IMG/VR virus record: IMGVR_UViG_3300021962_000061 | Location: 1 to 64,000 of that record | Length of the DNA: 64,000 nt | Reading direction: 5' to 3' (one strand) | From: a virus | In this document: piece after piece, positions 1 to 64,000 of the stretch | Numbering within the stretch: position 1 is the stretch's first letter | Layout: each line of letters begins with the position of its first letter | Position numbers and translations under genes: made by a program | The notes under the pieces: generated by a model | What the model was told of the DNA's origin: nothing | The model's database searches: none | The model's input: the letters and a program-made list of their open reading frames with translations, nothing else

Positions 1-2
1 GA

Positions 3-695
3 AGAAACGTCGGCATACTCTAGGCCTTCTGCTAATGTGCGAAACTTTTCAACTTGAGTTGCAGCTAGGCCTTCTGATACTTCAGTAAATGCCTTTTCTG
101 CTTCTGCTGTTTCTAGCTTCTTAGATAGTTCAATATTTTCATTAATTGATGCAGATAGCTTTGCCTTTAGTTCTTCAACTTCTGCAGCTGTCTGAGCTAA
201 TACATCTAGCTTCTCTTGTGGAGCATCAACATAATGTTCTGCGAAAAGACCCTTTAGGCCTTCCATAAAGCTCTCAACTACTTCGGCCTTAATACCGCTT
301 TCAATTGCTAGCTTGTTCTCTTCTACCCACTGTTCTACGACATAGTCTAGGTAGCTATCGATCTTCTCTACTAGAGCCTCTTCAATAGCACCCACTTCTT
401 CTGAAAGACGTGCTTCGTATTGCTCTTCTAGAGATGCTACAACGCCAGAAACTTTCTCGTTGATAGCAGCTTCGAAAATAACTGTTGCTTTTTCTCTAAA
501 ATCTTCTGATAGTTCTGAACCATCAAATAGAGCAGCTAGGTCCTCTTGTACGGCCTTTAGCTTTTCCATTGGCATGCCAGCATCTTTCTTGGCTGCCTTT
601 GATGTGTCCTTACCACCAGCTGGGTCGACAGGACCGGCAACAGATGCGTTAACACCCGGTACCTTAAAATCTTCTTCTTGAAGTACTTCTGACAT
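3..695 (-). CDS. 22: Prohead core scaffold protein gp22 (C-terminus cut by window edge)
   Basis: The visible 231 codons start at an ATG (complement of 693-695) and run off the left edge. The product is strongly acidic, with long Glu/Lys/Ala-rich helices typical of T4 gp22, the internal scaffold around which the prohead assembles and which gp21 later digests. It lies directly downstream of the gp21 protease, the conserved T4 order 21-22. A consensus late promoter lies about 40 bases upstream (736-743), so it probably begins a new late transcript leading to the capsid gene outside the window. The assignment rests on composition, helical character and position; no catalytic motif is expected. 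Confidence 0.85.
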   Translation of the reverse strand, partial: MSEVLQEEDFKVPGVNASVAGPVDPAGGKDTSKAAKKDAGMPMEKLKAVQEDLAALFDGSELSEDFREKATVIFEAAINEKVSGVVASLEEQYEARLSEEVGAIEEALVEKIDSYLDYVVEQWVEENKLAIESGIKAEVVESFMEGLKGLFAEHYVDAPQEKLDVLAQTAAEVEELKAKLSASINENIELSKKLETAEAEKAFTEVSEGLAATQVEKFRTLAEGLEYADVS

Positions 696-735
696 TGTAT
701 TTTCTCCCAAATAATTTACGTAAATTGGTTATTAT

Positions 736-743
736 TATTTATA
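736..743 (-). promoter_or_regulatory. T4-type late promoter TATAAATA upstream of gp22
   Basis: The + strand reads TATTTATA, an exact TATAAATA on the minus strand, in the short gap between gp21 and gp22. The predicted transcript would start about 6-7 bases further on, leaving a leader of roughly 35 bases before the gp22 ATG at 695. T4 late promoters consist of this -10 element, read by gp55/gp33-modified polymerase. Confidence 0.75.
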
Positions 744-746
744 AAA

Positions 747-1406
747 TTAAAGTTTTGACAGGAAGTCAGTCCATGTCTTTAGCATAGCTTCTTCTAAAGC
801 ACGCTTATTTGGCTTGGCTGCTGCCTTCTCAATCTCTTCTTTATACAGTTCAATTTGTTGAGCCTTCAACAAACCATTATCCCATACCCACTCTACACCT
901 TCCATAATACCGTTAACAAATGCACCCGGTGCCGATGGATCAGCTACAATATCAGCAGCTGTTGCAAGAGTGAAGTCATCTTGGACTTCCATGATGCCAT
1001 TCATATCTTTTAATGAACCCATACCGCGTGATGATACACCTAGGCAGCCACCACCTTGAATAATGTTTCTTGCGATGTTGCCCATTGGTGTTTCTAGAAT
1101 CTTGGCGCGGCCAACAATGTTAGATCCATCTCTCTTTAGTTCCGTAATCATATGAGAAATACGGTCAAGATTGATTGAAGGGCCTTCTGGGTGGCCTAGC
1201 TCACCAAAAGCTCTCTTTGTATCTACGTATTCTTTGACGTAGCGATTGACTTCCTTCTCCATAACAGGCATAGGGTAGATACGGCCATTTCTATTCTTTA
1301 GATCAGCCTGCATGAAGACACCTTCAATATAGAAGTCCTTCTTGCCATCTTCCTTTTCTTCTGTTATTAGTTTTACTTCTTCAAGTACTTCGCAAATTAG
1401 TTTCAT
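747..1406 (-). CDS. 21: Prohead maturation protease gp21 (peptidase family S77/U9 type)
   Basis: 219 residues, close to T4 gp21 (212). It digests the scaffold and trims head proteins during capsid maturation. Visible family motifs are the GELGHPEGP block with the likely catalytic His72 and the GVSSRGMG block with the likely nucleophile Ser125 or Ser126. The ATG at 1406 is preceded by an AGGGG ribosome site. It sits between the small core genes and gp22, as in T4. Family assignment is firm; the exact nucleophile is inferred from conservation. Confidence 0.93.
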   Translation of the reverse strand: MKLICEVLEEVKLITEEKEDGKKDFYIEGVFMQADLKNRNGRIYPMPVMEKEVNRYVKEYVDTKRAFGELGHPEGPSINLDRISHMITELKRDGSNIVGRAKILETPMGNIARNIIQGGGCLGVSSRGMGSLKDMNGIMEVQDDFTLATAADIVADPSAPGAFVNGIMEGVEWVWDNGLLKAQQIELYKEEIEKAAAKPNKRALEEAMLKTWTDFLSKL

Positions 1407-1417
1407 TGCTGTGCCCC

Positions 1418-1696
1418 TTATCTATACGCTACCGAGACTGCTCTAACAACAGCTACACCACTTTGAATTTCTAAAGTGTGAGTAGGTTCTTTAATGAGAT
1501 AAACACTACTTTCATCTGAACCAGCAAAATTGAGTGTAAATGTTGCAACTGTTGTTGTACTATTACTTTTCTGTTCAATAATTACAAGATTACTCGAGTC
1601 AGTGTTTGTAACACGAACAATATTAGCATTACTAACAGTAGTTGGTGTACTGTTGATAGTGGTTTGTTCCCCTAAAAATTTTACGTAGTCTGGCAT
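1418..1696 (-). CDS. Small beta-rich protein of unknown function in head module
   Basis: 92 residues, rich in Thr, Ser and Val with alternating hydrophobic residues, suggesting a small all-beta domain. There is no signal peptide or metal motif. It lies in a tight minus-strand series (2 bases after the preceding gene, 11 before gp21), so it is expressed with the head genes. I do not recognise a T4 equivalent. A minor head or decoration protein is possible from position and fold type, but that is inference. Confidence 0.7.
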   Translation of the reverse strand: MPDYVKFLGEQTTINSTPTTVSNANIVRVTNTDSSNLVIIEQKSNSTTTVATFTLNFAGSDESSVYLIKEPTHTLEIQSGVAVVRAVSVAYR

Positions 1697-1698
1697 TT

Positions 1699-1980
1699 TT
1701 ATACACCCATGTGTGGTATTTTCATCTGTCTGATATGAGTCTTTAAAATAGGTCTCACATCAGCTTCTGGATACTTTTCTTTTGCACTTCTTAGTTCACT
1801 AGCAAGTTTAGGGTGGTTGCTATACTTACTAATTAATCTTTCTGCATGGTGAGCTGGAATCTTGTCACGCATCTCTGCTCTCAGCTCGCCAGCTGCCTTT
1901 CTAACTTTCATTGGATTCTTGCTATGCAAGGATCCTTGTAACTCACCTTCTTCATTAAGATAGTCTAAAAACTTTTTCAT
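1699..1980 (-). CDS. Small basic protein, possible prohead core component
   Basis: 93 residues, Lys/Arg/His-rich and mainly helical. Its ATG overlaps the stop of the upstream acidic core gene (ATGA, 1977-1980), so the two are probably translationally coupled. A basic partner beside a very acidic core protein would fit an internal head role, but I see no family motif. Function unassigned. Confidence 0.65.
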   Translation of the reverse strand: MKKFLDYLNEEGELQGSLHSKNPMKVRKAAGELRAEMRDKIPAHHAERLISKYSNHPKLASELRSAKEKYPEADVRPILKTHIRQMKIPHMGV

Positions 1981-2744
1981 GTATTGTGAATCTTTTGCTT
2001 TACCATTGACTGATGTCTATTTCTCATAGCCTCAGTTTCAGCACTAACTGTTGAAGGACGACCTTGAACACCAGCTTGCTTCTTTGCAGCACGTTCTTCT
2101 TTACGCTTTTTCATTTCAGCATCAAGTAAATTGCTTGCTATTTCTTTTTGCTTTCTTTTTCTTTCAAAAGAAGCAGCTGATAATTCGTAATCTTTCTCTT
2201 CACCCATCTGAGCCTTTTTGCCAACTAGCTTATAGCCCATCTTCTCATAATCTTTTTTGCCACGCTCAGCATCTTGAACAGAGAAGTGTGTGACTTTAAA
2301 TGGCTTCTTTGTTGGATGCTTATAATGCATCTCAACACCAACAACTTGCTTAGCTTCCTTCACTTCTTCTTTGTCGTCATCTTCATCTTCATCTTCATCT
2401 TCATCTTCATCTTCATCTTCATCTTCGTCTTCTTCGTCATCTTCCTTGCCCATCATTTCTGATAGCTTAGCAATTTTTGCATCTCTTGATTCTGGAAGAT
2501 GATAGGCAGCTTCTGACTCACCTGGTGCATCGTGGCCATGGTCATCCTTACCTGGATCACCTGGCTTCTTGATTGCAGCAACATTCTTTAGAATGTGATC
2601 GTATGGCGACTCTTGAGAGATTGAATCTTTACCCTGAAAGTCAAGAACCTTCATGCCATGCTTGGCCACAAATTCCTGCTCATCACCAGGAACAGGCTTT
2701 GCAACCTCTACTAGCTTCTTTAATGATTCGCGAATTGTGGCCAT
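1977..2744 (-). CDS. Acidic-repeat protein at the gp68 position, probable prohead core protein
   Basis: 255 residues from the ATG at 2744, which has an AGAGGA ribosome site and follows the stop of the upstream gene. An ATG-less extension to 2777 is possible but would overlap that gene. The N-terminal third is soluble and mixed. The centre carries a Glu-Asp alternating tract (about residues 115-140) encoded by a GAAGAT-type hexamer array. The C-terminal half is basic and helical. In T4 the slot between 67 and 21 holds gp68, a core protein, and acidic tracts are typical of phage core proteins. A protease-processed internal head protein is the best guess. Confidence 0.65.
   Translation of the reverse strand: MATIRESLKKLVEVAKPVPGDEQEFVAKHGMKVLDFQGKDSISQESPYDHILKNVAAIKKPGDPGKDDHGHDAPGESEAAYHLPESRDAKIAKLSEMMGKEDDEEDEDEDEDEDEDEDEDEDDDKEEVKEAKQVVGVEMHYKHPTKKPFKVTHFSVQDAERGKKDYEKMGYKLVGKKAQMGEEKDYELSAASFERKRKQKEIASNLLDAEMKKRKEERAAKKQAGVQGRPSTVSAETEAMRNRHQSMVKQKIHNT
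2381..2422. repeat. Hexanucleotide tandem repeat, seven perfect CTTCAT units
   Basis: Seven exact copies of CTTCAT with degenerate flanks encode the Asp/Glu run of the acidic core protein. Unit gain or loss would keep the frame and only change the length of the acidic tract. Confidence 0.9.
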
Positions 2745-2754
2745 GGTATTCCTC

Positions 2755-2970
2755 TTATTGTTCTGCTGGTACTTCAACTGGAGCTTCTACAGCAGGTACT
2801 TCTGCCTCTACTTCAGCTTGTGAGTTCATTACTGCATGAGCAACTTCTGGATACATTGCATCCAATCTTGCTGCTACCTTTGTATTGATTGCAGTTTCAA
2901 ACTTATCCAAGAATGCAGCTGCATCCTGGTTAATAACTGCACCAATCATATCTTTTACTTGTTCTGACAT
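2755..2970 (-). CDS. 67: Prohead core protein gp67-like
   Basis: 71 residues (T4 gp67 has 80). The N-terminal half (VKDMIGAVINQDAAAFLDKF) resembles the start of T4 gp67, a short helix followed by a 'D-x-x-x-F' segment. The C-terminal half is an acidic Glu/Val/Ala/Pro tail where T4 has its acidic tail. The gene lies directly downstream of the portal gene, the gp67 slot in T4. gp67 is an internal core protein cleaved by gp21. Recognition is by position, size and N-terminal similarity, so moderately sure. Confidence 0.65.
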   Translation of the reverse strand: MSEQVKDMIGAVINQDAAAFLDKFETAINTKVAARLDAMYPEVAHAVMNSQAEVEAEVPAVEAPVEVPAEQ

Positions 2971-2992
2971 ATAGTAACTCCAATATTCTAAT

Positions 2993-3000
2993 TATTTATC
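2993..3000 (-). promoter_or_regulatory. Variant late promoter GATAAATA upstream of the core genes
   Basis: The minus strand reads GATAAATA, one mismatch from TATAAATA, 23 bases upstream of the gp67-like ATG and in the short gap after the portal gene. Position and spacing match the other late promoters in the window. Confidence 0.5.
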
Positions 3001-3011
3001 AATCTGTTCAA

Positions 3012-4571
3012 TTAAACCTGTTCCGTATCAGCTTTACGTTGCTGCAGCTGGTCCTGTTGTTGTTGCTGCATCTCTTGTTCAACGCTTTGTTGATCTACTT
3101 GCTGTTGAAGGATCGGATCCTCTGCATTTTCTTCTTCCATTTGTTCAATATCATGGTCTGACAAACGTAGAACTTTCTTGCGGACAAAGTTACGAGAGTA
3201 GTAAACACCAATCATATCTTCCATATTTTTAACAGTGTTAACTCTATTTGTAATGATCTCAGCTTCCTTCAATTCAGTGAAGTAGCCATCTTGGACGTAG
3301 TCAAATTTAACCTTCGACATAATCTCAGGTAGTTCTTCTTGAGCTACAATGCCCTTTAGAACTAACTGCTTGCCAAGAGCATCCTTAAACAACACTGAGA
3401 ACTTCATTCTCAATCTGTCAACAAACTTTGAAAATCTCAATTCTTCTCTGGTAATTTCTGCTGATCTACCCAAGCTAAATCCTTGCTCTGAATTTAATCT
3501 TGTTACCGGAACATGCAATGACTGATATAGTCTCTTTTGGAAATATAGGACATCTTCCATCTGACCTAGGTTTGCACCAGGGGGTAGAGTTGTTATTTCT
3601 GTACCCTTACCACCTTCACGGCGTGGGATCCAGAAGTCTTCCGTCATTGTCATAAACTTTCTATCGTCTCTGACTTCACCAGTTGTAGCATCATACACTA
3701 ATCTATTTTTATGACGCTGCATCATGTCAGCAAGATATTGTTCTGCCTTCATCTTTGGAAGATTGCCAACATCAATATAGAATACTCTTCTTTCTGGTGC
3801 TCTTGTTAATCTATAGATTACAGAAGCATCTTCTAGCATACGTAGTTGGTTCATAGGCTTAATAGCCTTATGAAGATATGATAGAACGTATGAGTTATTT
3901 TCGTCTAGTAGACCTGACGATACTAGAACAATTGAATCCTTAGCAATTCTCAAGCCAGTTGTAGAAGATGTAACTTCCTTAGCTTGGAATCCCTTATCAT
4001 TGTACATATAGTATTCATTTTGTACAGTGATGGTCTTGCCTTTCTCTTTCTTAATTTCTCTAATCTTTCTAATCTTTCTAGGATCAATATAGCGTAGTTC
4101 TTTGATACCGTCTTGGGGATTAGTTGTATCAATAATAACATGGTAGTACAATCTACCATCAACATACCATCTTCTAATAATATCGAAACCAGATGACGAA
4201 AAGTCAAGTAGTTTTTTGACTTCATTAAATTCTTCAGATATTTTATCTTTCAGCTGCTTTGAAAATTCAAGATCGTCAAGATTGATATTGACCTGCTCTT
4301 GGTTTGAATCGTAGGAAATTATTTCACCTACAATTTCTTCTACAGCAGTTTCAATTTCTGGTTGGAGAGATAGTTGACGATATCTTGTGATTAGCTCAGC
4401 TTCAGTTCTTGCAGTACCTTCTAAATCAACATAGGTACCTACAACGCCGCCACCTGATACGATAACGGCACCATCGTCATTTACTGGGGGAACGAATGAA
4501 GGCTGAGTGACAGCCATCAGCTGTGGCTGCTCTTCTTCCTTTCGTTTAATTGTAAACCCAAATAATTCCAT
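3012..4571 (-). CDS. 20: Portal vertex protein gp20
   Basis: 519 residues (T4 gp20 has 524). It forms the dodecameric portal at one capsid vertex through which gp17 pumps DNA and to which the neck attaches. Family features include the N-terminal segment ending in ITRYRQLSLQPEIETAVEEI, the central RYIDPRKIRKIR strand, the RAPERRVFYIDVGNLP block and the GxNLGQMEDVLYFQKRLYQSL region that lines the channel. The C-terminus is a Gln-rich tail. It lies downstream of tail tube gp19, as in T4. Confidence 0.96.
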   Translation of the reverse strand: MELFGFTIKRKEEEQPQLMAVTQPSFVPPVNDDGAVIVSGGGVVGTYVDLEGTARTEAELITRYRQLSLQPEIETAVEEIVGEIISYDSNQEQVNINLDDLEFSKQLKDKISEEFNEVKKLLDFSSSGFDIIRRWYVDGRLYYHVIIDTTNPQDGIKELRYIDPRKIRKIREIKKEKGKTITVQNEYYMYNDKGFQAKEVTSSTTGLRIAKDSIVLVSSGLLDENNSYVLSYLHKAIKPMNQLRMLEDASVIYRLTRAPERRVFYIDVGNLPKMKAEQYLADMMQRHKNRLVYDATTGEVRDDRKFMTMTEDFWIPRREGGKGTEITTLPPGANLGQMEDVLYFQKRLYQSLHVPVTRLNSEQGFSLGRSAEITREELRFSKFVDRLRMKFSVLFKDALGKQLVLKGIVAQEELPEIMSKVKFDYVQDGYFTELKEAEIITNRVNTVKNMEDMIGVYYSRNFVRKKVLRLSDHDIEQMEEENAEDPILQQQVDQQSVEQEMQQQQQDQLQQRKADTEQV

Positions 4572-4597
4572 ATTATATAACCTCTAGTAGAGAGTAG

Positions 4598-4624
4598 GAG
4601 GGCCGCTTATATTTAGCGGCCCTC
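4598..4624 (-). other. Strong GC-rich hairpin between gp19 and gp20
   Basis: Perfect 10-bp inverted repeat GAGGGCCGCT / AGCGGCCCTC with a 7-base AT loop, in the gap between the gp19 stop (4636) and the gp20 start (4571). On the minus strand it is not followed by a T tract, so it is not a classic terminator. An mRNA 3'-end stabiliser, processing site or partial attenuator between tube and portal genes is more likely. Confidence 0.75.
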
Positions 4625-4635
4625 TTTATCCCCTA

Positions 4636-5172
4636 TTACTCTTGACCGTCAGCTGGGACTGTCCAGTAATCTAGAGCAAACTCACACTGGAATTCTTCGA
4701 TAGCGTTACCATTTTCCCACGATAGTTCGATTGGACCTATAGCAATTGGGAAGATGCCTTCGAAGACATATGAGCGAAGTTCTTCACCTGTCTTACTGAA
4801 CTGGATAACCTCTGCACGAGCTTTGTATTCAGCTGGAGCTGATGTGGCAAATTCGCGAATGTTACCAGAGTAGGAATTAATGTTGTATGACCAAGTTTCA
4901 AGAGCTTTTCTAACTCTAAAGTCTTCATCATTGATGATAGAGACTGTCCAGTTATCAAATACTCTCTGGCCAGCAAACTTAATTGGTCTGCCAAAGTAGA
5001 AGACTTCAATTGGCGCAACAGTTGATGCTGGAATCTGAGCAGCCTTTACCATGAAAGGTACGACTGAATCAGCTGCTGATGTTGCAGGGTTTGTGATTCT
5101 GACTTGGAACAGCGAAGGGCGGGCGCCACCACCCTGTAGCTGACTCTTAATGTCGTTAATATTGAAGGCCAT
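4636..5172 (-). CDS. 19: Tail tube protein gp19
   Basis: 178 residues (T4 gp19 has 163). Subunits stack as hexameric rings to form the inner tube of the contractile tail. The pattern 'FQVRITNP...VPFMVKAAQIPAST...IEVFYFGRPIKFAGQR' and the later 'DYWTVP' end are characteristic of T4-like tube proteins. The ATG has a GGAGAAA ribosome site. It is directly downstream of sheath gp18. Confidence 0.96.
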   Translation of the reverse strand: MAFNINDIKSQLQGGGARPSLFQVRITNPATSAADSVVPFMVKAAQIPASTVAPIEVFYFGRPIKFAGQRVFDNWTVSIINDEDFRVRKALETWSYNINSYSGNIREFATSAPAEYKARAEVIQFSKTGEELRSYVFEGIFPIAIGPIELSWENGNAIEEFQCEFALDYWTVPADGQE

Positions 5173-5191
5173 TTATGTTTCTCCTTACCGA

Positions 5192-7492
5192 TTAAACTGA
5201 ACCAACAACTTCGCTAAACTCAACACCAGTTCTAACTGCTACAAAGTTTAGTTGGATGAAGTTGATTGAGCGAGCTGGTTTGATGAAGATATCACCAACA
5301 AACTGGTTAGCATCGACAACTTCTGGTGTATTGTTTGTTGTGTCACAAACAACCTTGAAGTCGTAGATACCACGGCGGCCTTGGATCTCACGTAGGTAAG
5401 GTTCAACCAAGTTACGGAACTGAGCTCTTGTGAACTCATCGTTAAACTCGAACAAAGTGAACTTGGCAGCAGTGGCGATTGCTTTTTCAAGAACGATAAA
5501 CAATCTACGTACGTTGATTCTATCAAATGCTGATGGTTTAGCAAGCAATGTCTTGTCGCCAAACAATACAGTACCTTGGCCTGGGAATGTTGTCACTGGG
5601 TTGACACCTGCCTTGTACAACGTATCTCTGTCAGCCTTATCTGGATTATAAGCTAGCTTAACAATATTTTTGATTTGACCTCTATTGAATCCAGCTGGTG
5701 AATACCACGGATCTCTGATAGTGTCAGTTCTTACACACAAGCCAGCTGTATCACCATTTAGTGGTACGTAGCGGTAGACGTCGTTATAACGATCGTACAT
5801 GTACTTGTAGCCAGAATCTATTACACCGTAAGATGATGATCTTAGTGCATTTCTAAATTGTGTAATGTTACCAGCTTGTGAACCAGCCGTAACACCGACT
5901 ACATCACCACGGTCTGGTGATGCAAACACGACACAATCCTTACGAACTTCTGCAATATTGTCAACTAGGTAGTTAGCTAGTTGCTCACCATATGTGCCGC
6001 CTCTTGCCTTACCAGTTAGAATCAATGAAATGTCAACTTCTTCTGCAGAAGCAAACTTGTCATATGCTGTAGCAAGGTAGCTGACAGCGATTGTGCTTTC
6101 GCCAGCACCATCTGCACCGCCTATGAGTGACTTAGTTGTTGGCTTTGAGTTGGTGTCAGAGGATGACATATTGTTGGCTGTATTGGATGAGGCATTACCA
6201 TTGTCAGCAAACCACCACAACCATTCTGAGCCGTTATTAATCACATCCTTATAATAAATTGAAGCACCGTCTCTCTTGCAGTCTGTTGCTCTTGATAGTC
6301 TTTCCCATCTTTCAAGAATTGTGTTCTTAATACCTGTGACTAGACCATCTTCGTCAGCAACTACAACATGAAGCTCGTCTGACGAACCACCACGCTCTGA
6401 TACGTATACAGATGTGCCTGGAGCACCATCTGTTACATCAAAGTATTCCCAGTAACGGGAAACAGCATTAGCAACAGTGCTATTAGTTGTTAAGGACACT
6501 GCGTTTGAACCAGTGTATAGAGATTCAAATGATAAGGTAGCTTGAACAACGCCATTTGAAACACCTGAAGGTGAACCAATTGCAGTAAGCTTTAGATACT
6601 GTGAGTTTACTTTCAACTTATCGCCGACTGTTAGTAAGCCTAGTTGTGTGTTCAATTCAGTATTTGCTAGTGTATTTGCAGCAGCTGTTGAACCAAGTGT
6701 AATTGAGAATGTTGCACTTGAGCCAGCTGAGGTGTTACTACCACCAGAAGTTGAGTTGGCAACAAAAATTTGGATAACTGATGTATTTGGGAACTGACCA
6801 GCTCCAACAACTGTTACTGCTGTAATACCACCAGTTGAGTTAGTTGTTACTGTGCAGTTGCCTGTATTAACAACACCATTGGATAGAACGACTACGTCTG
6901 TATTGTCGTAACCTGAACCACCAGCTGTTACTGTAATTGCTGTTACGTTTTGTGATGCTTGAGTTGCTGTCAATGTACCTGTATTTGCACCAATGCTAAT
7001 TGCTAGTGTTAGTGTGTTGTTGGCATTGTCAACAGAGGACATTACATTTGATGACCAAGCATTTGAGCTGTCGCAAATGGAAACCTTTAGAGAATTACCT
7101 AGTGCACCTGGATACTTGGCTCGGTAAATTGCACCTTGTGAAGAACCAGTTGTTTTTGTTAGGTAGTCATCCAAGTTCTTAACCTGGAGATTTGCTACGG
7201 CCGATGTGTTGGCATATGCATTATATGCATTTGCATCTGCAGCACGTGAAACATATAGCTGATTGCCATATGCCAAAAAGGAAGATGCTGTCATAAAGGT
7301 TTCAAAATTTTCGTCATTTGGTAGACCAAATCTGTCTACTAGTTCTAATTCGTTTGAAACATTTACTCTATCGTTTACTGGACCCCAACGGAAAACACCT
7401 GCAATACCACCTTCTGTGGAGGATACGGCAGGGACCACTGTTGTCAAGTCGATTTCGCTTACATTTACGCCTGGGCTAACTTGAAATGCCAT
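5192..7492 (-). CDS. 18: Contractile tail sheath protein gp18, with an inserted beta domain
   Basis: 766 residues from the ATG at 7492, chosen because GGAG lies 8-9 bases upstream; it gives the canonical N-terminus MAFQVSPGVNVSEIDLT. gp18 forms the sheath that contracts to drive the tube through the envelope. The C-terminal third is the conserved sheath core (KLAYNPDKADRDTLYKAGVNPVTTFPGQG; RRLFIVLEKAI; final FVAVRTGVEFSEVVG). It is longer than T4 gp18 (659). The extra length includes a Gly/Thr/Asn-rich segment (codons around 6715-6950) with a GGSGYDNTD motif that recurs in other virion proteins here; this is probably a surface-exposed insertion. Confidence 0.96.
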   Translation of the reverse strand: MAFQVSPGVNVSEIDLTTVVPAVSSTEGGIAGVFRWGPVNDRVNVSNELELVDRFGLPNDENFETFMTASSFLAYGNQLYVSRAADANAYNAYANTSAVANLQVKNLDDYLTKTTGSSQGAIYRAKYPGALGNSLKVSICDSSNAWSSNVMSSVDNANNTLTLAISIGANTGTLTATQASQNVTAITVTAGGSGYDNTDVVVLSNGVVNTGNCTVTTNSTGGITAVTVVGAGQFPNTSVIQIFVANSTSGGSNTSAGSSATFSITLGSTAAANTLANTELNTQLGLLTVGDKLKVNSQYLKLTAIGSPSGVSNGVVQATLSFESLYTGSNAVSLTTNSTVANAVSRYWEYFDVTDGAPGTSVYVSERGGSSDELHVVVADEDGLVTGIKNTILERWERLSRATDCKRDGASIYYKDVINNGSEWLWWFADNGNASSNTANNMSSSDTNSKPTTKSLIGGADGAGESTIAVSYLATAYDKFASAEEVDISLILTGKARGGTYGEQLANYLVDNIAEVRKDCVVFASPDRGDVVGVTAGSQAGNITQFRNALRSSSYGVIDSGYKYMYDRYNDVYRYVPLNGDTAGLCVRTDTIRDPWYSPAGFNRGQIKNIVKLAYNPDKADRDTLYKAGVNPVTTFPGQGTVLFGDKTLLAKPSAFDRINVRRLFIVLEKAIATAAKFTLFEFNDEFTRAQFRNLVEPYLREIQGRRGIYDFKVVCDTTNNTPEVVDANQFVGDIFIKPARSINFIQLNFVAVRTGVEFSEVVGSV

Positions 7493-7538
7493 CGTGATTC
7501 TCCTCGTAGACAAATCTATTGAATAAAGCTACTGAAAT

Positions 7539-7546
7539 TATTTATA
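7539..7546 (-). promoter_or_regulatory. T4-type late promoter upstream of gp18
   Basis: Exact TATAAATA on the minus strand in the gap between the gp17 stop and the gp18 ATG (7492), giving a leader of about 40 bases with a GGAG site. It would drive strong sheath, tube and portal expression. Confidence 0.8.
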
Positions 7547-7565
7547 AATTCCCTAGGTTCATGTT

Positions 7566-9624
<2,059 letters not shown>

Positions 9625-9637
9625 TGTTTCTTTATGT

Positions 9638-10531
9638 TTAAGTATCTGGGTCATTAGTTGGATCATCCACTGGGAAATCAGGGTTTGTGTTTGTAGTTAC
9701 AATATAGGCCCAGTTGTCATTTGCTGCTATGTTGGCAGCTGGGATTGTTATAGCTGGATCCGTTGTTGGATTACCATTTGCATCAAGACCCGGACGGACT
9801 TGAGTTGTTGTGAAGAATAAAGTATTAGATAGAGTTGCGTTTGAGGAAATTGTATTGGACTCAGCCTCAATATTTGCACTAAAGCCATCAACAACAAACA
9901 ACCTCGTATTAGCTGTATTGATAATGTTTTTATCTTTAACAGGACCAAACATGTAACCTTTCATTGTAAAATTTAGTGTATGGATTATTGTCCTTCTGCT
10001 CTCATATGCATCTTCATACGTGTCTTCTGTTGTTACTGTATTTAAAACAACTGGAACATCCATACGTAGATCTAAATCATCTACAAGCTTGATTGTGTTT
10101 GTCCATTCAGGTGTGAAATATGGTAAAATCTGTTCAAGTAACTGAGTACCATCTTCAGCGTTGAGAACGTATATTGAAAGTTCAAAATCTATATCCCACG
10201 GTACAGGATTGTATACTCTAGCATTGACTTGATTATCGCTAGGGACTTTAATTGTACCAATAGTTGATAATTTTCTAGTTGGGTCATAGTTGTACCCAGA
10301 GATTTGAAAACTCATTCTGGGTAAACTAATAGCATCTGGTTTTGTTAGATTGGGGTCCTGCTGAATCCTGGATAAAAACTTGGCTCTTGGGCCATAGGCA
10401 ATTGGTACCTTAATACGTTTAACAATAGTTCCTGCGTTGTTTCTTCTCCACACAACCATATCGTTAAACATGGTACCAAATACCACCACATATCTTCTTA
10501 TGGTCTCGTGATAATATTCAGATCCAAACAT
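9638..10531 (-). CDS. 15: Tail sheath stabiliser / completion protein gp15
   Basis: 297 residues (T4 gp15 has 272). gp15 forms the hexameric ring capping the completed tail and contacts gp13/gp14. The N-terminal FGSEYYHETIRRYVVVFGTMF and the segment with VPIAYGPRAKFLSRIQQDP are hallmarks of the family, as is RMSFQISGYNYDPTRKLS. The C-terminal about 90 residues are Asn/Asp/Pro-rich and low complexity, beyond the T4 length. It lies between gp14 and gp16, as in T4. Confidence 0.95.
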   Translation of the reverse strand: MFGSEYYHETIRRYVVVFGTMFNDMVVWRRNNAGTIVKRIKVPIAYGPRAKFLSRIQQDPNLTKPDAISLPRMSFQISGYNYDPTRKLSTIGTIKVPSDNQVNARVYNPVPWDIDFELSIYVLNAEDGTQLLEQILPYFTPEWTNTIKLVDDLDLRMDVPVVLNTVTTEDTYEDAYESRRTIIHTLNFTMKGYMFGPVKDKNIINTANTRLFVVDGFSANIEAESNTISSNATLSNTLFFTTTQVRPGLDANGNPTTDPAITIPAANIAANDNWAYIVTTNTNPDFPVDDPTNDPDT

Positions 10532-10533
10532 TA

Positions 10534-10698
10534 TTAGTCACCACCGCCGTTGCCACCGCCTGAACTACCACTCTTTCCGGGTGGTAGAGATTTAATTGTA
10601 CCGTCAGCCATTCTAATTTTTACATTAGGAACTTTGATAAGTTTACCAGCGGCGTTTCTAACAAAAAGTTCTTGTACAAGTTGTTTGAATGTTTTCAT
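10534..10698 (-). CDS. Small 54-residue protein with Gly-rich tail between gp14 and gp15
   Basis: An ATG at 10698 overlaps the gp14 stop (TAATG), which suggests translational coupling, and the TAA lies 3 bases before the gp15 start. The product begins MKTFKQLVQELFVRN, continues with short basic beta-like segments (KLIKVPNVKIRMADGT), and ends SGSSGGGNGGGD. Coding character and exact fit between the neighbours support a real gene. I know no T4 equivalent; a minor neck or head-tail protein is possible by location only. Confidence 0.65.
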   Translation of the reverse strand: MKTFKQLVQELFVRNAAGKLIKVPNVKIRMADGTIKSLPPGKSGSSGGGNGGGD

Positions 10699-11366
10699 TA
10701 GTATGTGTTAGCCTCTGAGAATGGATTGATTTCTGTAAAGTCAAGAATATCATCACCACGTGTCTCAAACAATTCATTTTGTGCTTGCTTATCTATTGCA
10801 GAAACATTGAATGATGTAACTGCTTGAGTACTATTTGCTAGCTTAAAGCTTAGAGCATTATATGTGTCATCAATCATAGGTATGCTTGTTGCAAACGTCT
10901 CTTGATTGAATTCAAATAGCTCACAAACAACATCGTATGTTTGCAGCGCACCCATTTGATAGAAAATAGCTTCGTGCTCAACAAATCTAATTACATAGCC
11001 TTTCATGGTGAGAGGGAAGAAAATCATATCTCCTTCTCTTGGTCTTGTTATACCAACAACTTCACTTGTAAATGTTCTTCTTGAAAATGTAAATGTAATT
11101 CTGTCTCTAATTTGTAAACCAAATTTAGATAAGAAGTCTCCCTCACCCTCAAACCCTTCGACATTTTTAATGTAGGCTTCTACCAGATATGCATTATTGA
11201 ATGAGGCTAGTTCATCTTCTTTGAATACAGGTTCTTCATTGTCAATAGTTCTTGGGCAATACCAAACCTCATGCCCATAAATTTTAATTGACTCTATTAC
11301 TAGATCTTCAATTAAAATTTGTTCTTGGCTGTTATCAAAATTATTAAAATAAAAATTAGTTGCCAC
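10698..11366 (-). CDS. 14: Neck protein gp14 (GTG start)
   Basis: 222 residues (T4 gp14 has 256). With gp13 it forms the neck that joins the filled head to the tail. The N-terminus ATNFYFNNF, the segment EQILIEDLVIESIKIYGHEVWYCPRT and the strand GDMIFFPLTMKGYVIRFVEHEAIFYQMG are typical of the family. The start is GTG (complement of 11364-11366), preceded by GGTGGGA; no in-frame ATG fits. It begins 2 bases after the gp13 stop. Confidence 0.95.
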   Translation of the reverse strand: MATNFYFNNFDNSQEQILIEDLVIESIKIYGHEVWYCPRTIDNEEPVFKEDELASFNNAYLVEAYIKNVEGFEGEGDFLSKFGLQIRDRITFTFSRRTFTSEVVGITRPREGDMIFFPLTMKGYVIRFVEHEAIFYQMGALQTYDVVCELFEFNQETFATSIPMIDDTYNALSFKLANSTQAVTSFNVSAIDKQAQNELFETRGDDILDFTEINPFSEANTY

Positions 11367-11367
11367 T

Positions 11368-12108
11368 TTATCCCACCATGTGATATGCAGGCAAGGTATA
11401 AGATGTCATCATTTCCTGCTCTAGTGATTCAATTTCGGCTTTTGCATCGTCCATAATCTTCTCACCGTTGAATTGGACACCACCAGGAAGAACCATACCT
11501 GTGAACTTAGTTAGGTTTGTCCCCCACTGATATTTAATCTGGGCAGAAGTATATAGAGCTAACCAACGATCACCCCAAACATCACTATATGTTGCTGGGT
11601 CTACTACTTGATAGGCTTCCACAACCAAATATTCATTAAGCACTGCAAGATCCCAGTCCATATCAATATGTAATCTATTTTTGTGTCTATTATAGCGAAT
11701 TGGCTTTTGGCCAACCAGAATTTCTTCTAAAAACTGAATATGCTGCATTGCCATAACATATGGAACCATTGACTGAGTGGTCAAAGTGTAGAGGTCATTT
11801 AGAGCAATCTGATAGCGAATGTTGAACAAGTTCATCGTATTTAAACTCTGTCCAACAGGAAAAATCTTTACAGCACCAATGATATTTTCAGGTAAGGTGA
11901 TATATTTGTTTGCTTTATCTGTTGACGTAATTTGGTGCTTATAGTATACTTTCTCTGCCCCATCAAAGTGATAGTCCCAAAAATATCTTAAAGACTCGTC
12001 AATACGGTCCTCCACTTGGTCGTCATCAACGTTGATTTCTATAACTGGCTTACCTAATTTACGAAGGCAATACTCTTTAAATTCAGATCTGGTTGTTGGG
12101 ACTGCCAT
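11368..12108 (-). CDS. 13: Neck protein gp13
   Basis: 246 residues (T4 gp13 has 309). Recognised by the N-terminus TTRSEFKEYCLRKLGKPVIEINVDDDQVEDRIDESLRYFWDYH and by the motif DRWLALYTSAQIKYQWGTNLTKFTGM near the C-terminus. It binds the portal side of the neck with gp14. A late promoter precedes it at 12139-12146, so it likely heads the neck-terminase-sheath transcript. Confidence 0.95.
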   Translation of the reverse strand: MAVPTTRSEFKEYCLRKLGKPVIEINVDDDQVEDRIDESLRYFWDYHFDGAEKVYYKHQITSTDKANKYITLPENIIGAVKIFPVGQSLNTMNLFNIRYQIALNDLYTLTTQSMVPYVMAMQHIQFLEEILVGQKPIRYNRHKNRLHIDMDWDLAVLNEYLVVEAYQVVDPATYSDVWGDRWLALYTSAQIKYQWGTNLTKFTGMVLPGGVQFNGEKIMDDAKAEIESLEQEMMTSYTLPAYHMVG

Positions 12109-12138
12109 GGAATTTGCTCTCCAAATACGTTATTAAAG

Positions 12139-12146
12139 TATTTATA
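12139..12146 (-). promoter_or_regulatory. T4-type late promoter upstream of gp13
   Basis: Exact TATAAATA on the minus strand, 30 bases upstream of the gp13 ATG and overlapping the stop codon of the upstream gene (12142-12144). Confidence 0.75.
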
Positions 12147-13032
12147 GATCAATTACATCCATGCATTCAAGTAGTCCACTTGTCACCCTTTCTGTCTCAT
12201 TTCCATTGGCAATTATTCTATTAGCGGTGGTTTCGGGCAGCCATTTACCAACATTTATAGTAATATCTTTATATTTGTGATACGGATATCCAAATATTTC
12301 TTCAACTTTCTGTTTATTTGGAGCAGCAATTACCTTATTCCAGAAGTTTAGAATATATCCATTTTGGGCCCTGAGGTTATGGGCAATAGTTTGTCTTGCT
12401 GATATTGCGGCACCAATAAGAACGTCACTTTTATGATTTAAGTTTCTATCAAGGTACGCTAGTTGTTTTTTCTTAATTGCATCGCTTAGAAACTGGCCAT
12501 CATTACTGTAGTTTAAATTAGTAATTTTTGTCATGTCAACTACAAAAAAGTTGGTGTCTACAGACATATCACGTGGAGGTAAACCAATCATGCCATACAT
12601 TGCTAAATGTCTATCGTACTGATATACTCTTGATAAACATAGGCCTATTTTATTACAGTTTAGGTTAGACTTTGCAAATTGCGCATAGTCTTTAACAGCA
12701 ATTGCTCCAGCCATTATGCATGAAGCAACACCAGAATATCCTGTCAAGCTAATGGCATTAAGGGTTGATAAAATTGTATTTCTAATATCAAAATCTTCTA
12801 AAACAAATACTTTGTAATTTAAATTGTTTGCTTTTACAAATTCTGATACAACCTTATCATAATCTTTAAATGCAGCATACTCTTTGTTGGTTTTGTTTTC
12901 TTCATACATCGTGTTATATTTGGACACTTGGCTACCTGGAATGATGATTGTTACATCTTCAATTCCAAGATCTCCAAGAGACTTAATTGTCAAAAAACAA
13001 CCATGATGTTGTGCAATAACAAAAGTTTTCAT
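12142..13032 (-). CDS. Unknown protein, possibly a GT-A-like glycosyltransferase
   Basis: 296 residues, soluble, with no signal peptide. It opens with a beta-strand and loop (MKTFVIAQHHGCFLTIKSLG), then VTIIIPGSQ. A middle segment, DTNFFVVDMTKITNLNYSNDGQFLSDAI, is loosely like the 'N-x-x-x-x-D...D-Q-x-x-L' region of GT8-type enzymes. This is weak pattern similarity and no clean DxD motif is seen. Its ATG overlaps the stop of the next possible glycosyltransferase gene (ATGA), so the pair is coupled. It separates gp13 from the fibre genes, a slot that in T4 holds fibritin. Function not established. Confidence 0.5.
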   Translation of the reverse strand: MKTFVIAQHHGCFLTIKSLGDLGIEDVTIIIPGSQVSKYNTMYEENKTNKEYAAFKDYDKVVSEFVKANNLNYKVFVLEDFDIRNTILSTLNAISLTGYSGVASCIMAGAIAVKDYAQFAKSNLNCNKIGLCLSRVYQYDRHLAMYGMIGLPPRDMSVDTNFFVVDMTKITNLNYSNDGQFLSDAIKKKQLAYLDRNLNHKSDVLIGAAISARQTIAHNLRAQNGYILNFWNKVIAAPNKQKVEEIFGYPYHKYKDITINVGKWLPETTANRIIANGNETERVTSGLLECMDVIDL

Positions 13033-14012
13033 GTTATTACACCTTCTTTCTGAAATACTTCTTTGTTAGCTTCATCACCAACTTCACCTGGTTTATACTG
13101 CACTTTAACATGCTTATATTTTTTTGTGTTTTCAAAAAATCTGGCAATACATTCTGCCTTATTATTATGGTGAACAGTGATTAGACCAGACTCAGGGTGT
13201 GACATTAAAGCAGCAAATTTATTATATAATGTGTCCTTGACACCACATTTATCTAAAGATGTGTAGATTGCTTCAAATGTTTTACCAACACTAACTTTTT
13301 TATTATCAACTAATCCAATACCTTTACCTAGTAGTACAGCTGCACAACCTGTTTCTGATGATAACGTAAAGTATACTTTTTTAGATTTCTTAAAGATTGG
13401 ATACATTGAAGCATCGTTCCTAACAATCCTCTCTCTGTATTTTTGTTCTAGAATTGTTTGCCACACTTTGGCCGTGATAGGGTGTATCTTTACCCACGCT
13501 CCATTATTGTATAATTCATCAACTTTTTCCCAATCAACAGCATCCTTGTTAATTAAATTAGTCCCTGGTAGTAATACTAATTCATTAACATTAGCGTATT
13601 GATTATCAAGGTCATCATCTAGAATATACTTGTCTGTTAAATTATCTTTAAGTGCTTGAGCAATTCTAAATCCATCTTCCGTTGGACCCTTTCTTATTTG
13701 TTCAACCATAATGTCTACTGTAATGCGTGTATTGCATGCAGCAATGTATAGCACTTGAGTGAGTAGGTCGGTGTACTTATAACCAGTTATAGTATCTTTA
13801 GGACTACCGTAACTGATATCGTACTCAATTTTTAACCCGTTGGGATTTTTAGGAATTAGATCAGCTATTTCTGATAATCTATCATTAGCTGGGGAACGCA
13901 GCATATTTCCTGATTTCATGAAGTGGGTAACAGTGTCGTTTACCCATTCGTTAGAGGAAAGATTAAAGAATTTTTTCTTCTTTGTTTTTGGATCAACAAC
14001 TTCATCCACCAT
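13029..14012 (-). CDS. Unknown protein, possibly a GT-B / capsule-transferase-like enzyme
   Basis: 327 residues. The C-terminal half reads WVKIHPITAKVW, then a basic segment, then VYFTLSSETGCAAVLLGKGIGLVD. This order (His-Pro, then Ser-Ser-x-x-G-x-x-A-x-x-x-G-K) recalls the nucleotide-sugar binding half of GT-B enzymes such as CDP-glycerol or capsule glycosyltransferases. The N-terminal half is not recognised. It overlaps the next gene by 4 bases and is followed upstream by a small coiled-coil gene and a Thr-rich repeat protein. Modification of a fibre glycan is conceivable but is inference. Confidence 0.45.
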   Translation of the reverse strand: MVDEVVDPKTKKKKFFNLSSNEWVNDTVTHFMKSGNMLRSPANDRLSEIADLIPKNPNGLKIEYDISYGSPKDTITGYKYTDLLTQVLYIAACNTRITVDIMVEQIRKGPTEDGFRIAQALKDNLTDKYILDDDLDNQYANVNELVLLPGTNLINKDAVDWEKVDELYNNGAWVKIHPITAKVWQTILEQKYRERIVRNDASMYPIFKKSKKVYFTLSSETGCAAVLLGKGIGLVDNKKVSVGKTFEAIYTSLDKCGVKDTLYNKFAALMSHPESGLITVHHNNKAECIARFFENTKKYKHVKVQYKPGEVGDEANKEVFQKEGVIT

Positions 14013-14016
14013 AATA

Positions 14017-14166
14017 TTAACCCTTTTTCACATTTTCTAATTCATGCACTTTCTTTTTTAAGGTCTTGATCTCTTGATGCAAGTCCATTATCTTTTGCAA
14101 CATAATCTCAACAAAAGACTCTAACTTTCTATCAATCAATTCATTACTGACACGCTCTTCACTCAT
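14017..14166 (-). CDS. Small 49-residue coiled-coil protein
   Basis: ATG at 14166 with a GAGGTG ribosome site, TAA at 14017-14019, then 4 bases to the next start. The product is almost wholly one charged helix, with heptad-like spacing of Leu, Ile and Val through IMDLHQEIKTLKKKVHELEN. Two other genes here (25520-25747 and 28935-29150) encode similar short coiled coils beside fibre genes. A fibre-trimer clamp or attachment protein is possible; function unknown. Confidence 0.7.
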   Translation of the reverse strand: MSEERVSNELIDRKLESFVEIMLQKIMDLHQEIKTLKKKVHELENVKKG

Positions 14167-14199
14167 TGTTATTCACCTCAAGGTAATAATGATATAGTA

Positions 14200-14207
14200 T
14201 ATTTATA
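14200..14207 (-). promoter_or_regulatory. T4-type late promoter before the coiled-coil / GT-like operon
   Basis: Exact TATAAATA on the minus strand, 34 bases upstream of the small coiled-coil ATG at 14166, in the gap after the Thr-rich gene stop at 14212. Confidence 0.75.
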
Positions 14208-14211
14208 TTGA

Positions 14212-16200
14212 TTAATTAAACGTAGTTACGATAGTGGTATCGAATGTTGTTGTTCTAGAAGTATTGTACGATGTGTTGCGGTTAGTGTCATAAGTTGTGT
14301 TGTATGCAGAGCTAGTTGATTTGCTTGTGTTTATCACTGTGTCTCTAGTTGTATCATATGTCGTTGTTGTGTCAAATGTGCTAACGGTATCAAACACTGT
14401 TTGAATTACTGTATCAAATGTTGATGTTGTAGATTTTGATGTAGACTTGCTCGTGTCAATTGTTGTGTCATAAGCTGTTGTTGTATTGAATACAGTTGTT
14501 GTATTATAGTTAGTGTCAATAGTAGTATCAAATGTTGATGTTGTAGATTTTGATGTAGACTTGGTTGTTGCAATTGCAGTATCAAATGTTGTAGTTGTAT
14601 TAAATACTGTTGTTGTGTCGAATACAGTTGATCTTGTAGTTTCAAATGTGGTTGTTGTGTTAAATGTTGTTACAATTGTTGTATCAAATGTTGATGTTGT
14701 AGATTTTGATGTAGACTTGGTTGTTGCATATGCAGTTTCATAAGCTGTTGTTGTATTAAATACTGTTGTTGTGTCAAATGCAGTTGATCTTGTAGTTTCA
14801 AATGTGGTTGTTGTGGACTTACTTGTACCAATAACGGTATCAAAGGTTGTTGATTTTGTTGTAGCAAATGCTGTGTTAAAAAAGAAGGAAGTATCTTTAA
14901 CAGTATTGTTCAATACTGTTGTTCCATAAGTTGTCGTTGTATTAAATGATTCCGCAGTTTGTTTAGATGTTGCAGTTGCTCTACTTGTAGCTTTAGTTGT
15001 CACGCCCGCAGCACCGGTGTTAAAGTAGAATGTTGTATTGAAGTAGAATGTAGTACCAAAATAGAATGTTGTACCACCACCGGCTGATGTGTTGTAATAG
15101 AAAGACGTATCTCTAACAGTGTTATAAGCAACATATGGACTAAAGAAGAATACTGTAACGTAGTATGTTAAACCATCATATCGTGTGCCAAAATAGAATG
15201 TAGTGCCACCACCCGCTGATGTTCCACCTCCTGCAGCAGTGCCAGCGACCCGTGTTGTTCCAAAATAGAATGTTGTGCCATATGTGGTGTTATAAATTGT
15301 AGTTGTGTTAAAAGTTGTAACTGTTTGTTTAGATGTTGCAGTTGCTTTAGATGTATTAAAGAAGAATGTTGTCTGGAATGTTGTTAACAAAGCTGTGGTT
15401 GTAGCCCTTGTTGTATCATACGTTGTATTTCTTGATGTGGCATACCCAGTTTCATAAGATGTTGTTGTAGCACCTGATGTGTTGTAAGTGGTATTTCTAC
15501 TAGTAGCTGTAGCTTTTGATGTGGCGGTAACCCCTGATGTTGCAATTACTGTATCATATGTTGTATTATAAGTTGTGGTTGTAGATTTAGAAGTTGCATA
15601 TGTAGTGTTTCTACTTGTGGCTGTAGCTAAAGTAGTGTTGTAAGTTGTATTTCTACTTGTAGCAGTTGCATTAGATGTGCTTGTGGTTCTAGACGTAGCG
15701 TATGCTGTATCATACGTTGTGTCATATGTTGTAGTTGTAGATACAGTTGTCAAATACGATGTGAGAACAACGGATGCTGTTGTTCTTGATGTGCTTGTCG
15801 TCTTTGTTGTTGTGTAAGAGGTGCCATACGTTGTGTCATATGTTGTAGTTGTAGATACAGTTGTGGCATAGGCTGTGTTTCTACTTGTTGAGGTAGTTCT
15901 AGTTGTGGCTGTTGTTTTAGTTGTATTATATGTTGTAGCGTAGCTTGTTTCAAAGGTAGTTGTTGTTGCAATTGTTGTGCCACGTGACGTATTGAATGTT
16001 GTAACGATAGTTGTATCAAATGTAGTTGTACGTGATGTTTCGTATGTGGTATCTTTTTCAGCAACATAGACTAATCGTAGAGTACCATTATCATTAACGT
16101 AAACTCTATTAATCTTACGCAAAATACCGCCATCATTAACTTTAATGATCTTAGCGTCTCGTAGTGTTCCGTTATCGTTGACAAATATTTTGCGCGGCAT
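14212..16200 (-). CDS. Thr-rich tetrapeptide-repeat virion protein (662 residues)
   Basis: About half of the residues are Thr or Ser. After an N-terminal head of three short repeats around VNDNGTLR (residues 1-48), nearly the whole protein is tetrapeptides of the form phi-x-T-T/S, where phi is F, Y, I, V, R or K (for example FDTT-IVTT-FNTS-RGTT), with occasional two-residue Thr/Ser insertions. The mid-section has Phe-rich variants (TTFYFGTT, FFFNTS) and Gly-rich breaks (AGGGTSAGGGTT). There are no Cys and no membrane segments. The regular spacing suggests a beta-solenoid or other extended fibrous fold. It shares modules with the 1699-residue protein at 38783-43882. It is probably a tail or baseplate fibre; function not established. 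Confidence 0.75.
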   Translation of the reverse strand: MPRKIFVNDNGTLRDAKIIKVNDGGILRKINRVYVNDNGTLRLVYVAEKDTTYETSRTTTFDTTIVTTFNTSRGTTIATTTTFETSYATTYNTTKTTATTRTTSTSRNTAYATTVSTTTTYDTTYGTSYTTTKTTSTSRTTASVVLTSYLTTVSTTTTYDTTYDTAYATSRTTSTSNATATSRNTTYNTTLATATSRNTTYATSKSTTTTYNTTYDTVIATSGVTATSKATATSRNTTYNTSGATTTSYETGYATSRNTTYDTTRATTTALLTTFQTTFFFNTSKATATSKQTVTTFNTTTIYNTTYGTTFYFGTTRVAGTAAGGGTSAGGGTTFYFGTRYDGLTYYVTVFFFSPYVAYNTVRDTSFYYNTSAGGGTTFYFGTTFYFNTTFYFNTGAAGVTTKATSRATATSKQTAESFNTTTTYGTTVLNNTVKDTSFFFNTAFATTKSTTFDTVIGTSKSTTTTFETTRSTAFDTTTVFNTTTAYETAYATTKSTSKSTTSTFDTTIVTTFNTTTTFETTRSTVFDTTTVFNTTTTFDTAIATTKSTSKSTTSTFDTTIDTNYNTTTVFNTTTAYDTTIDTSKSTSKSTTSTFDTVIQTVFDTVSTFDTTTTYDTTRDTVINTSKSTSSAYNTTYDTNRNTSYNTSRTTTFDTTIVTTFN
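14230..16050. repeat. Imperfect 12-bp tandem array encoding phi-x-T-T units
   Basis: The DNA is an imperfect tandem array with a 12-base period and 6-base insertions. The + strand is G/T-rich (units like GTTGTATCAAAT). Synonymous changes keep the coded pattern, so selection appears to act on the protein repeat. Confidence 0.8.
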
Positions 16201-16224
16201 TCAAATAATCTCTTTGCGAGTTAA

Positions 16225-16923
16225 TTATGGTATATAGACATACCAAACATGACCGTTGGAGCTGGCTCCAACATCACTGGGTTCCACGCTAGTTATTGTA
16301 GCAGGGGTTCGCCAGTATGCTCCACCTGTTGAATTTGAATACAATATTTGATCTTGTGCACCAGTAGCTCCGTTGGCAAGTAACTTATCCGGTACATTTA
16401 TAGCTGAGCTATTGGCAATTACAGTACCATTAATTAATATGCTAGCAGCTGATATAACAGTATTGACAGTTGAGTTACCGATAAACAATGCTGATGTGTT
16501 TAATGATAGATTAGCGCCAACAGCTACTGTAGTTGTATTAACTGTTACAATACCGATATCAATTTCAGTTGAATTGGCTGTCCAAAAGACTGTTGAATTA
16601 CCAACATAAACATTACCGGAAATATTAGCAAAGCCAGTAATCGTAGTGTTACCCAACGCGGCTGTATTTGAAACTGTCAAAGCACCATTAACTGTAACAT
16701 CGCCACGAAGAGTAGCTGCTCCACCAACATTGGCAGTTGAAGAAACATTAATGAACCCAGTTACGTCCACATTACCTGACGTAATAGTACCATCTATTTC
16801 CAACGATGATTGAGTGAGTACGGCGTTAACAGTTGAGTTGCCAATCACCAATGCTGATGTGTTTGCAACAATATTGGCGCCAACTTCTAAACCGTTTTTT
16901 ACTCTAAAATTTTGATTAGCCAT
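16225..16923 (-). CDS. Small tail-fibre-like protein with NST(V)N beta repeats
   Basis: 232 residues. It starts MANQNFRVKNGLEVG, the usual N-terminus of marine phage fibre subunits, followed by repeats of the type 'LNTSALFIGNSTVN' and 'GNVDVTGFINVSS'. These are alternating beta units resembling a beta-helix or triple-stranded fibre shaft. The C-terminus carries the LLANGATGAQDQILYSNSTGGAYW module also found in two other genes here. Residues 'VGANLSLNTSALFIGNSTVN' are encoded by a stretch identical at DNA level to one in 25759-27225. Probably a receptor-contact or shaft subunit. Confidence 0.75.
   Translation of the reverse strand: MANQNFRVKNGLEVGANIVANTSALVIGNSTVNAVLTQSSLEIDGTITSGNVDVTGFINVSSTANVGGAATLRGDVTVNGALTVSNTAALGNTTITGFANISGNVYVGNSTVFWTANSTEIDIGIVTVNTTTVAVGANLSLNTSALFIGNSTVNTVISAASILINGTVIANSSAINVPDKLLANGATGAQDQILYSNSTGGAYWRTPATITSVEPSDVGASSNGHVWYVYIP
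16462..16512. repeat. 51-bp exact repeat, copy A (copy B at 26323-26373)
   Basis: Fifty-one bases identical to 26323-26373, both inside fibre genes in the same orientation and reading frame, encoding part of the LNTSALFIGNSTVN module. Flanks are diverged. Confidence 0.85.
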
Positions 16924-16956
16924 CTTGGTTCCCTACTATCCCCGAGAGGTTTATAT

Positions 16957-16964
16957 TATTTATG
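16957..16964 (-). promoter_or_regulatory. Variant late promoter CATAAATA upstream of the 232-residue fibre gene
   Basis: Minus strand CATAAATA, one mismatch from consensus, 34 bases upstream of the ATG at 16923 and overlapping the stop of the preceding gene. Confidence 0.5.
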
Positions 16965-17373
16965 AACTTATTAGTTCGACATTGAACTTAAATGTGTTTG
17001 TGCCAGCATTTGCTGGTGTAGCTCTCAACCTAACATCGCTACCACTGATATCAGCAGAATAAGCAGCTAGCTCAGCATTATCAAAAAATGATGCAAATTG
17101 AACAACTTCAACATTGGTACCATCGTGCTGCAATACAACATGGGACGTGTGATAATCAGTACCATTGGTAGCTGTTATAATGTATCTTGCAGCTCTATAT
17201 GTGGCAAGAACAAATGTGTGGACATCACCAACTGTTGTTCCTTCTATTGTAGCTGTACCAACACCTCTGTTTGTTGATTGTATCTCTAAATCAGAAACAA
17301 TTGTGTTATTAGCTTCAATATATGCAACGTGTCTTGAAATTTGAGCTATATTGAACGCCCTCGTAGTTGGCAT
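16960..17373 (-). CDS. Small virion protein sharing a C-terminal domain with the next fibre protein
   Basis: 137 residues. From about residue 55 the sequence (ARYIITATNGTDYHTSHVVL, then a DGTNVEVVQF strand, then SADISGSDVRLRATPA) is clearly paralogous to the last 80 residues of the 279-residue protein at 17378-18217, pointing to duplication of a beta-sandwich domain. The N-terminus (PTTRAFNIAQISRHVAYIEA) is helical. It lies 4 bases from its neighbour, so the two are co-translated. Probably a fibre-associated virion protein. Confidence 0.7.
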   Translation of the reverse strand: MPTTRAFNIAQISRHVAYIEANNTIVSDLEIQSTNRGVGTATIEGTTVGDVHTFVLATYRAARYIITATNGTDYHTSHVVLQHDGTNVEVVQFASFFDNAELAAYSADISGSDVRLRATPANAGTNTFKFNVELISS

Positions 17374-17377
17374 GTTA

Positions 17378-18217
17378 TTACACCTCTAAAATAATTCTTT
17401 TGGATTTAAAAATTGTACCAGAGCGGGTTGGTGTAGCTCTAAGTCTTACATTACCACTGTTGATATCAGCTGATAGGGTATACAATGAACCGTTACTATA
17501 TGCGATGCCGTATTCAGCAATATACGCCGTAGTGCCATCGTGAATAACTACAGCTTCACTAGATTGGAATGAATCAGAAGTATTAGCCTGCACAAGATAT
17601 TTGGCTGTTCTATAAGTTGAACTATTATAACTATCAATAGTTAATATATTGGTATCGCTAGACGAATAATCAACTGGGTATGTTAAATCAGTAGCAAATG
17701 ATGTTGTGCTTATTGATACAATTTCAATAACATCACCATTTATAGCATTAGATGTTAAAGTAATAGCTGCAGAATTTGTTTCTGAGAAGTCATCTGTTAG
17801 TATTAGCTTAGAACCGTTTAGAAATACACATTCTCTGCCTGCTGTATAAGAAAGAACGGCAGCATTATCATCAGCACCTTCAATAACAGTTGTATTGGAG
17901 GTTATTGAGTACGTATAGGTAGTTATTGTTGATATACTGTCAAGCGAATTAGCCCAGTAAACACCACCAGATGAATTTGACGATAAAACTTGGCCATCAG
18001 TACCGGTGGCGCCATTAGCATATACAGTTGTTACTGCAAGACTTGTAAGATTAGAACCAACTTCAAACGAAACAGTTCCATTTGAAGAAAATAGTTTCTC
18101 GTCCGTTAAGTTAACAGCCAGCTCACCAGCAGAAATATAGCTTGTATTTGCTGGATCAGCGGTATTTGGTGTACGTCCAGAGACTGACGTTCTTTTTATT
18201 TGAAATTTAGTAGCCAT
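17378..18217 (-). CDS. Tail-fibre-like protein (279 residues)
   Basis: The N-terminus FQIKRTSVSGRTP followed by YISAGELAVNLTDEKLF is the common phage fibre entry domain ('IKR...GELAxN...KLF'). Next comes ANGATGTDGQVLSSNSSGG-VYW, a module present in other fibre genes of this window. The C-terminal about 80 residues are the domain shared with 16960-17373. The ATG at 18217 has a strong GAGGG site. An AATAAATA promoter and a perfect palindrome lie in its leader. Probably a baseplate-attached fibre subunit. Confidence 0.75.
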   Translation of the reverse strand: MATKFQIKRTSVSGRTPNTADPANTSYISAGELAVNLTDEKLFSSNGTVSFEVGSNLTSLAVTTVYANGATGTDGQVLSSNSSGGVYWANSLDSISTITTYTYSITSNTTVIEGADDNAAVLSYTAGRECVFLNGSKLILTDDFSETNSAAITLTSNAINGDVIEIVSISTTSFATDLTYPVDYSSSDTNILTIDSYNSSTYRTAKYLVQANTSDSFQSSEAVVIHDGTTAYIAEYGIAYSNGSLYTLSADINSGNVRLRATPTRSGTIFKSKRIILEV

Positions 18218-18232
18218 ATGGCCCTCAATGTT

Positions 18233-18250
18233 AACCAGTATATACTGGTT
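18233..18250. other. Perfect 18-bp palindrome in the fibre-gene leader
   Basis: AACCAGTATATACTGGTT is a perfect inverted repeat between the predicted late promoter (18264-18271) and the ATG at 18217, so it would form a 5' hairpin in the mRNA. On the + strand it is followed by TTTT; on the minus strand there is no T tract, so it is unlikely to be a terminator for the local genes. Confidence 0.6.
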
Positions 18251-18263
18251 TTGACTATATTGT

Positions 18264-18271
18264 TATTTATT
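18264..18271 (-). promoter_or_regulatory. Variant late promoter AATAAATA upstream of the 279-residue fibre gene
   Basis: Minus strand AATAAATA, one mismatch from consensus, in the gap between the stop at 18287 and the start at 18217. Leader about 40 bases, containing the palindrome at 18233-18250. Confidence 0.45.
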
Positions 18272-18286
18272 ACTTCACAATGTTAA

Positions 18287-20926
18287 TTATTCTAATGTAA
18301 ACACACCACCATCCATTTTTGTTACACCACCAGGAGGAGGCGGTGGTGGCGGTGGAGGAGGTGGAGGCGGTGGAGGCGGTGGTGGGGCAGACGCAGCACT
18401 ATTCAGCGTAATTGTTGCTGTACTTGTATAAACAGATTGTTCTGTGTTATCAGAGGTGACTAAACATCTATAGCCACTACCATCCAAAGATTGAGAATCA
18501 ATTAATACATTATATGTTGATGACGTTGCACCCGGTATTTGGATCCATGGTAATGTTGCATTCTCGTAATATTCCCACTGATATTTTAGTGGCCCTAAAT
18601 CACCAGCTACAAGTGCTGCCTCAACTTTAAATAGCCAGTTTGTAAAGTTTAGTGGACCAACATAACTTGATGGTTGTGTTGTTATTGTAGGAGGACCTAA
18701 AACAACAGATGGATCAGAGTTGATGGTAATTGTTGCAGTATTTGTATAAGTATACAAACCAGTAGATAGAGATGTTACTCTACATCTATATCCATATCCA
18801 TCATATGCAGCTGTATTTAATTCAATTGACAGTGTTGGTGTAATCTCATTGGCTAACGTGATCCATGGATTGGCAATATCTGTGTAATACTCCCACTGAT
18901 ATGCTAGTGGACCTGTATCCCCTGATGCTAACGCTGCTTCCGTTCTTAAATACCAAATTGACGAGTCTGCTGGCCCTGTATAACCTTGTGGGTTTAGAGC
19001 GATGGATGGTGGCTGCAGTACAACTTGAGGGCTTGATAGAGGAAACGAAATAGAAACATTATTCTGGCCTGGTATATCATACAATTCAATTGTAATATAT
19101 TTTTCGCCAAATGCCCCATCATCAGATGTTGCAATCTGTTCGGTCACAAATGAGTAAGCAAGCGACTGTCCACCATACAAATCAATTACACCAACATTTT
19201 TAGTTGTCAATGTTCCTGTTAGTGCTATGTTTATAAACTGTTGCTCAATGCCAGTTATTCTGTACTTAATGTTACTGCCAACTGGGTAACCCCAAGCTCT
19301 GATACCAAGAATGAATGATTGACCTTCTTGTATACCAACTGTTGGTGATAAAGGATCCCCAGCCACATTGGTTGCTGAACAAGTAACAGAAACTATTCCA
19401 GTAGTATCAATAATTTTTACGCTTGATGTATATGTGCTAGATACAATCAGCGTCATTGTTTCTTCTGCTTCTATACTTGCATCAATAGTTGGTGTCACAA
19501 CTAGACTTGCTAAATTGTTATTGATTGTTAATGTTCCTGATGTAGCCACATCTATGTCAGCTGCTGTTACACCAGTAATTGTATAATTTACTGTGGTACC
19601 ATCTGGGACATTTGTAGTCTTTAGTGTAAAAGTTACTGGTTGTCCTTCACTCACGCTTGTAGCGCTAGATGTTAAATTAAAGGTTTGTGATGAATCAGTG
19701 ATTAGTACGGATGTGGATGCTACACCAGGTATTTTTAAGATAAATTGTCTTGAATCAATAATGTCGTTGGCTTTAACGGTATAGGTCTTTACTGCTGTGC
19801 CGTCATTACCAACTGTGAAGAAGTCTCTTGTTGGTGGCGAACTCACTAACTGATCGGACGTATAATTCTCAATTTCAAAATTAACTCTTGTACCAGCACT
19901 AATATTTTGTGTCGTTAAAGTTACTGTAAACTGTGTTCCTTCTTGTACAGTTGTTACTGAAGGTGTTAAAACATATGTACCACTTGTTACAGCAGTTGAT
20001 ATATCTTTAACAATTACATTAGCAGATACAGTTGGGGATACATCAGTTAGGGTGAGAACCATATTTTCCTCACCTTCTGTTGTTACGTCAGCAACTATCT
20101 GAATATTTGCTGTAGCAAACCCATATTGTGTTTGTTGGTCAAATCCATATATTGTTGATCCGTCGAGACCTAGAATAGGCTCTATAACAGCCACTGTAGA
20201 AATATTAAATGTACCAGTTACAGCACCTCCAGAAATATCACTACCATCAACACCAGTTATTTTATATGGTATTGATGTGCCACTTGGAACACCAGTTGTC
20301 ACGAGAGTGAATGTAACAGTGTCACCCTCATTAACAACACTTTTATCAGGCAGAAGTGAGTATGTGGCTAACTGCTTTACTGGCGGCCTTGTTGTATTTG
20401 ATTGAATGGAAGCAACACAATCAATATCTACAGCTTTACCTGTTTCCCCAGATGTGGCTCTTATGGTGAAGGAACTAGTACCAACTTGTGTTGGCGTTCC
20501 TGAAAACACAACATAGGCATATGTTCTGGAAGTCAGTATTGGGTCACTAACAACACTTGTACCATCTACATCAACTGATACACCAGCTGGCAACGAGCCA
20601 CTCACAACTGATACTGTAAATGCATTAGTTGTATTAGCACCCCACTCTTCAATTAGCAAAGCATTATATCTTAGTGCAACATTTGATTGCCAAGTTGGTA
20701 GTGTTCCATTTTGTGCTACAAGATCACCAGATAATAATATCTTTGGTGTTACACTAAGAGAATACGATTGGGTATTTGAAGATCCGTCAACATCAGCTGC
20801 AGTCACAGAGAAAGAATAAGACCCTACTTTTGTAGGATACCCTCTTAAATACATCAATCTATTATCAGACACTAATGAAAGGCCCGGTGGTAAATTTCCG
20901 CTTGTAACTGTGTAATTAATAGCCAT
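18287..20926 (-). CDS. Large adhesin with Ig, Calx-beta-like and poly-proline segments (879 residues)
   Basis: Domain order as read: an N-terminal putative Ig (He_PIG-like) domain, with YTVTSGNLPPGLSL and a TKVGSYSFSVTA strand; about four repeats resembling Calx-beta (each with 'V-x-E-G-x-x-V/F-T-x-x-L', then 'D-I/G...SGT', then 'E-E/G-x-E-x-M-x-L'); and two copies of an I-set-like Ig domain (QWEYY...YDGYGYRCRVTS...YTNTATITI). Then comes a run of 18 prolines and a final VTKMDGGVFTLE. There is no signal peptide. It is probably a virion surface adhesin or fibre binding host glycans or proteins. A homologous Ig domain occurs in the 1505-residue neighbour. Confidence 0.75.
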   Translation of the reverse strand: MAINYTVTSGNLPPGLSLVSDNRLMYLRGYPTKVGSYSFSVTAADVDGSSNTQSYSLSVTPKILLSGDLVAQNGTLPTWQSNVALRYNALLIEEWGANTTNAFTVSVVSGSLPAGVSVDVDGTSVVSDPILTSRTYAYVVFSGTPTQVGTSSFTIRATSGETGKAVDIDCVASIQSNTTRPPVKQLATYSLLPDKSVVNEGDTVTFTLVTTGVPSGTSIPYKITGVDGSDISGGAVTGTFNISTVAVIEPILGLDGSTIYGFDQQTQYGFATANIQIVADVTTEGEENMVLTLTDVSPTVSANVIVKDISTAVTSGTYVLTPSVTTVQEGTQFTVTLTTQNISAGTRVNFEIENYTSDQLVSSPPTRDFFTVGNDGTAVKTYTVKANDIIDSRQFILKIPGVASTSVLITDSSQTFNLTSSATSVSEGQPVTFTLKTTNVPDGTTVNYTITGVTAADIDVATSGTLTINNNLASLVVTPTIDASIEAEETMTLIVSSTYTSSVKIIDTTGIVSVTCSATNVAGDPLSPTVGIQEGQSFILGIRAWGYPVGSNIKYRITGIEQQFINIALTGTLTTKNVGVIDLYGGQSLAYSFVTEQIATSDDGAFGEKYITIELYDIPGQNNVSISFPLSSPQVVLQPPSIALNPQGYTGPADSSIWYLRTEAALASGDTGPLAYQWEYYTDIANPWITLANEITPTLSIELNTAAYDGYGYRCRVTSLSTGLYTYTNTATITINSDPSVVLGPPTITTQPSSYVGPLNFTNWLFKVEAALVAGDLGPLKYQWEYYENATLPWIQIPGATSSTYNVLIDSQSLDGSGYRCLVTSDNTEQSVYTSTATITLNSAASAPPPPPPPPPPPPPPPPPPGGVTKMDGGVFTLE
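18330..18383. repeat. Poly-proline coding tract (18 consecutive codons)
   Basis: Eighteen Pro codons using CCA, CCG and CCT, so not a simple trinucleotide run. Such tracts stall ribosomes unless EF-P acts, and form a stiff PPII rod between the adhesin body and its last 15 residues. Confidence 0.9.
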
Positions 20927-20937
20927 ATTTCTCTCTG

Positions 20938-23900
20938 TTAACGTAGATCACGAATACCGCCACCACTGTCGCCACCCGTACCATCGTTACCACCATCAAT
21001 ACTTCCTAAGAATAGATTTACATAATCAGTAATTTGTACGTTGGATAAGTTGCCTGGTGTTATTGTAATATTGGTCTGCGTATCAAAAACATTTTTGCCT
21101 TTAGTATTAGTATTACCATTAGATATAATACAATAATCAAATGTAACGCCAGATGGTTTTCTACATTTGTATATGTACCAATCGAATGAATCATTATTTC
21201 TTGATCTGTCGTTTTGACCTAATCTAAAGTTATGAAGTTGTAGTGGTCCATACAATTCGTTGTCAGAACCAATTAAGAAGATGTCTCCAAGTCTAGCTGT
21301 ACCTGTCTCGGAGAATGACATCACCATAAAATAATCTTCTGGTATGATGACATTTGGTTGTTCAGAACCATGTGCAGTTCTATGACTTGTGCTGCTATAG
21401 TATCTAACATTACTTGAATCGTACAATGGCCTTGGTTTAGATGTTGAAGCGTTAGGATCATACAATTGTCCTGTCACGCCACCGCCAGCTGTGAAGTTTG
21501 TAAAGTTTACAGTTTGACTATGGAAGCCCAACCATTTAATCTCTGGACCAGACGTGTAACTACCAGAAGAAGGTAATCTAGAATAATCTAGCTGCTCACT
21601 ACTATTACCAAAAGCATCCCGTGTGTGGTAAAATCTTGGTCCATATGCAAATGTGGCCAATCTGAAAATACGACCACTAGGAATGGACAAACCAAATGAC
21701 TTATTACGTACAAGAGGGCCATCAACTATTATATTGCCTGAATAGACCTCTGCCTTGACGCCCAAGTTTTCATTGCAATTTTGAATCGTAAACGGAACAA
21801 GATCAAAGTTAGCTGAACCGTTACCAGATGGATCAGTATAAGTTGCAATGCCGGTTACTGTTAATGCACCTGTTGTTTGATTTTGTGTTAGTTGTGAAGC
21901 CACTGCTCCATCTGCACTGAACACAAACCTTTTATTTGGTATATCTGTAGCGGCTGAGGCTTGATACGATTGACTCTCAGAGTAAGTTACCTGGGAGGGG
22001 ACTGGCTCTGGATAATTAAATGAATTATTAGCAACAGTAAAATTCCAAACCTTAGGTGTGCTTGTTGTTTCGCTAAATCTAAACTGAGGATTATTGACTG
22101 TTGCGCTAATGGTATTGGTATACTGTCTTGCAGTTACAAACACGCCGTTTGAGTATCTTACGTTGAAAGCTACCGTAAACGTTGCTGAGTTACTACCAAT
22201 TTCATTCTGAACAACTCTAGCTCTAGCAGTAGGGCTTGCGTTACCACCACTGGCTATTGCTACAACGTTGGCACCATTTGTTTGAACAATTGTTGTTACG
22301 ATATATGAGTCAGCAATTGTGTTTTGGGTTGCTCCTACCACCACAGTGCCAATTTGGGGCTTGATGTAACCATTAGCATTCTGTACAGCTGAATTTGTAA
22401 TTGGATCCTTAGTGAGAATATCTACTAATCTAACAGCAGCATCCATGTTTGGAGGCACTAAATTAGTTGAGTTGCTTGTCAAGGTTAGAACTAGTAGCTC
22501 GTTGTTTTCTGTTACAAAGTCTTGAGCTGGATACAAATCATAAGTTGCTGTATTACTTTGAATAGTAAATGACCCACTCAATACACTTGGGGTGATATCA
22601 CCTGTTGTAATTCCGGCACCACTAATTGTAAATGGTACAACTGTGTCGTTGTCAACATTTATAGTGTCAAGTGTAAATCTAACACCAGAAGATGGTGACT
22701 GTTCACTTATTGAAAGTACATTAGATGTTAGCTTATAAACTTTTAGATCAACTGGATTCAAGTCAGCTGCAACTGTCACATCTTTAGTTGCTTGTCTTTC
22801 AATACCTTTATAATTGGCTCTAGCTGTTATTCTATAAGTACCAGATGTTGTTGATCCTACTTGCGACTCTGGATCAATTCTAGCAATAGCAGTTATTCTT
22901 AATTTTTTATCTGAATCTTTTGCTAAAAATAAACCATCATCATTAAATGCTGGTAAACCATTTGGATTTGTGCTTGATAGCAATTGAGGCGGAAAATCTA
23001 ATGTAGTTGTAGCGTATTGGGATTCTGATACTTCAAATGATTGTGTTGTGTTAAGTGGGTTTAATTTTTCTGTTCTAGTTAAACTATCTCCCCTCACAGT
23101 AAGAGGATGTGTTACTGCATCCAATGTTAGAGGAGGCGTGGTTAGAACTTCAACAAGTCTTGCTGAGCTATCATAAAGTTGTGCTGTTACCGTAACAGTC
23201 TGTACATTTGAACTATCTGTTGATTGTGATGTAACAAAAGTATTGATTGTTGCTGTAGTAGATGTTGATGTATTGGTGAAACCAACACTACCGTTATCTA
23301 ACGAAAATGTTACATAGCCGCTTGGATGATCATGTGTAACAGTTGTCAACAATGAAGCTGTTGCTATTCCTGATACACTAAATGCTGTGTCTGTTTGAGA
23401 TACTGATGTTATATCTGAGATATACTTTAATGTCTCTGCAGTTACATTAACAGTATCGAGTATTTTTTCTACAACAGTAGTATTACCATATTTTAATACA
23501 CCTGTTATGTCAAAACTAGCTGTATTAGTAATATTTTGAGAAATATTTTTCCCGGATGGGGTTGTAGCAGTTATATTTAATGTTGATGTTCTGCTGTCAT
23601 TTGTAACAGTAGAGATTGGTCCTCCACCATTAAACTTTCTTGTTTGCCATATGAATGATGCGTTTGGTATGCTCCATGTAGCAACACTTGTTGATATAGC
23701 AGTTTGAGCAGCATAACCAGTCTTGGTGTTAGAAACAGGTTGTTGGAGATTCAACCCATATGAACCAGCTCTAAGAATCAATCCACCCTCAAAATCATTT
23801 TGCGTGATAGCTTTTTGATCTAGTATTCTTCCATTAGGGTCTCTAAGTGTGGCCACGACAGTAACAACAGATTCTTTAATTTGATAACCTTCAGCAGCAA

Positions 23901-25455
23901 AATCATGATATAAAGATATTCTTTCTGTTCTACTTGAACTGTTGGATGCAATTAACTGAGTCGTTATAGCACTACCAGTAGTTGCATATGTAAATTCCAA
24001 AGTACCTTGTGTATATGTTGGTGCTACTGCATCATGAGTGGCAATAATATCAATAGTAGCATATTGGCTAGAGCCGTTAGAGAAAGCATTATTTGTTGTT
24101 ACGCCACCAACAGCAGTTAGTGAAGTAATTTGTCTATCAATAAATTGAGCCAACAAACTAATCTGTATAGTGTTTGATTCTACTACTTCATTGTTATATA
24201 ACATTTCTGTTAGAACAGAATATGTTGCTGTATTTCTAGTTTGAAAAGTTGGTGCTACTACAGTAAATGTTATTGTGCTGTCGGACGTATCTACTGTTTT
24301 ACTATCTAGCGTTCCATATGGTCCGACCGATCCTGTTAACTTGGTTGGCGTAAATCTGTATCTTGTATTTGAAGACAATTCTGTATTGGATGAAGCTTTC
24401 AGAGTAATCGAAGCAGTCTGGGCAACGGCACCAATAGCACTAACAGAAGCTGAAGGTAGTGTTGTTACCTGAAATGCAGCATTAGCTGCAGTTAGTGTTA
24501 ACTTAACATTTTTTGTACAGGTATTTACTGTGTGGACAGAATTTGAGACTGCTCGGACAAGCCCATTAGCATAATACTCTACGCCTGATGGAACAGTCAT
24601 TACACCAGTCACTGTTAAGTTCGCTGTTTTGGTTCCATTAGGTGTAGCAAGAGTAATTTTTGCCGACTTAATGCCAGCTGGTCTATTAACTGTAGAATCA
24701 AACTGAGTAATTTTTTCTACTGTTATGTCACTTGTTGTAGTATTAGAAGATCCTGAATCAATAGTATATGACCAGGTCATTGTAGGATCATACATGTCAC
24801 TATTGGCAGTAACGACTACTGTAACATTTGCAGTGTTGCCAACTTTAACTGCTGTTAGCTCAGCAGTAGCTGGAGGCGATGGTGGTGAACCTGGTGTTCC
24901 ATGCTCTGTTGGTCTGGATGGAGCTGAAGCTTCAGGATCAATAGTAATTGTCGCAGTGTTTGTATAAACAAACAAACCAGTCGTTGAGGATGTTATCTTA
25001 CATCTGTATCCTTGACCATCATATGCAGCAGTTGTTAGTTCAACAGCAAGACCTGGATTGGTTTCATTTGTAAGTATTTGCCATGGCAGCAATATATCTT
25101 GATAATACTCCCACTGGTATAGCAGAGGTCCTGGATCGCCAACACGTAGCTGGCCTTGAGCATAGAAATACCAGGTAGAGGAATCAACAGGCCCCGTATA
25201 ACTTGATGGATTTCCTGTTACAACTGGTGCTTGAGTGACAGCAATAATTTCAGAGAAAGCTGTTTTATTCGAAAGATCACTACCTAGAGAAATTTCACTT
25301 GTATTATAAGATTTGACAAAAGTGCCACCTAGTTGTTTAACAACACTATTAGCAGCTAGATTTTGAATCTGATTAGATGGTGTACCGGGATTAAGCTCAT
25401 CCGTTACATCTGAAACATCTATTGAGCTTGTGCTATTAGCTGCTGGGGTGGTCAT
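20938..25455 (-). CDS. Giant adhesin / fibre protein (1505 residues)
   Basis: Near the N-terminus (about residues 75-175) is one I-set-like Ig domain (LLYQWEYYQDILLPW, then YDGQGYRCKITS, then FVYTNTATITI) close to those in 18287-20926. The centre holds about eight beta-sandwich repeats of about 110 residues, with recurring 'T-x-T-V-V/N...SG/NG' strands and few Cys. One Calx-beta-like unit (SPSSGVRFTLDTINVDND) is at about residue 920. The C-terminal 250 residues differ, being Trp/Tyr/Arg-rich with RIFRLATFAYGPRFYHTRD and ending GTGGDSGGGIRDLR; this is probably the receptor-binding tip. A terminator-embedded late promoter precedes it (25487-25494). Confidence 0.75.
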   Translation of the reverse strand: MTTPAANSTSSIDVSDVTDELNPGTPSNQIQNLAANSVVKQLGGTFVKSYNTSEISLGSDLSNKTAFSEIIAVTQAPVVTGNPSSYTGPVDSSTWYFYAQGQLRVGDPGPLLYQWEYYQDILLPWQILTNETNPGLAVELTTAAYDGQGYRCKITSSTTGLFVYTNTATITIDPEASAPSRPTEHGTPGSPPSPPATAELTAVKVGNTANVTVVVTANSDMYDPTMTWSYTIDSGSSNTTTSDITVEKITQFDSTVNRPAGIKSAKITLATPNGTKTANLTVTGVMTVPSGVEYYANGLVRAVSNSVHTVNTCTKNVKLTLTAANAAFQVTTLPSASVSAIGAVAQTASITLKASSNTELSSNTRYRFTPTKLTGSVGPYGTLDSKTVDTSDSTITFTVVAPTFQTRNTATYSVLTEMLYNNEVVESNTIQISLLAQFIDRQITSLTAVGGVTTNNAFSNGSSQYATIDIIATHDAVAPTYTQGTLEFTYATTGSAITTQLIASNSSSRTERISLYHDFAAEGYQIKESVVTVVATLRDPNGRILDQKAITQNDFEGGLILRAGSYGLNLQQPVSNTKTGYAAQTAISTSVATWSIPNASFIWQTRKFNGGGPISTVTNDSRTSTLNITATTPSGKNISQNITNTASFDITGVLKYGNTTVVEKILDTVNVTAETLKYISDITSVSQTDTAFSVSGIATASLLTTVTHDHPSGYVTFSLDNGSVGFTNTSTSTTATINTFVTSQSTDSSNVQTVTVTAQLYDSSARLVEVLTTPPLTLDAVTHPLTVRGDSLTRTEKLNPLNTTQSFEVSESQYATTTLDFPPQLLSSTNPNGLPAFNDDGLFLAKDSDKKLRITAIARIDPESQVGSTTSGTYRITARANYKGIERQATKDVTVAADLNPVDLKVYKLTSNVLSISEQSPSSGVRFTLDTINVDNDTVVPFTISGAGITTGDITPSVLSGSFTIQSNTATYDLYPAQDFVTENNELLVLTLTSNSTNLVPPNMDAAVRLVDILTKDPITNSAVQNANGYIKPQIGTVVVGATQNTIADSYIVTTIVQTNGANVVAIASGGNASPTARARVVQNEIGSNSATFTVAFNVRYSNGVFVTARQYTNTISATVNNPQFRFSETTSTPKVWNFTVANNSFNYPEPVPSQVTYSESQSYQASAATDIPNKRFVFSADGAVASQLTQNQTTGALTVTGIATYTDPSGNGSANFDLVPFTIQNCNENLGVKAEVYSGNIIVDGPLVRNKSFGLSIPSGRIFRLATFAYGPRFYHTRDAFGNSSEQLDYSRLPSSGSYTSGPEIKWLGFHSQTVNFTNFTAGGGVTGQLYDPNASTSKPRPLYDSSNVRYYSSTSHRTAHGSEQPNVIIPEDYFMVMSFSETGTARLGDIFLIGSDNELYGPLQLHNFRLGQNDRSRNNDSFDWYIYKCRKPSGVTFDYCIISNGNTNTKGKNVFDTQTNITITPGNLSNVQITDYVNLFLGSIDGGNDGTGGDSGGGIRDLR

Positions 25456-25467
25456 TTCAAACCCTAT

Positions 25468-25501
25468 AAAAAAAAGGCTACGTATCTATTTATACGTAGC
25501 C
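25468..25501 (-). terminator. Rho-independent terminator (10-bp stem, U8)
   Basis: On the minus strand GGCTACGTAT and ATACGTAGCC pair perfectly (25492-25501 with 25476-25485) around a 6-base loop, followed by eight T residues (complement of 25468-25475). It lies after the stop of the 75-residue coiled-coil gene (25520) and before the giant adhesin start, so it ends the upstream fibre transcript. Confidence 0.85.
25487..25494 (-). promoter_or_regulatory. T4-type late promoter inside the terminator loop
   Basis: Exact TATAAATA on the minus strand, spanning the loop and stem edge of the terminator at 25476-25501. Initiation about 7 bases downstream would give a transcript lacking the first stem arm, so it escapes the terminator and reaches the ATG at 25455. 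Confidence 0.75.
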
Positions 25502-25519
25502 TTGATTGACAATTGAAGC

Positions 25520-25747
25520 TTATTTTTGTTCTTGTTTTTGGACCTGAGGAGGTTTGTTATGTTGAACTATTTTATTGTTTAATGCTTCAATTTCTTTTTC
25601 TAGATGCTTAACCTTTTCATCACTTTGCTGAAGCTTTTCAGTGAGTAATTCACATTGAGCCTTAACAATTAAAAGTTGGTTTATTGTTTCAATCCACGCT
25701 GTCCTGTAGGCAGAAAAAACTTTTGCCTCTAATTCATTATTATCCAT
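25520..25747 (-). CDS. Small coiled-coil protein (75 residues)
   Basis: One long helix: Leu/Ile at heptad spacing through INQLLIVKAQCELLTEKLQQ and VKHLEKEIEALNNKI, then a Pro/Gln/Lys-rich tail. It begins 11 bases after the preceding fibre gene and is last before the terminator. It is like the 49- and 71-residue coiled-coil genes beside other fibres. A trimer-stabilising or attachment role is possible; no known family recognised. Confidence 0.75.
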   Translation of the reverse strand: MDNNELEAKVFSAYRTAWIETINQLLIVKAQCELLTEKLQQSDEKVKHLEKEIEALNNKIVQHNKPPQVQKQEQK

Positions 25748-25758
25748 TGTATTACCTC

Positions 25759-27225
25759 TTAGAATGTTCCTCCATCCAAATCAGCAAACACTGGGAATCC
25801 AGTAGAATTTGCCTGTAGTATTTGGCCATCTGTACCTGCTGCTGTTACTTGTAGAGCTGAAGTACCATTACCATAGATAACACCCTTGGACGTGAATGTG
25901 CCAGCGCCTGTACCGCCTGATGGAACACCTAGTGGTGATGATAATGTTATGCTTGTTGCCTCTAGAGCACCCACAACAAGCGCAGCAAGCGAACCACCTG
26001 TCAGATCAACAGTGGTACTTGGCTCATTCGATAGGCCAGTGTACAGTTTGTATTTACCTGAATCACTTTGGTCTCTGAAGAATGCAGTATAGCCAACAGT
26101 ACCGTCATTATAAACACCATATAAACCAATATCTACAGAATCAGCTGAAACATTGCCGTTAGCTAACTTGATCAGCGGATCTTTTACTGTCATGTTAACT
26201 GTGTCGATAGTTGTTAATGTACCAGTAACTGTTAGGTTACCGGATACTGTCATATCAACAAACGAACCATTGCCAGCTGTAATTGTACCATCGATGTCTA
26301 GCGATGAAGATGTTAGAACAGCATTGACAGTTGAGTTACCGATAAACAATGCTGATGTGTTTAATGATAGATTTGAACCAACTGTGATAGAACTACCAAC
26401 AGCTACAGCAGTTGAATTAACGGCTGTATTAACTGTTGAGTTGCCAATTGTTAGTGTTGTATCTATAGTTACATCTGGTGTTAGTGCAACAGTAATGTTT
26501 TGAGATGAAAATACAACATTTGCCTGGCCAGAGTTACCACTGACGGTGTGGTTTTCCCACTGACCTGCATCGTTGTCGTAAACAAGAACATTATTGTTAG
26601 CAGCTGATGAAATTGTTACATCTGACAATCCATCCAGGTCTGTGACGGGAGCTGCCCAGTATACACCACCAGTTGAATTTGACGATAAAACTTGGCCATC
26701 AGTACCCGTTGCACCATTAGCAGATACTATACCAGTGACTGTTAGATTGGTTGTTGTAACAACTGTTGAGTTGACTGAAACATTTACAGTTGAGTTGCCA
26801 ACTGTAAGCACACCAGTTGCATTATCCCATGTGAATCTAGCGTTACTACCTAGGATACCACTATTATTAAATTGAATTTCAGTATTGGTGCCAGCAGCAG
26901 TTGCTGTTAGTGTTGTCCAATAGAGGCCACCACTAGAATTTGACGATAAAACTTGGCCATCTGTGCCAAATGTACCATTGGCTTGTAGTACTGTTGGAAC
27001 CAAGTTGGCAACAATAAGTTTGTCAATCTCACTAGTTGCGTTAACAACAAGTGCCTGGTTAGCAGTCAGTACACCTGGTGTATGTTCACCACCAATTGGA
27101 ATTACAGCTGAGCTGTTGCCAATAAACAGTTTACCTGATAAGTACGAGTATGCCAACTCACCTTCACTTAAGGATGTTGGTGTAGCTGTACTACTACTTC
27201 TTTTAATTTTGATTACGTTTGCCAT
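25759..27225 (-). CDS. Tail-fibre-like protein (488 residues)
   Basis: The N-terminus ANVIKIKRSSSTATP-x-x-LSEGELAYSYLSGKLFIGNS is the common fibre entry domain. Two copies of the module TDGQVLSSNS(S/T)GG(L/V)YW follow, then NST beta repeats (SLNTSALFIGNSTVN). The segment SFVDMTVSGNLTVTGTLTTI resembles the 'NLTVxGTxT' repeats found before S74 or fibre tips. The C-terminus has TAAGTDGQILQANSTGFPVFADLDGGTF. The final LDGGTF is also the C-terminus of the adjacent 87-residue protein. Probably a fibre shaft or receptor subunit. Confidence 0.8.
   Translation of the reverse strand: MANVIKIKRSSSTATPTSLSEGELAYSYLSGKLFIGNSSAVIPIGGEHTPGVLTANQALVVNATSEIDKLIVANLVPTVLQANGTFGTDGQVLSSNSSGGLYWTTLTATAAGTNTEIQFNNSGILGSNARFTWDNATGVLTVGNSTVNVSVNSTVVTTTNLTVTGIVSANGATGTDGQVLSSNSTGGVYWAAPVTDLDGLSDVTISSAANNNVLVYDNDAGQWENHTVSGNSGQANVVFSSQNITVALTPDVTIDTTLTIGNSTVNTAVNSTAVAVGSSITVGSNLSLNTSALFIGNSTVNAVLTSSSLDIDGTITAGNGSFVDMTVSGNLTVTGTLTTIDTVNMTVKDPLIKLANGNVSADSVDIGLYGVYNDGTVGYTAFFRDQSDSGKYKLYTGLSNEPSTTVDLTGGSLAALVVGALEATSITLSSPLGVPSGGTGAGTFTSKGVIYGNGTSALQVTAAGTDGQILQANSTGFPVFADLDGGTF
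26323..26373. repeat. 51-bp exact repeat, copy B (copy A at 16462-16512)
   Basis: Identical to 16462-16512 within another fibre gene, same frame and strand; a ready substrate for homologous exchange between fibre genes. Confidence 0.85.
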
Positions 27226-27489
27226 TTAGAACGTCCCTCCGTCAAGCGATATTGACGTATTGCTTAAAGTTTTTACTTCGTACTTATCATTAGAAGCATT
27301 ATATATGACGACATCGCCATTGGCGGGTGTTCCTTCTGTCACATCAAGTAATTGATCAAATCTTACCGAAGTTGCACCTCCCACATTAACCAACGTGACA
27401 GGATTAACCTTGCCAGTGGATTGAAGTGAACCGTTAACTGATTTAACAACAACGTTTGCTGTTATATTTGTAGTTGTTAAAAGCGCCAT
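27226..27489 (-). CDS. Small fibre-associated protein ending LDGGTF (87 residues)
   Basis: N-terminal beta strands (TTTNITANVVVKSVNG), then VRFDQLLDVTEGTPANGDVVIYNASNDKYEV, the 'L-x-D-V-x-x-x-x-P-x-x-G-x-x-L/V-x-Y' module common in phage fibre proteins. The last six residues match those of the next gene, with whose start it is contiguous. A TATAAATA motif lies 14 bases upstream of its ATG. Confidence 0.7.
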   Translation of the reverse strand: MALLTTTNITANVVVKSVNGSLQSTGKVNPVTLVNVGGATSVRFDQLLDVTEGTPANGDVVIYNASNDKYEVKTLSNTSISLDGGTF

Positions 27490-27502
27490 CTATTCCTCAG
27501 AA

Positions 27503-27510
27503 TATTTATA
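27503..27510 (-). promoter_or_regulatory. Possible late promoter close to the 87-residue gene
   Basis: Exact TATAAATA on the minus strand, but only 13 bases lie between it and the ATG (27489). The transcript would start near or within the GAGG ribosome site, so either the leader is very short or the match serves later genes. Confidence 0.5.
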
Positions 27511-27516
27511 AATTTA

Positions 27517-27843
27517 TTACTTTGTGACGTTAGGTGTAACTGTTACAATACCTTCTATTAATCTAGAAATAACGTTGCCACTATCAGTTACTTCTAAATC
27601 ATACACATAACGACCTGCAACTAGATTTGAAGTTTGATTGGCAGTTAATGCTAATGTAACAATACCAGTGTTTGTTAATGACACGGAAAAGCTAACTGAG
27701 TTGGAAGACGTATAATGCTTTCTTATTTGGGCCTCGCCCGAATAATTACTAAAATCAACTGGAGTGCCACTCTCACTATTGAAGGTGACTGAAGTTGAAA
27801 ATGTTGTGCCTTGGTCGACGACCAAATTAACTTTTGTAGCCAT
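27517..27843 (-). CDS. Conserved marine-phage virion protein with Ig-like fold (108 residues)
   Basis: The start VNLVVDQGTTFSTSVTFNSE, the PVDFSNYSGEAQIRK strand and the ending RLIEGIVTVTPNVTK match a small protein family common beside fibre genes of T4-like marine phages. An Ig-like beta-sandwich is predicted from strand pattern. No enzymatic residues. Likely a baseplate or fibre adaptor, by position. Confidence 0.75.
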   Translation of the reverse strand: MATKVNLVVDQGTTFSTSVTFNSESGTPVDFSNYSGEAQIRKHYTSSNSVSFSVSLTNTGIVTLALTANQTSNLVAGRYVYDLEVTDSGNVISRLIEGIVTVTPNVTK

Positions 27844-27846
27844 TTA

Positions 27847-28944
27847 TTATTTGTCTTTTAGTCCTAACTCTAGGGTTTGCACTTTATCATTAAGATGTTT
27901 GATCGCTTCAATAAGTAGTGGAACTAATTTACTGTAATCCACTGCTTTATAGCCATCTGATCTTAAGTAAACAGCTTGTGGTGCTACCTTTTCAACATCT
28001 TGAGCAACCAAACCTATATCATTATCTGGTTTTGGGCCCACATTTGTTAAATCAGCAATTGCCTCTTTATCCCAGTCAAATTCAACGCCGTTTAATTTTA
28101 ATATCTTTTCAAGACTATTATCAATTAACTTGATATTTTTCTTTAATCTTTCGTCAGATGTATAATAAGCGGTTACATCACCTGTCGCGTAAATTGCACC
28201 ATTCACGTGCAAAGGAGCTTCTGGGTTAGTCACACCACCAACACCAATTCTTGCTGCTGTGTTTGAAATAAACAATGATGCTGTTGTACCACCAAAATTT
28301 ACATTAGCATTGAATCTTACTTGACCGCTACTATTGGCGTTTACGGTGCCTAATGTTAGTGTATCAATTTGTTGTTCGGTTAGATGGGTTAATCGTGTTC
28401 TTACCCACTTATTTGATGATGTGTCATATACAATTGTATCATAAGCAGAATTTGTAGTGTTAGCATACCCAACATTTGAAGTCAAAAGAAACTCGGCCGG
28501 GTCAAGATCAGTACCCTTAACATTTAAATTTGCAAACGCCATATACCCAGTACTGTTTGCTTTTAGCCAACCAGTAGTGGATGAGTAAGTGGATGATCTA
28601 TCAGCAAATCTAAGTTTTGTTGTTGTATCAATTGTTACGTTACCAAGAGCGCTCAAATGACCAATGGTATACAAATTGTATGAACCATCAACAACAACAT
28701 TCGTACTAATTGTAGCATTAGCACCAGCTGGACCTGTTAATGTGTTATTAATAGTTATTGTATTTGCAATAAAAGTACCAAATAATCTAGCTGTGTAACT
28801 GACTGTTGAGTTGCCAGTATTACTTCCTGTTGTATTAGCAGTAATAACAGCATTACTAATAGTCTGTGCTATTTGGTTGGTAATGGAAATCCAACCTGCA
28901 AATGTATCCGTATTTGCATTTATTTCGGAAATTACTACTGACAT
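27847..28944 (-). CDS. Tail fibre with C-terminal S74 intramolecular chaperone
   Basis: 365 residues. The shaft (1 to about 255) is Asn/Thr/Ser-rich beta structure with NTAARIGVGGVTNPEAPLHV. The C-terminal about 104 residues are an S74 (endosialidase-type) chaperone domain. It has TSDERLKKNIK with the putative self-cleaving Ser263 and nearby Lys, the LNGVEFDW and DIGLVAQDVE blocks, VDYSKLVPLLIEAI and a final coiled coil. Such domains trimerise the fibre, then cut themselves off. The start at 28944 overlaps the upstream coiled-coil gene by 10 bases. Confidence 0.9.
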   Translation of the reverse strand: MSVVISEINANTDTFAGWISITNQIAQTISNAVITANTTGSNTGNSTVSYTARLFGTFIANTITINNTLTGPAGANATISTNVVVDGSYNLYTIGHLSALGNVTIDTTTKLRFADRSSTYSSTTGWLKANSTGYMAFANLNVKGTDLDPAEFLLTSNVGYANTTNSAYDTIVYDTSSNKWVRTRLTHLTEQQIDTLTLGTVNANSSGQVRFNANVNFGGTTASLFISNTAARIGVGGVTNPEAPLHVNGAIYATGDVTAYYTSDERLKKNIKLIDNSLEKILKLNGVEFDWDKEAIADLTNVGPKPDNDIGLVAQDVEKVAPQAVYLRSDGYKAVDYSKLVPLLIEAIKHLNDKVQTLELGLKDK

Positions 28945-29150
28945 TTTTTATCCTCAAGTAACATTTGCACTAGCGTTTTTAGTTCTTGCACTTCTGCCTG
29001 TAGCATATTTATTTTGCTATTTTGCTGCTTCCTAAGTTTATATTCCTTCAACTTAGCAGTATTGGTATTTAAAATAGCCCCAGTGCTTTCGTCTTTAATA
29101 TAATCGGGATTTTCTTTAACCCTATAAACTATTGACTGTTCCATCGTCAT
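28935..29150 (-). CDS. Small virion-associated coiled-coil protein (71 residues)
   Basis: The N-terminal SIVYRVKENPDYIKDESTGAILNTNTAKL is a motif seen in short proteins beside fibre genes in marine T4-like phages. The C-terminal half is a coiled coil (INMLQAEVQELKTLVQMLLED). Its ATG overlaps the stop of the upstream gene (ATGA). An alternative ATG lies two codons in. Probably a minor structural protein. Confidence 0.75.
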   Translation of the reverse strand: MTMEQSIVYRVKENPDYIKDESTGAILNTNTAKLKEYKLRKQQNSKINMLQAEVQELKTLVQMLLEDKKCQ

Positions 29151-30850
29151 ACCTGAACCGCAATAACTCTTAGATCGTTGATTTTTGGGTATAGATGTTC
29201 TTTGCCACTATCAGCAGTCATAACAATTTTCACTGCAAACTTTTTAATGACTCTATCATATCCATAACCACCATATGATGGACCACCTGTTGTTCCCCCT
29301 GTTGAATTTGCCGAGTAGTAGACTACAGGAACTGAATTGTTTGATTGATATGCAGCAAATGCATTGCCAGCTAATGCAGCTGTGTTGGCAAATGAATATG
29401 AATACTCTAGGTACTCATCTGGGGCATTTGTGTTTCTTGCTTTATTTGGATCTTCCAATGCCATCTTTGACCATACTTTATCATCAAACTTATCAGGGTC
29501 AGCGGCATTCCATATTTTTGTATAAACGTGAATTTCTGTATTTGCTGGCTTATTAACAGTGATGAAGATTTTTAGATCTTCAGCTTCCATCTCATCCTCA
29601 AGTGTTATAACCTTTGATATATACTTGGCATCAGCACTACCAGCGTTTGTGTGCTCGTTTGTTAAGTTATTATTAATTAAATTTCGAATAGCCACCAAAC
29701 TATTTTTACCATTCAAGTTAATAACAGGCGAAATGAAATTACTATTAGTTGTTAGTGTTGCTTGAATTACAATAGATGAGTTAGATGATGGTGTGCCTGT
29801 TCTGAAGTCATTTCCTGCATTCTGTTCGTCGGTTTCTCCCAACAAATATCTAGGCTGATCTTTATATTCCAACTCAATATTGTTTTCTAGTGTAGCACCA
29901 GTGTCTTGAACGTACTTAGTGCCATTATACACCGCACTCTTAACATTGAGCGAGATATTAGTTAGGGGTAGTTTCTTAATACCAAGTTTTGGAGCAATTG
30001 CATGTATTGGGAACTTGTACAGGCCACTATTGGCAGTATTATGGACTCTTGCCAATCCTAAAATACCCGATCCATTAGCTGTTGGAGCTGACTCATCTGC
30101 TGTTCTCACAAATGCAATATCAGTATTTGCTTGGAAGTTTGCAGATGAATTCTTCAAATACAAAATTTTGTTAACAAGATCTAAGTTTTGTACAGTGGCT
30201 GAGATAGCTGTGTTTACAGCATTGTTTGACCAGCCATACACTTGATCCCCTGATCTGATATCATACTTACCTAACAACGATGAGAAATTATACAGCTTTA
30301 GGATTTCTGTATTTTTATTTCTTAGTGCTGCTGTTCCAGAGGTTGGTGTGAATTTAGCTCTATACAATCTAAATTTAATATCTTGGTTTACAAGATCAGC
30401 ATATTTTTCTTCGTTGCCTGAGAAGTATGCTGTACCAACTAATGGATTTGAACCAATTGGTTTATCATCAGCTATATCACGCTTGCCTAGTTCCCCAACC
30501 CAAATATTGTAATCTGGTGAATTACCAATTGGTCTAACGACAAATCCGTAGCTTTCTGCGGAATCAAGATATACTAACTGATTAAAGGTAAACAATGTTT
30601 CTGATGTACCATCAACAGAAGTTGTAATATTTTCAGGGTCAACAATAATAGTGGACCCAGCAATTGCCTTGCTAGGATCTGGAATACCATTTGTAAGTCT
30701 GACTAGGAAAAGTTCTACACCCAGTGAGTCTGACTTGTTTTTGAAAAACAAACCTAATTTTGAAACAAATACACCTGGAACACCATCTGGTGTTGACACT
30801 TTGAATGTTTGTGTTAAACTAGTGTATTTAATGTTTAATGAACTAGGCAT
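29147..30850 (-). CDS. Conserved virion structural protein (567 residues), fibre/baseplate region
   Basis: The N-terminal 170 residues (LTQTFKVSTPDGVPGVFVSKLGLFFKNK, then VELFLVRLTNGIPDP, then ESYGFVVRPIGNSPDYNIWVGELG) follow a pattern common in cyanophage-type virion proteins: a beta-sandwich that reads like a carbohydrate-binding fold. The C-terminal third (KNSLVAIRNLINNN; DLKIFITVNKPANTEIHVYTKIWN; VIKKFAVKIVMTADSGKEHLYPKINDLRVIAV) resembles the distal part of the same family. Located between the DUF4815 protein and the fibre genes. Function is structural; no enzyme motif. Confidence 0.8.
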   Translation of the reverse strand: MPSSLNIKYTSLTQTFKVSTPDGVPGVFVSKLGLFFKNKSDSLGVELFLVRLTNGIPDPSKAIAGSTIIVDPENITTSVDGTSETLFTFNQLVYLDSAESYGFVVRPIGNSPDYNIWVGELGKRDIADDKPIGSNPLVGTAYFSGNEEKYADLVNQDIKFRLYRAKFTPTSGTAALRNKNTEILKLYNFSSLLGKYDIRSGDQVYGWSNNAVNTAISATVQNLDLVNKILYLKNSSANFQANTDIAFVRTADESAPTANGSGILGLARVHNTANSGLYKFPIHAIAPKLGIKKLPLTNISLNVKSAVYNGTKYVQDTGATLENNIELEYKDQPRYLLGETDEQNAGNDFRTGTPSSNSSIVIQATLTTNSNFISPVINLNGKNSLVAIRNLINNNLTNEHTNAGSADAKYISKVITLEDEMEAEDLKIFITVNKPANTEIHVYTKIWNAADPDKFDDKVWSKMALEDPNKARNTNAPDEYLEYSYSFANTAALAGNAFAAYQSNNSVPVVYYSANSTGGTTGGPSYGGYGYDRVIKKFAVKIVMTADSGKEHLYPKINDLRVIAVQV

Positions 30851-30874
30851 CTAAATTAACCTCTAATTAATAAA

Positions 30875-33800
30875 TTATACATTTCTCAAATTTACTCTAA
30901 GATCGGAGTTCTTGGAATATGGCAATGACCCACTTCTATCACCACCACCAACTACAATAGTATTGTTAGTAGTAGTTGATGAGCTGGCAGTATTTGCATT
31001 CTTAAGAGTAAACACCTGAGAAGTATTACCAATGGAATTTGCATAACCGTTTGACAAGTAGAAGTCAGCCTTAACCAAAACTTTTGTCTCTGCACCAAAT
31101 GTATTGTTTGAATATAATGTCAATATATCATTTTCTACACGTGGTGACGAAGCAATTGAGTTTGACGTTAGACCAGTTATTACCAAGAATGAAGCTCCGG
31201 AACCAGCACTTGTATTTGATGTTGAGTTTGCCAGCACGCTGGAGTTTGAAACTCTAATACGAATCTGGTTAACTGGTTTAATTGTTGTACCAGGTACAAC
31301 ATTGGTATATTCAACATATACAACATCACTTACTGCTGCATTAGCTGTGTTGGCTGTATCGCCATTATTAATCAACTTCAGTGTCGTGCCGCTATCAACC
31401 CAATAATCTGTACCACCTATTTGCAGAACACCATTAATTGCAACTTGAATACTTGTGTTTGTTGAAGTTGTTGATAGAGTAAAGTCATTGTTTGAAGTAC
31501 TATTTGCTACAAACGAATCTGGTGTAGTAATAGTACCGTCTGTGAAATTACCTCTGCCTGTAACTTTTACTAGTACAATGCCTCCAGTTGTATTAGTTTG
31601 GATTGAAGCGTATCCATCTACTTGACCATTAGAGAACTGAATTGTATCACTGTTGGAGTAGTTTGAACCACCTGCTGTTACGTATACCTGTGTGATATTA
31701 GCATACGATATAGCTGGCAAAGGATCACCACTCTGAGTAGTTACTGTCCATACAACATTACCCTGGTAATCAATGGCTGGCTGAGCCAAAATCTTCAGTG
31801 TTGTGTTTGAACCAAGTGACAAGCCAGCATTATATGTTAGCATGTTATATGGTAGTGTATCTACTGCTAAACCAAGACCAATATCTGTTGTGTATTGAGA
31901 CCAGTCGCCATATGCTTTTAGGTCAGAATAATCATCAAACAAACTTGGAATTAATCTTAGCAGCATTCCCTCTGGATTTGTTGGTGTACCAGGAGCTGCA
32001 ATGCCACCAGTCTGCAATAGTTTTGTTAGTCTAATTTGTTTAGCAAATTCTCTTGTTGCACCAGCTGATGTTGTTATTGCCAACGACACAATCACATCTT
32101 CAACCGAATTCAATGTATCGAAGGATATCGTATGGGGCCCAACACCTGTAGCGGTATTTGAAGAGCATGTAATCAAACCAGGAACAGCACCAAAGTTCCA
32201 TGAGTAAGATGTAATTGTACCTTGGTTTGTATAGCTGTCATCAGTAAATGTTAGTACAAATGTACCATTAGCAGTTATGCCATTTGTAACAACTGATGTT
32301 ATAGTTGTATTACCTGTAAATGTATAATGAGCAAACAAGTTAGATGATGGTGTTGTGTTACCTGGTTGTGGATTGCCTGGATTTTTAGGTGGATCATTGG
32401 CTGAAATGTCAATTGTAAAGAATGTCTGCGCAATGGATTCATCTGAACCAGCAGCTAGTGATTCGCGATTAACCAATGTTAATTTGTGAACACCAACCTT
32501 AATTGTAGCAGCTGGAAGAATAAATTTACCAATAATTTCACCACGCGAATCACTAACTAATGGTGTACCCCATGGTGTAGTTCTTGTAACGAATGTTTCA
32601 TCCTGAGCATTAGGTGTTGAACTTAGTTCACCCAATGCTGCTTGTGAGGTCAAATTGTATTGATTATCAATAAACAAATAGTGAGTTGTATTTGGCTTCA
32701 AGCCATAGGCCTTAAAGGCAAATACACTTTCTTTTGCTTGATACAATACACTTGGTGACATTGTAACATTATCATTGTCGCCAAGAACATCGTTCAAATC
32801 AATCTGCTTAGATGTAGCAATAGGTGTAGATGTTTGATCTCTAATTTCATTAAATGCTTTACCACTTGTATCGCGATACTGGAACAAGTCACCTGCGCCG
32901 CCTATGTACATATAATCTGTTGGGTCAATATTTAAGCGCCAGAAGCCATACTGGGCTATACCCGGCACTATCGAGTTTTGACCTGAATTCATATTGTTGT
33001 ATGCAAGTGAAGGTCCATTGGTACCAGTAACAGCTGCTGGAGGTGCTAGGTAGTCAACGCGAGTCGACTTCAATGGTCTTAGATCAATGGTACCCGCCCA
33101 AGACAAAGGAACACCCGATACGTTCAATGGTTCAGATGCGTTAGGCTGCTCTAAGAATACTTCTTCCGTATACGCAAGAGTAATCATACTACCTGTTGCT
33201 TGAACATTAGAGTATGAGTTTGTATTAGTATCAAATTCAACATCAACAATTTCTGGATGGAAAGGTGGTCTTAGTAAACCATTCTTTTCATCAATAGCTG
33301 CTCTATAGTCTGGATCTTCAGTTCTACCAAACACATGACTGTTGAATGGATCAACAAAGAAACCATTTTGGAATCTTTGATTACCTGAGCTATCGGCAAT
33401 AGTTGTTTGTAATGCAACCTTTTCTAATAAGTTTAAAGTTGTATAATATTCTAGTCTCTCAATTCTCTGTTCAAGAATCGAAATGTCACGCATTGTGAAA
33501 CGCTTATGTGTTAACAAATTTAGCTGAGTGATGTAGTGGAATTTAGGCTTATTGACGAATTGTTTTTCGGCATCTGTTAATGAAGGATATGGAGGAATAT
33601 CAACTTCAGCAATATTCAACACATCAGAGTTCATTGGAGATAGTCTTGGTGCTACATCCGGCAGCCCTTCTTCGACTTGGAACAACTTATCGCTTGTTAA
33701 TACAAGTCTATCCTTTCTACCTAGGTAGTATGTAAAGTTAGATGATAGGACTGATGTTGGGAAAGGATTGTAATTTGTTGTATTGGAATTGAATGTGTTA

Positions 33801-36697
33801 GTAACAGGTGGGTTAACTGTAGCTGTTGTAAATTCAGCTGTTAGGTTAGCTGTATTTGATTTGTATGGTCGGAAGTCAATTACATCTCTTAGATCATAGC
33901 TTGTATTTGCTGTAGAAGAGAAGTACTTTGGAATTTCCCATGTTCTGATATACAAACTTGCATTAGCATTTAATGTGTCGTTTGCTGGATAAGAATCAAC
34001 AGAGAAGAAACCTTCACCAGTTGTAGCATTTACAACAAAGCAATCAAATTCAACCAACATATGGACGTTAGCTAAACTGCCAAGACCTGACAATGGGTTG
34101 ATCGATAGGGTTGCATGGTCATAATGGGTATCATTTTGGCCATCATTTAGTGCAAACTTATTAACCTGGTTTTGTAAGATATTAAAGTTGGATGAATTAG
34201 TGCCAAAATATACACCTGTTAGGTTGAATACATCCGGTATACCTAAATTCCACGGACCAGTTTCTCCACCAGCATTATTTGCTGTATTAATAATTACAAC
34301 TCTCTTTCTATTAACATCCTTCTTCAATTCGCTTGCTTCATTATTGTAGGCATAGAATCTTACAGCTACATTAGAAGTACCAACATATGTGGAGCCTAGA
34401 TTAATTGTTGCTGTTTCTCTATTAACAGCTACTGACAATGATCTCTTTGAACCAGCTGAAGTGTTAAGAGCAATATGTGATCCTTCTACATGTATTCTTC
34501 TATATGTGTTTGCCACTGCTGTTACGGCAGAATCTACAGTCATTGTTGTTGCGTCTGTAATTGCAGTGATTCTTCTTGTTTGGCTTGCACCAATAAATTC
34601 AATATATTCACCTACAACAAAGTCTTCATTAAATGTTGTTGTAGTACCTGTAATAATATTAGTTGCGGATGCTGCAACTGTGCCTGCTAAGTTGGCAGAC
34701 GAAGCATTTGCATCTAACAAGACTACATCTGCTAGTAGTTTAGAAGAATCAGAACCGTCACTGAAGCCAACGATGCCCTTCAATGCGCCAATACCAAATG
34801 TTATAGTGCCACCGGAAATTAACTGGGCAGTTGTATTTGCTGCTGTATAGAAATAATTAGTATCAAACACGTTGTTTGAATTTCTCAGATTTTTTACAGC
34901 ACGAGCATTCAGATTAAATAGCAGTTGTGGTACAGATGATTCCTTAACGACAGCTAGGCTGTTATCTAGAACAATGTCGGCAAATGCCTCTGTGTTAGTT
35001 GAGTTTGCGGTACCACTGTGGTAAACAATTGATCTAATGTCCTGTGGATTAGATCCATTATTCATTCTGATATTAAACAAATACAATCTATACTGGGAAG
35101 TTGGTTTGCCTTTTGTGCTATCAAATGTGTCGTTAAACTTAACAGCTCTCACATTAGCGTAGCCAATGATTGAACCTGTTGCAGCGGCACCAGGAGATCT
35201 ATTTCCTGACACAGCATCTTGAGCTGCTGAGTATAAGACCACCTCTGTTGATTGGTTGACAGGGAAATAACCCCTAACCTCATCCACAACATAATAATTA
35301 CCATACGATACAGTAATTAATGCTTCATTTACAGATAATGTATCTGTGCCTCTTCTACCAACAACATTAAGGTTGTCTAGCAATTCAATTCTCTTACCCT
35401 TGACATAGGCAAGACCTTGTGTCACTTCATATACCATATTATTGGTGCTAGTGAAGTCTGGTTTTGTTGTTACACTAAATGGTTTGATTACATAATGGCC
35501 TGATTCTTCGTATGTTCTTTTAGCTAGTTCTTCACCCAGTGTGTTGAACTGAGTATCTGTTCTTTGGAACACAGGTCCATTATTTGAAAATTCTACAATT
35601 GGGAATGCAATATCAGTGTTTGAAATTGTATTTGCGCCAGTCTTATTACGCGAAATCAACGTTGATGTTAGCTTTAGTCTATGAGCACCGGGTGCATTGA
35701 TATTTGGTGTACCAGAAGCATTGTCATATAAGGAGCTGTCTGTTGTTTCTTTTACAATTTCTTCACTAGTATTAAAATATAATACCTTACCAGCAGGATC
35801 TCTTCCATTTTCATTGACGATAGTCAAATGTGACTCAACTTTAATAAAATGACCTTTGTGGAAAACAATACCAGGGCTAACAGCTACACCATAAGCAAAC
35901 CCTTTTGAGTCATAAAGGGATGCGTTTGTAGCTAAGACTTGAACTGAGTCAATAAATGAGTTAGAGTATGGGATTAAATTAATACTGTCAATTGTTGCTG
36001 AAATATTTGTGTCTGTTGATACAACTACTGTTTCACCAGCTGCAAATTTCTTTCTTACATTTCTTAATTCAACAAAGGAGCCGGAACCATTAGCGTATGC
36101 ATTAACAATAAAACCACGTGCAAGTGATGTTTGGTTAATAATTCTTGCGCCAGTTGGAAAATTCAAGCTATTAGCTGTTGAAGCAGAAGTTATCTTCAAA
36201 ACAGTCTTATCAATGTAGGTCTTGCCAGGTATGTAAATATTTAAATATTCACCTTCAGCAAATGTTCTTTCGTTGTTGCTACCTGGTTGCGTATACTTAA
36301 CAAAAAATCTAGCAGGATTTGCTGTTGCTGAAAACCCCTCTCTTGCAGCAACAATTTGTGCTACAACACCAGTAGTATTACCAACAGCAATGGCATTAAC
36401 AAACTGAGTGTTTGTGGATGATAGTGATGTATTTGTAACAAACTGATCAGCAATTGAAACAAAATCAATATCTGGAAGATAGGAAATACCACATCCTTTA
36501 ATAATTGTGCCATCTTTAAAGATGTGCTGGCCAAATCTCTCAATTTGATTTTGTAGAATTGATTGAGCTTGGTTTAGTTCACGAGCTTGGACGGCAACGG
36601 ATGGTCGGAATAGAATTCTGTGGAAATTCTTATTCTCATTGTAATCATCAAAATACGGGGACGCATTTAATGTTGTATTTGCTATGTCAAGGGCCAT
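30875..36697 (-). CDS. DUF4815-type giant baseplate/fibre protein (1940 residues)
   Basis: The N-terminus FHRILFRPSVAVQARELNQ, with QNQIERFGQHIFKDG, is the diagnostic start of the DUF4815 family of T4-like marine phage virion proteins. The middle contains a helical block (HKRFTMRDISILEQRIERLE) and a beta domain near residue 1400. A PKD-like segment (about 1500-1600, SYSWNFGAVPG) is followed by a GGSNYSNSD domain shared with gp18 and the gp7-position protein. 'AINGVLQIGGTDYWV' is a common fibre unit. Probably connects the baseplate to fibres. The extra C-terminal about 450 residues are unusual. Confidence 0.85.
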   Translation of the reverse strand: MALDIANTTLNASPYFDDYNENKNFHRILFRPSVAVQARELNQAQSILQNQIERFGQHIFKDGTIIKGCGISYLPDIDFVSIADQFVTNTSLSSTNTQFVNAIAVGNTTGVVAQIVAAREGFSATANPARFFVKYTQPGSNNERTFAEGEYLNIYIPGKTYIDKTVLKITSASTANSLNFPTGARIINQTSLARGFIVNAYANGSGSFVELRNVRKKFAAGETVVVSTDTNISATIDSINLIPYSNSFIDSVQVLATNASLYDSKGFAYGVAVSPGIVFHKGHFIKVESHLTIVNENGRDPAGKVLYFNTSEEIVKETTDSSLYDNASGTPNINAPGAHRLKLTSTLISRNKTGANTISNTDIAFPIVEFSNNGPVFQRTDTQFNTLGEELAKRTYEESGHYVIKPFSVTTKPDFTSTNNMVYEVTQGLAYVKGKRIELLDNLNVVGRRGTDTLSVNEALITVSYGNYYVVDEVRGYFPVNQSTEVVLYSAAQDAVSGNRSPGAAATGSIIGYANVRAVKFNDTFDSTKGKPTSQYRLYLFNIRMNNGSNPQDIRSIVYHSGTANSTNTEAFADIVLDNSLAVVKESSVPQLLFNLNARAVKNLRNSNNVFDTNYFYTAANTTAQLISGGTITFGIGALKGIVGFSDGSDSSKLLADVVLLDANASSANLAGTVAASATNIITGTTTTFNEDFVVGEYIEFIGASQTRRITAITDATTMTVDSAVTAVANTYRRIHVEGSHIALNTSAGSKRSLSVAVNRETATINLGSTYVGTSNVAVRFYAYNNEASELKKDVNRKRVVIINTANNAGGETGPWNLGIPDVFNLTGVYFGTNSSNFNILQNQVNKFALNDGQNDTHYDHATLSINPLSGLGSLANVHMLVEFDCFVVNATTGEGFFSVDSYPANDTLNANASLYIRTWEIPKYFSSTANTSYDLRDVIDFRPYKSNTANLTAEFTTATVNPPVTNTFNSNTTNYNPFPTSVLSSNFTYYLGRKDRLVLTSDKLFQVEEGLPDVAPRLSPMNSDVLNIAEVDIPPYPSLTDAEKQFVNKPKFHYITQLNLLTHKRFTMRDISILEQRIERLEYYTTLNLLEKVALQTTIADSSGNQRFQNGFFVDPFNSHVFGRTEDPDYRAAIDEKNGLLRPPFHPEIVDVEFDTNTNSYSNVQATGSMITLAYTEEVFLEQPNASEPLNVSGVPLSWAGTIDLRPLKSTRVDYLAPPAAVTGTNGPSLAYNNMNSGQNSIVPGIAQYGFWRLNIDPTDYMYIGGAGDLFQYRDTSGKAFNEIRDQTSTPIATSKQIDLNDVLGDNDNVTMSPSVLYQAKESVFAFKAYGLKPNTTHYLFIDNQYNLTSQAALGELSSTPNAQDETFVTRTTPWGTPLVSDSRGEIIGKFILPAATIKVGVHKLTLVNRESLAAGSDESIAQTFFTIDISANDPPKNPGNPQPGNTTPSSNLFAHYTFTGNTTITSVVTNGITANGTFVLTFTDDSYTNQGTITSYSWNFGAVPGLITCSSNTATGVGPHTISFDTLNSVEDVIVSLAITTSAGATREFAKQIRLTKLLQTGGIAAPGTPTNPEGMLLRLIPSLFDDYSDLKAYGDWSQYTTDIGLGLAVDTLPYNMLTYNAGLSLGSNTTLKILAQPAIDYQGNVVWTVTTQSGDPLPAISYANITQVYVTAGGSNYSNSDTIQFSNGQVDGYASIQTNTTGGIVLVKVTGRGNFTDGTITTPDSFVANSTSNNDFTLSTTSTNTSIQVAINGVLQIGGTDYWVDSGTTLKLINNGDTANTANAAVSDVVYVEYTNVVPGTTIKPVNQIRIRVSNSSVLANSTSNTSAGSGASFLVITGLTSNSIASSPRVENDILTLYSNNTFGAETKVLVKADFYLSNGYANSIGNTSQVFTLKNANTASSSTTTNNTIVVGGGDRSGSLPYSKNSDLRVNLRNV

Positions 36698-36709
36698 TCC
36701 TTTACTCCA

Positions 36710-38761
36710 TTAGAACGTAATTACAAGTCTGACTTGTTCGTTTGTAGTATTTGATCTTTGAATTGGTAAAACATTTTGTATGTACAAAATTTCACCGGAA
36801 TATAGTTTAGCATCAGGAATTGTTGTTATATAGGTATTACCAATCACCTTAGAGTATTTAGCTCCCGAAGCAGCAATGGTTGGTGTAGCTGCATCCCCTA
36901 CAACATAGCCAACACCTGTTATTAATGTGTCGTTGACAAATGTATTAGCACTGCTTATACCACGAGTTTGATCCTTATCCAGTCCTGTTAATACAATAGT
37001 TGAACTGTTGGAAAATGCTACTTTAGCCATTATCTGGGACCCGCCCCCAGAATTATTAGATCCAACCACATATTCACCTGGAATTAATGACTGAGTTGCG
37101 TCTTGCGTTGCTGTTACTGCTACTGTTTGGTTAAAGAATGATCCTGAAAATCTTGGTCTAATTGTTAAAGCTTCAGCTACAACAGTACGTGAGAACGGAG
37201 ATTTAATCTTCAAACTTGTATCACTAACAACTTCAGTTACTTCTTTTTCTTCGTCCAAATAAACAATATAATCGCCAACGTTTACCTGGGCTGTAAAATA
37301 TGTTCCTGTTCCAGTAACAGATGTGCTATCAGCAACCAGATCCATTGTCCCTGTTCCTGTTATTGTGTTTGCAGCAAGAGGATTTTTAATGATACCTACA
37401 GATCTAAACTCAACTTCTGATGAATGCGAAAATGTTGCTGAATTGGAGAACTGCATACCAATACCAATAGATTGGCAGTATAATTCATCCACTACATTGA
37501 AGCCATGGCCACCAGGTGGTGATATTACTGCTCTTACTACTGCACCACTACCAAATCCTGTGGACGTCTGAATGTTTACATTAGCTTGCTTATAATTTTT
37601 GCCAGGATTTACAATCTCAATTTTTTGAATGCTACCAGTAAATGTAGTGTTTGAAACATTCTGCATTATAGCATAAGCAATACAATTTGATCCCGTTTTA
37701 GAATTAATCTTTACATACGGTGATATAATATATGGCTGATTATTAGCAACATCTCCTGTGTTAAATGGTGTTTTAACTATAGCAAAATTACCACTGCTGT
37801 TAGAAACATATTCACGAATTTCTTTAACGTATGTTTGATTTGTTGTGTCGTTAGTAATAATTAATGCACAGTTTGAAAAGAATCCATTTGTGGATGAAGA
37901 ATCGCTGTCAATTCCAATAACAAAATTATTATTGTTTAATGTTGAAATGGTTCCACTATCAGCTGGATAACTTGAGCCATTTGCTTCAACTGCAAAGTAG
38001 AAAATGGATCCTTCAATTGCCGCATTTTTAACATTTGCATTTTGAAAAATGGGAATAAAGTTATCTGTTGCAAATGTTAGAAAATCACTGTTATTAATTT
38101 CATACAAAAATAACCATCTATAACCATCCGACTCCTTAGGTGGATATCCCAGCTCAATATGTGTAGGTTCAATTGTTGACCTTCCATCATTGTTATTTTC
38201 AATACATTTGTAAACTTTATTTTCTGATGTTAATACGTAAAAGCTTTTTTCAATTAACTGTGTATCTTTATCGTCATATTTTGAATACAACGTGTTTGCT
38301 TGCCAGACAGTTTTTGAAGCCATTGGAATAACATTATTAGCAGTAATTTTTCTGCCAAACATCATTTCTTCATGCATGAATATGTTACTTTCATATTCAT
38401 TATCAATTGTATTTGCAGCAGTTGCTTCATCATCTTCATAAGGGGACTGTCGAGCAGCAAACACATAATAATTGTTATTAACTAACTTACCTTTCTTATA
38501 TGTGTTTGCTGAATATACACTACTAAATGATGCTGCTGTGGATAGATGTGTTGCATTAGTAATGCTTATAATTTGACGGGATTCAGGACCAATAAAAATA
38601 CGGTCATTGACCGTAACCTCGTTAACAAAATTTGTACCAACCCCAACCACAGTTGTGGATGTGGTATTTACGGTAATTGTACCTGATAAGTTAGCACTTA
38701 AAGTATTAGCAATAGAATCTATAAATGCGTCAACTATATTGGACTTGAATCTTGTTAACAT
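36710..38761 (-). CDS. 8: Baseplate wedge protein gp8
   Basis: 683 residues from the ATG at 38761; the frame stays open to a TTG at 38773, which I did not choose. Family hallmarks: YYVFAARQSPYEDDEATAAN, then NIFMHEEMMFGRKITANNVI, KVYKCIENNNDGRSTIEPT and DGYRWLFLYEINNSDFLTFAT. T4 gp8 has 334 residues and marine relatives are longer. Two copies of a 'TSTxVxGxGTxF...GDxI' domain (residues about 30-100 and 440-510) flank the gp8 core. gp8 forms wedge dimers in the baseplate. A late promoter precedes it. Confidence 0.88.
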   Translation of the reverse strand: MLTRFKSNIVDAFIDSIANTLSANLSGTITVNTTSTTVVGVGTNFVNEVTVNDRIFIGPESRQIISITNATHLSTAASFSSVYSANTYKKGKLVNNNYYVFAARQSPYEDDEATAANTIDNEYESNIFMHEEMMFGRKITANNVIPMASKTVWQANTLYSKYDDKDTQLIEKSFYVLTSENKVYKCIENNNDGRSTIEPTHIELGYPPKESDGYRWLFLYEINNSDFLTFATDNFIPIFQNANVKNAAIEGSIFYFAVEANGSSYPADSGTISTLNNNNFVIGIDSDSSSTNGFFSNCALIITNDTTNQTYVKEIREYVSNSSGNFAIVKTPFNTGDVANNQPYIISPYVKINSKTGSNCIAYAIMQNVSNTTFTGSIQKIEIVNPGKNYKQANVNIQTSTGFGSGAVVRAVISPPGGHGFNVVDELYCQSIGIGMQFSNSATFSHSSEVEFRSVGIIKNPLAANTITGTGTMDLVADSTSVTGTGTYFTAQVNVGDYIVYLDEEKEVTEVVSDTSLKIKSPFSRTVVAEALTIRPRFSGSFFNQTVAVTATQDATQSLIPGEYVVGSNNSGGGSQIMAKVAFSNSSTIVLTGLDKDQTRGISSANTFVNDTLITGVGYVVGDAATPTIAASGAKYSKVIGNTYITTIPDAKLYSGEILYIQNVLPIQRSNTTNEQVRLVITF

Positions 38762-38782
38762 TCTATTTCCCAAACCTTACTT

Positions 38783-41700
38783 TTAATTATTTATATAAAC
38801 GGTATCATAATTTGTTTGGATAGCCGTTTCATATGCAGTTGTAGTTGTTTTGTCAGTTACTATGCTTGTAGCTGTTGTAACAGTTGTATCAAGATCAGTA
38901 TCTTTATATACTGTATCAAATGTAGTAATAACTTCTGTTGTTCTTGTGGTATCTCTTACGTATTCAAACGTCTGTGTATTAGTTAGAATATTTGTTGCTC
39001 GACTGGTTAATTTACTACCTGTTAAAAATACAGTTGTAAGTTCAACGTCTGTTAAAGTATCAAACTCGGTAATTCTATCCTTATAATCAATAACAGTAGT
39101 CGTAGATTTTGATGTTAACTGTTGTGTTTGGCCAGAAGCTGTATTATACGTTGTAGATGTTAAAAACGAGGTTGATGTCTGTGTCGATACAGCAGAAAGA
39201 GTGGATTTTGATGTAGCAGTTGACTTTGTAGTTAGCAAAGCGGAAACAGTAGTTGAAGATGTTTCAAATGCTGTTGATGTGATTGATGTAATTGTACTTG
39301 TTGTCTTTGATGTAGCTGTTTGGAATTGTGTAATCAGTATAGAATCAGTCACTTTGGCTGTGTCAGTTAAAAATGCCGTTGTTGTAGTTGTTGAAGTATA
39401 TGTGTCTCTTGTGGTATTAAATGTTGTTGATCCAAAAGGCGTTGTTAAAAATACTGTATCATAATCTGTTGAAGTTGTCTTACCACCCTCATAGCGAGTG
39501 AATGCAGTAGTGGTTGATTTTGATGTGGATGTTGTTACATCTGTGTCAAGTGCTGTGTCTTTATAAACCGTATCAAATGTAGTTGTAGTAGCTGCAGAAG
39601 ATTGGGTAATAGCAAACGTTGTATCAAATGTAGTGGACGTTGATAATGTTGTGTCATACCCAGTTGTTGTGTTGAATGTTGTTAATGTGTTTTTAACAGT
39701 GGATGTGGTAACATCTGTATCCAGCGAAGTATCTTTATAGGTTGTTGAACCTGTGGTGCTTGTTAGCTTGGATGTTGCTGTACTCTTTGTTGTACCAAAT
39801 GTAGTCAGTGTATTTCTAGAAGTGGACAATGTTGTATTTGTATATGTACTTCTTGCAGTTTCAAATGCAGTAGAATATGCTGAAAGATACTGAGTGGTTG
39901 TATTAAATGTAGTATCATAAACAGTATTGTATACTGTTAATGTTCCTACTGTGGTGGCTGTATCCTTTGATGTTTGGCCAGGGTTTGTATTAATAACTGT
40001 ATTGAATGATGTGGTTGTAGTACTAGATGTAAAGAACCCACTTGAAGTGACATAAGTTGTGTTTGTTGTCTTAGATGTACTAATTGTGGTATCAACAAAT
40101 GTTCCAGCCCCAGAGTTTGTTTGATATGAAGTGTTATACGAAGTTGTTGTTCCAATTGTAGTTAAATACACTGTACCAATAACAGTCTCAAAAACTGTGG
40201 TTGTATCATAATCACCTGACATTGGATATAGTGTATCAGTTATAATGTCAGTAGATCTTGTTGTTGCCTTTGATGTTACGCTTGACGTTATTGTAATTGT
40301 GCCCTTAGATGTAAGACCCAGGGATGTAGCAGTTGTTTTGGATGTAGAAGTTGTAACATCTGTTTCAAGAGCAGTATCTCTAAACAGTGTTAAGAAAGTT
40401 GTAGCTGTACTTGAGGTTGTTATATAAGATGTTGTTGTTTGATTGCCTGTATCATAACCAGTATCAAATGCAGTTGATGTATTTACAGATGTCGAAAACA
40501 CAGTATCAAATGTTGATGTAGTTGATTTGGTTGTTGCATAATTTGTAGCGTACGCAGTTGCAGTTGTCTTAGCTGTATCAATATTAGTATCGTAGGTTGT
40601 AGAAGATGTAATTACTGTACTTGATAATGTGTCAAATGCTGTTGTTGTATTTTTAGAGGTAATAACATCTGTTTCAATACTTGTTATATAATCAGTATCA
40701 TATACTGTAGATGTTGACTTAGATGTTATGGATGATGTTGAAGTATTACGGGCTGTATTGTATGCAGTTGCAAATTCTGTAGAAGAGTCATACACAGTTG
40801 TAATTTCTGTACCTCTTCTTGTATCGTATGTGGTATTAATAACTGTACTTGTTGAGTATTCAGTAACGCGAGACACCGTAGCAAAGTTACTTACAAATAC
40901 TGTAGATCTACTGGTTGTTGTTGGCTTGTCAGTTGCTTGTGAAGTATTGAAGTATGTTATCACCTCAGTACCCTTAGACAAAGCTGTTGCTCTAGATGTT
41001 GATATGGACGTGTCAAATGTTGTTGATGTATCAAATTGTGACACATATCCAGTTGTAGTGCTCTTTGATGTACTGTACTGGGATGCATACTCAGTATCTA
41101 CTACTGTGTTGTAAAGACTTGAAGTCGTTCTGGCAGTGGCCTTCACAAGGTCTGTGTTGCGACTATCACTCAATGTTGTTTCATAAGAAGTTGCAATTGA
41201 TGTTGATGTGTCAATAGTTGTATCTGCAACACTGTCATATGCTGTAGTTGTTGATACGTTTGTTGATAAAGATGTGTTGAACGCAGATGCTGTAGTTTTT
41301 GAGGTAGCAACTAACGTATTATAAGTTTCGTATGTTGTTACAAAAACGCTACTGTAAACTGTGTCGTATACTGAAGTAGTTGCAATTAATGTTGGGTTTG
41401 TAGTAGCAACAACTGTGTCACGCAATGTGTTTCTGTTTTGGAACACAAACTCTGTGTCAGTAACTTTGGATGTTAAAACATTTGTATCTACAGAAGTTAT
41501 AATACCAGCAACCGTTTCATATTGCGTTTGATACGTTGAACTGTAAACAGTTTGTGTAGCTAGGATAACATATGTTGTTGTAGTGTTAACATCTGTATCC
41601 CGTGAGGTTGAGCGGTTTGTTGTACTAGCAAATGTAGTAGCCGTGTTTCTACTTTCATCCACACCGGTATCATAAGTTGTTGTAGTATCAAAAATTGATG

Positions 41701-43882
41701 TTGTAGATTTACTTGTAGATTTAGTTGTTGCATAACCTGTGTCGTAGGTAGTGTTAAACACTGTTGCAGTAGAAACATTTGTTTGTCTAGTTGTAAATCT
41801 ACCTGTGTTTGTAATCTTTTGTGTGATAAATGTTGTGTCAATAGTTGTATCAAATACAGATGTTGTATTTTTAGATGTAGCAAAAATAGTATCAAAGACT
41901 GTTGTAACAACACTAGATGTATCATATCCTGTTTGATAAGTTGTATCAAAGGAAGATGTGGTTGATTTGGAAGTTGTCTTAGTAGTGTTAATTGTTGTAT
42001 CAGTTAGAATTGCTGTATCAAACGCACTTACAACAGTTGTGTCGGTGCTATACGCTGTATTAAATGTGCTTAAAATAGTTGTGTCAAATGTACTTACAGT
42101 ATCAAATGTGGTAGTTGTATCAAACGTGGATGTAGTATCATAAGCAGTTGTAGTTGCCACAATAGTAGATGTAGCTTTACTTGTAGCAACACTAGTTGTT
42201 TTGGATGTTGCAGTTGCTCTAGATGTTACAATTACCGTGTCATAAGTTGTATTGTAGGTTGTAGTTGTTGTGTACGTTGTGTTAAACAGTACTGTTGTCT
42301 GCGTTGATCTACCTGTTGCTACTGCTGTACTATAAGATGTTGTGTATGTAGTTGTTGTTGATACGGACGTAGCTCTGGATGTTGCAAAAGCAGTTGAAGT
42401 AGCTTTATTTGTAGCTTTTGAAGTTTCAAAAGTTGTTGTTCTTGCTGTATTAAAAAAGAACGATGTGTCTCTAATTGTATTGGGTACCACAGCTGTAGTA
42501 CCAAATGTTGTGTTAAAAAAGAACGATGTATCTCTAACAGTGTTATTTAATACTGTTGTTTGTGTAGATTTTGATGTTGCTGTTTGTTTATTTGCTTCAA
42601 ATACTGTTACGGTATATGTAATAAGCTCCTCTTGGAGTTCGGGGTCAAAATAAGATGATACGGTTTCTCTAGAAGTAATAAAGGCTGTAACCGTATTGAA
42701 GGTTGATGTTGTATTGAAGAAGAATGTTGTCTGGAATGTAGTTAATAAAGCTGTATTTGTTGCTTTAGATGTATTAAAAAAGAATGTTGTCTGGAATGTA
42801 GTAAATAAAGCTGAGGTTGTTAAAAATGTAGTTGTTTTAGATGTATTATATACTGTATTAAACACCGTTGATGTTGATGAGGTTGTATCATATACAGTTG
42901 AATAGCTTGAAGTTGTAGCTTTAGAAGTAGCTGCACTGGTGTCAAATATGCTCAAGTATGATGTTGTTGTTGCCTTTAAACTGCTTGTTGCTTTGGTTGT
43001 ATCAGTGGATTTAGATGTCGATTTACTAGTAGCAAAACTTGTGTCAAAAGATGTTGTGGTATTGAAAGTAGTTGTATACTCAGAATCATAAGACGTGGTT
43101 GTAGCTACAGCTGTATCTGTGGATTTAGATGTACTTGTAAGCTTAGATGTTTGTGTTGATTTTGAAGTGCTTGTAGATACAGTTGTGCTATAAGACGTTT
43201 CTCTTGATGTACTTTTTGTTGTATCCGTTGAATAAGATGTTTCTCTAGTTGTTTCATAGGCAGTAGTTGTTTGATATGATGTCTCGTAAGTTGTTGTATA
43301 AGACGTTGTCGTAGCTTGATTTGTACCTAGAGTTGTTGTTACAAGTGTATTAAATGTAGTAGTTGTGTTCTTAGATGTGGACTGGGATGTATCAAGCGTA
43401 GTAGATGTTATCTTTGTTGTAATATAGGCTGTCGATCGTGATGTATTATAAGCTGTTACGGTATCAACAAGGGTTTCATATGCCGTAATGAATATGCTGG
43501 AAGTTGTCTTGGATGTACTCTTTGTCGTTAATACAAAAGTATCAAACGTCGTATTAAATACAGTTGTTGTTGACTTAGATGTAGAAGTAGCTTTGGATGT
43601 GTCAATATTAGTTACATACGCTGTAGTCGTTGTGGATGATCTGTCTGTATTGTACAGCGTAATGTATGTTGTTTGAGTTATATAAGCTGTTGCAATTTCT
43701 GTTTGTCTTTGCTGTTGTATTTCAAAAGAAGTTTCAGTAGCAGTTCTCGGAATTGCTTTAGTAATTTCAATCTTGGCACCGGAAGCGGGAGCTGTAACAA
43801 ATACAACATTGTTACCAGTAATAGTATAATTAGTACCTAGTACTTGCGTTATGCCATTGACTTTAACAACTATGCTGCTCAT
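38783..43882 (-). CDS. Thr-rich tetrapeptide-repeat virion protein (1699 residues)
   Basis: A short N-terminal domain, IVVKVNGITQVLGTNYTITG followed by VVFVTAPASGAKIEITK, is the common phage-fibre entry unit. From about residue 65 to the end the protein is phi-x-T-T/S tetrapeptides, rich in Thr, Ser, Asp, Tyr, Phe and Lys, with larger modules such as KDT(A/S)LDTDVTTST repeated three to four times and FQTTFFFNT. Only a 'YFDPELQEELITYTV' break (about residue 410) interrupts. It shares modules with the 662-residue protein at 14212-16200. It overlaps the gp7-position gene by ATGA, so it is made with baseplate proteins. A long wedge-attached fibre is likely; no known family recognised. Confidence 0.75.
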   Translation of the reverse strand: MSSIVVKVNGITQVLGTNYTITGNNVVFVTAPASGAKIEITKAIPRTATETSFEIQQQRQTEIATAYITQTTYITLYNTDRSSTTTTAYVTNIDTSKATSTSKSTTTVFNTTFDTFVLTTKSTSKTTSSIFITAYETLVDTVTAYNTSRSTAYITTKITSTTLDTSQSTSKNTTTTFNTLVTTTLGTNQATTTSYTTTYETSYQTTTAYETTRETSYSTDTTKSTSRETSYSTTVSTSTSKSTQTSKLTSTSKSTDTAVATTTSYDSEYTTTFNTTTSFDTSFATSKSTSKSTDTTKATSSLKATTTSYLSIFDTSAATSKATTSSYSTVYDTTSSTSTVFNTVYNTSKTTTFLTTSALFTTFQTTFFFNTSKATNTALLTTFQTTFFFNTTSTFNTVTAFITSRETVSSYFDPELQEELITYTVTVFEANKQTATSKSTQTTVLNNTVRDTSFFFNTTFGTTAVVPNTIRDTSFFFNTARTTTFETSKATNKATSTAFATSRATSVSTTTTYTTSYSTAVATGRSTQTTVLFNTTYTTTTTYNTTYDTVIVTSRATATSKTTSVATSKATSTIVATTTAYDTTSTFDTTTTFDTVSTFDTTILSTFNTAYSTDTTVVSAFDTAILTDTTINTTKTTSKSTTSSFDTTYQTGYDTSSVVTTVFDTIFATSKNTTSVFDTTIDTTFITQKITNTGRFTTRQTNVSTATVFNTTYDTGYATTKSTSKSTTSIFDTTTTYDTGVDESRNTATTFASTTNRSTSRDTDVNTTTTYVILATQTVYSSTYQTQYETVAGIITSVDTNVLTSKVTDTEFVFQNRNTLRDTVVATTNPTLIATTSVYDTVYSSVFVTTYETYNTLVATSKTTASAFNTSLSTNVSTTTAYDSVADTTIDTSTSIATSYETTLSDSRNTDLVKATARTTSSLYNTVVDTEYASQYSTSKSTTTGYVSQFDTSTTFDTSISTSRATALSKGTEVITYFNTSQATDKPTTTSRSTVFVSNFATVSRVTEYSTSTVINTTYDTRRGTEITTVYDSSTEFATAYNTARNTSTSSITSKSTSTVYDTDYITSIETDVITSKNTTTAFDTLSSTVITSSTTYDTNIDTAKTTATAYATNYATTKSTTSTFDTVFSTSVNTSTAFDTGYDTGNQTTTSYITTSSTATTFLTLFRDTALETDVTTSTSKTTATSLGLTSKGTITITSSVTSKATTRSTDIITDTLYPMSGDYDTTTVFETVIGTVYLTTIGTTTSYNTSYQTNSGAGTFVDTTISTSKTTNTTYVTSSGFFTSSTTTTSFNTVINTNPGQTSKDTATTVGTLTVYNTVYDTTFNTTTQYLSAYSTAFETARSTYTNTTLSTSRNTLTTFGTTKSTATSKLTSTTGSTTYKDTSLDTDVTTSTVKNTLTTFNTTTGYDTTLSTSTTFDTTFAITQSSAATTTTFDTVYKDTALDTDVTTSTSKSTTTAFTRYEGGKTTSTDYDTVFLTTPFGSTTFNTTRDTYTSTTTTTAFLTDTAKVTDSILITQFQTATSKTTSTITSITSTAFETSSTTVSALLTTKSTATSKSTLSAVSTQTSTSFLTSTTYNTASGQTQQLTSKSTTTVIDYKDRITEFDTLTDVELTTVFLTGSKLTSRATNILTNTQTFEYVRDTTRTTEVITTFDTVYKDTDLDTTVTTATSIVTDKTTTTAYETAIQTNYDTVYINN
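38788..38795 (-). promoter_or_regulatory. T4-type late promoter upstream of gp8
   Basis: Exact TATAAATA on the minus strand, 26 bases upstream of the gp8 ATG, overlapping the last codons of the Thr-rich gene that ends at 38783. Confidence 0.75.
38810..43690. repeat. Imperfect 12-bp tandem array (about 4.9 kb) encoding phi-x-T-T units
   Basis: Same type of repeat as at 14230-16050, on the same strand, with segmental duplications such as two near-identical units around 42715 and 42775. Confidence 0.8.
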
Positions 43883-45840
43883 GCCCCACCAGGAATAGAG
43901 TATGCGTTTGTACTACCATCACCAACAAAACCCCTACCAGAATAGCCTGTTGTTGCTGATGTTACCTCACTAGAAATCAATACACGACCAAACTTTTCAA
44001 CACCTGCAGGGTGCCACAACTTTCTTAGTAAGTCACTATACTTGTCAAATACAATAGAGGATCTTACTTCGTATGAAAAATCTTGGTAGTAAAAACTATC
44101 GTGTATGTACTTATCTGAGTTTAAAAATCCTCTAGTGGATTTAAATCTACCTTCACCTTCACCTTGCTTGAGCACCTCAAGAGTACCTGTACCTTCTAGT
44201 TGGGTGTTTGCCAGTGACACAAGAGTAACAAATTCATTTGGCTCATATCCAAACCCCGAATCAGTAATTTTAACAGCACCAACAGCGTCTGTACCAAATC
44301 CTGTTAATGCTGTAATTACAGCATTGTTGCCAAGATAACCATTACCACTTTCTCCTCTGCCAGCTTCGTGTTGAACATCAAGCAACTTCAAAGTTGATAT
44401 AATAGTATCTACTGCTTTCACTTGAAGATTAGTGGTATAGCCTGAGCCAGGGTTGACAGTTTTTAGACGTCCAATGGTGCCCACTAAATAGTTTTGAAAT
44501 CCTAAAGCATCCTTCAGAAGTGTATCAAAACCAGCTTCAACATTGGATGATAATCCATATCCATTTGCTGTAGGATAAGACAATTGGCCAATTATCATAT
44601 TAGTGACATTGTTAGCTGTACCAATATAAGTTGTTGTTTGCCCGAGAGCTGAAATTTTTAGTGGAGATGTAAATAGGTTGTGCGTGTCTACTAATGTTTG
44701 GATCGCCAAGTTTGCTTCTTCCCCACCGCCGGCTATTTCAGCATCAAGTATAGCCGCCACACCAACACTTGGACTACTTGATGTATTAATAACACTGATC
44801 ACTACAGTGTTTGCGTTTAAGAAACCATTACCACCATTTGTTAGTGATATTGTTACAATACCACCCACAGTATTTGTACTGACGTTTGCTATTGCATTAA
44901 TAGAGCCGTTTGAAAGAATAACAATATCACTGTTGTCATAGCCAGAACCACCCGATGTTATGATTACATTTGTTACAGGACCTGTAATTTGAAATTCTGT
45001 GTTATCAATAGTATAGCCGCTACCACCATCAAGTAATCTAAAACTTACTGTGCCGTCTCTTTCTTCTAATTGTGTAACAACTGCTTTACACCCCTTGCCC
45101 TTACCTCTAACTTCTAGCTCATCTCCTAGATTAAAACCAAACCCTGTTTGGATTCCTGTTATTGATGTGGCTGAACCAATGATTTGAGGGGAGTTGATAG
45201 CACTAACAGCGGGTTCCGTGCCTTCAGGTAAGCGGGCTTGGTCAATTAAAACGGTTTCATCGTTTCGGAAGTTTCCTTCAACATCTGTCAAATAAAATAT
45301 GTTAATGTTTTTATTATTAATATATTTTGTTTGAAATCTTTCTACATAAGCTCTTGCACCAGATACACGCCCAACAATAAACTCACCAACAAATAATGAA
45401 TTGAAAGGCTTATAGGATACTTCAAGGTAGATGTTCTGCCCCCATTCACCATCAGAAAGTCTGAAGACATCGTCACCTGGTTTGTATACACTTATACTAT
45501 CACCAAATAACAATTGAAATAATAGTTTTAAACCACGCTCGGTTCCCTTTGAACCATATACTTCTTTAATATGTTTCTGGAGTAGCTGCTTATCGCCTGA
45601 AATATCTTCAGGAATTGGAAACATGTATTTTTTCTTAAACTCATTAATAAAGACATCAATTGTTTTATCAATATCTCTATATTCCAACAATCTTCTTGAA
45701 TCATAAAGAATTTGATCTTGAGATTCTAACCACTCGAAGTATGCTTTAACAAAAGCAATAAACAACGGACCTTCATCTCTGTAGATAGAAGGAAATTGAT
45801 CGGCAATAAATGGAGAAATGAATCTTTCTATTTGCTTCAT
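43879..45840 (-). CDS. Baseplate wedge protein at the gp7 position
   Basis: 653 residues. The N-terminal 130 residues (ISPFIADQFPSIYRDEGPLF, then a KAYFEWLE helix, SRRLLEYRDIDKTIDVFINEF, HIKEVYGSKGTERGLKLLFQLLFGD) define a family of T4-like and related myovirus baseplate proteins. The rest is beta-rich with a GGSGYDNSD domain (about residues 300-370) and a GSGYTTNLQVKAVD unit. It sits between gp6 and gp8, where T4 has gp7 (1032 residues), so it is the likely gp7 counterpart. Its ATG overlaps the gp6 stop (TAATG). Confidence 0.75.
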   Translation of the reverse strand: MKQIERFISPFIADQFPSIYRDEGPLFIAFVKAYFEWLESQDQILYDSRRLLEYRDIDKTIDVFINEFKKKYMFPIPEDISGDKQLLQKHIKEVYGSKGTERGLKLLFQLLFGDSISVYKPGDDVFRLSDGEWGQNIYLEVSYKPFNSLFVGEFIVGRVSGARAYVERFQTKYINNKNINIFYLTDVEGNFRNDETVLIDQARLPEGTEPAVSAINSPQIIGSATSITGIQTGFGFNLGDELEVRGKGKGCKAVVTQLEERDGTVSFRLLDGGSGYTIDNTEFQITGPVTNVIITSGGSGYDNSDIVILSNGSINAIANVSTNTVGGIVTISLTNGGNGFLNANTVVISVINTSSSPSVGVAAILDAEIAGGGEEANLAIQTLVDTHNLFTSPLKISALGQTTTYIGTANNVTNMIIGQLSYPTANGYGLSSNVEAGFDTLLKDALGFQNYLVGTIGRLKTVNPGSGYTTNLQVKAVDTIISTLKLLDVQHEAGRGESGNGYLGNNAVITALTGFGTDAVGAVKITDSGFGYEPNEFVTLVSLANTQLEGTGTLEVLKQGEGEGRFKSTRGFLNSDKYIHDSFYYQDFSYEVRSSIVFDKYSDLLRKLWHPAGVEKFGRVLISSEVTSATTGYSGRGFVGDGSTNAYSIPGGA

Positions 45841-47636
45841 TATTCTCTGATACCATTTACGGTTACAGTAAGATATTCGTCACTGAGCTGTAATATTTTA
45901 TTTGCTTTTGTTTCAATATCAAAATTTTGTGTCTTAGCATATATGCTAATGTATGACCCGTCAAAATCTTCGTATGTTATTTCACTGATAGTTAATAATC
46001 CTGTTGCATAATCAATTGTACCCACTTTATCAGCTAGCAATACAATTTCATTATTAATTACCGCAACTACCATCAAGTTACCTTGACCATCATCCTTTAT
46101 TCTTGCCTGATAATCTACATTGCCAATACTATACGTGAATACAGAAGTTTCAATTGAAGGTTGAGTAGTTTCATAAATTTTTCTTGTTGTTAGATTTTCA
46201 GTCTTGATTTGATTTTCAAACGAGAATGAAACTCTTGTTGCCACACCCTTCTCTATAATAACTTGTTTGACTAATCTTAATTGGGTATTATTGCTGATGA
46301 TAGCGTCTTCACTATCATCTATTGCTTTACATAGTTTGGAGAATCTTAAATCTGACCCAAACTTTTCAAGATTATCTGAACCCCAAGTTAGTATTGTTGA
46401 CTCAACAAGCGACTGGATATCTCTTGCTGATCTACTTGTATTATTGATGTTGTAAAGAACATTGGTTACTACTTCTGCTAGAAAATAATCTGGATCTACT
46501 ACTACAGGATCAATTGATATCGATGTTCTTTCCTTCAAGAAATTATAAATTTGTGTTTTTAATGAAGCAGGTAACTTGGTTGTACCAATTGGTTTGGCTG
46601 CAACAATTACCTTACCATACTGCTTTGGTTCCGTCTCTTCACCACCATATGCTGTCACAACTTGGAGAGATGGGAATTCTTGTCTTGTTAAGATAATAAA
46701 ATCTTCTACAGTAACAGCCCTATTCTGAGTTGGGAAGTATCTTGGAGCATTAAATTTAATTTCATTATCTGTCTCGTGTTCTGCACCACCTTGAGCTGCC
46801 GTGACAGTTGTTACAGTAATACCAGTATATCCATCAATTGGTGTTGGTGCAGTGAATGTATTGACACCATTACCATCAATGCCATTGGTTTCTCTATAGT
46901 TAACAGTGATAACATTGCCATCCACCAATTTTTTACCAATGCTACCATTACCAAACACAAGCTCAAACAAATGGTCTTCAGCACCTTGAACAAAGAATAT
47001 CTCAGCAGTGCTATCTAAGCCAAATAGGAATGTCTCTTTATTCCATGTTCGCTCAGTTGTTGAGCTCGTAGAATCTTTAACAGTTACGCTTATTGATGAA
47101 GTATCAACATTAGCTGATTGTAGAAGATATCTTGCTGAGTTGTTAGCGATGAATATTTCTCTTACGATATTACCTTCATACACACCAACGTTGGCAGCTT
47201 TATAAACGCCGTTCTCTGGTCTAATAACTAAGGTTTCGTTTGTTGTAAAATAGTAGGTTGTACCATTTTCTGTCCTACCATTAATTTCATAATACTTTGG
47301 TATTGTGATAGAATCAGGGGAATCAGTGGGCACAACTGTAAAATTAACGTAGGCAACGGCTGATGTTCTTGATCTTGGGGTGTAATTTAACTCTTTAGAA
47401 TGCGATACAATTGATTCCCTAAGTGTTGCTGTATCAAGAAACATTTCGCTGCCTACCATGTTGAGGTAGACGCCATTCATATATGTGTTATAAGCTAACA
47501 CATCTAATAATACAGAAAGATTGGACCCTTCAAAATCGTAGTCTTTAAAAACATCTTGTTGGGATAAAAATGTCTTTAGTCTAGATTTATAGTTTTGAAA
47601 ATCTAACTCAGTAGTTGTTAAGAAACCATTAGCCAT
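45840..47636 (-). CDS. 6: Baseplate wedge protein gp6
   Basis: 598 residues (T4 gp6 has 660). The N-terminal LDFQNYKSRLKTFLSQQDVFKDYDFEGSNLSVLLDVLAYNTY and EMFLDTATLRESIVSHSKEL are classic gp6 / J-like baseplate features, followed by DHLFELVFGNGSIGKKL. gp6 forms the ring that joins wedges to the hub. Position beside gp25 is conserved. Confidence 0.95.
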   Translation of the reverse strand: MANGFLTTTELDFQNYKSRLKTFLSQQDVFKDYDFEGSNLSVLLDVLAYNTYMNGVYLNMVGSEMFLDTATLRESIVSHSKELNYTPRSRTSAVAYVNFTVVPTDSPDSITIPKYYEINGRTENGTTYYFTTNETLVIRPENGVYKAANVGVYEGNIVREIFIANNSARYLLQSANVDTSSISVTVKDSTSSTTERTWNKETFLFGLDSTAEIFFVQGAEDHLFELVFGNGSIGKKLVDGNVITVNYRETNGIDGNGVNTFTAPTPIDGYTGITVTTVTAAQGGAEHETDNEIKFNAPRYFPTQNRAVTVEDFIILTRQEFPSLQVVTAYGGEETEPKQYGKVIVAAKPIGTTKLPASLKTQIYNFLKERTSISIDPVVVDPDYFLAEVVTNVLYNINNTSRSARDIQSLVESTILTWGSDNLEKFGSDLRFSKLCKAIDDSEDAIISNNTQLRLVKQVIIEKGVATRVSFSFENQIKTENLTTRKIYETTQPSIETSVFTYSIGNVDYQARIKDDGQGNLMVVAVINNEIVLLADKVGTIDYATGLLTISEITYEDFDGSYISIYAKTQNFDIETKANKILQLSDEYLTVTVNGIRE

Positions 47637-47637
47637 G

Positions 47638-48060
47638 TTATCTTACCCTATCTAATAGAAAATCCAGAGTCTGGACATCTTCTGATGTGTCCATTCTGAA
47701 TCGTATTGTAACATTATACGAGTTTGTGTCGTAGTTTGCCTGAACTACTACCTGTTCTAGAATAGCTCGAGGCTCATAGTTTTCAATCACTTCCGTAATA
47801 TAATCTTCAACAATCGATTCAGTTAGAGGTGTCGCCGGCGAAAATAGTAATGATCTTAGGTTGCCGCCAATCTCAGGATCAAGTAATCTTTCAAACTTAT
47901 CAGTTAACACTAAGGATTTAACCGATCTTTTAACTGAGTCAACGTCTGTTAATCTATTAACATCTTTTGAAAAGGGATTATAACCAAATCCTATACTCAC
48001 ATCTGAGTACTTGGCATTAGTCTTTGCAAATGTAGATGTTGTTTTGATGTAATTAGACAT
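47638..48060 (-). CDS. 25: Baseplate wedge protein gp25 (lysozyme-like fold)
   Basis: 140 residues (T4 gp25 has 132). The GPW/gp25 motif RLTDVDSVKRSVKSLVLTDKFERLLDPEIGGNLRSLLF with ENYEPRA is clear. It forms the wedge core with gp6 and gp53 and contacts the first sheath ring. A late promoter lies 20 bases upstream. Confidence 0.95.
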   Translation of the reverse strand: MSNYIKTTSTFAKTNAKYSDVSIGFGYNPFSKDVNRLTDVDSVKRSVKSLVLTDKFERLLDPEIGGNLRSLLFSPATPLTESIVEDYITEVIENYEPRAILEQVVVQANYDTNSYNVTIRFRMDTSEDVQTLDFLLDRVR

Positions 48061-48080
48061 TTAAAGCCTCTTAATCTGAT

Positions 48081-48088
48081 TATTTATA
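48081..48088 (-). promoter_or_regulatory. T4-type late promoter upstream of gp25
   Basis: Exact TATAAATA on the minus strand, between the PAAR stop (48089) and the gp25 ATG (48060); short leader. Confidence 0.7.
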
Positions 48089-48415
48089 TTAACCATTTGC
48101 AAAGACATTATGTGAACCCTCAGCAATGACATTTTGTTCTGGAGTGCCAGTACCATAATGATCATCTTGTCTACCAATTTGCTTGTTGCCAATAAAGACA
48201 TTTGGAGAGTATTTGTCTAAAACAGATTGATCCACTTCACACCCCTTTCTTTTATGTTCTGCTATTTTATTGCCCTTGACGGGTATTAATTTAAAATTAG
48301 CATATACATAACTGCTGTTAACCTCTCCAACTGCTGTGTTGACAGGGTTTCCACACTGATGGCCTTGACCAGTAGGTGATTGTACTCTATCTCCCTCTCT
48401 TGCTACAGCTGGCAT
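48089..48415 (-). CDS. 5.4: PAAR spike-tip protein (T4 gp5.4-like)
   Basis: 108 residues. N-terminal PAVAREGDRV with GHQCG...NTAVGEVN, then NVFIGNKQIGRQDDHYGTG and ...GSHNVFANG: repeated His/Cys-containing strands of the PAAR cone, which sharpens the gp5 spike and binds a metal. The ATG overlaps the gp5 stop (TAATG), so the tip is co-translated with the spike. Confidence 0.88.
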   Translation of the reverse strand: MPAVAREGDRVQSPTGQGHQCGNPVNTAVGEVNSSYVYANFKLIPVKGNKIAEHKRKGCEVDQSVLDKYSPNVFIGNKQIGRQDDHYGTGTPEQNVIAEGSHNVFANG

Positions 48416-50088
48416 TATGCTACCGCCGTTGGTTTGAGATCTACTAATTTATTCCGTGCATAGGTGCTGTGGTTATTGAATGTTGCAAGTGGTAATCCGC
48501 TCTTAGAAACGCCATCACCATACGCAATGTGAATCCACCCCGAACCCCCATTTGTTGTATATTCTAATAAAAATTGCTTTGCAATTTTACCAACAAGTGG
48601 GTATATTTTCTGAGCAGCTTGGTAATTTGACATACCATGTACCTTAATATCCACTGCTCTACCAATATCGTGGTCAGACACTTTACCACTTGCGGAAACA
48701 CCAGTTTTTCCTGATTCCCTAAATGCAGAAGTAATAGTGAATCTAAAACCAGCTGCCTTAATAGGTTCAAGAATATTTTCTGCTAGTTTGACCAGATTGC
48801 AAAGTATATCAGACTCACTCTGTCCACCCTGAGCTCTCAGTTTTCTTGTTCCCCCTTGTGTCATATCAGCAAGCGTGAAGTTTTTTGAAATTTTTACTTG
48901 TTTGTAATCATCCTTAAGTTGGATAGCACCACAAGAAACATCTTTCTTCTCACCACCAGCAGGAGGTGTTGATGATTCCCCTTCTGCTGGTGGTGTAGTA
49001 TCAATAGGGGGAAACCCTGCCTCTACTCTTAATGCATTGATCTGTTCTGGTGTCTTTTCTACATCATCTTCTACAGCAAGTAGTTCAAATACAGTAGGCC
49101 CACCAGAGCTCTTAGTAATTGCTTCAGGTGGCTTGATGGTATCTAGTGGTTTGGCAGTTGGCTTATTAAAATGAACTTGACTACCTTGTAGTTCTACATT
49201 ACCGCCAGAGTATATAATAGCGTTACCACCTGAATCAATATTTGTGGCACCACCAACAGCAACATCAAAATTGCCACCAATATCCATTCTTAAATTACCA
49301 CCAACTCTCCATGTAGCATCACCAGTTGTTGAGATATTTGTATTTGCACCAGCTAGAATGTTAACAGACCCAACAACAGACATATTCATGTTACCACCAG
49401 TATATGTGTTTTCGTTATTGAACACAATCTGGTAACGACTATTAGCACATCTATATACTGTTGAGCCATCTGGATGGAATTCAATAAACGAACCCTTCCT
49501 ATGGAAAATTTGAACTCTTTCAGACGTTGGTGTATCATCCAATTCAATTACATGGCCACTATTAGTTTCCATTACATGGTTGAATGGATACCTTGCATCA
49601 AATTGGGAAATTGGTTCTGAAAATTTTGTACCATCAGCAGCTGGTACTGCAGCCGTGGCTGATGACTTACTATAGGCTACTGCATTTCTATCAGCAGTAC
49701 CTTCCTCACCTCTAGCTAGTCTTGAATTTGTTCCTTCATTAATAAACCTTGGATATGTCCCAGATGGGTCGTAGAATCCTTCTGAGGTGACTGCTTGTGT
49801 TTCAGGTATACTAACAATTGAGCCAAGAACAATAGGTTGCTGCGCAAGTTCACCATCCACAAAAAAGCCAACAACCCAATCACCTTGGTTAACAAGTGGG
49901 GCTGACATAGCTGCTGTAGATGATACAAATGGTGCCCAAGGTAAGTCGCTTGTTGGCAATAATGCTTTATCTTTTGTGTGATAACCAATACATCTCACTT
50001 TCACTCTGTTGATTAGTAAGGGATCGTTAACATCCTCAACTACACCCATAAACCATGTCATTGCTCTAAACTGTGCTTGCCCTTCCAT
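48415..50088 (-). CDS. 5: Baseplate spike gp5 with a C-terminal M15-type peptidase
   Basis: 557 residues. N-terminal OB-fold (FMGVVEDVNDPLLINRVKVR, WVVGFFVDGELAQQPIVLGS), then a beta-prism region of GGN/IxxGG repeats (about 230-305), a Pro-rich linker (about 310-385), then an M15-like peptidase (about 395-545) with SAFRESG, SDHDIGRAVD and WIHIAYG. His473, Asp480 and His520 are likely zinc ligands, with Glu509 catalytic. It would cut peptidoglycan peptide bridges, replacing the T4 lysozyme domain. In T4 the lysozyme lies before the beta-helix; here the enzyme follows it. Confidence 0.9.
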   Translation of the reverse strand: MEGQAQFRAMTWFMGVVEDVNDPLLINRVKVRCIGYHTKDKALLPTSDLPWAPFVSSTAAMSAPLVNQGDWVVGFFVDGELAQQPIVLGSIVSIPETQAVTSEGFYDPSGTYPRFINEGTNSRLARGEEGTADRNAVAYSKSSATAAVPAADGTKFSEPISQFDARYPFNHVMETNSGHVIELDDTPTSERVQIFHRKGSFIEFHPDGSTVYRCANSRYQIVFNNENTYTGGNMNMSVVGSVNILAGANTNISTTGDATWRVGGNLRMDIGGNFDVAVGGATNIDSGGNAIIYSGGNVELQGSQVHFNKPTAKPLDTIKPPEAITKSSGGPTVFELLAVEDDVEKTPEQINALRVEAGFPPIDTTPPAEGESSTPPAGGEKKDVSCGAIQLKDDYKQVKISKNFTLADMTQGGTRKLRAQGGQSESDILCNLVKLAENILEPIKAAGFRFTITSAFRESGKTGVSASGKVSDHDIGRAVDIKVHGMSNYQAAQKIYPLVGKIAKQFLLEYTTNGGSGWIHIAYGDGVSKSGLPLATFNNHSTYARNKLVDLKPTAVA

Positions 50089-50090
50089 AA

Positions 50091-51464
50091 TTATGACGCT
50101 CTCTCTTTAATAAACTGAGAATTAATATCCTTTCTATAATCCTCAATACTTCTTTCATACCCATCTTTAAACAAATCACAAATTGTTACATACTTCTCAA
50201 CATCAGTTATCGCATGTACACAGCTGCCGACTAAAAACTTACCACTTATAAAAAAGTCAGATTCTTCTCTTGGTTCACCAGCTGCCTGGTTAATTTTAAT
50301 GTTGATAATGTCGCCAGGTTTCAATCTTGGGTTACCTAGCAGTACTACAGTCATTACTGTTTGGTTTAGTAGAGCTTTTTGTGCTATTGCTAAACTTGTA
50401 ATTGAACCAATATATTCATTGGTATTATCGTAGGCAACACCACTACATCTAATAAACAAGCTTGGTTCTTCGTTTGTTTCTCTTTGGTCATTATTGACAT
50501 CGCCTACAAAATTTGTCATTTCTTCCTTGTCCATCAATAAGTTTTGACCAAGGAGTAAAACATTTTTAGTTTCGTTTCTTATATCAAACGTTGTTTCCTC
50601 AATTGTTCTTCTTACAAAGTCAAACACAACAGTTTTGTTTTTAAGAGAACCCATCATTATTTTTTTTCTTTGGTCAGTGGATTCGTGATGAACAAATTCC
50701 TGAATTCTAAAATAGTCGTTTGATGCACTTGTTTGATTTCTGTTCTTTTCGGGTGAGAAGATATAATTAAATGAGTTACCACTAGCCACAATATCAGCTA
50801 GTGGCTTGAAGTATATTTTATCTCTTGTTTCATAAAAGAAATAATTGCCTTTCTTGTCATCATTTTCAGAAATACAATGCTTACTGATTTCTTCTATCGC
50901 TGCAAACGGTGGCTTTGACGATATAGTATATGTTAAGGCTCCAAATGTGTTAGCAAAGTTTTCTGGTTGTATTTGATCTGGGGTCGGTGTCAAAAATTCC
51001 TCACACATATTTTTGACAATATCGCTAGCTCTACCTCTATAAGATTTTTTAACAACATTTGTTAAGCTTTTAAATCCAATTTTAGAAACAGCTCTAAAAG
51101 TATATTTTGAACTTTTCTGACCCTCGTTGCGGATCTGACCACCAATTTGTTCAACAACAAATTCTTTAGAAATCTTATCATCAATTGTATCGCTCGGGTC
51201 CTTAAAGATATCAAATCTCAGTATGTCTCCGGGCTGAATACCCAACCGCTGAATAATGTTACCACCGTCCACAAATAATCCCTCAACATACATGAATTTA
51301 GAAAATAATGATTCGTATATTCTAAAGGTTCTTGCATATGTTGTTAATCCAGTTTCTGTATCTGAATTATTTGTTCTCTTTATGAGGGTTATCTTATAAC
51401 CAAATTGTTCAATCTGTCCCTTTTTGACAACAAATGATTGAACTAGCGATTGTGTTTGGGACAT
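50091..51464 (-). CDS. 27: Baseplate hub protein gp27-like
   Basis: 457 residues (T4 gp27 has 391). Between gp53 and gp5, so it is the expected spike-binding hub. Tube-like strands include TTYARTFRIYESLFSKFMYVEGLFVDGGNII and QPGDILRFDIF; the later ...LKPGDIINIKINQ block and ...GKFLVGSCVHAI are typical of hub domains that thread gp5. Sequence similarity to T4 gp27 itself is not obvious; assigned by position and strand pattern. Confidence 0.75.
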   Translation of the reverse strand: MSQTQSLVQSFVVKKGQIEQFGYKITLIKRTNNSDTETGLTTYARTFRIYESLFSKFMYVEGLFVDGGNIIQRLGIQPGDILRFDIFKDPSDTIDDKISKEFVVEQIGGQIRNEGQKSSKYTFRAVSKIGFKSLTNVVKKSYRGRASDIVKNMCEEFLTPTPDQIQPENFANTFGALTYTISSKPPFAAIEEISKHCISENDDKKGNYFFYETRDKIYFKPLADIVASGNSFNYIFSPEKNRNQTSASNDYFRIQEFVHHESTDQRKKIMMGSLKNKTVVFDFVRRTIEETTFDIRNETKNVLLLGQNLLMDKEEMTNFVGDVNNDQRETNEEPSLFIRCSGVAYDNTNEYIGSITSLAIAQKALLNQTVMTVVLLGNPRLKPGDIINIKINQAAGEPREESDFFISGKFLVGSCVHAITDVEKYVTICDLFKDGYERSIEDYRKDINSQFIKERAS

Positions 51465-52000
51465 TACAAATTAACCTTTTTGAATAGTAGCTCTAATTCA
51501 TTAGTAATATCAAGAGAAAGGGATCTATCTATCAGTCTAATTTTTCTTTTTTCTTCGTTAATAATTAATTCGTATGTGTAATTATCAACAGCACTCCACC
51601 CACTTCTTAAAACATTAGTTGTATTTTGGTAAGTTGTTTTTGTCATCCAGTAAGAATGATTGTCGCTTCTATAATATAAAGCGTTGTTAATATTGGTGGC
51701 TTGTTCAATACTACCATATTTTTTAGTAATGTACTTGTCGAATTGATTTGAATCAAGAGGCCAATCATAATATGGATCAATCATATCATTAGCAGCCATA
51801 ATTAACCAAACAAAGTTAATTGAACCATAATAGTTGTATGATAATGTTGTTATCTTTTCGTCGTCTCTAATTGTATACGGGTAAAAATTATCAAAGTTAT
51901 TAAGAAGGTTTTTTGCCAACTTAGCTTTGAGAATAATATTTCTTACGGAGTGTTCACCGTACTGTACAATTGGAAAATTTTTAAAATATTTCTCAGACAT
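51464..52000 (-). CDS. 53: Baseplate wedge protein gp53
   Basis: 178 residues (T4 gp53 has 196). FPIVQYGEHSVRNIILKAKL, then DDEKITTLSYNYYGSINFVWLIMAAND and DPYYDWPL match the gp53 family, a LysM-like wedge component binding gp6 and gp25. Both ends overlap neighbours by TAATG. Confidence 0.92.
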   Translation of the reverse strand: MSEKYFKNFPIVQYGEHSVRNIILKAKLAKNLLNNFDNFYPYTIRDDEKITTLSYNYYGSINFVWLIMAANDMIDPYYDWPLDSNQFDKYITKKYGSIEQATNINNALYYRSDNHSYWMTKTTYQNTTNVLRSGWSAVDNYTYELIINEEKRKIRLIDRSLSLDITNELELLFKKVNL

Positions 52001-52965
52001 TAAGTACCTCTGAATCTACTGACTCTATCTCTTACGTTGTCACGTAATCCATTACCTTCTCTCTCACCTCGTGGGAGGGATTCAACAGCCTGGTTAGGCA
52101 ATATTGTTACATCACCACCATATGTAACATCAAACACATCACCTCTTAGCTGTTCAATTTCTGACAGCTGTAACTGTAGCTCCACAGCTTGGGGAGCCCC
52201 AATCAGACTTGTGCCTGTGTTTTTAAAGAATGCAGGTTGATTGCTTGGATTGTAATTAACTGTGATACCTTGAATTACACATCTAGCAAAGCCAAACAAA
52301 GCATTTGTTCCAAAGAATGTGATTTCCACTTCGCTTGGCATTGACAGGAATAATCCCTGACCAACGGGAAGGGATTCTTTTTTGAATCTCGTAATAATTT
52401 TTTGAATTGCTTCAGAGTCTTCTGGTGTTTCTGGCGTTAGTCTAAAATTTAAATTATGTCTTCTTAATTCAACGTTTTTAAATACAGCTGTTGTGAATGG
52501 ATTAGGAACATTACCTGCTGCAAGGTTTAACGCACCAGCAACAGAGCCTGAAACCTGAGCCAATGTTCTGGCCAAAAACTCAGCATCACCACCAACTCTA
52601 CCAGCAAATGTCTTAACTGCCTCGCTAGCGCCAGATTTAGAAAATGCATCACTCACAGCTTCACCACTTTGAATACCAGCAGCTACTGCACCAAGATCAA
52701 CAGTATCATACGCTAAGCTTAGTGTATCAGTGATGTTTTCTGGTAATGGCAGTGCTATATGAGCTTGCGTTAAGTTACGTGAAACGACTTGCTTTTTAGT
52801 ATCCGTTGTGCCCCCAAACGATGTTTCAAACTTAACAAATTTGAACAACGTGCCCATGTTCAATTTACTATCAGCAGCTGGGAAAACTGTTTCAGCAATG
52901 TCATTGACTCTTCTTGCTCTGTTCAATACTGCTGATGGATGATTTCTACTTCCAGGTCCGGCCAT
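52000..52965 (-). CDS. 48: Tail tube cap / baseplate protein gp48
   Basis: 321 residues from the ATG at 52965 (MAGPGSRNHPSAVLNRARRV), preceded by AGG 7 bases upstream. The frame opens further upstream but would overlap gp4. The start is common in T4-like gp48 proteins, as are KNVELRRHNLNFRLTPETPED and the FGFARCVIQGITVNYNP strand. gp48 caps the hub and starts the tube with gp54. It is divergent to gp4, with 12 bases between start codons. Confidence 0.88.
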   Translation of the reverse strand: MAGPGSRNHPSAVLNRARRVNDIAETVFPAADSKLNMGTLFKFVKFETSFGGTTDTKKQVVSRNLTQAHIALPLPENITDTLSLAYDTVDLGAVAAGIQSGEAVSDAFSKSGASEAVKTFAGRVGGDAEFLARTLAQVSGSVAGALNLAAGNVPNPFTTAVFKNVELRRHNLNFRLTPETPEDSEAIQKIITRFKKESLPVGQGLFLSMPSEVEITFFGTNALFGFARCVIQGITVNYNPSNQPAFFKNTGTSLIGAPQAVELQLQLSEIEQLRGDVFDVTYGGDVTILPNQAVESLPRGEREGNGLRDNVRDRVSRFRGT

Positions 52966-52972
52966 ATAAATA
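52965..52972 (+). promoter_or_regulatory. T4-type late promoter for the + strand block
   Basis: Exact TATAAATA on the + strand, ending 5 bases before the gp4 ATG (52978) and overlapping the first base of the gp48 ATG. A start about 6 bases downstream would make a leaderless or nearly leaderless gp4 message. Confidence 0.65.
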
Positions 52973-52977
52973 CCTAT

Positions 52978-53421
52978 ATGAGTTATAAGGGGCGTTACAA
53001 AGTTAAAAATCCACAAAAATACAAAGGTGACCCCACCAATGTTATTTATCGTTCATCTTTAGAGCTTAAATTGATGAACTATCTTGATATGCATCCTGAT
53101 GTTCTTGAATGGTCAAGTGAAGAGTTTTTCATTCCTTATATTTCACCAATTGATGGCAGATTCCATAGGTACTTTCCGGATTTCAGTGTGAAGAGACGTG
53201 ATAAGAATGGTAACGTTGATAAAATTGTAATTGAGATTAAACCGTCAACACAAACACGACCACCAGAAAAGAAAAGTAAAGTCACTAGAAGATATATTAC
53301 AGATGTTAAAAATTGGGGTGTAAATAATGCCAAGTGGAAGGCATGCCAAGAGTTCTGCGATGAGAAAAATTGGAAATTTCAAATATTGACAGAACGAGAA
53401 ATTAATGGCTACAACTACTAA
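52978..53421 (+). CDS. 4: Head completion protein gp4 (PD-(D/E)XK nuclease-like fold)
   Basis: 147 residues from the internal ATG at 52978, which gives SYKGRYKVKNPQKYKGDPTN, matching the start of T4 gp4 (gp50). An upstream ATG at 52939 would add 13 residues inside gp48. Nuclease-like residues: Glu29 in RSSLELK, Asp68 in YFPDFSV and the VIEIK pair (Glu86, Lys88), the layout of TnsA-like endonucleases. gp4 finishes DNA-filled heads before tail joining. There is no strong ribosome site. Confidence 0.88.
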   Translation: MSYKGRYKVKNPQKYKGDPTNVIYRSSLELKLMNYLDMHPDVLEWSSEEFFIPYISPIDGRFHRYFPDFSVKRRDKNGNVDKIVIEIKPSTQTRPPEKKSKVTRRYITDVKNWGVNNAKWKACQEFCDEKNWKFQILTEREINGYNY

Positions 53422-54019
53422 TAGCAATATTACAGGATTTCAAAAGCTGCTGCAGCAAGCTGCTGATGAGGGTGTTTTATTAGATAACTCTAAAGAGTCG
53501 TTAGAGTGGCTAAGGAAGAAGTACGTAACGATCAAACCATCCGACGTCATAGAAAAGAAGTTTTTATCTGAAACAGATAGAAGGCGAAAAACACCACTGC
53601 TTGGTAGAATGTACATGTTTTTGTACATGCCAAAATACAGAAATGAATTACCTTACTACGATAGGTTTCCATTAGTATTTCCATTTAGAAGGGTGGCTGG
53701 CGGATTTTACGGATTAAATTTACATTACCTATCACCTAAGTATAGGGCACTGCTAATGGATCCGCTATACAATCTACTTAATAATATGAAGTTTGATGAG
53801 TCAACTCGGCTGAGAATGACATATGACCTACTTGATAGTTCATCTAAATATAGATGGTTCAAGCCTTGTGTAAAGCATTATCTAACAGAATATATGCGCT
53901 CAACCTTAGTTTATATTGAACCTACAGAGTGGAACCTTGCTTTGTTTGTTCCTTCTGAGCAGTTTAGAAAAGAAAACAAGAGAAATGTTTGGCAAGATTC
54001 ATACAGGTCAATAAACTAA
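53405..54019 (+). CDS. Conserved T4-like protein of unknown function (possible DNA-end protector gp2)
   Basis: 204 residues, overlapping gp4 by 17 bases. The central GRMYMFLYMPKYRNELPYYD and DRFPLVFPF, then GGFYGLNLHYLSPKYRALLMD, are a block I associate with many T4-like marine phages. No catalytic motif. In T4, gene 2 (DNA end protector) neighbours 4, so a gp2 equivalent is possible, but size and sequence do not settle it. The TAATG overlap couples it to gp54. Confidence 0.7.
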   Translation: MATTTNSNITGFQKLLQQAADEGVLLDNSKESLEWLRKKYVTIKPSDVIEKKFLSETDRRRKTPLLGRMYMFLYMPKYRNELPYYDRFPLVFPFRRVAGGFYGLNLHYLSPKYRALLMDPLYNLLNNMKFDESTRLRMTYDLLDSSSKYRWFKPCVKHYLTEYMRSTLVYIEPTEWNLALFVPSEQFRKENKRNVWQDSYRSIN

Positions 54020-55083
54020 TGGCATTTGATATAGACAAATGGAAGTCAGTTCACACTGCTGGATTTTTAAGATCTTCCAACTACATTGCTTTAATATATC
54101 CTCCACAATGGGCCTATGCAGAGTCTGAGAAGTGGTGGGGTCCTGATTTGGCTTATCTTATTTCTGCTACATCTCTACCAGGCGTACAGATAGCCACTAC
54201 AGAAAGCAGATTATATGGTCAAGGCCCATTAGTCAAAATGCCATATGATATCTTAATTACAGATATTCAAATGAAGCTGTATGTTGATGCTACAGGAAGA
54301 TCAATTCCCTTTTTCCACGATTGGGTAAGGAATATTGTTAACCTTAGCCACGTACAAAATGAACCTAGATTTGGTGCATTTAGTAATCAAATATCATATA
54401 GAAGTGAGTATGCTACAAGAATTGACATACTTGTTTATGGTGATAAGCCTAGAGTAAGTAGTGGCGAATTAGCTGATGGGGCTTTAATGATTTACAGCCT
54501 CTATGACGCATTTCCTGTGTCAGTATCAGAGGCATCATTGGATTGGCAAGCTGGTGGTGAAATAATGACGTTCAATGTTTCGTGGGCGTACAGATCATTT
54601 GAGTATAAACTGCTTGAAGACGTTGCCCCTACTATTAAGAGCACTGCAGTGAGAATACAGCAACCAAAGAGTACTTCAGCATCAGATGCTGGCACTGCTC
54701 CAACAAGAGTTCCTTTGAATGTGTCAAATCCTACAGTACCTACAGCAGTACCCGTAGATCTTTCTAATGGACCACCACAGGTAAACACAACAGCAAAGAG
54801 ACCAGAAAGTGGATTGGCAAGAATTAATAAAACAGCTAGCAACATCAGAGAGAGTTCTCAGAAAGTTAGAACTCAATCCGTATCCTTAATCAAAAATGTT
54901 GAGAGTGTAATTTATAACAACGAATACATAAAGGCCGCAGAAAACATTGTTGGTACAATCAATGATGTTAGAAAGACAGTTGGCGTTCTAGCAAAACTCA
55001 ATAATACATTGAAGAGTGACCTAAAACAACAACTCACTACAGCTACCGGCGGTAAGAGTTTGAAGAATATTATTAAATTTTAA
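54019..55083 (+). CDS. 54: Baseplate tail tube initiator gp54
   Basis: 354 residues from the ATG at 54019 (TAATG overlap); a start at 53989 lies inside the previous gene. The tube-like part (YLISATSLPGVQIATTESRLYGQGPLVKMPYD, then ...DATGRSIPFFHDWV, then EIMTFNVSWAYR) is the gp19-like fold of gp54. A Ser/Thr/Pro linker (about 215-270) and a C-terminal coiled tail (KVRTQSVSLIKNV..) follow. gp54 starts tube polymerisation on gp48. Confidence 0.87.
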   Translation: MAFDIDKWKSVHTAGFLRSSNYIALIYPPQWAYAESEKWWGPDLAYLISATSLPGVQIATTESRLYGQGPLVKMPYDILITDIQMKLYVDATGRSIPFFHDWVRNIVNLSHVQNEPRFGAFSNQISYRSEYATRIDILVYGDKPRVSSGELADGALMIYSLYDAFPVSVSEASLDWQAGGEIMTFNVSWAYRSFEYKLLEDVAPTIKSTAVRIQQPKSTSASDAGTAPTRVPLNVSNPTVPTAVPVDLSNGPPQVNTTAKRPESGLARINKTASNIRESSQKVRTQSVSLIKNVESVIYNNEYIKAAENIVGTINDVRKTVGVLAKLNNTLKSDLKQQLTTATGGKSLKNIIKF

Positions 55084-55098
55084 CTATTGAGGTGAAGT

Positions 55099-55788
55099 AT
55101 GCCACTACCAAAAATTAACCAACCAATTTTTTCATTAACACTACCATCTACAGGTAAAGCAATTAGATTTAGACCCTTTACTGTTAGAGAAGAGAAGTTA
55201 TTGTTGATTGCTCAGGAATCCGGTGAACGTAAAGACATTATCAATGCATATAAGCAACTAATTAATAATTGCTGTATTGATCCAGTGGATGTTGACAAGT
55301 TAGCATCATTTGATATTGAGTACTTCTTTATCAATCTTAGATCTAAGTCTGTTTCAAATATTGCTAAAGTTATGATTACAGATCAAGACGATGGTAAGCA
55401 ATACGAAGTAGAATTCAATCTTGATAAAGCTGAAATTGTGAAGAAGAACGATATATCAAACAACATTAAGTTAACTGATAGCATTGGTGTTTTCCTCAAA
55501 TATCCAACATTTGAAATGTTATTGAGCCTTGATCTAGAAAAATTAGATACCATTGGTATTCTTCGAAGTTGTATTGATCAAATTTATGAAGGTGATCAAG
55601 TATTTGACACATCAAACTACACTACTAGTGAGATGGATGAATTTATTATGTCACTCAATAAACACCAGATGGAAAAAATTCAAGAATTCTTTGAGTCATT
55701 ACCAAAAATTGTTGCGCGTAGTAAATATGTAACTGCTGAAGGTAATGTCAAAGATATTGTGATTGAGGGCCTCGATAATTTTTTCTAG
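55099..55788 (+). CDS. 26: Tail assembly chaperone / hub protein gp26
   Basis: 229 residues (T4 gp26 has 208), with a strong GAGGTGA site. Start LPKINQPIFSLTLPSTGKAIRFRPFTVREEKLLL, then the DPVDVDKLASFDIEYFFINLRSKSV block and FIMSLNKHQMEKIQEFFESLPK, fit the T4 baseplate gp26 family. It lies directly before the tape-measure gene, like the G chaperone of lambda. The last codons are a frameshift signal; see next entry. Confidence 0.85.
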   Translation: MPLPKINQPIFSLTLPSTGKAIRFRPFTVREEKLLLIAQESGERKDIINAYKQLINNCCIDPVDVDKLASFDIEYFFINLRSKSVSNIAKVMITDQDDGKQYEVEFNLDKAEIVKKNDISNNIKLTDSIGVFLKYPTFEMLLSLDLEKLDTIGILRSCIDQIYEGDQVFDTSNYTTSEMDEFIMSLNKHQMEKIQEFFESLPKIVARSKYVTAEGNVKDIVIEGLDNFF

Positions 55789-55815
55789 TCCTGGCTGGGT
55801 ATAACAACCTAGCCA
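55779..55815 (+). promoter_or_regulatory. Programmed -1 ribosomal frameshift signal
   Basis: The zero frame reads ..AAT TTT TTC TAG. The heptamer T TTT TTC (55779-55785) is a canonical slippery site, one base before the stop. After 6 bases an 8-bp hairpin follows: TGGCTGGG (55792-55799) with CCTAGCCA (55808-55815), one G-U pair and an 8-base loop. A -1 slip leads straight into the gp51-like frame, which is open to 55979. Confidence 0.85.
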
Positions 55816-55979
55816 ATTATTACCAGACTGTATTTGCATTATGTCAGCATCATAAATATTCAATTAGAGATATTGAAGATTTGATGCCTTATGAAAGAGA
55901 CATATACTTAACATTATTAATAGATTTTCTTGAAAAAGAAAAGGAAAACTTAAGAAAGCAAGGAATTAGGGACGTATAG
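55785..55979 (+). CDS. 51: gp51-like extension expressed by -1 frameshift from gp26
   Basis: 64 codons in the -1 frame from the slippery site, ending TAG at 55977-55979. The product continues LVLAGYNNLANYYQTVFALC, then SIRDIEDLMPYERDIY and a charged helical tail. The part after NNLANYYQ resembles the 'T' part of tail chaperones (lambda GT, T4 gp51 class). No ATG, GTG or TTG occurs in its first 96 bases, so independent initiation is unlikely; the first is TTG at 55881. The fused protein would be about 293 residues. Confidence 0.8.
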   Translation, partial: LVLAGYNNLANYYQTVFALCQHHKYSIRDIEDLMPYERDIYLTLLIDFLEKEKENLRKQGIRDV

Positions 55980-55982
55980 TTA

Positions 55983-58034
55983 ATGGCTGATAAACCACTA
56001 CCAAATGTAAACCAACAAGATCCAGCCCGAGCTGTTATTCAGGTTAAGCTGGACAGTGGCCAGTTTAAAGTTCTGGATAGAATGGTTTTGTTGTTAACTA
56101 ATGTGTCCGACAACCTCTACAACTTAACAGGGTTTATGGGCGCCCAGCTCACTTCTCTTAAGGAAACGGAAGCTGCACTAAAGGAAATGGCAGCTGTTGA
56201 TGAAGGAAAGGAAAGGGAAAAGGCTCTTGAGAAAGAACGAAAGCAGGTACCACAGCAAGAAAAAAAGAACCCATTCCAAAAAATTATAGATTTCTTTGAT
56301 AACATTATTAATGTTCTTCTGCCCTTCATTATTGGCTTTTTTATTGGACTGAAGAAAGAAATAGGGCTGATAGCAGCTCTTGCGTTAGTCTTTAGAAAAC
56401 AAATATTTTCAATATTTAAACTTGTTTTTGATCAAATAAAGAAAGTAGTCCTTGCTCGGAGTGGGACAGCTGCTACAGATAAAGCGGCAGGAGCAGCCGG
56501 AGCGGCTGGCCAGCAGGTGCCAGAATCACCTGAAGGTAAGGGAGCTAAGGGTGCAAAGAAAGGACCTTCTGGATTAGACAAGTTCCTGGAAGGGGCTAGA
56601 AAGACTGGCAAGGCTATAAAGGACTTGTTCGTAGGTATTGCTGATACTATTGCCAAGGTTCTTGGTAAGCTAGCTGGTGGTATCAAAGATTTTATATCAA
56701 AAGTTTCACAAGGTATCAAGACGCTTTTACAAAACATCGCCAAAGGTATTGAAAGCTTTGGTAAGGGCAATGTATTAAAGGGTGCAGCTGCTCTATTGGT
56801 TGTATCTGGTGCTCTGTTCGTTGCTGCCAAGGCATTCAAAGAATTTGCAGATGTCAAGTGGGAATCTGTTGCCAAGGGCTTAGTGGGCATTACTGGACTT
56901 GTTGTCGTAATGAAACTACTAGAGAAAGTAACAGGTAGTATTATTAAGGGTGCTGCAGCTCTTGCAATTATGTCAGGCGCATTATTTATTGCTGGCAAAG
57001 CATTCCAACAATTTGCTGATGTCAATTGGGAAACATTGGCCATCGCTGCAGTTGGTATTGGTGGTCTGGCAGCTGCAATGATGCTGCTTGGTCCAGCAAT
57101 TGTTCCTATTACTTTGGGTGCTGCTGCTCTTGGTGTTATGAGCTTGGCGCTAGCTGGGTTTGGAGCAGCTGTACAAGTACTAGCAGCTGGCTTACCTACA
57201 ATTAGTGAATTTATTAAAACTTTGGCTACTATTGATGGTGGAGCACTGCTGCTTGCTGCCTCGGGCATAACGGCTATTGGTGTAGCGTTAGCAGCATTAG
57301 GTGCTGGCCAGGTTATACAAGCATTGGGTAACTTTGTTTCTGGAATCTTGAGTTTTGGTGAAGAAGACATCTTTACCAAACTAACGAACCTTGGTAAAGT
57401 TGCTGGTGATTTAAATCAATTACCAGCTACACTAGAAGCTCTTGGTGGATTGTCAAACTTCAAAGTCTCAAGTGACTTTATGAAGAATGTTGATATACTA
57501 TCAGGTGGCCTAAAGAAAATAGCTGATGCTGCTAAAGGATTTGAAAACACAGACGATTCTCTAACTGCTTTAGCTAAGATTGCTGGGGCAATGGGTAAAC
57601 CTGCTGGTGGCGCCGCTGGCAAACCTGCTGCTACTGGCGGACCAATGTACAGTGAAAAGGATCTTGCTGATCAGAAGAAGCGTTTAGAGATAGCTGAGAA
57701 GGCTGGCGGAAAGGCTGCTATTAGTGTAGAACGTAGTCGACTCCAAAACATGGAGTCCCGAAATAGATTGGCAGCAGCTGAAGGTCCTAATGTTAAGCCT
57801 GTACCAACAGGCGTACCGGGTCAAACATTAAATGCTGAGTCTCAGGCTATTAATAACCGTGCCACTGCTGGCCAGGGGGCAGGCGTTTCACAAAACGTTG
57901 TTGCACCAACTACAACTGTTAACCAAAGTAGCAGTCAAAACTTAAGCACATACCCATCTGCAACACCTGCATTTGGTTCATGGCAAAGCCAATTCTACAA
58001 TCTTGGCTTGTCTGGCCGGCGTCCAGAATTTTAA
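55983..58034 (+). CDS. 29: Tape-measure / hub protein (gp29-like)
   Basis: 683 residues (T4 gp29 has 590), directly after the chaperone frame. An Ala/Gly/Leu-rich protein with hydrophobic segments: about 103-133, and two tandem about 58-residue units GAAALxxxSGALFxA-x-KAF..FADV from about residue 264. Helical and Ala-rich to about 450, then a Gly/Ala/Pro-rich C-terminus. Long tail-internal proteins with membrane-like segments act as tape measures and may enter the host membrane. No peptidase motif is seen. The C-terminus overlaps the convergent lipoprotein gene by 4 bases. Confidence 0.75.
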   Translation: MADKPLPNVNQQDPARAVIQVKLDSGQFKVLDRMVLLLTNVSDNLYNLTGFMGAQLTSLKETEAALKEMAAVDEGKEREKALEKERKQVPQQEKKNPFQKIIDFFDNIINVLLPFIIGFFIGLKKEIGLIAALALVFRKQIFSIFKLVFDQIKKVVLARSGTAATDKAAGAAGAAGQQVPESPEGKGAKGAKKGPSGLDKFLEGARKTGKAIKDLFVGIADTIAKVLGKLAGGIKDFISKVSQGIKTLLQNIAKGIESFGKGNVLKGAAALLVVSGALFVAAKAFKEFADVKWESVAKGLVGITGLVVVMKLLEKVTGSIIKGAAALAIMSGALFIAGKAFQQFADVNWETLAIAAVGIGGLAAAMMLLGPAIVPITLGAAALGVMSLALAGFGAAVQVLAAGLPTISEFIKTLATIDGGALLLAASGITAIGVALAALGAGQVIQALGNFVSGILSFGEEDIFTKLTNLGKVAGDLNQLPATLEALGGLSNFKVSSDFMKNVDILSGGLKKIADAAKGFENTDDSLTALAKIAGAMGKPAGGAAGKPAATGGPMYSEKDLADQKKRLEIAEKAGGKAAISVERSRLQNMESRNRLAAAEGPNVKPVPTGVPGQTLNAESQAINNRATAGQGAGVSQNVVAPTTTVNQSSSQNLSTYPSATPAFGSWQSQFYNLGLSGRRPEF

Positions 58035-59593
58035 TTATATACACTTAAGTCTGGGTAGCACATAGCCAAAGCATCTTGCTTGGTACCAATTGTTTCCCTT
58101 AGCTTGTTGTTTGTGTTTTTAGTGAACACAGTACACATAAACAGTTGGGCAACACCATCATATCTAAAAACAGCATCCTCTGTATTAGAACCCGTTTGCA
58201 ATATCCAGGATGATCCATACGTAGCCACAATTGTATCAATTTGGTTTGGGCTATATGGAAGCTGCTGTAGTTCTGATAGAGCTTGAGCGGAATCAAACTG
58301 AGTTGTGATCGGATCAGTACTTATATAGCTACTCAAGTACTGCAATGTTGGTACAGTAGTTCCATAATATCTAAACAAGCTGTATGTGTAGCCATTGCTA
58401 GTGGGCTGGTGGCTAACCTGTCTTGAAAATTGTACACCCTGATCCACTTTATTACATCCATATGTTTGAGTTGCATCAACAATTGGCGATCTATAGTTAA
58501 ACTCAACAGTTGGTGTGCTAAACGATAACATATTACTACACGTATTGTTCTTTTTAGTAAACACTACACTTCTGTTAGTAAATTTAATAACTCTTCTGCT
58601 ATATGAGGATGCTTTGATTAGATTCGTATCAGTTTCAACATTAACTACTTGACATCCATAGATGTTGTCTTCACCGCAAAGCGAATCCACCACTAATCCA
58701 TCATTGCGCAATCTTGTGCCTCTACTAACAAGAAAAACATTACCCGATTCATTCGTAGGCATAGTTAACTGATTACTATACACAGAAAGATCAAATGATA
58801 CAGATTGAGGATTTGTATCAATTATTTGTTTGATGACATCAAAATTAATATTATAGAAGCTCCTTACTTGACCGGTGGCTCCTAAATTCGTTTGTATTGA
58901 TTGAGTAACTCTCTTACTAATCTGCTGATAGGCTGCAAGATAGTCAACTATAAGCTCACCTTTTTGTTGAGCTGCAGTATCATTTGAAAGAATGTAGTCA
59001 TTGTAAAATGTCGATATGTCTACGCCTATATCTTTCATTTTTACGGCGAATGATTCCACTTCCTTTTTAGCCAAAGTAGCAACGTTGTTTGACTGACTAC
59101 TGCATCCATCACCAACACTAATGCTTGTGGATGAAACAATATCAGAGATAGCTACTGCAAATAAAGTAGTGAAGGGTGTTAAATTGACATTTGTTTGATT
59201 TGATCCAACCCAAGACCCAGGTAGGTGAAGCATAGTGTATGGTACACTAACCACTCCTCGATCACTGTCTACAGCTCCTGCGGGAACATTAACAACTATT
59301 GGTCTGTCTTGCCAGCACTGGAAATTGCTTACCTGTTCTTGTGTAAATTGCCAGCTTCCATCAGATCCGGATACTGTTATTGGTTCACCGGTCTCGTGAC
59401 TCATGCTCCAGTTTACATCAATATAGATACTAGCTCCAGAAACATATCCGTCAATAACTTTACCAGCTATTACGGATGGTATTGTCTGTACAGTAGCTGC
59501 TTTAGATAAAGTGGGGGTGGAAGAATTTTCTTCTCCACCCCCACACGATGCTACAACTAGGCACACTAGTATGCCTACTGTTGCTCTGTTCAT
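58031..59593 (-). CDS. Phage-encoded lipoprotein of bacterial type (520 residues)
   Basis: Signal peptide and lipobox MNRATVGILVCLVVASCGGG, with cleavage before Cys17 (V-A-S-C); Gly at +2 suggests outer-membrane sorting by the E. coli rule. Then a Ser/Thr linker and GKVIDGYVSGASIYIDVN, a beta-sandwich start common in bacterial surface lipoproteins of the 'GxVxDGxVSGAxVxxD' type. About nine further Cys in the body suggest disulfides. It lies 5 bases after the gp32 stop with a weak ribosome site. Superinfection exclusion or receptor masking (as with T5 Llp) is possible; not proven. Confidence 0.75.
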   Translation of the reverse strand: MNRATVGILVCLVVASCGGGEENSSTPTLSKAATVQTIPSVIAGKVIDGYVSGASIYIDVNWSMSHETGEPITVSGSDGSWQFTQEQVSNFQCWQDRPIVVNVPAGAVDSDRGVVSVPYTMLHLPGSWVGSNQTNVNLTPFTTLFAVAISDIVSSTSISVGDGCSSQSNNVATLAKKEVESFAVKMKDIGVDISTFYNDYILSNDTAAQQKGELIVDYLAAYQQISKRVTQSIQTNLGATGQVRSFYNINFDVIKQIIDTNPQSVSFDLSVYSNQLTMPTNESGNVFLVSRGTRLRNDGLVVDSLCGEDNIYGCQVVNVETDTNLIKASSYSRRVIKFTNRSVVFTKKNNTCSNMLSFSTPTVEFNYRSPIVDATQTYGCNKVDQGVQFSRQVSHQPTSNGYTYSLFRYYGTTVPTLQYLSSYISTDPITTQFDSAQALSELQQLPYSPNQIDTIVATYGSSWILQTGSNTEDAVFRYDGVAQLFMCTVFTKNTNNKLRETIGTKQDALAMCYPDLSVYN

Positions 59594-59598
59594 TTTTT

Positions 59599-60522
59599 TT
59601 ATTCTTCAGCTAACTTCTTGAAGAAATCAGGAAGGTTATCTTCTGAATCCGAAGGCGTGAATACATCATCGCTCTCGTTCCAGCTCTCCTTCTGAGCCTT
59701 AGGTGCAGCTGCCTTAGGACGATATGCAGGTGCTGCAACCTCATCCTCTTCTTCTTCAATAGCACGAGTCATTGGAGCACTCTGGCCAAGAGACTTAGCC
59801 AGGCGAGCCTTGAGATCATCATAGCTCTTGAATTCCTTCTTGTCAGTGAACTGAGCAAGAGAGTGTTCTGATTGCCATACCTTCTCTAACTTAGCATCAT
59901 CGTCAAGCAATGCAGCTGGTGCATCGAACTCAGACTTATCGTAGTTACGATAGCCTTCAACCTTACGAATCTTCAACTTGAAGTCAGCACCTTCCCACAT
60001 ATCAAAAGGATTGACTGCTTCCTCATCTTCAAACTCAGGATACATGGCATTGTTGATCTTATCATAGATCTTCTTACCATACTTGAACAAGAACACCTTA
60101 CCTTCATTGGAAGGGTTAGCAGGGTCACGAACCACATAGATGTTTGAGATGAAGTTTAGCTTACGCTTACGGGCTGAAACAATCTTCTTGTTTGCATCCA
60201 CTCCACTATTCCAAAGAACAGTGTTCTCTTCACATGCGGGGCACTTATCGCCAAGAGTCGTAGGACAGTTCTCAATGAACCAACCACCAGGACCTTGGAA
60301 GCCATGAGAGAATATGCGAACGAAAGGATTGTCTTCACCAGAAGGAGCAGGAAGAAATCGAATGACGGCAAAGCCGTTACCTGCTTGGTCAACGCCAGGT
60401 TGCCAGAAACGATTATCGTCGTTACTACCACCTTGTCTGTCGTTGATCTTCTTTACTGTATCTGCCAACTTATCAAAGTCGGACTTACGATTGCGCTTTA
60501 ATTGATCAAATGCATTTGCCAT
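59599..60522 (-). CDS. 32: Single-stranded DNA-binding protein gp32
   Basis: 307 residues from the ATG at 60522 (MANAFDQLKR), with GGAG upstream; an upstream start at 60567 is not supported by the family. gp32 coats ssDNA in replication, repair and recombination. The zinc site is clear: His73 in FSHGF, Cys86, Cys94 and Cys97 in CPTTLGDKCPACEE. The C-terminus is acidic and low-complexity (EEEEDEV, EDNLPDFFKKLAEE), as in T4, where it recruits other replication proteins. Confidence 0.96.
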   Translation of the reverse strand: MANAFDQLKRNRKSDFDKLADTVKKINDRQGGSNDDNRFWQPGVDQAGNGFAVIRFLPAPSGEDNPFVRIFSHGFQGPGGWFIENCPTTLGDKCPACEENTVLWNSGVDANKKIVSARKRKLNFISNIYVVRDPANPSNEGKVFLFKYGKKIYDKINNAMYPEFEDEEAVNPFDMWEGADFKLKIRKVEGYRNYDKSEFDAPAALLDDDAKLEKVWQSEHSLAQFTDKKEFKSYDDLKARLAKSLGQSAPMTRAIEEEEDEVAAPAYRPKAAAPKAQKESWNESDDVFTPSDSEDNLPDFFKKLAEE

Positions 60523-60547
60523 ATAATTGTATCTCCGTATAGATGTA

Positions 60548-60588
60548 TAGTGTATTAGTTTGTTCACAATTAAACATAATATACACTA
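60548..60588. other. Inverted repeat in the gp32 leader
   Basis: TAGTGTAT (60548-60555) and ATACACTA (60581-60588) are an 8-bp inverted repeat around 25 AT-rich bases. T4 gp32 represses its own message at a leader pseudoknot and unstructured run; a related control is possible here. The upstream arm overlaps the promoter and may not be in late transcripts. Confidence 0.4.
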
Positions 60589-60594
60589 TTTATA
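60587..60594 (-). promoter_or_regulatory. T4-type late promoter upstream of gp32
   Basis: Exact TATAAATA on the minus strand, leader about 60 bases to the gp32 ATG. gp32 also needs early expression, for which I could not define a separate promoter with confidence. Confidence 0.7.
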
Positions 60595-60600
60595 ATACCA

Positions 60601-61185
60601 TTAAAGATCGAAATAGTCAACAGTTAACTTCTTAATTTTTACTTTATCATACTTAACAAATGGTTTGTACTTCTGTAATTTGTTTAACTGTACTGGCCAA
60701 ATTGCCGGATCCATAATTTCATTTTCCCAATAAGGGAAGAAGTTCAATTGGGAATTCAGCAAAATCATGGTTTCTGGATAAATAGTAGTTCCAATCAACA
60801 TTTTTAGCAGCTTAGGGTGTTGACCATTAACTACTCTCAATGATTGGTCAATATCGTGGGGCAGCTTCTTTATGTCTTCTTGGTAGGTGTAAGATATAGC
60901 ATCTTGTCTCTTCTTCCAACGAAGATACACATCCTCGCTCATTTCGGCGTTTACAATATCTCCAATCCAAGCATTTGGATCATCAACAAAGTTAGATACA
61001 AGAAGACCAATAGGGTCAGAATGCTTCTGAAGCTTCGAAAAGAAATACTTGTCCTTGCGAACTTCAAAAGCAGTGAGCTGAACTTTAACTTTGCCGTTGT
61101 ACTTGAAGAAATCATAGCTAGTATGAAAGTGATTCTTGATTGCTACGTAAAGTTGATACGCTTCGTACGGACTTTGTAGTTGCAT
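60601..61185 (-). CDS. 59: Helicase loader gp59
   Basis: 194 residues from the ATG at 61185 (T4 gp59 has 217); the 14-residue upstream extension is not supported by T4 similarity. The N-terminus SPYEAYQLYVAIKNHFHTSYDFFKYN, then EVRKDKYFFSKL and LLVSNFVDDPNAWIGD closely follow T4 gp59. gp59 loads helicase gp41 on gp32-coated forks. The start overlaps the upstream gene by 68 bases. Confidence 0.92.
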   Translation of the reverse strand: MQLQSPYEAYQLYVAIKNHFHTSYDFFKYNGKVKVQLTAFEVRKDKYFFSKLQKHSDPIGLLVSNFVDDPNAWIGDIVNAEMSEDVYLRWKKRQDAISYTYQEDIKKLPHDIDQSLRVVNGQHPKLLKMLIGTTIYPETMILLNSQLNFFPYWENEIMDPAIWPVQLNKLQKYKPFVKYDKVKIKKLTVDYFDL

Positions 61186-61756
61186 CTGTATACCACTTAG
61201 GAGGGGTTGTATATCGCCAGCGAGCAAACTTAGACTTGCTACCGATGTAAAAATTTCTATAAGCCTTTACAGGATCTTCGTCTTTATACTCATCTGGCAT
61301 CGCCTGAACAAATGACTTCAACTTATAAACTTTATCTGTTGTACCATAGGTCCAATCATAGTTAGGCATATTTTGAGGTGGCCCTCTATCTGCTATACAT
61401 CTAAGGATAGGACTACAAGCATGGCTTTTACGAAACCGCTTTTGATATTCCGACTCTAATGCAACAGTATGTAAAAATAGCCATTCGTAATGGACAGCAT
61501 CTTCTCTAATCCAAATGTTGCATGGATGTTTAAAGTGAACAGCATGGTAAAGAACTTTATCTCTACGATCAGCCAAACGATAGCGAGGGACATTACGCTT
61601 TCCAGAATTAGATGGAGCAATTTCCATTTTACCATCTAGCACTCTATGGCAAGTTGACAGCATCTGGATGCTCTCGGTGAACATCTTGACAACATGCTGG
61701 TCACAAAGCATTTGTGCAGCTATGAATGGGTTACGATCTACAATAAAAATATTCAT
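61118..61756 (-). CDS. Conserved marine-virus protein of unknown function (212 residues)
   Basis: Start MNIFIVDRNPFIAAQMLCDQ with HVVKM is a pattern I associate with an uncharacterised phage and large-virus family ('MNIFVLxxDP...AQxxxxKHVVKM'). Conserved His-Pro-Cys (FKHPCNIWIRE) and several His/Trp/Tyr residues hint at an enzyme, but no known active site is recognisable. The last 22 codons overlap gp59 in another frame. It starts 2 bases after the sulfotransferase stop. Confidence 0.7.
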   Translation of the reverse strand: MNIFIVDRNPFIAAQMLCDQHVVKMFTESIQMLSTCHRVLDGKMEIAPSNSGKRNVPRYRLADRRDKVLYHAVHFKHPCNIWIREDAVHYEWLFLHTVALESEYQKRFRKSHACSPILRCIADRGPPQNMPNYDWTYGTTDKVYKLKSFVQAMPDEYKDEDPVKAYRNFYIGSKSKFARWRYTTPPKWYTDATTKSVRSVSTLRSNQESLSY

Positions 61757-61758
61757 AA

Positions 61759-62346
61759 CTAACTGATGTGTTCTAGTAGTTTGTCTATATTACTACATTT
61801 CTCTAGGAACGTCAAGTCTGGCTCCCACATTGTTAGGATTCTTTGCTTCTGTGTTTCGGTAAGTTCAACGTCAACGTTTGTTTGGTTTAACTTCTGAGGA
61901 AGGTCAAGGTCGGTGATGTTGAACATATCACCACTAAATGATTTGAGGAAGTACGTCTGCGATCTCAAATGAATGTTCAAATCCCCTTCATTATCAACTT
62001 TACTAATATATGTAATTAGTTCGTCAATTGACATTCCTCGAATTTCTGGAATAGCATCTTTCCTTACGTACCTAAAGTCACTATATAATGACTTGAACCT
62101 TTCAACAGGATCCCTAACAACTGTAAAGTTATAAAGGCCATTTGTATTAGCATCTAGTGGTGTTATATAGTCAGCAAGATCCTCGTGGTGGATCCATTGA
62201 TTGGATTGATTGTCTAAAGATTTCAACCACCTTGGTTGATACTTCTTCATTAATAAGTACTTGACTGTAGTATTGCCGCACTTAGGAATTGCCCAAAAGT
62301 TGCAGGGACCAATACTGGCAATACTATACGTAAGTTTGACGCTCAT
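61759..62346 (-). CDS. Sulfotransferase-family protein
   Basis: 195 residues. The 5'-phosphosulfate loop appears as AIPKCGNTTVKYLL (residues about 19-32; Lys22 and Thr26 would bind PAPS) and the 3'-phosphate site as VVRDPVERFKSLYSDF (Arg78, Ser86), the layout of the Sulfotransfer_2-type fold. His53/His54 after W51 could include the catalytic base. It would move sulfate from PAPS to a hydroxyl of a sugar or other acceptor; acceptor unknown. The start overlaps the upstream gene by 23 bases. Confidence 0.8.
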   Translation of the reverse strand: MSVKLTYSIASIGPCNFWAIPKCGNTTVKYLLMKKYQPRWLKSLDNQSNQWIHHEDLADYITPLDANTNGLYNFTVVRDPVERFKSLYSDFRYVRKDAIPEIRGMSIDELITYISKVDNEGDLNIHLRSQTYFLKSFSGDMFNITDLDLPQKLNQTNVDVELTETQKQRILTMWEPDLTFLEKCSNIDKLLEHIS

Positions 62347-62983
62347 AAGGTAACAAAGATTGTTGTATTGTGGAGTAGTTAACTAAACCAACATTGTATG
62401 TTTCCCTAGCATACACAGCTAGTCTATTATAAAAGAATTGAATTATTTCTTCGTCTGTTAGATCGCACCATGGCTTATTATAATATGCGTTGAGTGTTGA
62501 GCGGTTATACTCTCTTTGAAACTTGGCCATCAATGAGGGATCTGAATAACCCTTAAGTTCAATGTCTATTCCCCTACCATAGTAAGCAGTTGATTGGTTT
62601 GGGCCATTATAGACCATATCAGCTCCAATAAAGCCAATTTGGTTGATTGCTTTTCCAAAATAAACAAGAGAGCAATATGCTGTAGCCAATACAGTACTAC
62701 GTCCACATATATCCCAGCCACCACACTGCTCAACAGCATACATTGCACTAGCTTGATTGAAAAAATTGCCCTCAGGCTGACTGGATGATAGATCTATAGG
62801 AGTTAAATTTTGAGGGAACCCAATAGACTCAACATACTCTTTTTCATAATCTTCTGAACAACAAAAGTAGTTCCACTTTACTCTACCATGAGCATTGTTG
62901 ACGGCGATAACTGTATGTGTAGATAAGTCCCAGTTATCCGTCTGCTCAATTGAAAACCCACTACCACAAATTAGTACGTTCAT
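62324..62983 (-). CDS. Rossmann-like protein, possibly DUF115 / glycan-related
   Basis: 219 residues from the ATG at 62983 (MNVLICGSGFSIEQTDNWDL), which overlaps the oxygenase stop as ATGA. The start 'V-L-I-C-G-S-G-x-S-x-x-x', then VIAVNNAHG and later INQIGFIGADMVYNG, recalls MptE/DUF115-like or sialyltransferase-like folds found in marine phages. No clear catalytic residues. Presumed nucleotide or nucleotide-sugar binding; substrate unknown. Confidence 0.55.
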   Translation of the reverse strand: MNVLICGSGFSIEQTDNWDLSTHTVIAVNNAHGRVKWNYFCCSEDYEKEYVESIGFPQNLTPIDLSSSQPEGNFFNQASAMYAVEQCGGWDICGRSTVLATAYCSLVYFGKAINQIGFIGADMVYNGPNQSTAYYGRGIDIELKGYSDPSLMAKFQREYNRSTLNAYYNKPWCDLTDEEIIQFFYNRLAVYARETYNVGLVNYSTIQQSLLPYERQTYV

Positions 62984-63600
62984 TGCTTTATATCTGAAGT
63001 ATTGATAGCAAAACCAAACTGGCACACCACTCTAGGTAACGTGCCTTGCAAAAAAGGCATATAGTGTAACATTCTATCAGCAGGAAAACACCATGCATCA
63101 CACATATCTATTTGTATGTTTTTATTGTTTATATGCGGGTCGTACGATTCATGGTTGTCTCTGTTTACCATCACATTAAACCTAATGTGCCTCCAACCTT
63201 TTATTCGCTGAGGTAGTTGAGCATATTCTCTGTCATAAGCATCAGTATGCTTTTGTATAAACCCACCTGGTTGTATATAGGTCATCAACCAACCAAGTCT
63301 AGGATCTATAGCATAATCATTGAACCTATCCAGCTCCATTACCTTTGTTATTCTTTCGTACAAAGTTTTAAACAATGGCATGCTGTCAAATATATCCACA
63401 CTACTAAATTTCAGTGAGTGTCTTAGATGTTTGGATACTGCTACTTGATATTGCTCGGATTGGTTATATGAAAATCTATCACAATTAAAATAACCATTCG
63501 TCCATTTGTCAACAGCAAATTGATATAGTAAATTTCTTTCTTCCTGAGAAATGAACTTTCTGTGTACTACTATATTACTGAGAAAATTGATTTGCTGCAA
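62980..63600 (-). CDS. 2-oxoglutarate / Fe(II) oxygenase
   Basis: 206 residues from a TTG at 63600, preceded by TAA in frame and by GGGAG about 11 bases upstream; no ATG is available. The double-stranded beta-helix core has the iron triad His118 and Asp120 (QKHTDAYD) and His179 (RMLHYMP), and the 2OG-binding Arg190 (LPRVVCQFGF). Such enzymes hydroxylate proteins, nucleic acids or small molecules; substrate not apparent. Frequent in marine myoviruses. Overlaps its upstream neighbour by 26 bases. Confidence 0.85.
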   Translation of the reverse strand: MQQINFLSNIVVHRKFISQEERNLLYQFAVDKWTNGYFNCDRFSYNQSEQYQVAVSKHLRHSLKFSSVDIFDSMPLFKTLYERITKVMELDRFNDYAIDPRLGWLMTYIQPGGFIQKHTDAYDREYAQLPQRIKGWRHIRFNVMVNRDNHESYDPHINNKNIQIDMCDAWCFPADRMLHYMPFLQGTLPRVVCQFGFAINTSDIKQ

Positions 63601-63850
63601 TTAAGTAGTTGCTCCCACTAGTTGAATCTATAGTTCTATCTATCTCACCCCAGTACTCTTCAATTGCTCTTTTAGCAAATTCCATTTCAACATACTGACC
63701 AAGAATTTTTTCTTCTGTAGCATTGATAGGAATCTTAGCGCCCCAGATAATAGTATGAGCATAATTATAAGCTTGGCCAACTACTAAACCATCTTCTACC
63801 TGGAAGTAGTAGTGGTTATTTTTATCAACACAGCGCCAGTTGCGTTTCAT
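63575..63850 (-). CDS. Small protein of unknown function (91 residues)
   Basis: ATG at 63850, one base after the stop of the upstream partial gene, with GGGAC upstream; an in-frame ATG at 63898 would lie inside that gene. A mixed alpha-beta domain (MKRNWRCVDKNNHYYFQVED), then an acidic helix. No family recognised. Confidence 0.7.
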   Translation of the reverse strand: MKRNWRCVDKNNHYYFQVEDGLVVGQAYNYAHTIIWGAKIPINATEEKILGQYVEMEFAKRAIEEYWGEIDRTIDSTSGSNYLIAANQFSQ

Positions 63851-63851
63851 A

Positions 63852-64000
63852 TTAGTCCCACAATCCGTTGTAGTACTTACCAAACAGCCTAAAGCCATTC
63901 TTCATACGTTCGTCATGAGCTCTCATACCTTCAAGGTCCATCTTGAAAGTATGGTTAGGTCCATGAACAAGCTGCGAGTACTTATAACCTTTAGGACCTT
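63852..64000 (-). CDS. C-terminal part of a gene cut by the right edge
   Basis: 49 codons are open from the window end to TAA at 63852-63854 in one frame (first full codon at 63998). They encode GPKGYKYSQLVHGPNHTFKM, then EGMRAHDERMKNG and a basic-aromatic end. The stop-to-ATG spacing fits a real coupled gene. Too short to assign. Confidence 0.6.
   Translation of the reverse strand, partial: GPKGYKYSQLVHGPNHTFKMDLEGMRAHDERMKNGFRLFGKYYNGLWD

Follow-up and report, generated by a model that had tools for sequence, protein, structure and literature searches.

A predicted virion O-glycosylation cassette beside threonine/serine tetrad-repeat proteins in a T4-like myovirus and other phages

In a T4-like myovirus, two genes with predicted glycosyltransferase folds are encoded beside the gene of a presumed virion protein. 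The stretch analysed, 64,000 nucleotides of an IMG/VR virus record (hereafter the window), probably carries a phage-encoded cassette for virion O-glycosylation. The pairing of such genes recurs in many unrelated phages; thus, as predicted from sequence, such phages probably carry a sugar coat of their own making on parts of the tail. An O-glycosylated fibre had been put forward in the original prediction, and this idea is supported by the glycosyltransferase folds, by the linkage to threonine/serine tetrads and by the extra glycosyltransferases of some cassettes. The features of the locus are listed in Table 1.

Table 1. Features of the proposed cassette and related elements in the window
Feature	Coordinates	Strand	Basis
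Tetrad-repeat protein of 662 aa, rich in Thr and Ser; presumably the fibre that accepts the glycan	14212..16200	-	ORF, composition, period four
Small ORF of 49 aa, coiled-coil-like; may serve the cassette as adaptor or chaperone	14017..14166	-	ORF and GAGGTG ribosome site
Gene B, 327 aa, predicted GT-B-fold glycosyltransferase, phrog_26179/30602 family	13029..14012	-	AF2 model, Foldseek/VIA, PHROG
Gene A, 296 aa, DxD-less protein with a predicted GT-A fold of GT8/GT24 type	12142..13032	-	AF2 model, VIA
TATAAATA of the T4 late promoter type, preceding the coil-B-A unit; suggestive only	14200..14207	-	Motif scan
Further TATAAATA where gene A ends, before neck gene gp13; suggestive only	12139..12146	-	Motif scan
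Second tetrad protein, encoded in the baseplate region, with 1699 aa (47% Thr+Ser); may also act as an acceptor	38783..43882	-	Composition

The reading frames of gene A, gene B and the fibre were all confirmed by an ORF check. The locus runs from the tetrad fibre gene through the small coiled-coil-like frame to gene B and gene A, and the gene pair is part of the structural block, flanked by the fibre gene and the neck genes. The two genes had been described as coupled, which agrees with the 4-base overlap found (13029-13032). The fibre had been described as upstream-coupled to the pair: it does lie upstream, but direct coupling did not hold, since the 49-aa frame and a TATAAATA site intervene. 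This small frame, which has a GAGGTG ribosome site, was missed in the first reading of the sequence. Comparable small frames stand between the Thr/Ser gene and gene B at 26 of 40 loci, and some are seen elsewhere too; their families are related to one another by hhalign, the Vibrio family excepted. The T4-late-type TATAAATA occurs 10 times in the window (9 on the coding strand) against 7.0 expected, and at least 10 copies were reached in 17 of 100 shuffles. The late-promoter-like site, together with the place among structural genes, suggests that the gene pair is expressed at the time of assembly.

The fibre protein contains 244 threonines and 60 serines (46% of its length), and within residues 46-662 the two make up 302 of 617 positions (49%). 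Three units of the VNDxGxLR type at the N-terminus are followed by T-[TS]-x-x repeats. The threonines are spaced with a period of four in the pattern [x]-T-[TS]-[FYRKIV], the lag-4 autocorrelation being 0.248 against a maximum of 0.169 among 1000 shuffles. No match to the protein was found in PHROG or Pfam; its gene place and N-terminal motifs suggest a virion component.

The linkage of gene B to such tetrads is the main new evidence for the cassette reading. The linkage scan used a Thr/Ser tetrad DNA pattern blind to gene B, and 119 of 120 stretches were read. These held 71 tetrad loci, at 48 of which gene B was present, always on the strand of the tetrad gene (48/48) and within -7 to 500 bp of it in 37; the counts are not independent, as loci of one phage recur. 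Where at least 1.5 kb was available downstream, gene B was found at 43 of 47 tetrad loci, while an earlier Thr/Ser scan gave it at none of 114 loci without the repeat. At 80% identity, the gene B family falls into 40 clusters, whose phages range from T7-like podoviruses to KVP40; 25 of the clusters were reached only via the Thr/Ser-type DNA pattern. Relatives of gene B adjoin tetrad proteins in phages unrelated to one another, and unbiased scans show this as well. Among named phages, 45 records match, and clear tetrads stood beside gene B in 8 of the 10 inspected; the carriers include the T7-like Caulobacter phages BL199 and Lullwater as well as Vibrio KVP40. The Thr/Ser protein is gp042 in BL199 and HOS13_gp41 in Lullwater, where gene B is HOS13_gp42. 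A bacterial-genome scan with closer alignment revealed no relative.

The linkage has exceptions on both sides. Tetrad proteins without gene B occur on contigs of 19-41 kb (L176, L243, L273, L123, L199), and a 997-aa tetrad protein of the cyanophage type lacks it on four contigs. The tetrad loci counted as lacking gene B include L233, probably a shadow reading, and at L171 a simple repeat got through the tetrad filter. Gene B is present at L244 with no reading frame passing that filter, at L025 and L026 with no adjoining tetrad protein, and in Cr30 with only a weak 116-aa Thr-rich neighbour. Homologous baseplate proteins have tetrads in DLP6, which carries gene B, and in none of eight phages without it; the Cr30 homologue has none despite gene B, so that this comparison is consistent overall and weak. 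The tetrad pattern applied to 16 named genomes, eight with gene B and several with known tetrads, gave 0/16 and, as a failed control, was not used.

Weak GT-A-like and GT-B-like patterns had been noted earlier in the two genes, and the structure search found glycosyltransferase folds in exactly these two, GT-A in the model of gene A and GT-B in that of gene B. The idea thereby withstood the refutation first set for it, a structure prediction lacking such a fold. The AF2 model of gene B (pLDDT 80.3) is weak at residues 16-42, which the fold searches scarcely covered. By Foldseek and VIA, it is closest to CMP-Kdo and CMP-sialic transferases at Z 9.2, as shown by 8csc (VIA Z 9.2, rmsd 4.2, 204 aligned), 6mgb (VIA Z 9.0 over 218) and the GT38 polysialyltransferase 5wcn (Z 9.2 over 131 residues). 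The PHROG match of gene B to its family is at E=4.5e-74, and the window protein has no Pfam match. Its relatives gave sub-threshold Pfam matches to GT52 (E=5e-4), Capsule_synth (E=0.0016) and polysialyltransferase (E=0.019); KVP40.0256 scored 19.8 bits against PF07922 (cut-off 26.1) and L084 15.0 bits against PF07388 (cut-off 23.3). Since KpsC was reached by sequence only at E=0.03-0.26, with two profiles, the GT-B assignment stands on the model together with weak sequence matches.

Most of the 39 gene B family representatives are 15-33% identical to the window protein, and nine residues (D65, K128, Y129, N152, K175, H177, P178, E220 and G276) are nevertheless invariant in all of them, which looks like an active site. 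Among these is the K-x-HP motif (K175-x-H177-P178), whose HP was aligned to that of KpsC. The GT-B fold and the HP CMP-binding motif are shared with the retaining beta-Kdo transferases KpsC (GT107), WbbB (GT99) and KrkA (GT140), the best structural matches. Unlike these relatives, whose acceptors are glycans, gene B lacks QXXXD, the nucleophile motif of retaining beta-Kdo transferases (PMC10148158, PMC12887879). Q...D within 75 residues before HP is found in 9/39 representatives at scattered places, and the comparable strand carries an invariant Asn ([GA]-x-N in 39/39, matched by eye). In inverting CMP-sialyltransferases (GT38 5wcn, GT52), the HP motif contains the catalytic His, Ser/Thr residues contact the phosphate, and the N-terminal domain supplies the catalytic base (PMC5517516). 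Gene B shares the HP motif and the fold with these enzymes, whereas their D/E-D/E-G motif was not identified in it. In the cassette, gene B is likely to be the core enzyme, with the Thr/Ser protein as its substrate.

The model of gene A (pLDDT 92.3, pTM 0.91) matches GT8/GT24 structures (glycogenin, LgtC, GlyE, UGGT and Skp1 galactosyltransferase) at Z 13-15.7 over about 200-230 residues. The best VIA match is Skp1 galactosyltransferase (Z 15.7), followed by glycogenin (Z 14.8, rmsd 3.4, 208 aligned) and LgtC (Z 14.5). The fold search found these matches, whereas a sequence search against solved structures returned nothing; the search against Pfam and the first viral scan with gene A were also negative. 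Unlike the GT8/GT24 enzymes, none of 12 family members has the DxD metal site at that position, which is occupied by a small residue, an invariant Gly and another small residue; the relative at L026 has D.D near the site, not at it. Gene A is likely a second, extending enzyme.

The enzyme that follows gene B differs between cassettes. GT60 stands beside the tetrad proteins of L123, which lacks gene B. The gene at L162:1686-2513, a sulfotransferase candidate by its motifs, had no match in Pfam or NCBIfam. A QueC-like gene lies near gene B in Vibrio phages and at L204; it was considered as a pointer to modification of DNA or nucleosides and left as an aside.

The two proteins could also have glycosyltransferase folds without transfer activity and support the Thr/Ser protein as chaperones or assembly factors. 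In many phages, a dedicated chaperone gene stands beside the fibre gene, and gene B as the constant neighbour of the repeat would fit this role too, as would the lack of DxD in gene A and of QXXXD in gene B and the coiled-coil-like protein in the unit. We consider this explanation improbable: the nine gene B residues, K-x-HP and E220 among them, persist at very low identity, and in some cassettes the neighbouring slot holds recognisable glycosyltransferase families (GT4 plus GT25 at L178; GT2 and two GT8 at L223).

The pair could instead modify phage DNA, as the glucosyltransferases of T4 do. T4-like phages are known for DNA glycosylation, and in KVP40-type phages the QueC-like gene is the second gene downstream of gene B. 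We consider this very unlikely: T7-like phages, among others, also have gene B behind the Thr/Ser protein, and in the window the pair stands among structural genes, with the fibre on one side and neck genes on the other. Modification of host capsule or LPS, blocking superinfection or altering receptors, would suit the nearest folds of gene B, which are capsule/LPS Kdo or sialic transferases, and is equally improbable, as it does not explain why gene B is so tightly linked to repeat proteins of a single kind, and the late-promoter-like site and structural-gene setting suggest assembly-time expression.

Under the virion O-glycosylation reading, the fibre would be synthesised late in infection, its T-[TS]-x-x units forming a long ladder. 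The role of the coiled-coil protein may be to bring gene B to the fibre or to hold the fibre open. A first or core sugar, probably donated in CMP-activated form, would then be attached by gene B to the hydroxyls of Thr/Ser, H177 being the putative acid and D65 the putative base, and gene A would add a second sugar. The resulting coat might make the fibre stiffer, protect it or adjust adsorption. A bolder version, which we hold to be possible and rather doubtful, is a widespread modular system: gene B would recognise T-[TS]-x-x via the coiled-coil adaptor and link an acidic sugar, Kdo- or sialic-like and CMP-activated, to Thr/Ser directly, the second enzyme being lineage-specific. CMP-Kdo would be a donor at hand in any LPS-making Gram-negative host; to our knowledge, Kdo linked directly to protein would be new chemistry.

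Virion glycosylation is documented in few phages, and a literature search of open-licence papers found no description of this cassette. Streptococcal serine-rich repeat adhesins, Ser/Thr-rich surface proteins encoded beside their own initiating and extending transferases, are similar in arrangement to the phage cassette. That system is cellular, uses accessory Sec export and takes its initiating enzymes from another GT-B group; we know of no period of four in these adhesins. In mycobacteriophages, virion glycans sit on the C-termini of capsid and tail tube subunits (Freeman 2023, as cited in PMC12619734). Virion proteins are the acceptors in both cases, here by prediction, whereas the acceptor proposed here is a different protein, a Thr/Ser tetrad repeat of fibre or baseplate, served by its own GT-B family and a coiled-coil partner.

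If the proposed reading is true, virion glycosylation would be common among phages, with a tetrad protein followed by gene B as its signature, and a strange class of phage repeat proteins would be explained. A function would be named for phrog_26179 and phrog_30602, perhaps also for phrog_30374 and phrog_30897, and the family would be a source of enzymes that glycosylate a very simple repeat. The question is testable in cultured phages, namely Caulobacter Lullwater and BL199 and Vibrio KVP40.

The pairing of gene B, a predicted GT-B-like transferase of 327 aa, with tetrad proteins, i.e. Thr/Ser repeat proteins built of T-[TS]-x-x units, is far beyond chance. Three DNA scans were made with the Thr/Ser repeat as the only query; the tetrad filter was devised after examples had been seen and made no use of gene B. 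In the first scan, six of nine loci passed the filter, two with gene B (L051, L052) and four encoding one 997-aa cyanophage-type protein. Among the matches listed in the second scan (T-[TS]-x-x six times; at least 120 loci), six loci passed, three of these with gene B, which was found in none of the 114 failing loci. The third scan, using tetrads with aromatic residues, yielded at least 120 loci, 119 of which were read. Among the matches listed there, 71 of the 119 passed and 48 of the 71 had gene B, as did one of the 48 failing loci; gene B lay on the tetrad strand in 48/48, and in 37 of these the gap measured -7 to 500 bp. Of the 47 tetrad loci followed by 1.5 kb or more of sequence, 43 had gene B (among the matches listed), and Fisher's test of 43/47 against 0/114 gave 7e-35, for non-independent loci and two sets from different scans. 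Whole-contig search of eight tetrad loci lacking gene B revealed it in L069, L225 and L218 and not in L176, L243, L273, L123 or L199. At 80%, the 73 gene B proteins form 40 clusters, 25 of them reached via the repeat alone.

Gene B homology gave a similar picture. In 11 of 13 IMG/VR loci (57-74% identity) a Thr/Ser repeat protein is directly upstream, the other two having no upstream sequence to judge. All eight marine-type loci inspected (out of ten, about 30% identity; L024 left out) have such a protein; none adjoins gene B in L025 and L026. Gene B matches 45 records of named phages, and clear tetrads stand beside it in eight of the ten inspected: the T7-like podoviruses BL199, Lullwater and Quill_5.2, and KVP40, D484, F86, D479 and QD01. 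In Cr30 the neighbour is a 116-aa Thr-rich protein without clear period; DLP6 has no adjoining tetrad protein, yet carries tetrads in its baseplate wedge protein AAY80_265.

The window, 64,000 bases long, comes from an IMG/VR record of 89,597 bases, a T4-like myovirus. The Thr/Ser-rich fibre ORF, a 49-aa ORF, gene B, gene A (predicted GT-A-like) and the neck gene are transcribed in this order from one strand. The coupling of genes A and B in the original prediction is borne out by a four-base overlap; the 49-aa ORF, with a GAGGTG ribosome site and four bases between its end and gene B, had been missed there. The motif TATAAATA, presumably of T4 late promoter type, occurs 10 times in the window against 7.0 expected. 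Because this is no significant excess, the sites are only suggestive of a late unit of the 49-aa ORF, gene B and gene A.

Features of the window and of compared loci
Feature	Position	Strand	Remarks
Tail sheath stabiliser	9638-10531		
Head closure	10698-11366		
Head-tail adaptor	11368-12108		gp13-like neck protein
TATAAATA	12139-12146		another copy
Gene A	12142-13032	-	296 aa
Gene B	13029-14012	-	
49-aa ORF	14017-14166	-	
TATAAATA	14200-14207		before 49-aa ORF
Fibre	14212-16200	-	
Adjoining structural protein	18287-20926	-	879 aa; Ig-like domains, long proline run near C-terminus
Second tetrad protein	38783-43882	-	1699 aa; 800 Thr+Ser, 47%
Gene B apparently split over two frames	L016:7983-8883		frameshift or assembly error
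GT60-type GlcNAc transferase, two tetrad proteins	L123:244-3989	+	phage contig
Two short tetrad fibres, then gene B, GT2, two GT8	L223:5479-10981	-	175-kb phage contig
Gene after gene B	L162:1686-2513	-	presumably sulfotransferase-like (motifs); no Pfam or NCBIfam match
QueC-like PP-loop gene near gene B	L039:8104-8790	+	KVP40-type Vibrio phages
QueC-like PP-loop gene between gene B and tetrad protein	L204:452-1216	-	
Succinyl-CoA-ligase-like gene between tetrad protein and gene B	L265:2123-3097	+	

Its position among structural genes suggests that the fibre ORF encodes a virion fibre. Thr accounts for 244 and Ser for 60 of the 662 residues of the product, which beyond residue 45 forms a ladder of units such as DTTY, ETSR, TTTF and NTSR; Thr autocorrelation at lag 4 is 0.248 (maximum among shuffles 0.169). 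No Pfam or PHROG family matched. Its N-terminus has matches no better than E=0.4, and that of a tetrad protein from another cassette (tetrad protein, gene B and partners) resembles 'tail fiber protein' stretches of Agrobacterium/Rhizobium phages (E about 0.005). The second tetrad protein, which may serve as a further acceptor, sits in the baseplate gene block, 25 kb off. It resembles the proteins of the short contigs L243 and L273, whose genomes may therefore carry gene B elsewhere.

The weak GT-A-like and GT-B-like patterns first noted in genes A and B were followed by a fold check, and both folds were found in the models, which answers the fold question as far as models reach. Gene B is a member of phrog_26179 (E=4.5e-74); its model (pLDDT 80.3, pTM 0.79; residues 16-42 weak) matches KpsC in Foldseek (E=1.5e-4) and, in VIA, WbbB, KpsC, KrkA and a polysialyltransferase (Z 8.7-9.2, rows less than one Z unit apart being ties). 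D65, K128, Y129, N152, K175, H177, P178, E220 and G276 are invariant in 39/39 full-length representatives, most of which share 15-33% identity with the protein encoded in the window. According to PMC10148158 and PMC12887879, the nucleophile motif of KpsC-type enzymes is QXXXD; gene B was kept apart from them because QXXXD is not conserved in it. For an inverting polysialyltransferase, PMC5517516 describes a His acid and a base in the N-terminal domain. By analogy, H177 could serve as acid and D65 as base in gene B; a CMP-sugar is a tentative donor, slightly on the doubtful side.

Gene A matched no family in any family search. Its model (13 sequences; mean pLDDT 92.3, pTM 0.91) resembles GT8/GT24-like GT-A transferases in VIA: 6mw5 is best (Z 15.7, rmsd 3.8, 211 aligned), followed by WbbM (Z 15.1), glycogenin (14.8), GlyE (14.8) and LgtC (14.5). 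Against viral models it gave 100 matches with E of 0.001 or lower, many labelled glycosyltransferases. The DxD site is absent: the strand at that position has MAGAI as its last residues, including a Gly that never varies; for this reason the case for an active extender is about evenly balanced.

The gene following gene B differs between cassettes. The gene A type is present in the window, DLP6, L014, L192, L025 and L026; a 232-244-aa type is homologous to it (hhalign probability 98.2%, E 5e-14) and linked to a marine 326-aa type (hhalign 96.4%). GT4 and GT25 follow in L178 and its near-twin L084, GT2 and two GT8 with DxD in L223, and, in Vibrio phages, a 210-aa family without known kin. The L223 sugar cluster also has a gene resembling radical SAM proteins by eye, and the QueC-like genes near gene B might serve sugar or base modification. 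In Caulobacter podoviruses gene B has no second enzyme and is followed by a holin gene. Since the minimal set is the tetrad protein and gene B, gene B would be the first to modify the acceptor and gene A would follow. In L123, which lacks gene B, the GT60-type transferase (Pfam E=1.6e-68) directly precedes the tetrad proteins, possibly an independent solution.

Between gene B and the tetrad gene, 26 of the 40 loci compared have a coiled-coil-like ORF of 48-82 aa. In a set of 18 gene B loci, one of 79-95 aa lies 3' of gene B in six, and a small one lies ahead of it in two (DLP6, L283). Coiled-coil likeness was judged by eye, heptads being counted for the window ORF only. By hhalign, three of the four small-ORF families can be linked to each other (70-97%), but not that of Vibrio. 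As a guess, the protein could be an adaptor or chaperone.

Mycobacteriophages are a known case of virion glycosylation (Freeman 2023, cited in PMC12619734). No description of the presumed tetrad acceptor, the gene B enzyme family or the module was found in the open-licence literature searched. The initial idea of an O-glycosylated fibre is supported, and the cassette quite probably serves O-glycosylation of the virion.

Follow-up and report, generated by a model that had tools for sequence, protein, structure and literature searches.

What kind of protein is encoded by a 5.1-kb gene whose product is nearly half threonine and serine and that lies among the baseplate genes of a T4-like phage? 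The gene is found in a 64,000-nucleotide stretch of DNA, here called the window, which is part of an 89.6-kb virus record. As the initial annotation had reported, its product has 1699 residues; the gene is one open frame on the minus strand with an ATG start. The composition given there, about half Thr/Ser, also holds, as a residue count gives 576 Thr and 224 Ser, or 47% of the protein.

The gene order around this locus is that of a T4-type baseplate-wedge operon and is composed of gp6, a gp7-like gene, the Thr-rich gene, a gp8-like gene, and the gene of a DUF4815 protein (Table 1). By synteny, the DUF4815 protein occupies the position of the VrlC/VlrC-like gene in phages DLP_6 and phiM12. Elsewhere in the window (27847-28944), a tail-fiber-like protein ends in a Peptidase_S74 chaperone domain, and the phage therefore has conventional fibers too. 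The gp7 frame and the Thr-rich frame overlap by four bases. A programmed frameshift joining them was considered, and no obvious slippery heptamer was seen by eye in this overlap. Separate, coupled translation of the two genes is therefore preferred.

Table 1. Features of the Thr-rich gene and its neighbors (window coordinates).
Feature	Coordinates	Strand	Evidence or description
gp6 baseplate wedge protein	45840..47636	-	phrog_219, E=5e-170; Pfam Gp6-like
gp7-like baseplate wedge protein, 653 aa, presumed anchor	43879..45840	-	phrog_17744 baseplate wedge subunit, E=6e-137; PF23786
Last 17 codons of gp7 (GFVGDGSTNAYSIPGGA)	43882..43932	-	First part of split tail-fiber domain
ATGA overlap of gp7 stop and Thr-rich gene start	43879..43882	-	Same in the window and nine homologs
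Thr-rich protein, 1699 aa, probable baseplate appendage	38783..43882	-	Single open frame, ATG start
N-terminal region, residues 1-60 of Thr-rich protein	43703..43882	-	Later part of a common phage tail-fiber domain
Repeat body, residues 61-1699 of Thr-rich protein	38786..43702	-	Two-residue-parity Thr/aromatic/basic pattern
Conserved 300-residue block, residues 765-1064	40691..41590	-	Equal length in the window and 7 of 8 homologs aligned
gp8-like baseplate wedge protein	36710..38773	-	phrog_438, E=8e-72
Baseplate-region protein, 1940 aa, DUF4815	30875..36697	-	PF16075, E=1e-48

The Thr-rich protein has no PHROGs match at E<=0.001 (best 0.6) and no Pfam match at E<=0.1, nor at E<=1. The best hit of a PDB profile search is a designed barrel (E=0.077), with no convincing sequence relative among solved structures. 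A tblastn search of the phages collection with the whole protein gave no match, probably because the low-complexity filter masks the repeat, and relatives were collected through the neighbor genes and the N-terminus. A literature search for a Thr-rich phage repeat found no published description.

Homologs occupy the same slot between gp7 and gp8. Thr-rich proteins of 2004-2275 residues are encoded there in the related viral contigs L001, L002, L008, L010, L021, L022, and L023, and at least the start of the Thr repeat is present in 17 distinct contigs. In L002, L008, L010, and L022, a glycine-rich segment is inserted mid-protein, and it matches PF21722 (Gly_rich_2) in L002 and L022. The window protein carries no large inserted binding domain. 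In other viral contigs, L011 through L015, gp7-like proteins reach approximately 2900-3130 residues; their C-termini are greatly extended but not Thr-rich, and the extension in L011 contains glycine-rich runs.

The repeat had been described as a phi-x-T-T tetrapeptide array, a description of which the regularity stands and the tetrapeptide array does not. Over the real residue order of the window protein, the 2-phase and 4-phase cyclic models improve by 325 and 584 nats, vs. 8-15 and 30-38, respectively, over shuffles. Thr autocorrelation falls from 0.23 at lag 4 to 0.04 at lag 8, and the four-residue phase slips along the chain. A plain tetrapeptide parsing scores 681.9 against 561.6 +/- 13.8 for shuffles, yet its phase drifts, and a grammar of two-residue parity was adopted instead. 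Further autocorrelation peaks are found at lags 10, 14, 18, 28, and 32, and the averages are positive at even lags and negative at odd lags out to ~190 residues.

A fit to five proteins gives the repeat two faces. The first is made up of Thr (52%), Phe, Tyr, Lys, Arg, Ile, and Val, and the second of Ser, Thr, Ala, Asn, Asp, Val, and Gly. The alternation between them is kept at ~99% per step, and the four-residue phase slips by two residues about one-quarter of the time, at T-x-T marks. These marks are preceded by K/R in 47-61% of cases and followed by F/Y in 60-70%. The resulting [K/R]-x-T-x-T-x-[F/Y] marks are mostly spaced 6, 10, 14, or 18 residues apart, within a range of 6 to 22. The four-residue rule is thus a local description only, and the conserved feature is the two-residue alternation. 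An in/out alternation of this kind is expected of beta strands, and beta structure is favored by the parity alone.

Comparison of homologs indicates where selection acts on this pattern. Across homolog pairs, identity is 89.5% at face Thr sites, 65% at bulky face sites (the commonest swaps are Phe-Tyr and Lys-Arg), and 51% on the opposite face. Where the window and a relative both have Thr, the codon is the same at a rate of 0.41-0.49, and 0.43-0.49 is expected by chance. The Thr pattern is therefore held at the protein level, as Thr is kept while its synonymous codons are near saturation. The repetition does not extend to the DNA of the gene, where the arrays detected by TRF are all short, at 2-3.5 copies.

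Length changes in the repeat follow the same parity. Indels between homologs are mostly even, with lengths of 2, 4, 6, 8, 10, 12, and 54 residues, and are not multiples of one coil. Pairwise counts in the repeat are 229 even and 34 odd, compared with 35 even and 24 odd in gp7 and 14 even and 33 odd in gp8; these counts are non-independent, and in divergent pairs an aligner will tend to open even gaps when it pairs Thr with Thr. Largely free of this bias are only the approximately nine indels in the well-aligned repeat of the close relatives L001, L008, L010, and L021, all of which are even. Odd indels among these relatives are confined to the glycine-rich insert and to stretches that align poorly. 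The conserved block (Table 1), which begins in the window at an aligned position, is constant in length although indels are frequent elsewhere in the protein. The exception is L023, which has a 33-residue insertion.

A second arrangement of the repeat is found in Stenotrophomonas phage DLP_6, whose gp6, at 48% identity, makes it the nearest cultured phage. Here, the Thr repeat is the C-terminal part of gp7 itself (AMQ65900.1, annotated as a baseplate wedge subunit). The repeat region is ~750 residues long, including an inserted domain that interrupts it. Two contigs, L106 and L107, have the same fused architecture; their best segment shares 47% identity with DLP_6. The fused repeats obey the grammar of the window protein, with T lags of 4, 10, 14, and 18 and few parity flips. 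Their insert is an ELVTNGTF...GW...WDNISVKE-type domain that recurs in other phage proteins; it has no Pfam match, and we read its motif as lectin-like, i.e., a possible carbohydrate-binding jelly roll. Covalent fusion to gp7 is not found in the window or its homologs, where the repeat is a separate gene. The Thr repeat is absent from the gp7 relatives of Cr30, phiM12, RHph_I1_18, OC, and pf16. The text of the DLP_6 paper does not mention threonine or describe the repeat, names gp7 once, in a table, and no virion proteomics was seen in it. Because the repeat is covalently fused to gp7 in DLP_6 and the two contigs, it is likely to be present in virions.

In the window and its homologs, the link to gp7 appears to be made by a divided domain. 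The N-terminal region of the Thr-rich protein carries the motif VxVNGxxQxxGTDYTxxGxxVxF and is similar to tail-fiber domains of cyanophages and Melnitz phages. A domain of this type is also present in a protein of an archaeal virus, Methanocaldococcus fervens tailed virus 1 (L020). Residues 1-45 fold confidently alone, with a block pLDDT of 78-88 over residues 1-40 (AF2). The fiber-type N-terminal domain proposed earlier does exist, but only its later part lies on the Thr-rich chain. In the window and nine homologs, gp7 ends in a GDG-containing segment that finishes in PGGA, e.g., YIGDGSTTTFAIPGGA, and in L004 the segment is GDGELTTFAIPGGA. The next gene, overlapping by ATGA, begins MSxxxVKxNGxxQ. 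Elsewhere, the domain is contiguous (GDGST...VNGVxQ). Among 64 other phage proteins that carry its second part, a simple G-D-G-S-type pattern immediately precedes that part on the same chain in 38; in most of the others, visual inspection shows a variant of this pattern.

Read most simply, the end of gp7 would complete the tail-fiber domain and dock the Thr-rich appendage, and we infer from this one Thr-rich chain per gp7. In T4, gp7 is a monomer and is present in six copies per tail (PMC3004832). There is probably one Thr-rich chain per wedge, and six appendages per virion would be expected if gp7 stoichiometry is as in T4.

The fold of the repeat was approached with AlphaFold. Block pLDDT is ~23-41 over residues 51-400 in a model of residues 1-400 (16 sequences) and ~21-38 in a model of residues 765-1064 (9 sequences). 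Both models contain low-confidence strands only and were built from shallow alignments. The Thr-ladder beta-solenoid suggested in the initial annotation is not supported by repeat pLDDT values of ~21-41 or by indels that do not come in fixed coil lengths. Confident disorder, which would have spoken against that fold, was not obtained either, as a low pLDDT from shallow alignments is ambiguous. Using standard rises, the repeat body would measure ~45-55 nm if coils of 14-18 residues were stacked into a solenoid and >500 nm if the chain were extended.

A monomeric rod, in which a Thr-ladder beta-solenoid has coils of ~14 or 18 residues, is an unlikely form of the repeat, and the spectrum does show power at ~14 residues with harmonics. 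In the fused lineage, the T signal at lags 14 and 18 matches that at lag 4, and anchoring to a monomeric protein favors a single-chain fold. However, AlphaFold often recognizes regular solenoids and gave no confident fold in either region. Changes in length do not come in whole coils, and together with unit spacings of 6 to 22 residues they do not fit one fixed coil; a single 14-residue coil is contradicted on the same grounds. In addition, K/R on the same face as F/Y is awkward for a closed core.

Most tail fibers are trimers, and an obligate oligomer would fit the failure of single-chain AlphaFold. A parallel trimeric beta fiber, in which parity arises from strands along or around the three-fold axis, would more easily accept a two-residue insertion at any level, and the N-terminal domain, although only part of it is on the Thr-rich chain, is typical of fibers. 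The fused form argues against this arrangement, as it puts the repeat on gp7, one monomer per wedge in T4, and a trimer would then have to draw its three chains from separate wedges. We consider such a trimer quite improbable.

The low pLDDT throughout the repeat, the high Thr/Ser content, and the tolerance of length change are also what would be seen in a largely disordered, extensible tether, i.e., a polar chain whose spaced aromatic and basic stickers bind weakly to host surface polymers. Disordered stickers would not need parity, yet parity is strict over hundreds of residues, indels are mostly even, and about 90% of face Thr is conserved while the other face drifts. A tether of this type is accordingly given little credence. 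A nucleotide-repeat artifact or a decaying gene, which the low-complexity protein sequence might suggest, can be dismissed for practical purposes, as the frame runs without a stop for 5.1 kb in the window and for more than 6 kb in homologs, the DNA is without long repeat arrays, the slot is conserved, and near-saturation at synonymous sites alongside conserved Thr contradicts it.

The Thr-rich gene probably encodes a long tail appendage that is anchored to gp7 and has a beta-structured repeat, serving as a spacer or scaffold toward the cell surface. Most likely, this is an undescribed kind of tail appendage. In the proposed mechanism, the products of gp7 and the Thr-rich gene would join non-covalently by completing the split tail-fiber domain. 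The repeat body would then reach from the wedge toward the cell, with Thr and F/Y/K/R on one face and small polar residues opposite, and would be built so that residue pairs can be gained or lost. The glycine-rich or lectin-like domains inserted in relatives could contact the host. In the window phage, which has no insert, contact might be made by the Thr/aromatic/basic surface or by other fibers. A more specific version, held only tentatively, is a new kind of fiber made up of a single very long beta chain in residue-pair register, with a Thr/aromatic/basic face, docked on the baseplate of a contractile tail through the split domain, one per wedge.

For a long repeat protein with no recognized family, gp7 offers a testable place and DLP_6 a culturable model. 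The two arrangements suggest a route to tail appendages by fusion to gp7 in one lineage and by a separate gene docked through a split domain in another. Should it prove ordered, the pairwise register of the repeat would amount to a simple design rule for protein fibers of great length.

Several known systems resemble parts of this locus. T4 gp7 shares its position in the wedge gene order and its wedge role with the neighboring anchor protein; to our knowledge, it has no such Thr repeat. The long and short tail fibers of T4 (gp34, gp37, and gp12) are, like the proposed Thr-rich appendage, long and thin, belong to the baseplate, and attach through an N-terminal region. They differ in sequence, and each is a trimer whose attachment site is at gp9 or at gp10/gp11 (PMC3004832 and general knowledge), whereas the Thr-rich protein appears to be gp7-linked, probably with one chain per wedge. 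Bacterial ice-nucleation proteins are Thr-rich beta-solenoids of 16-residue repeats (PMC9418140). Like the Thr-rich repeat, they have Thr and Tyr arrayed along a single face of a proposed beta structure, and the Thr-rich repeat differs from them in its spacing of 6-22 residues, with no fixed 16-residue coil and no confident solenoid prediction. A further close system is the C-terminal region of DLP_6 gp7, which has the Thr parity, the T lags of 4, 10, 14, and 18, and the K/R before and F/Y after T-x-T of the window protein, as well as the placement of the repeat between the gp7 core and gp8. In DLP_6, the repeat is covalently part of gp7 and no split tail-fiber domain is seen, whereas in the window it is a separate gene with an ATGA overlap and a split domain.
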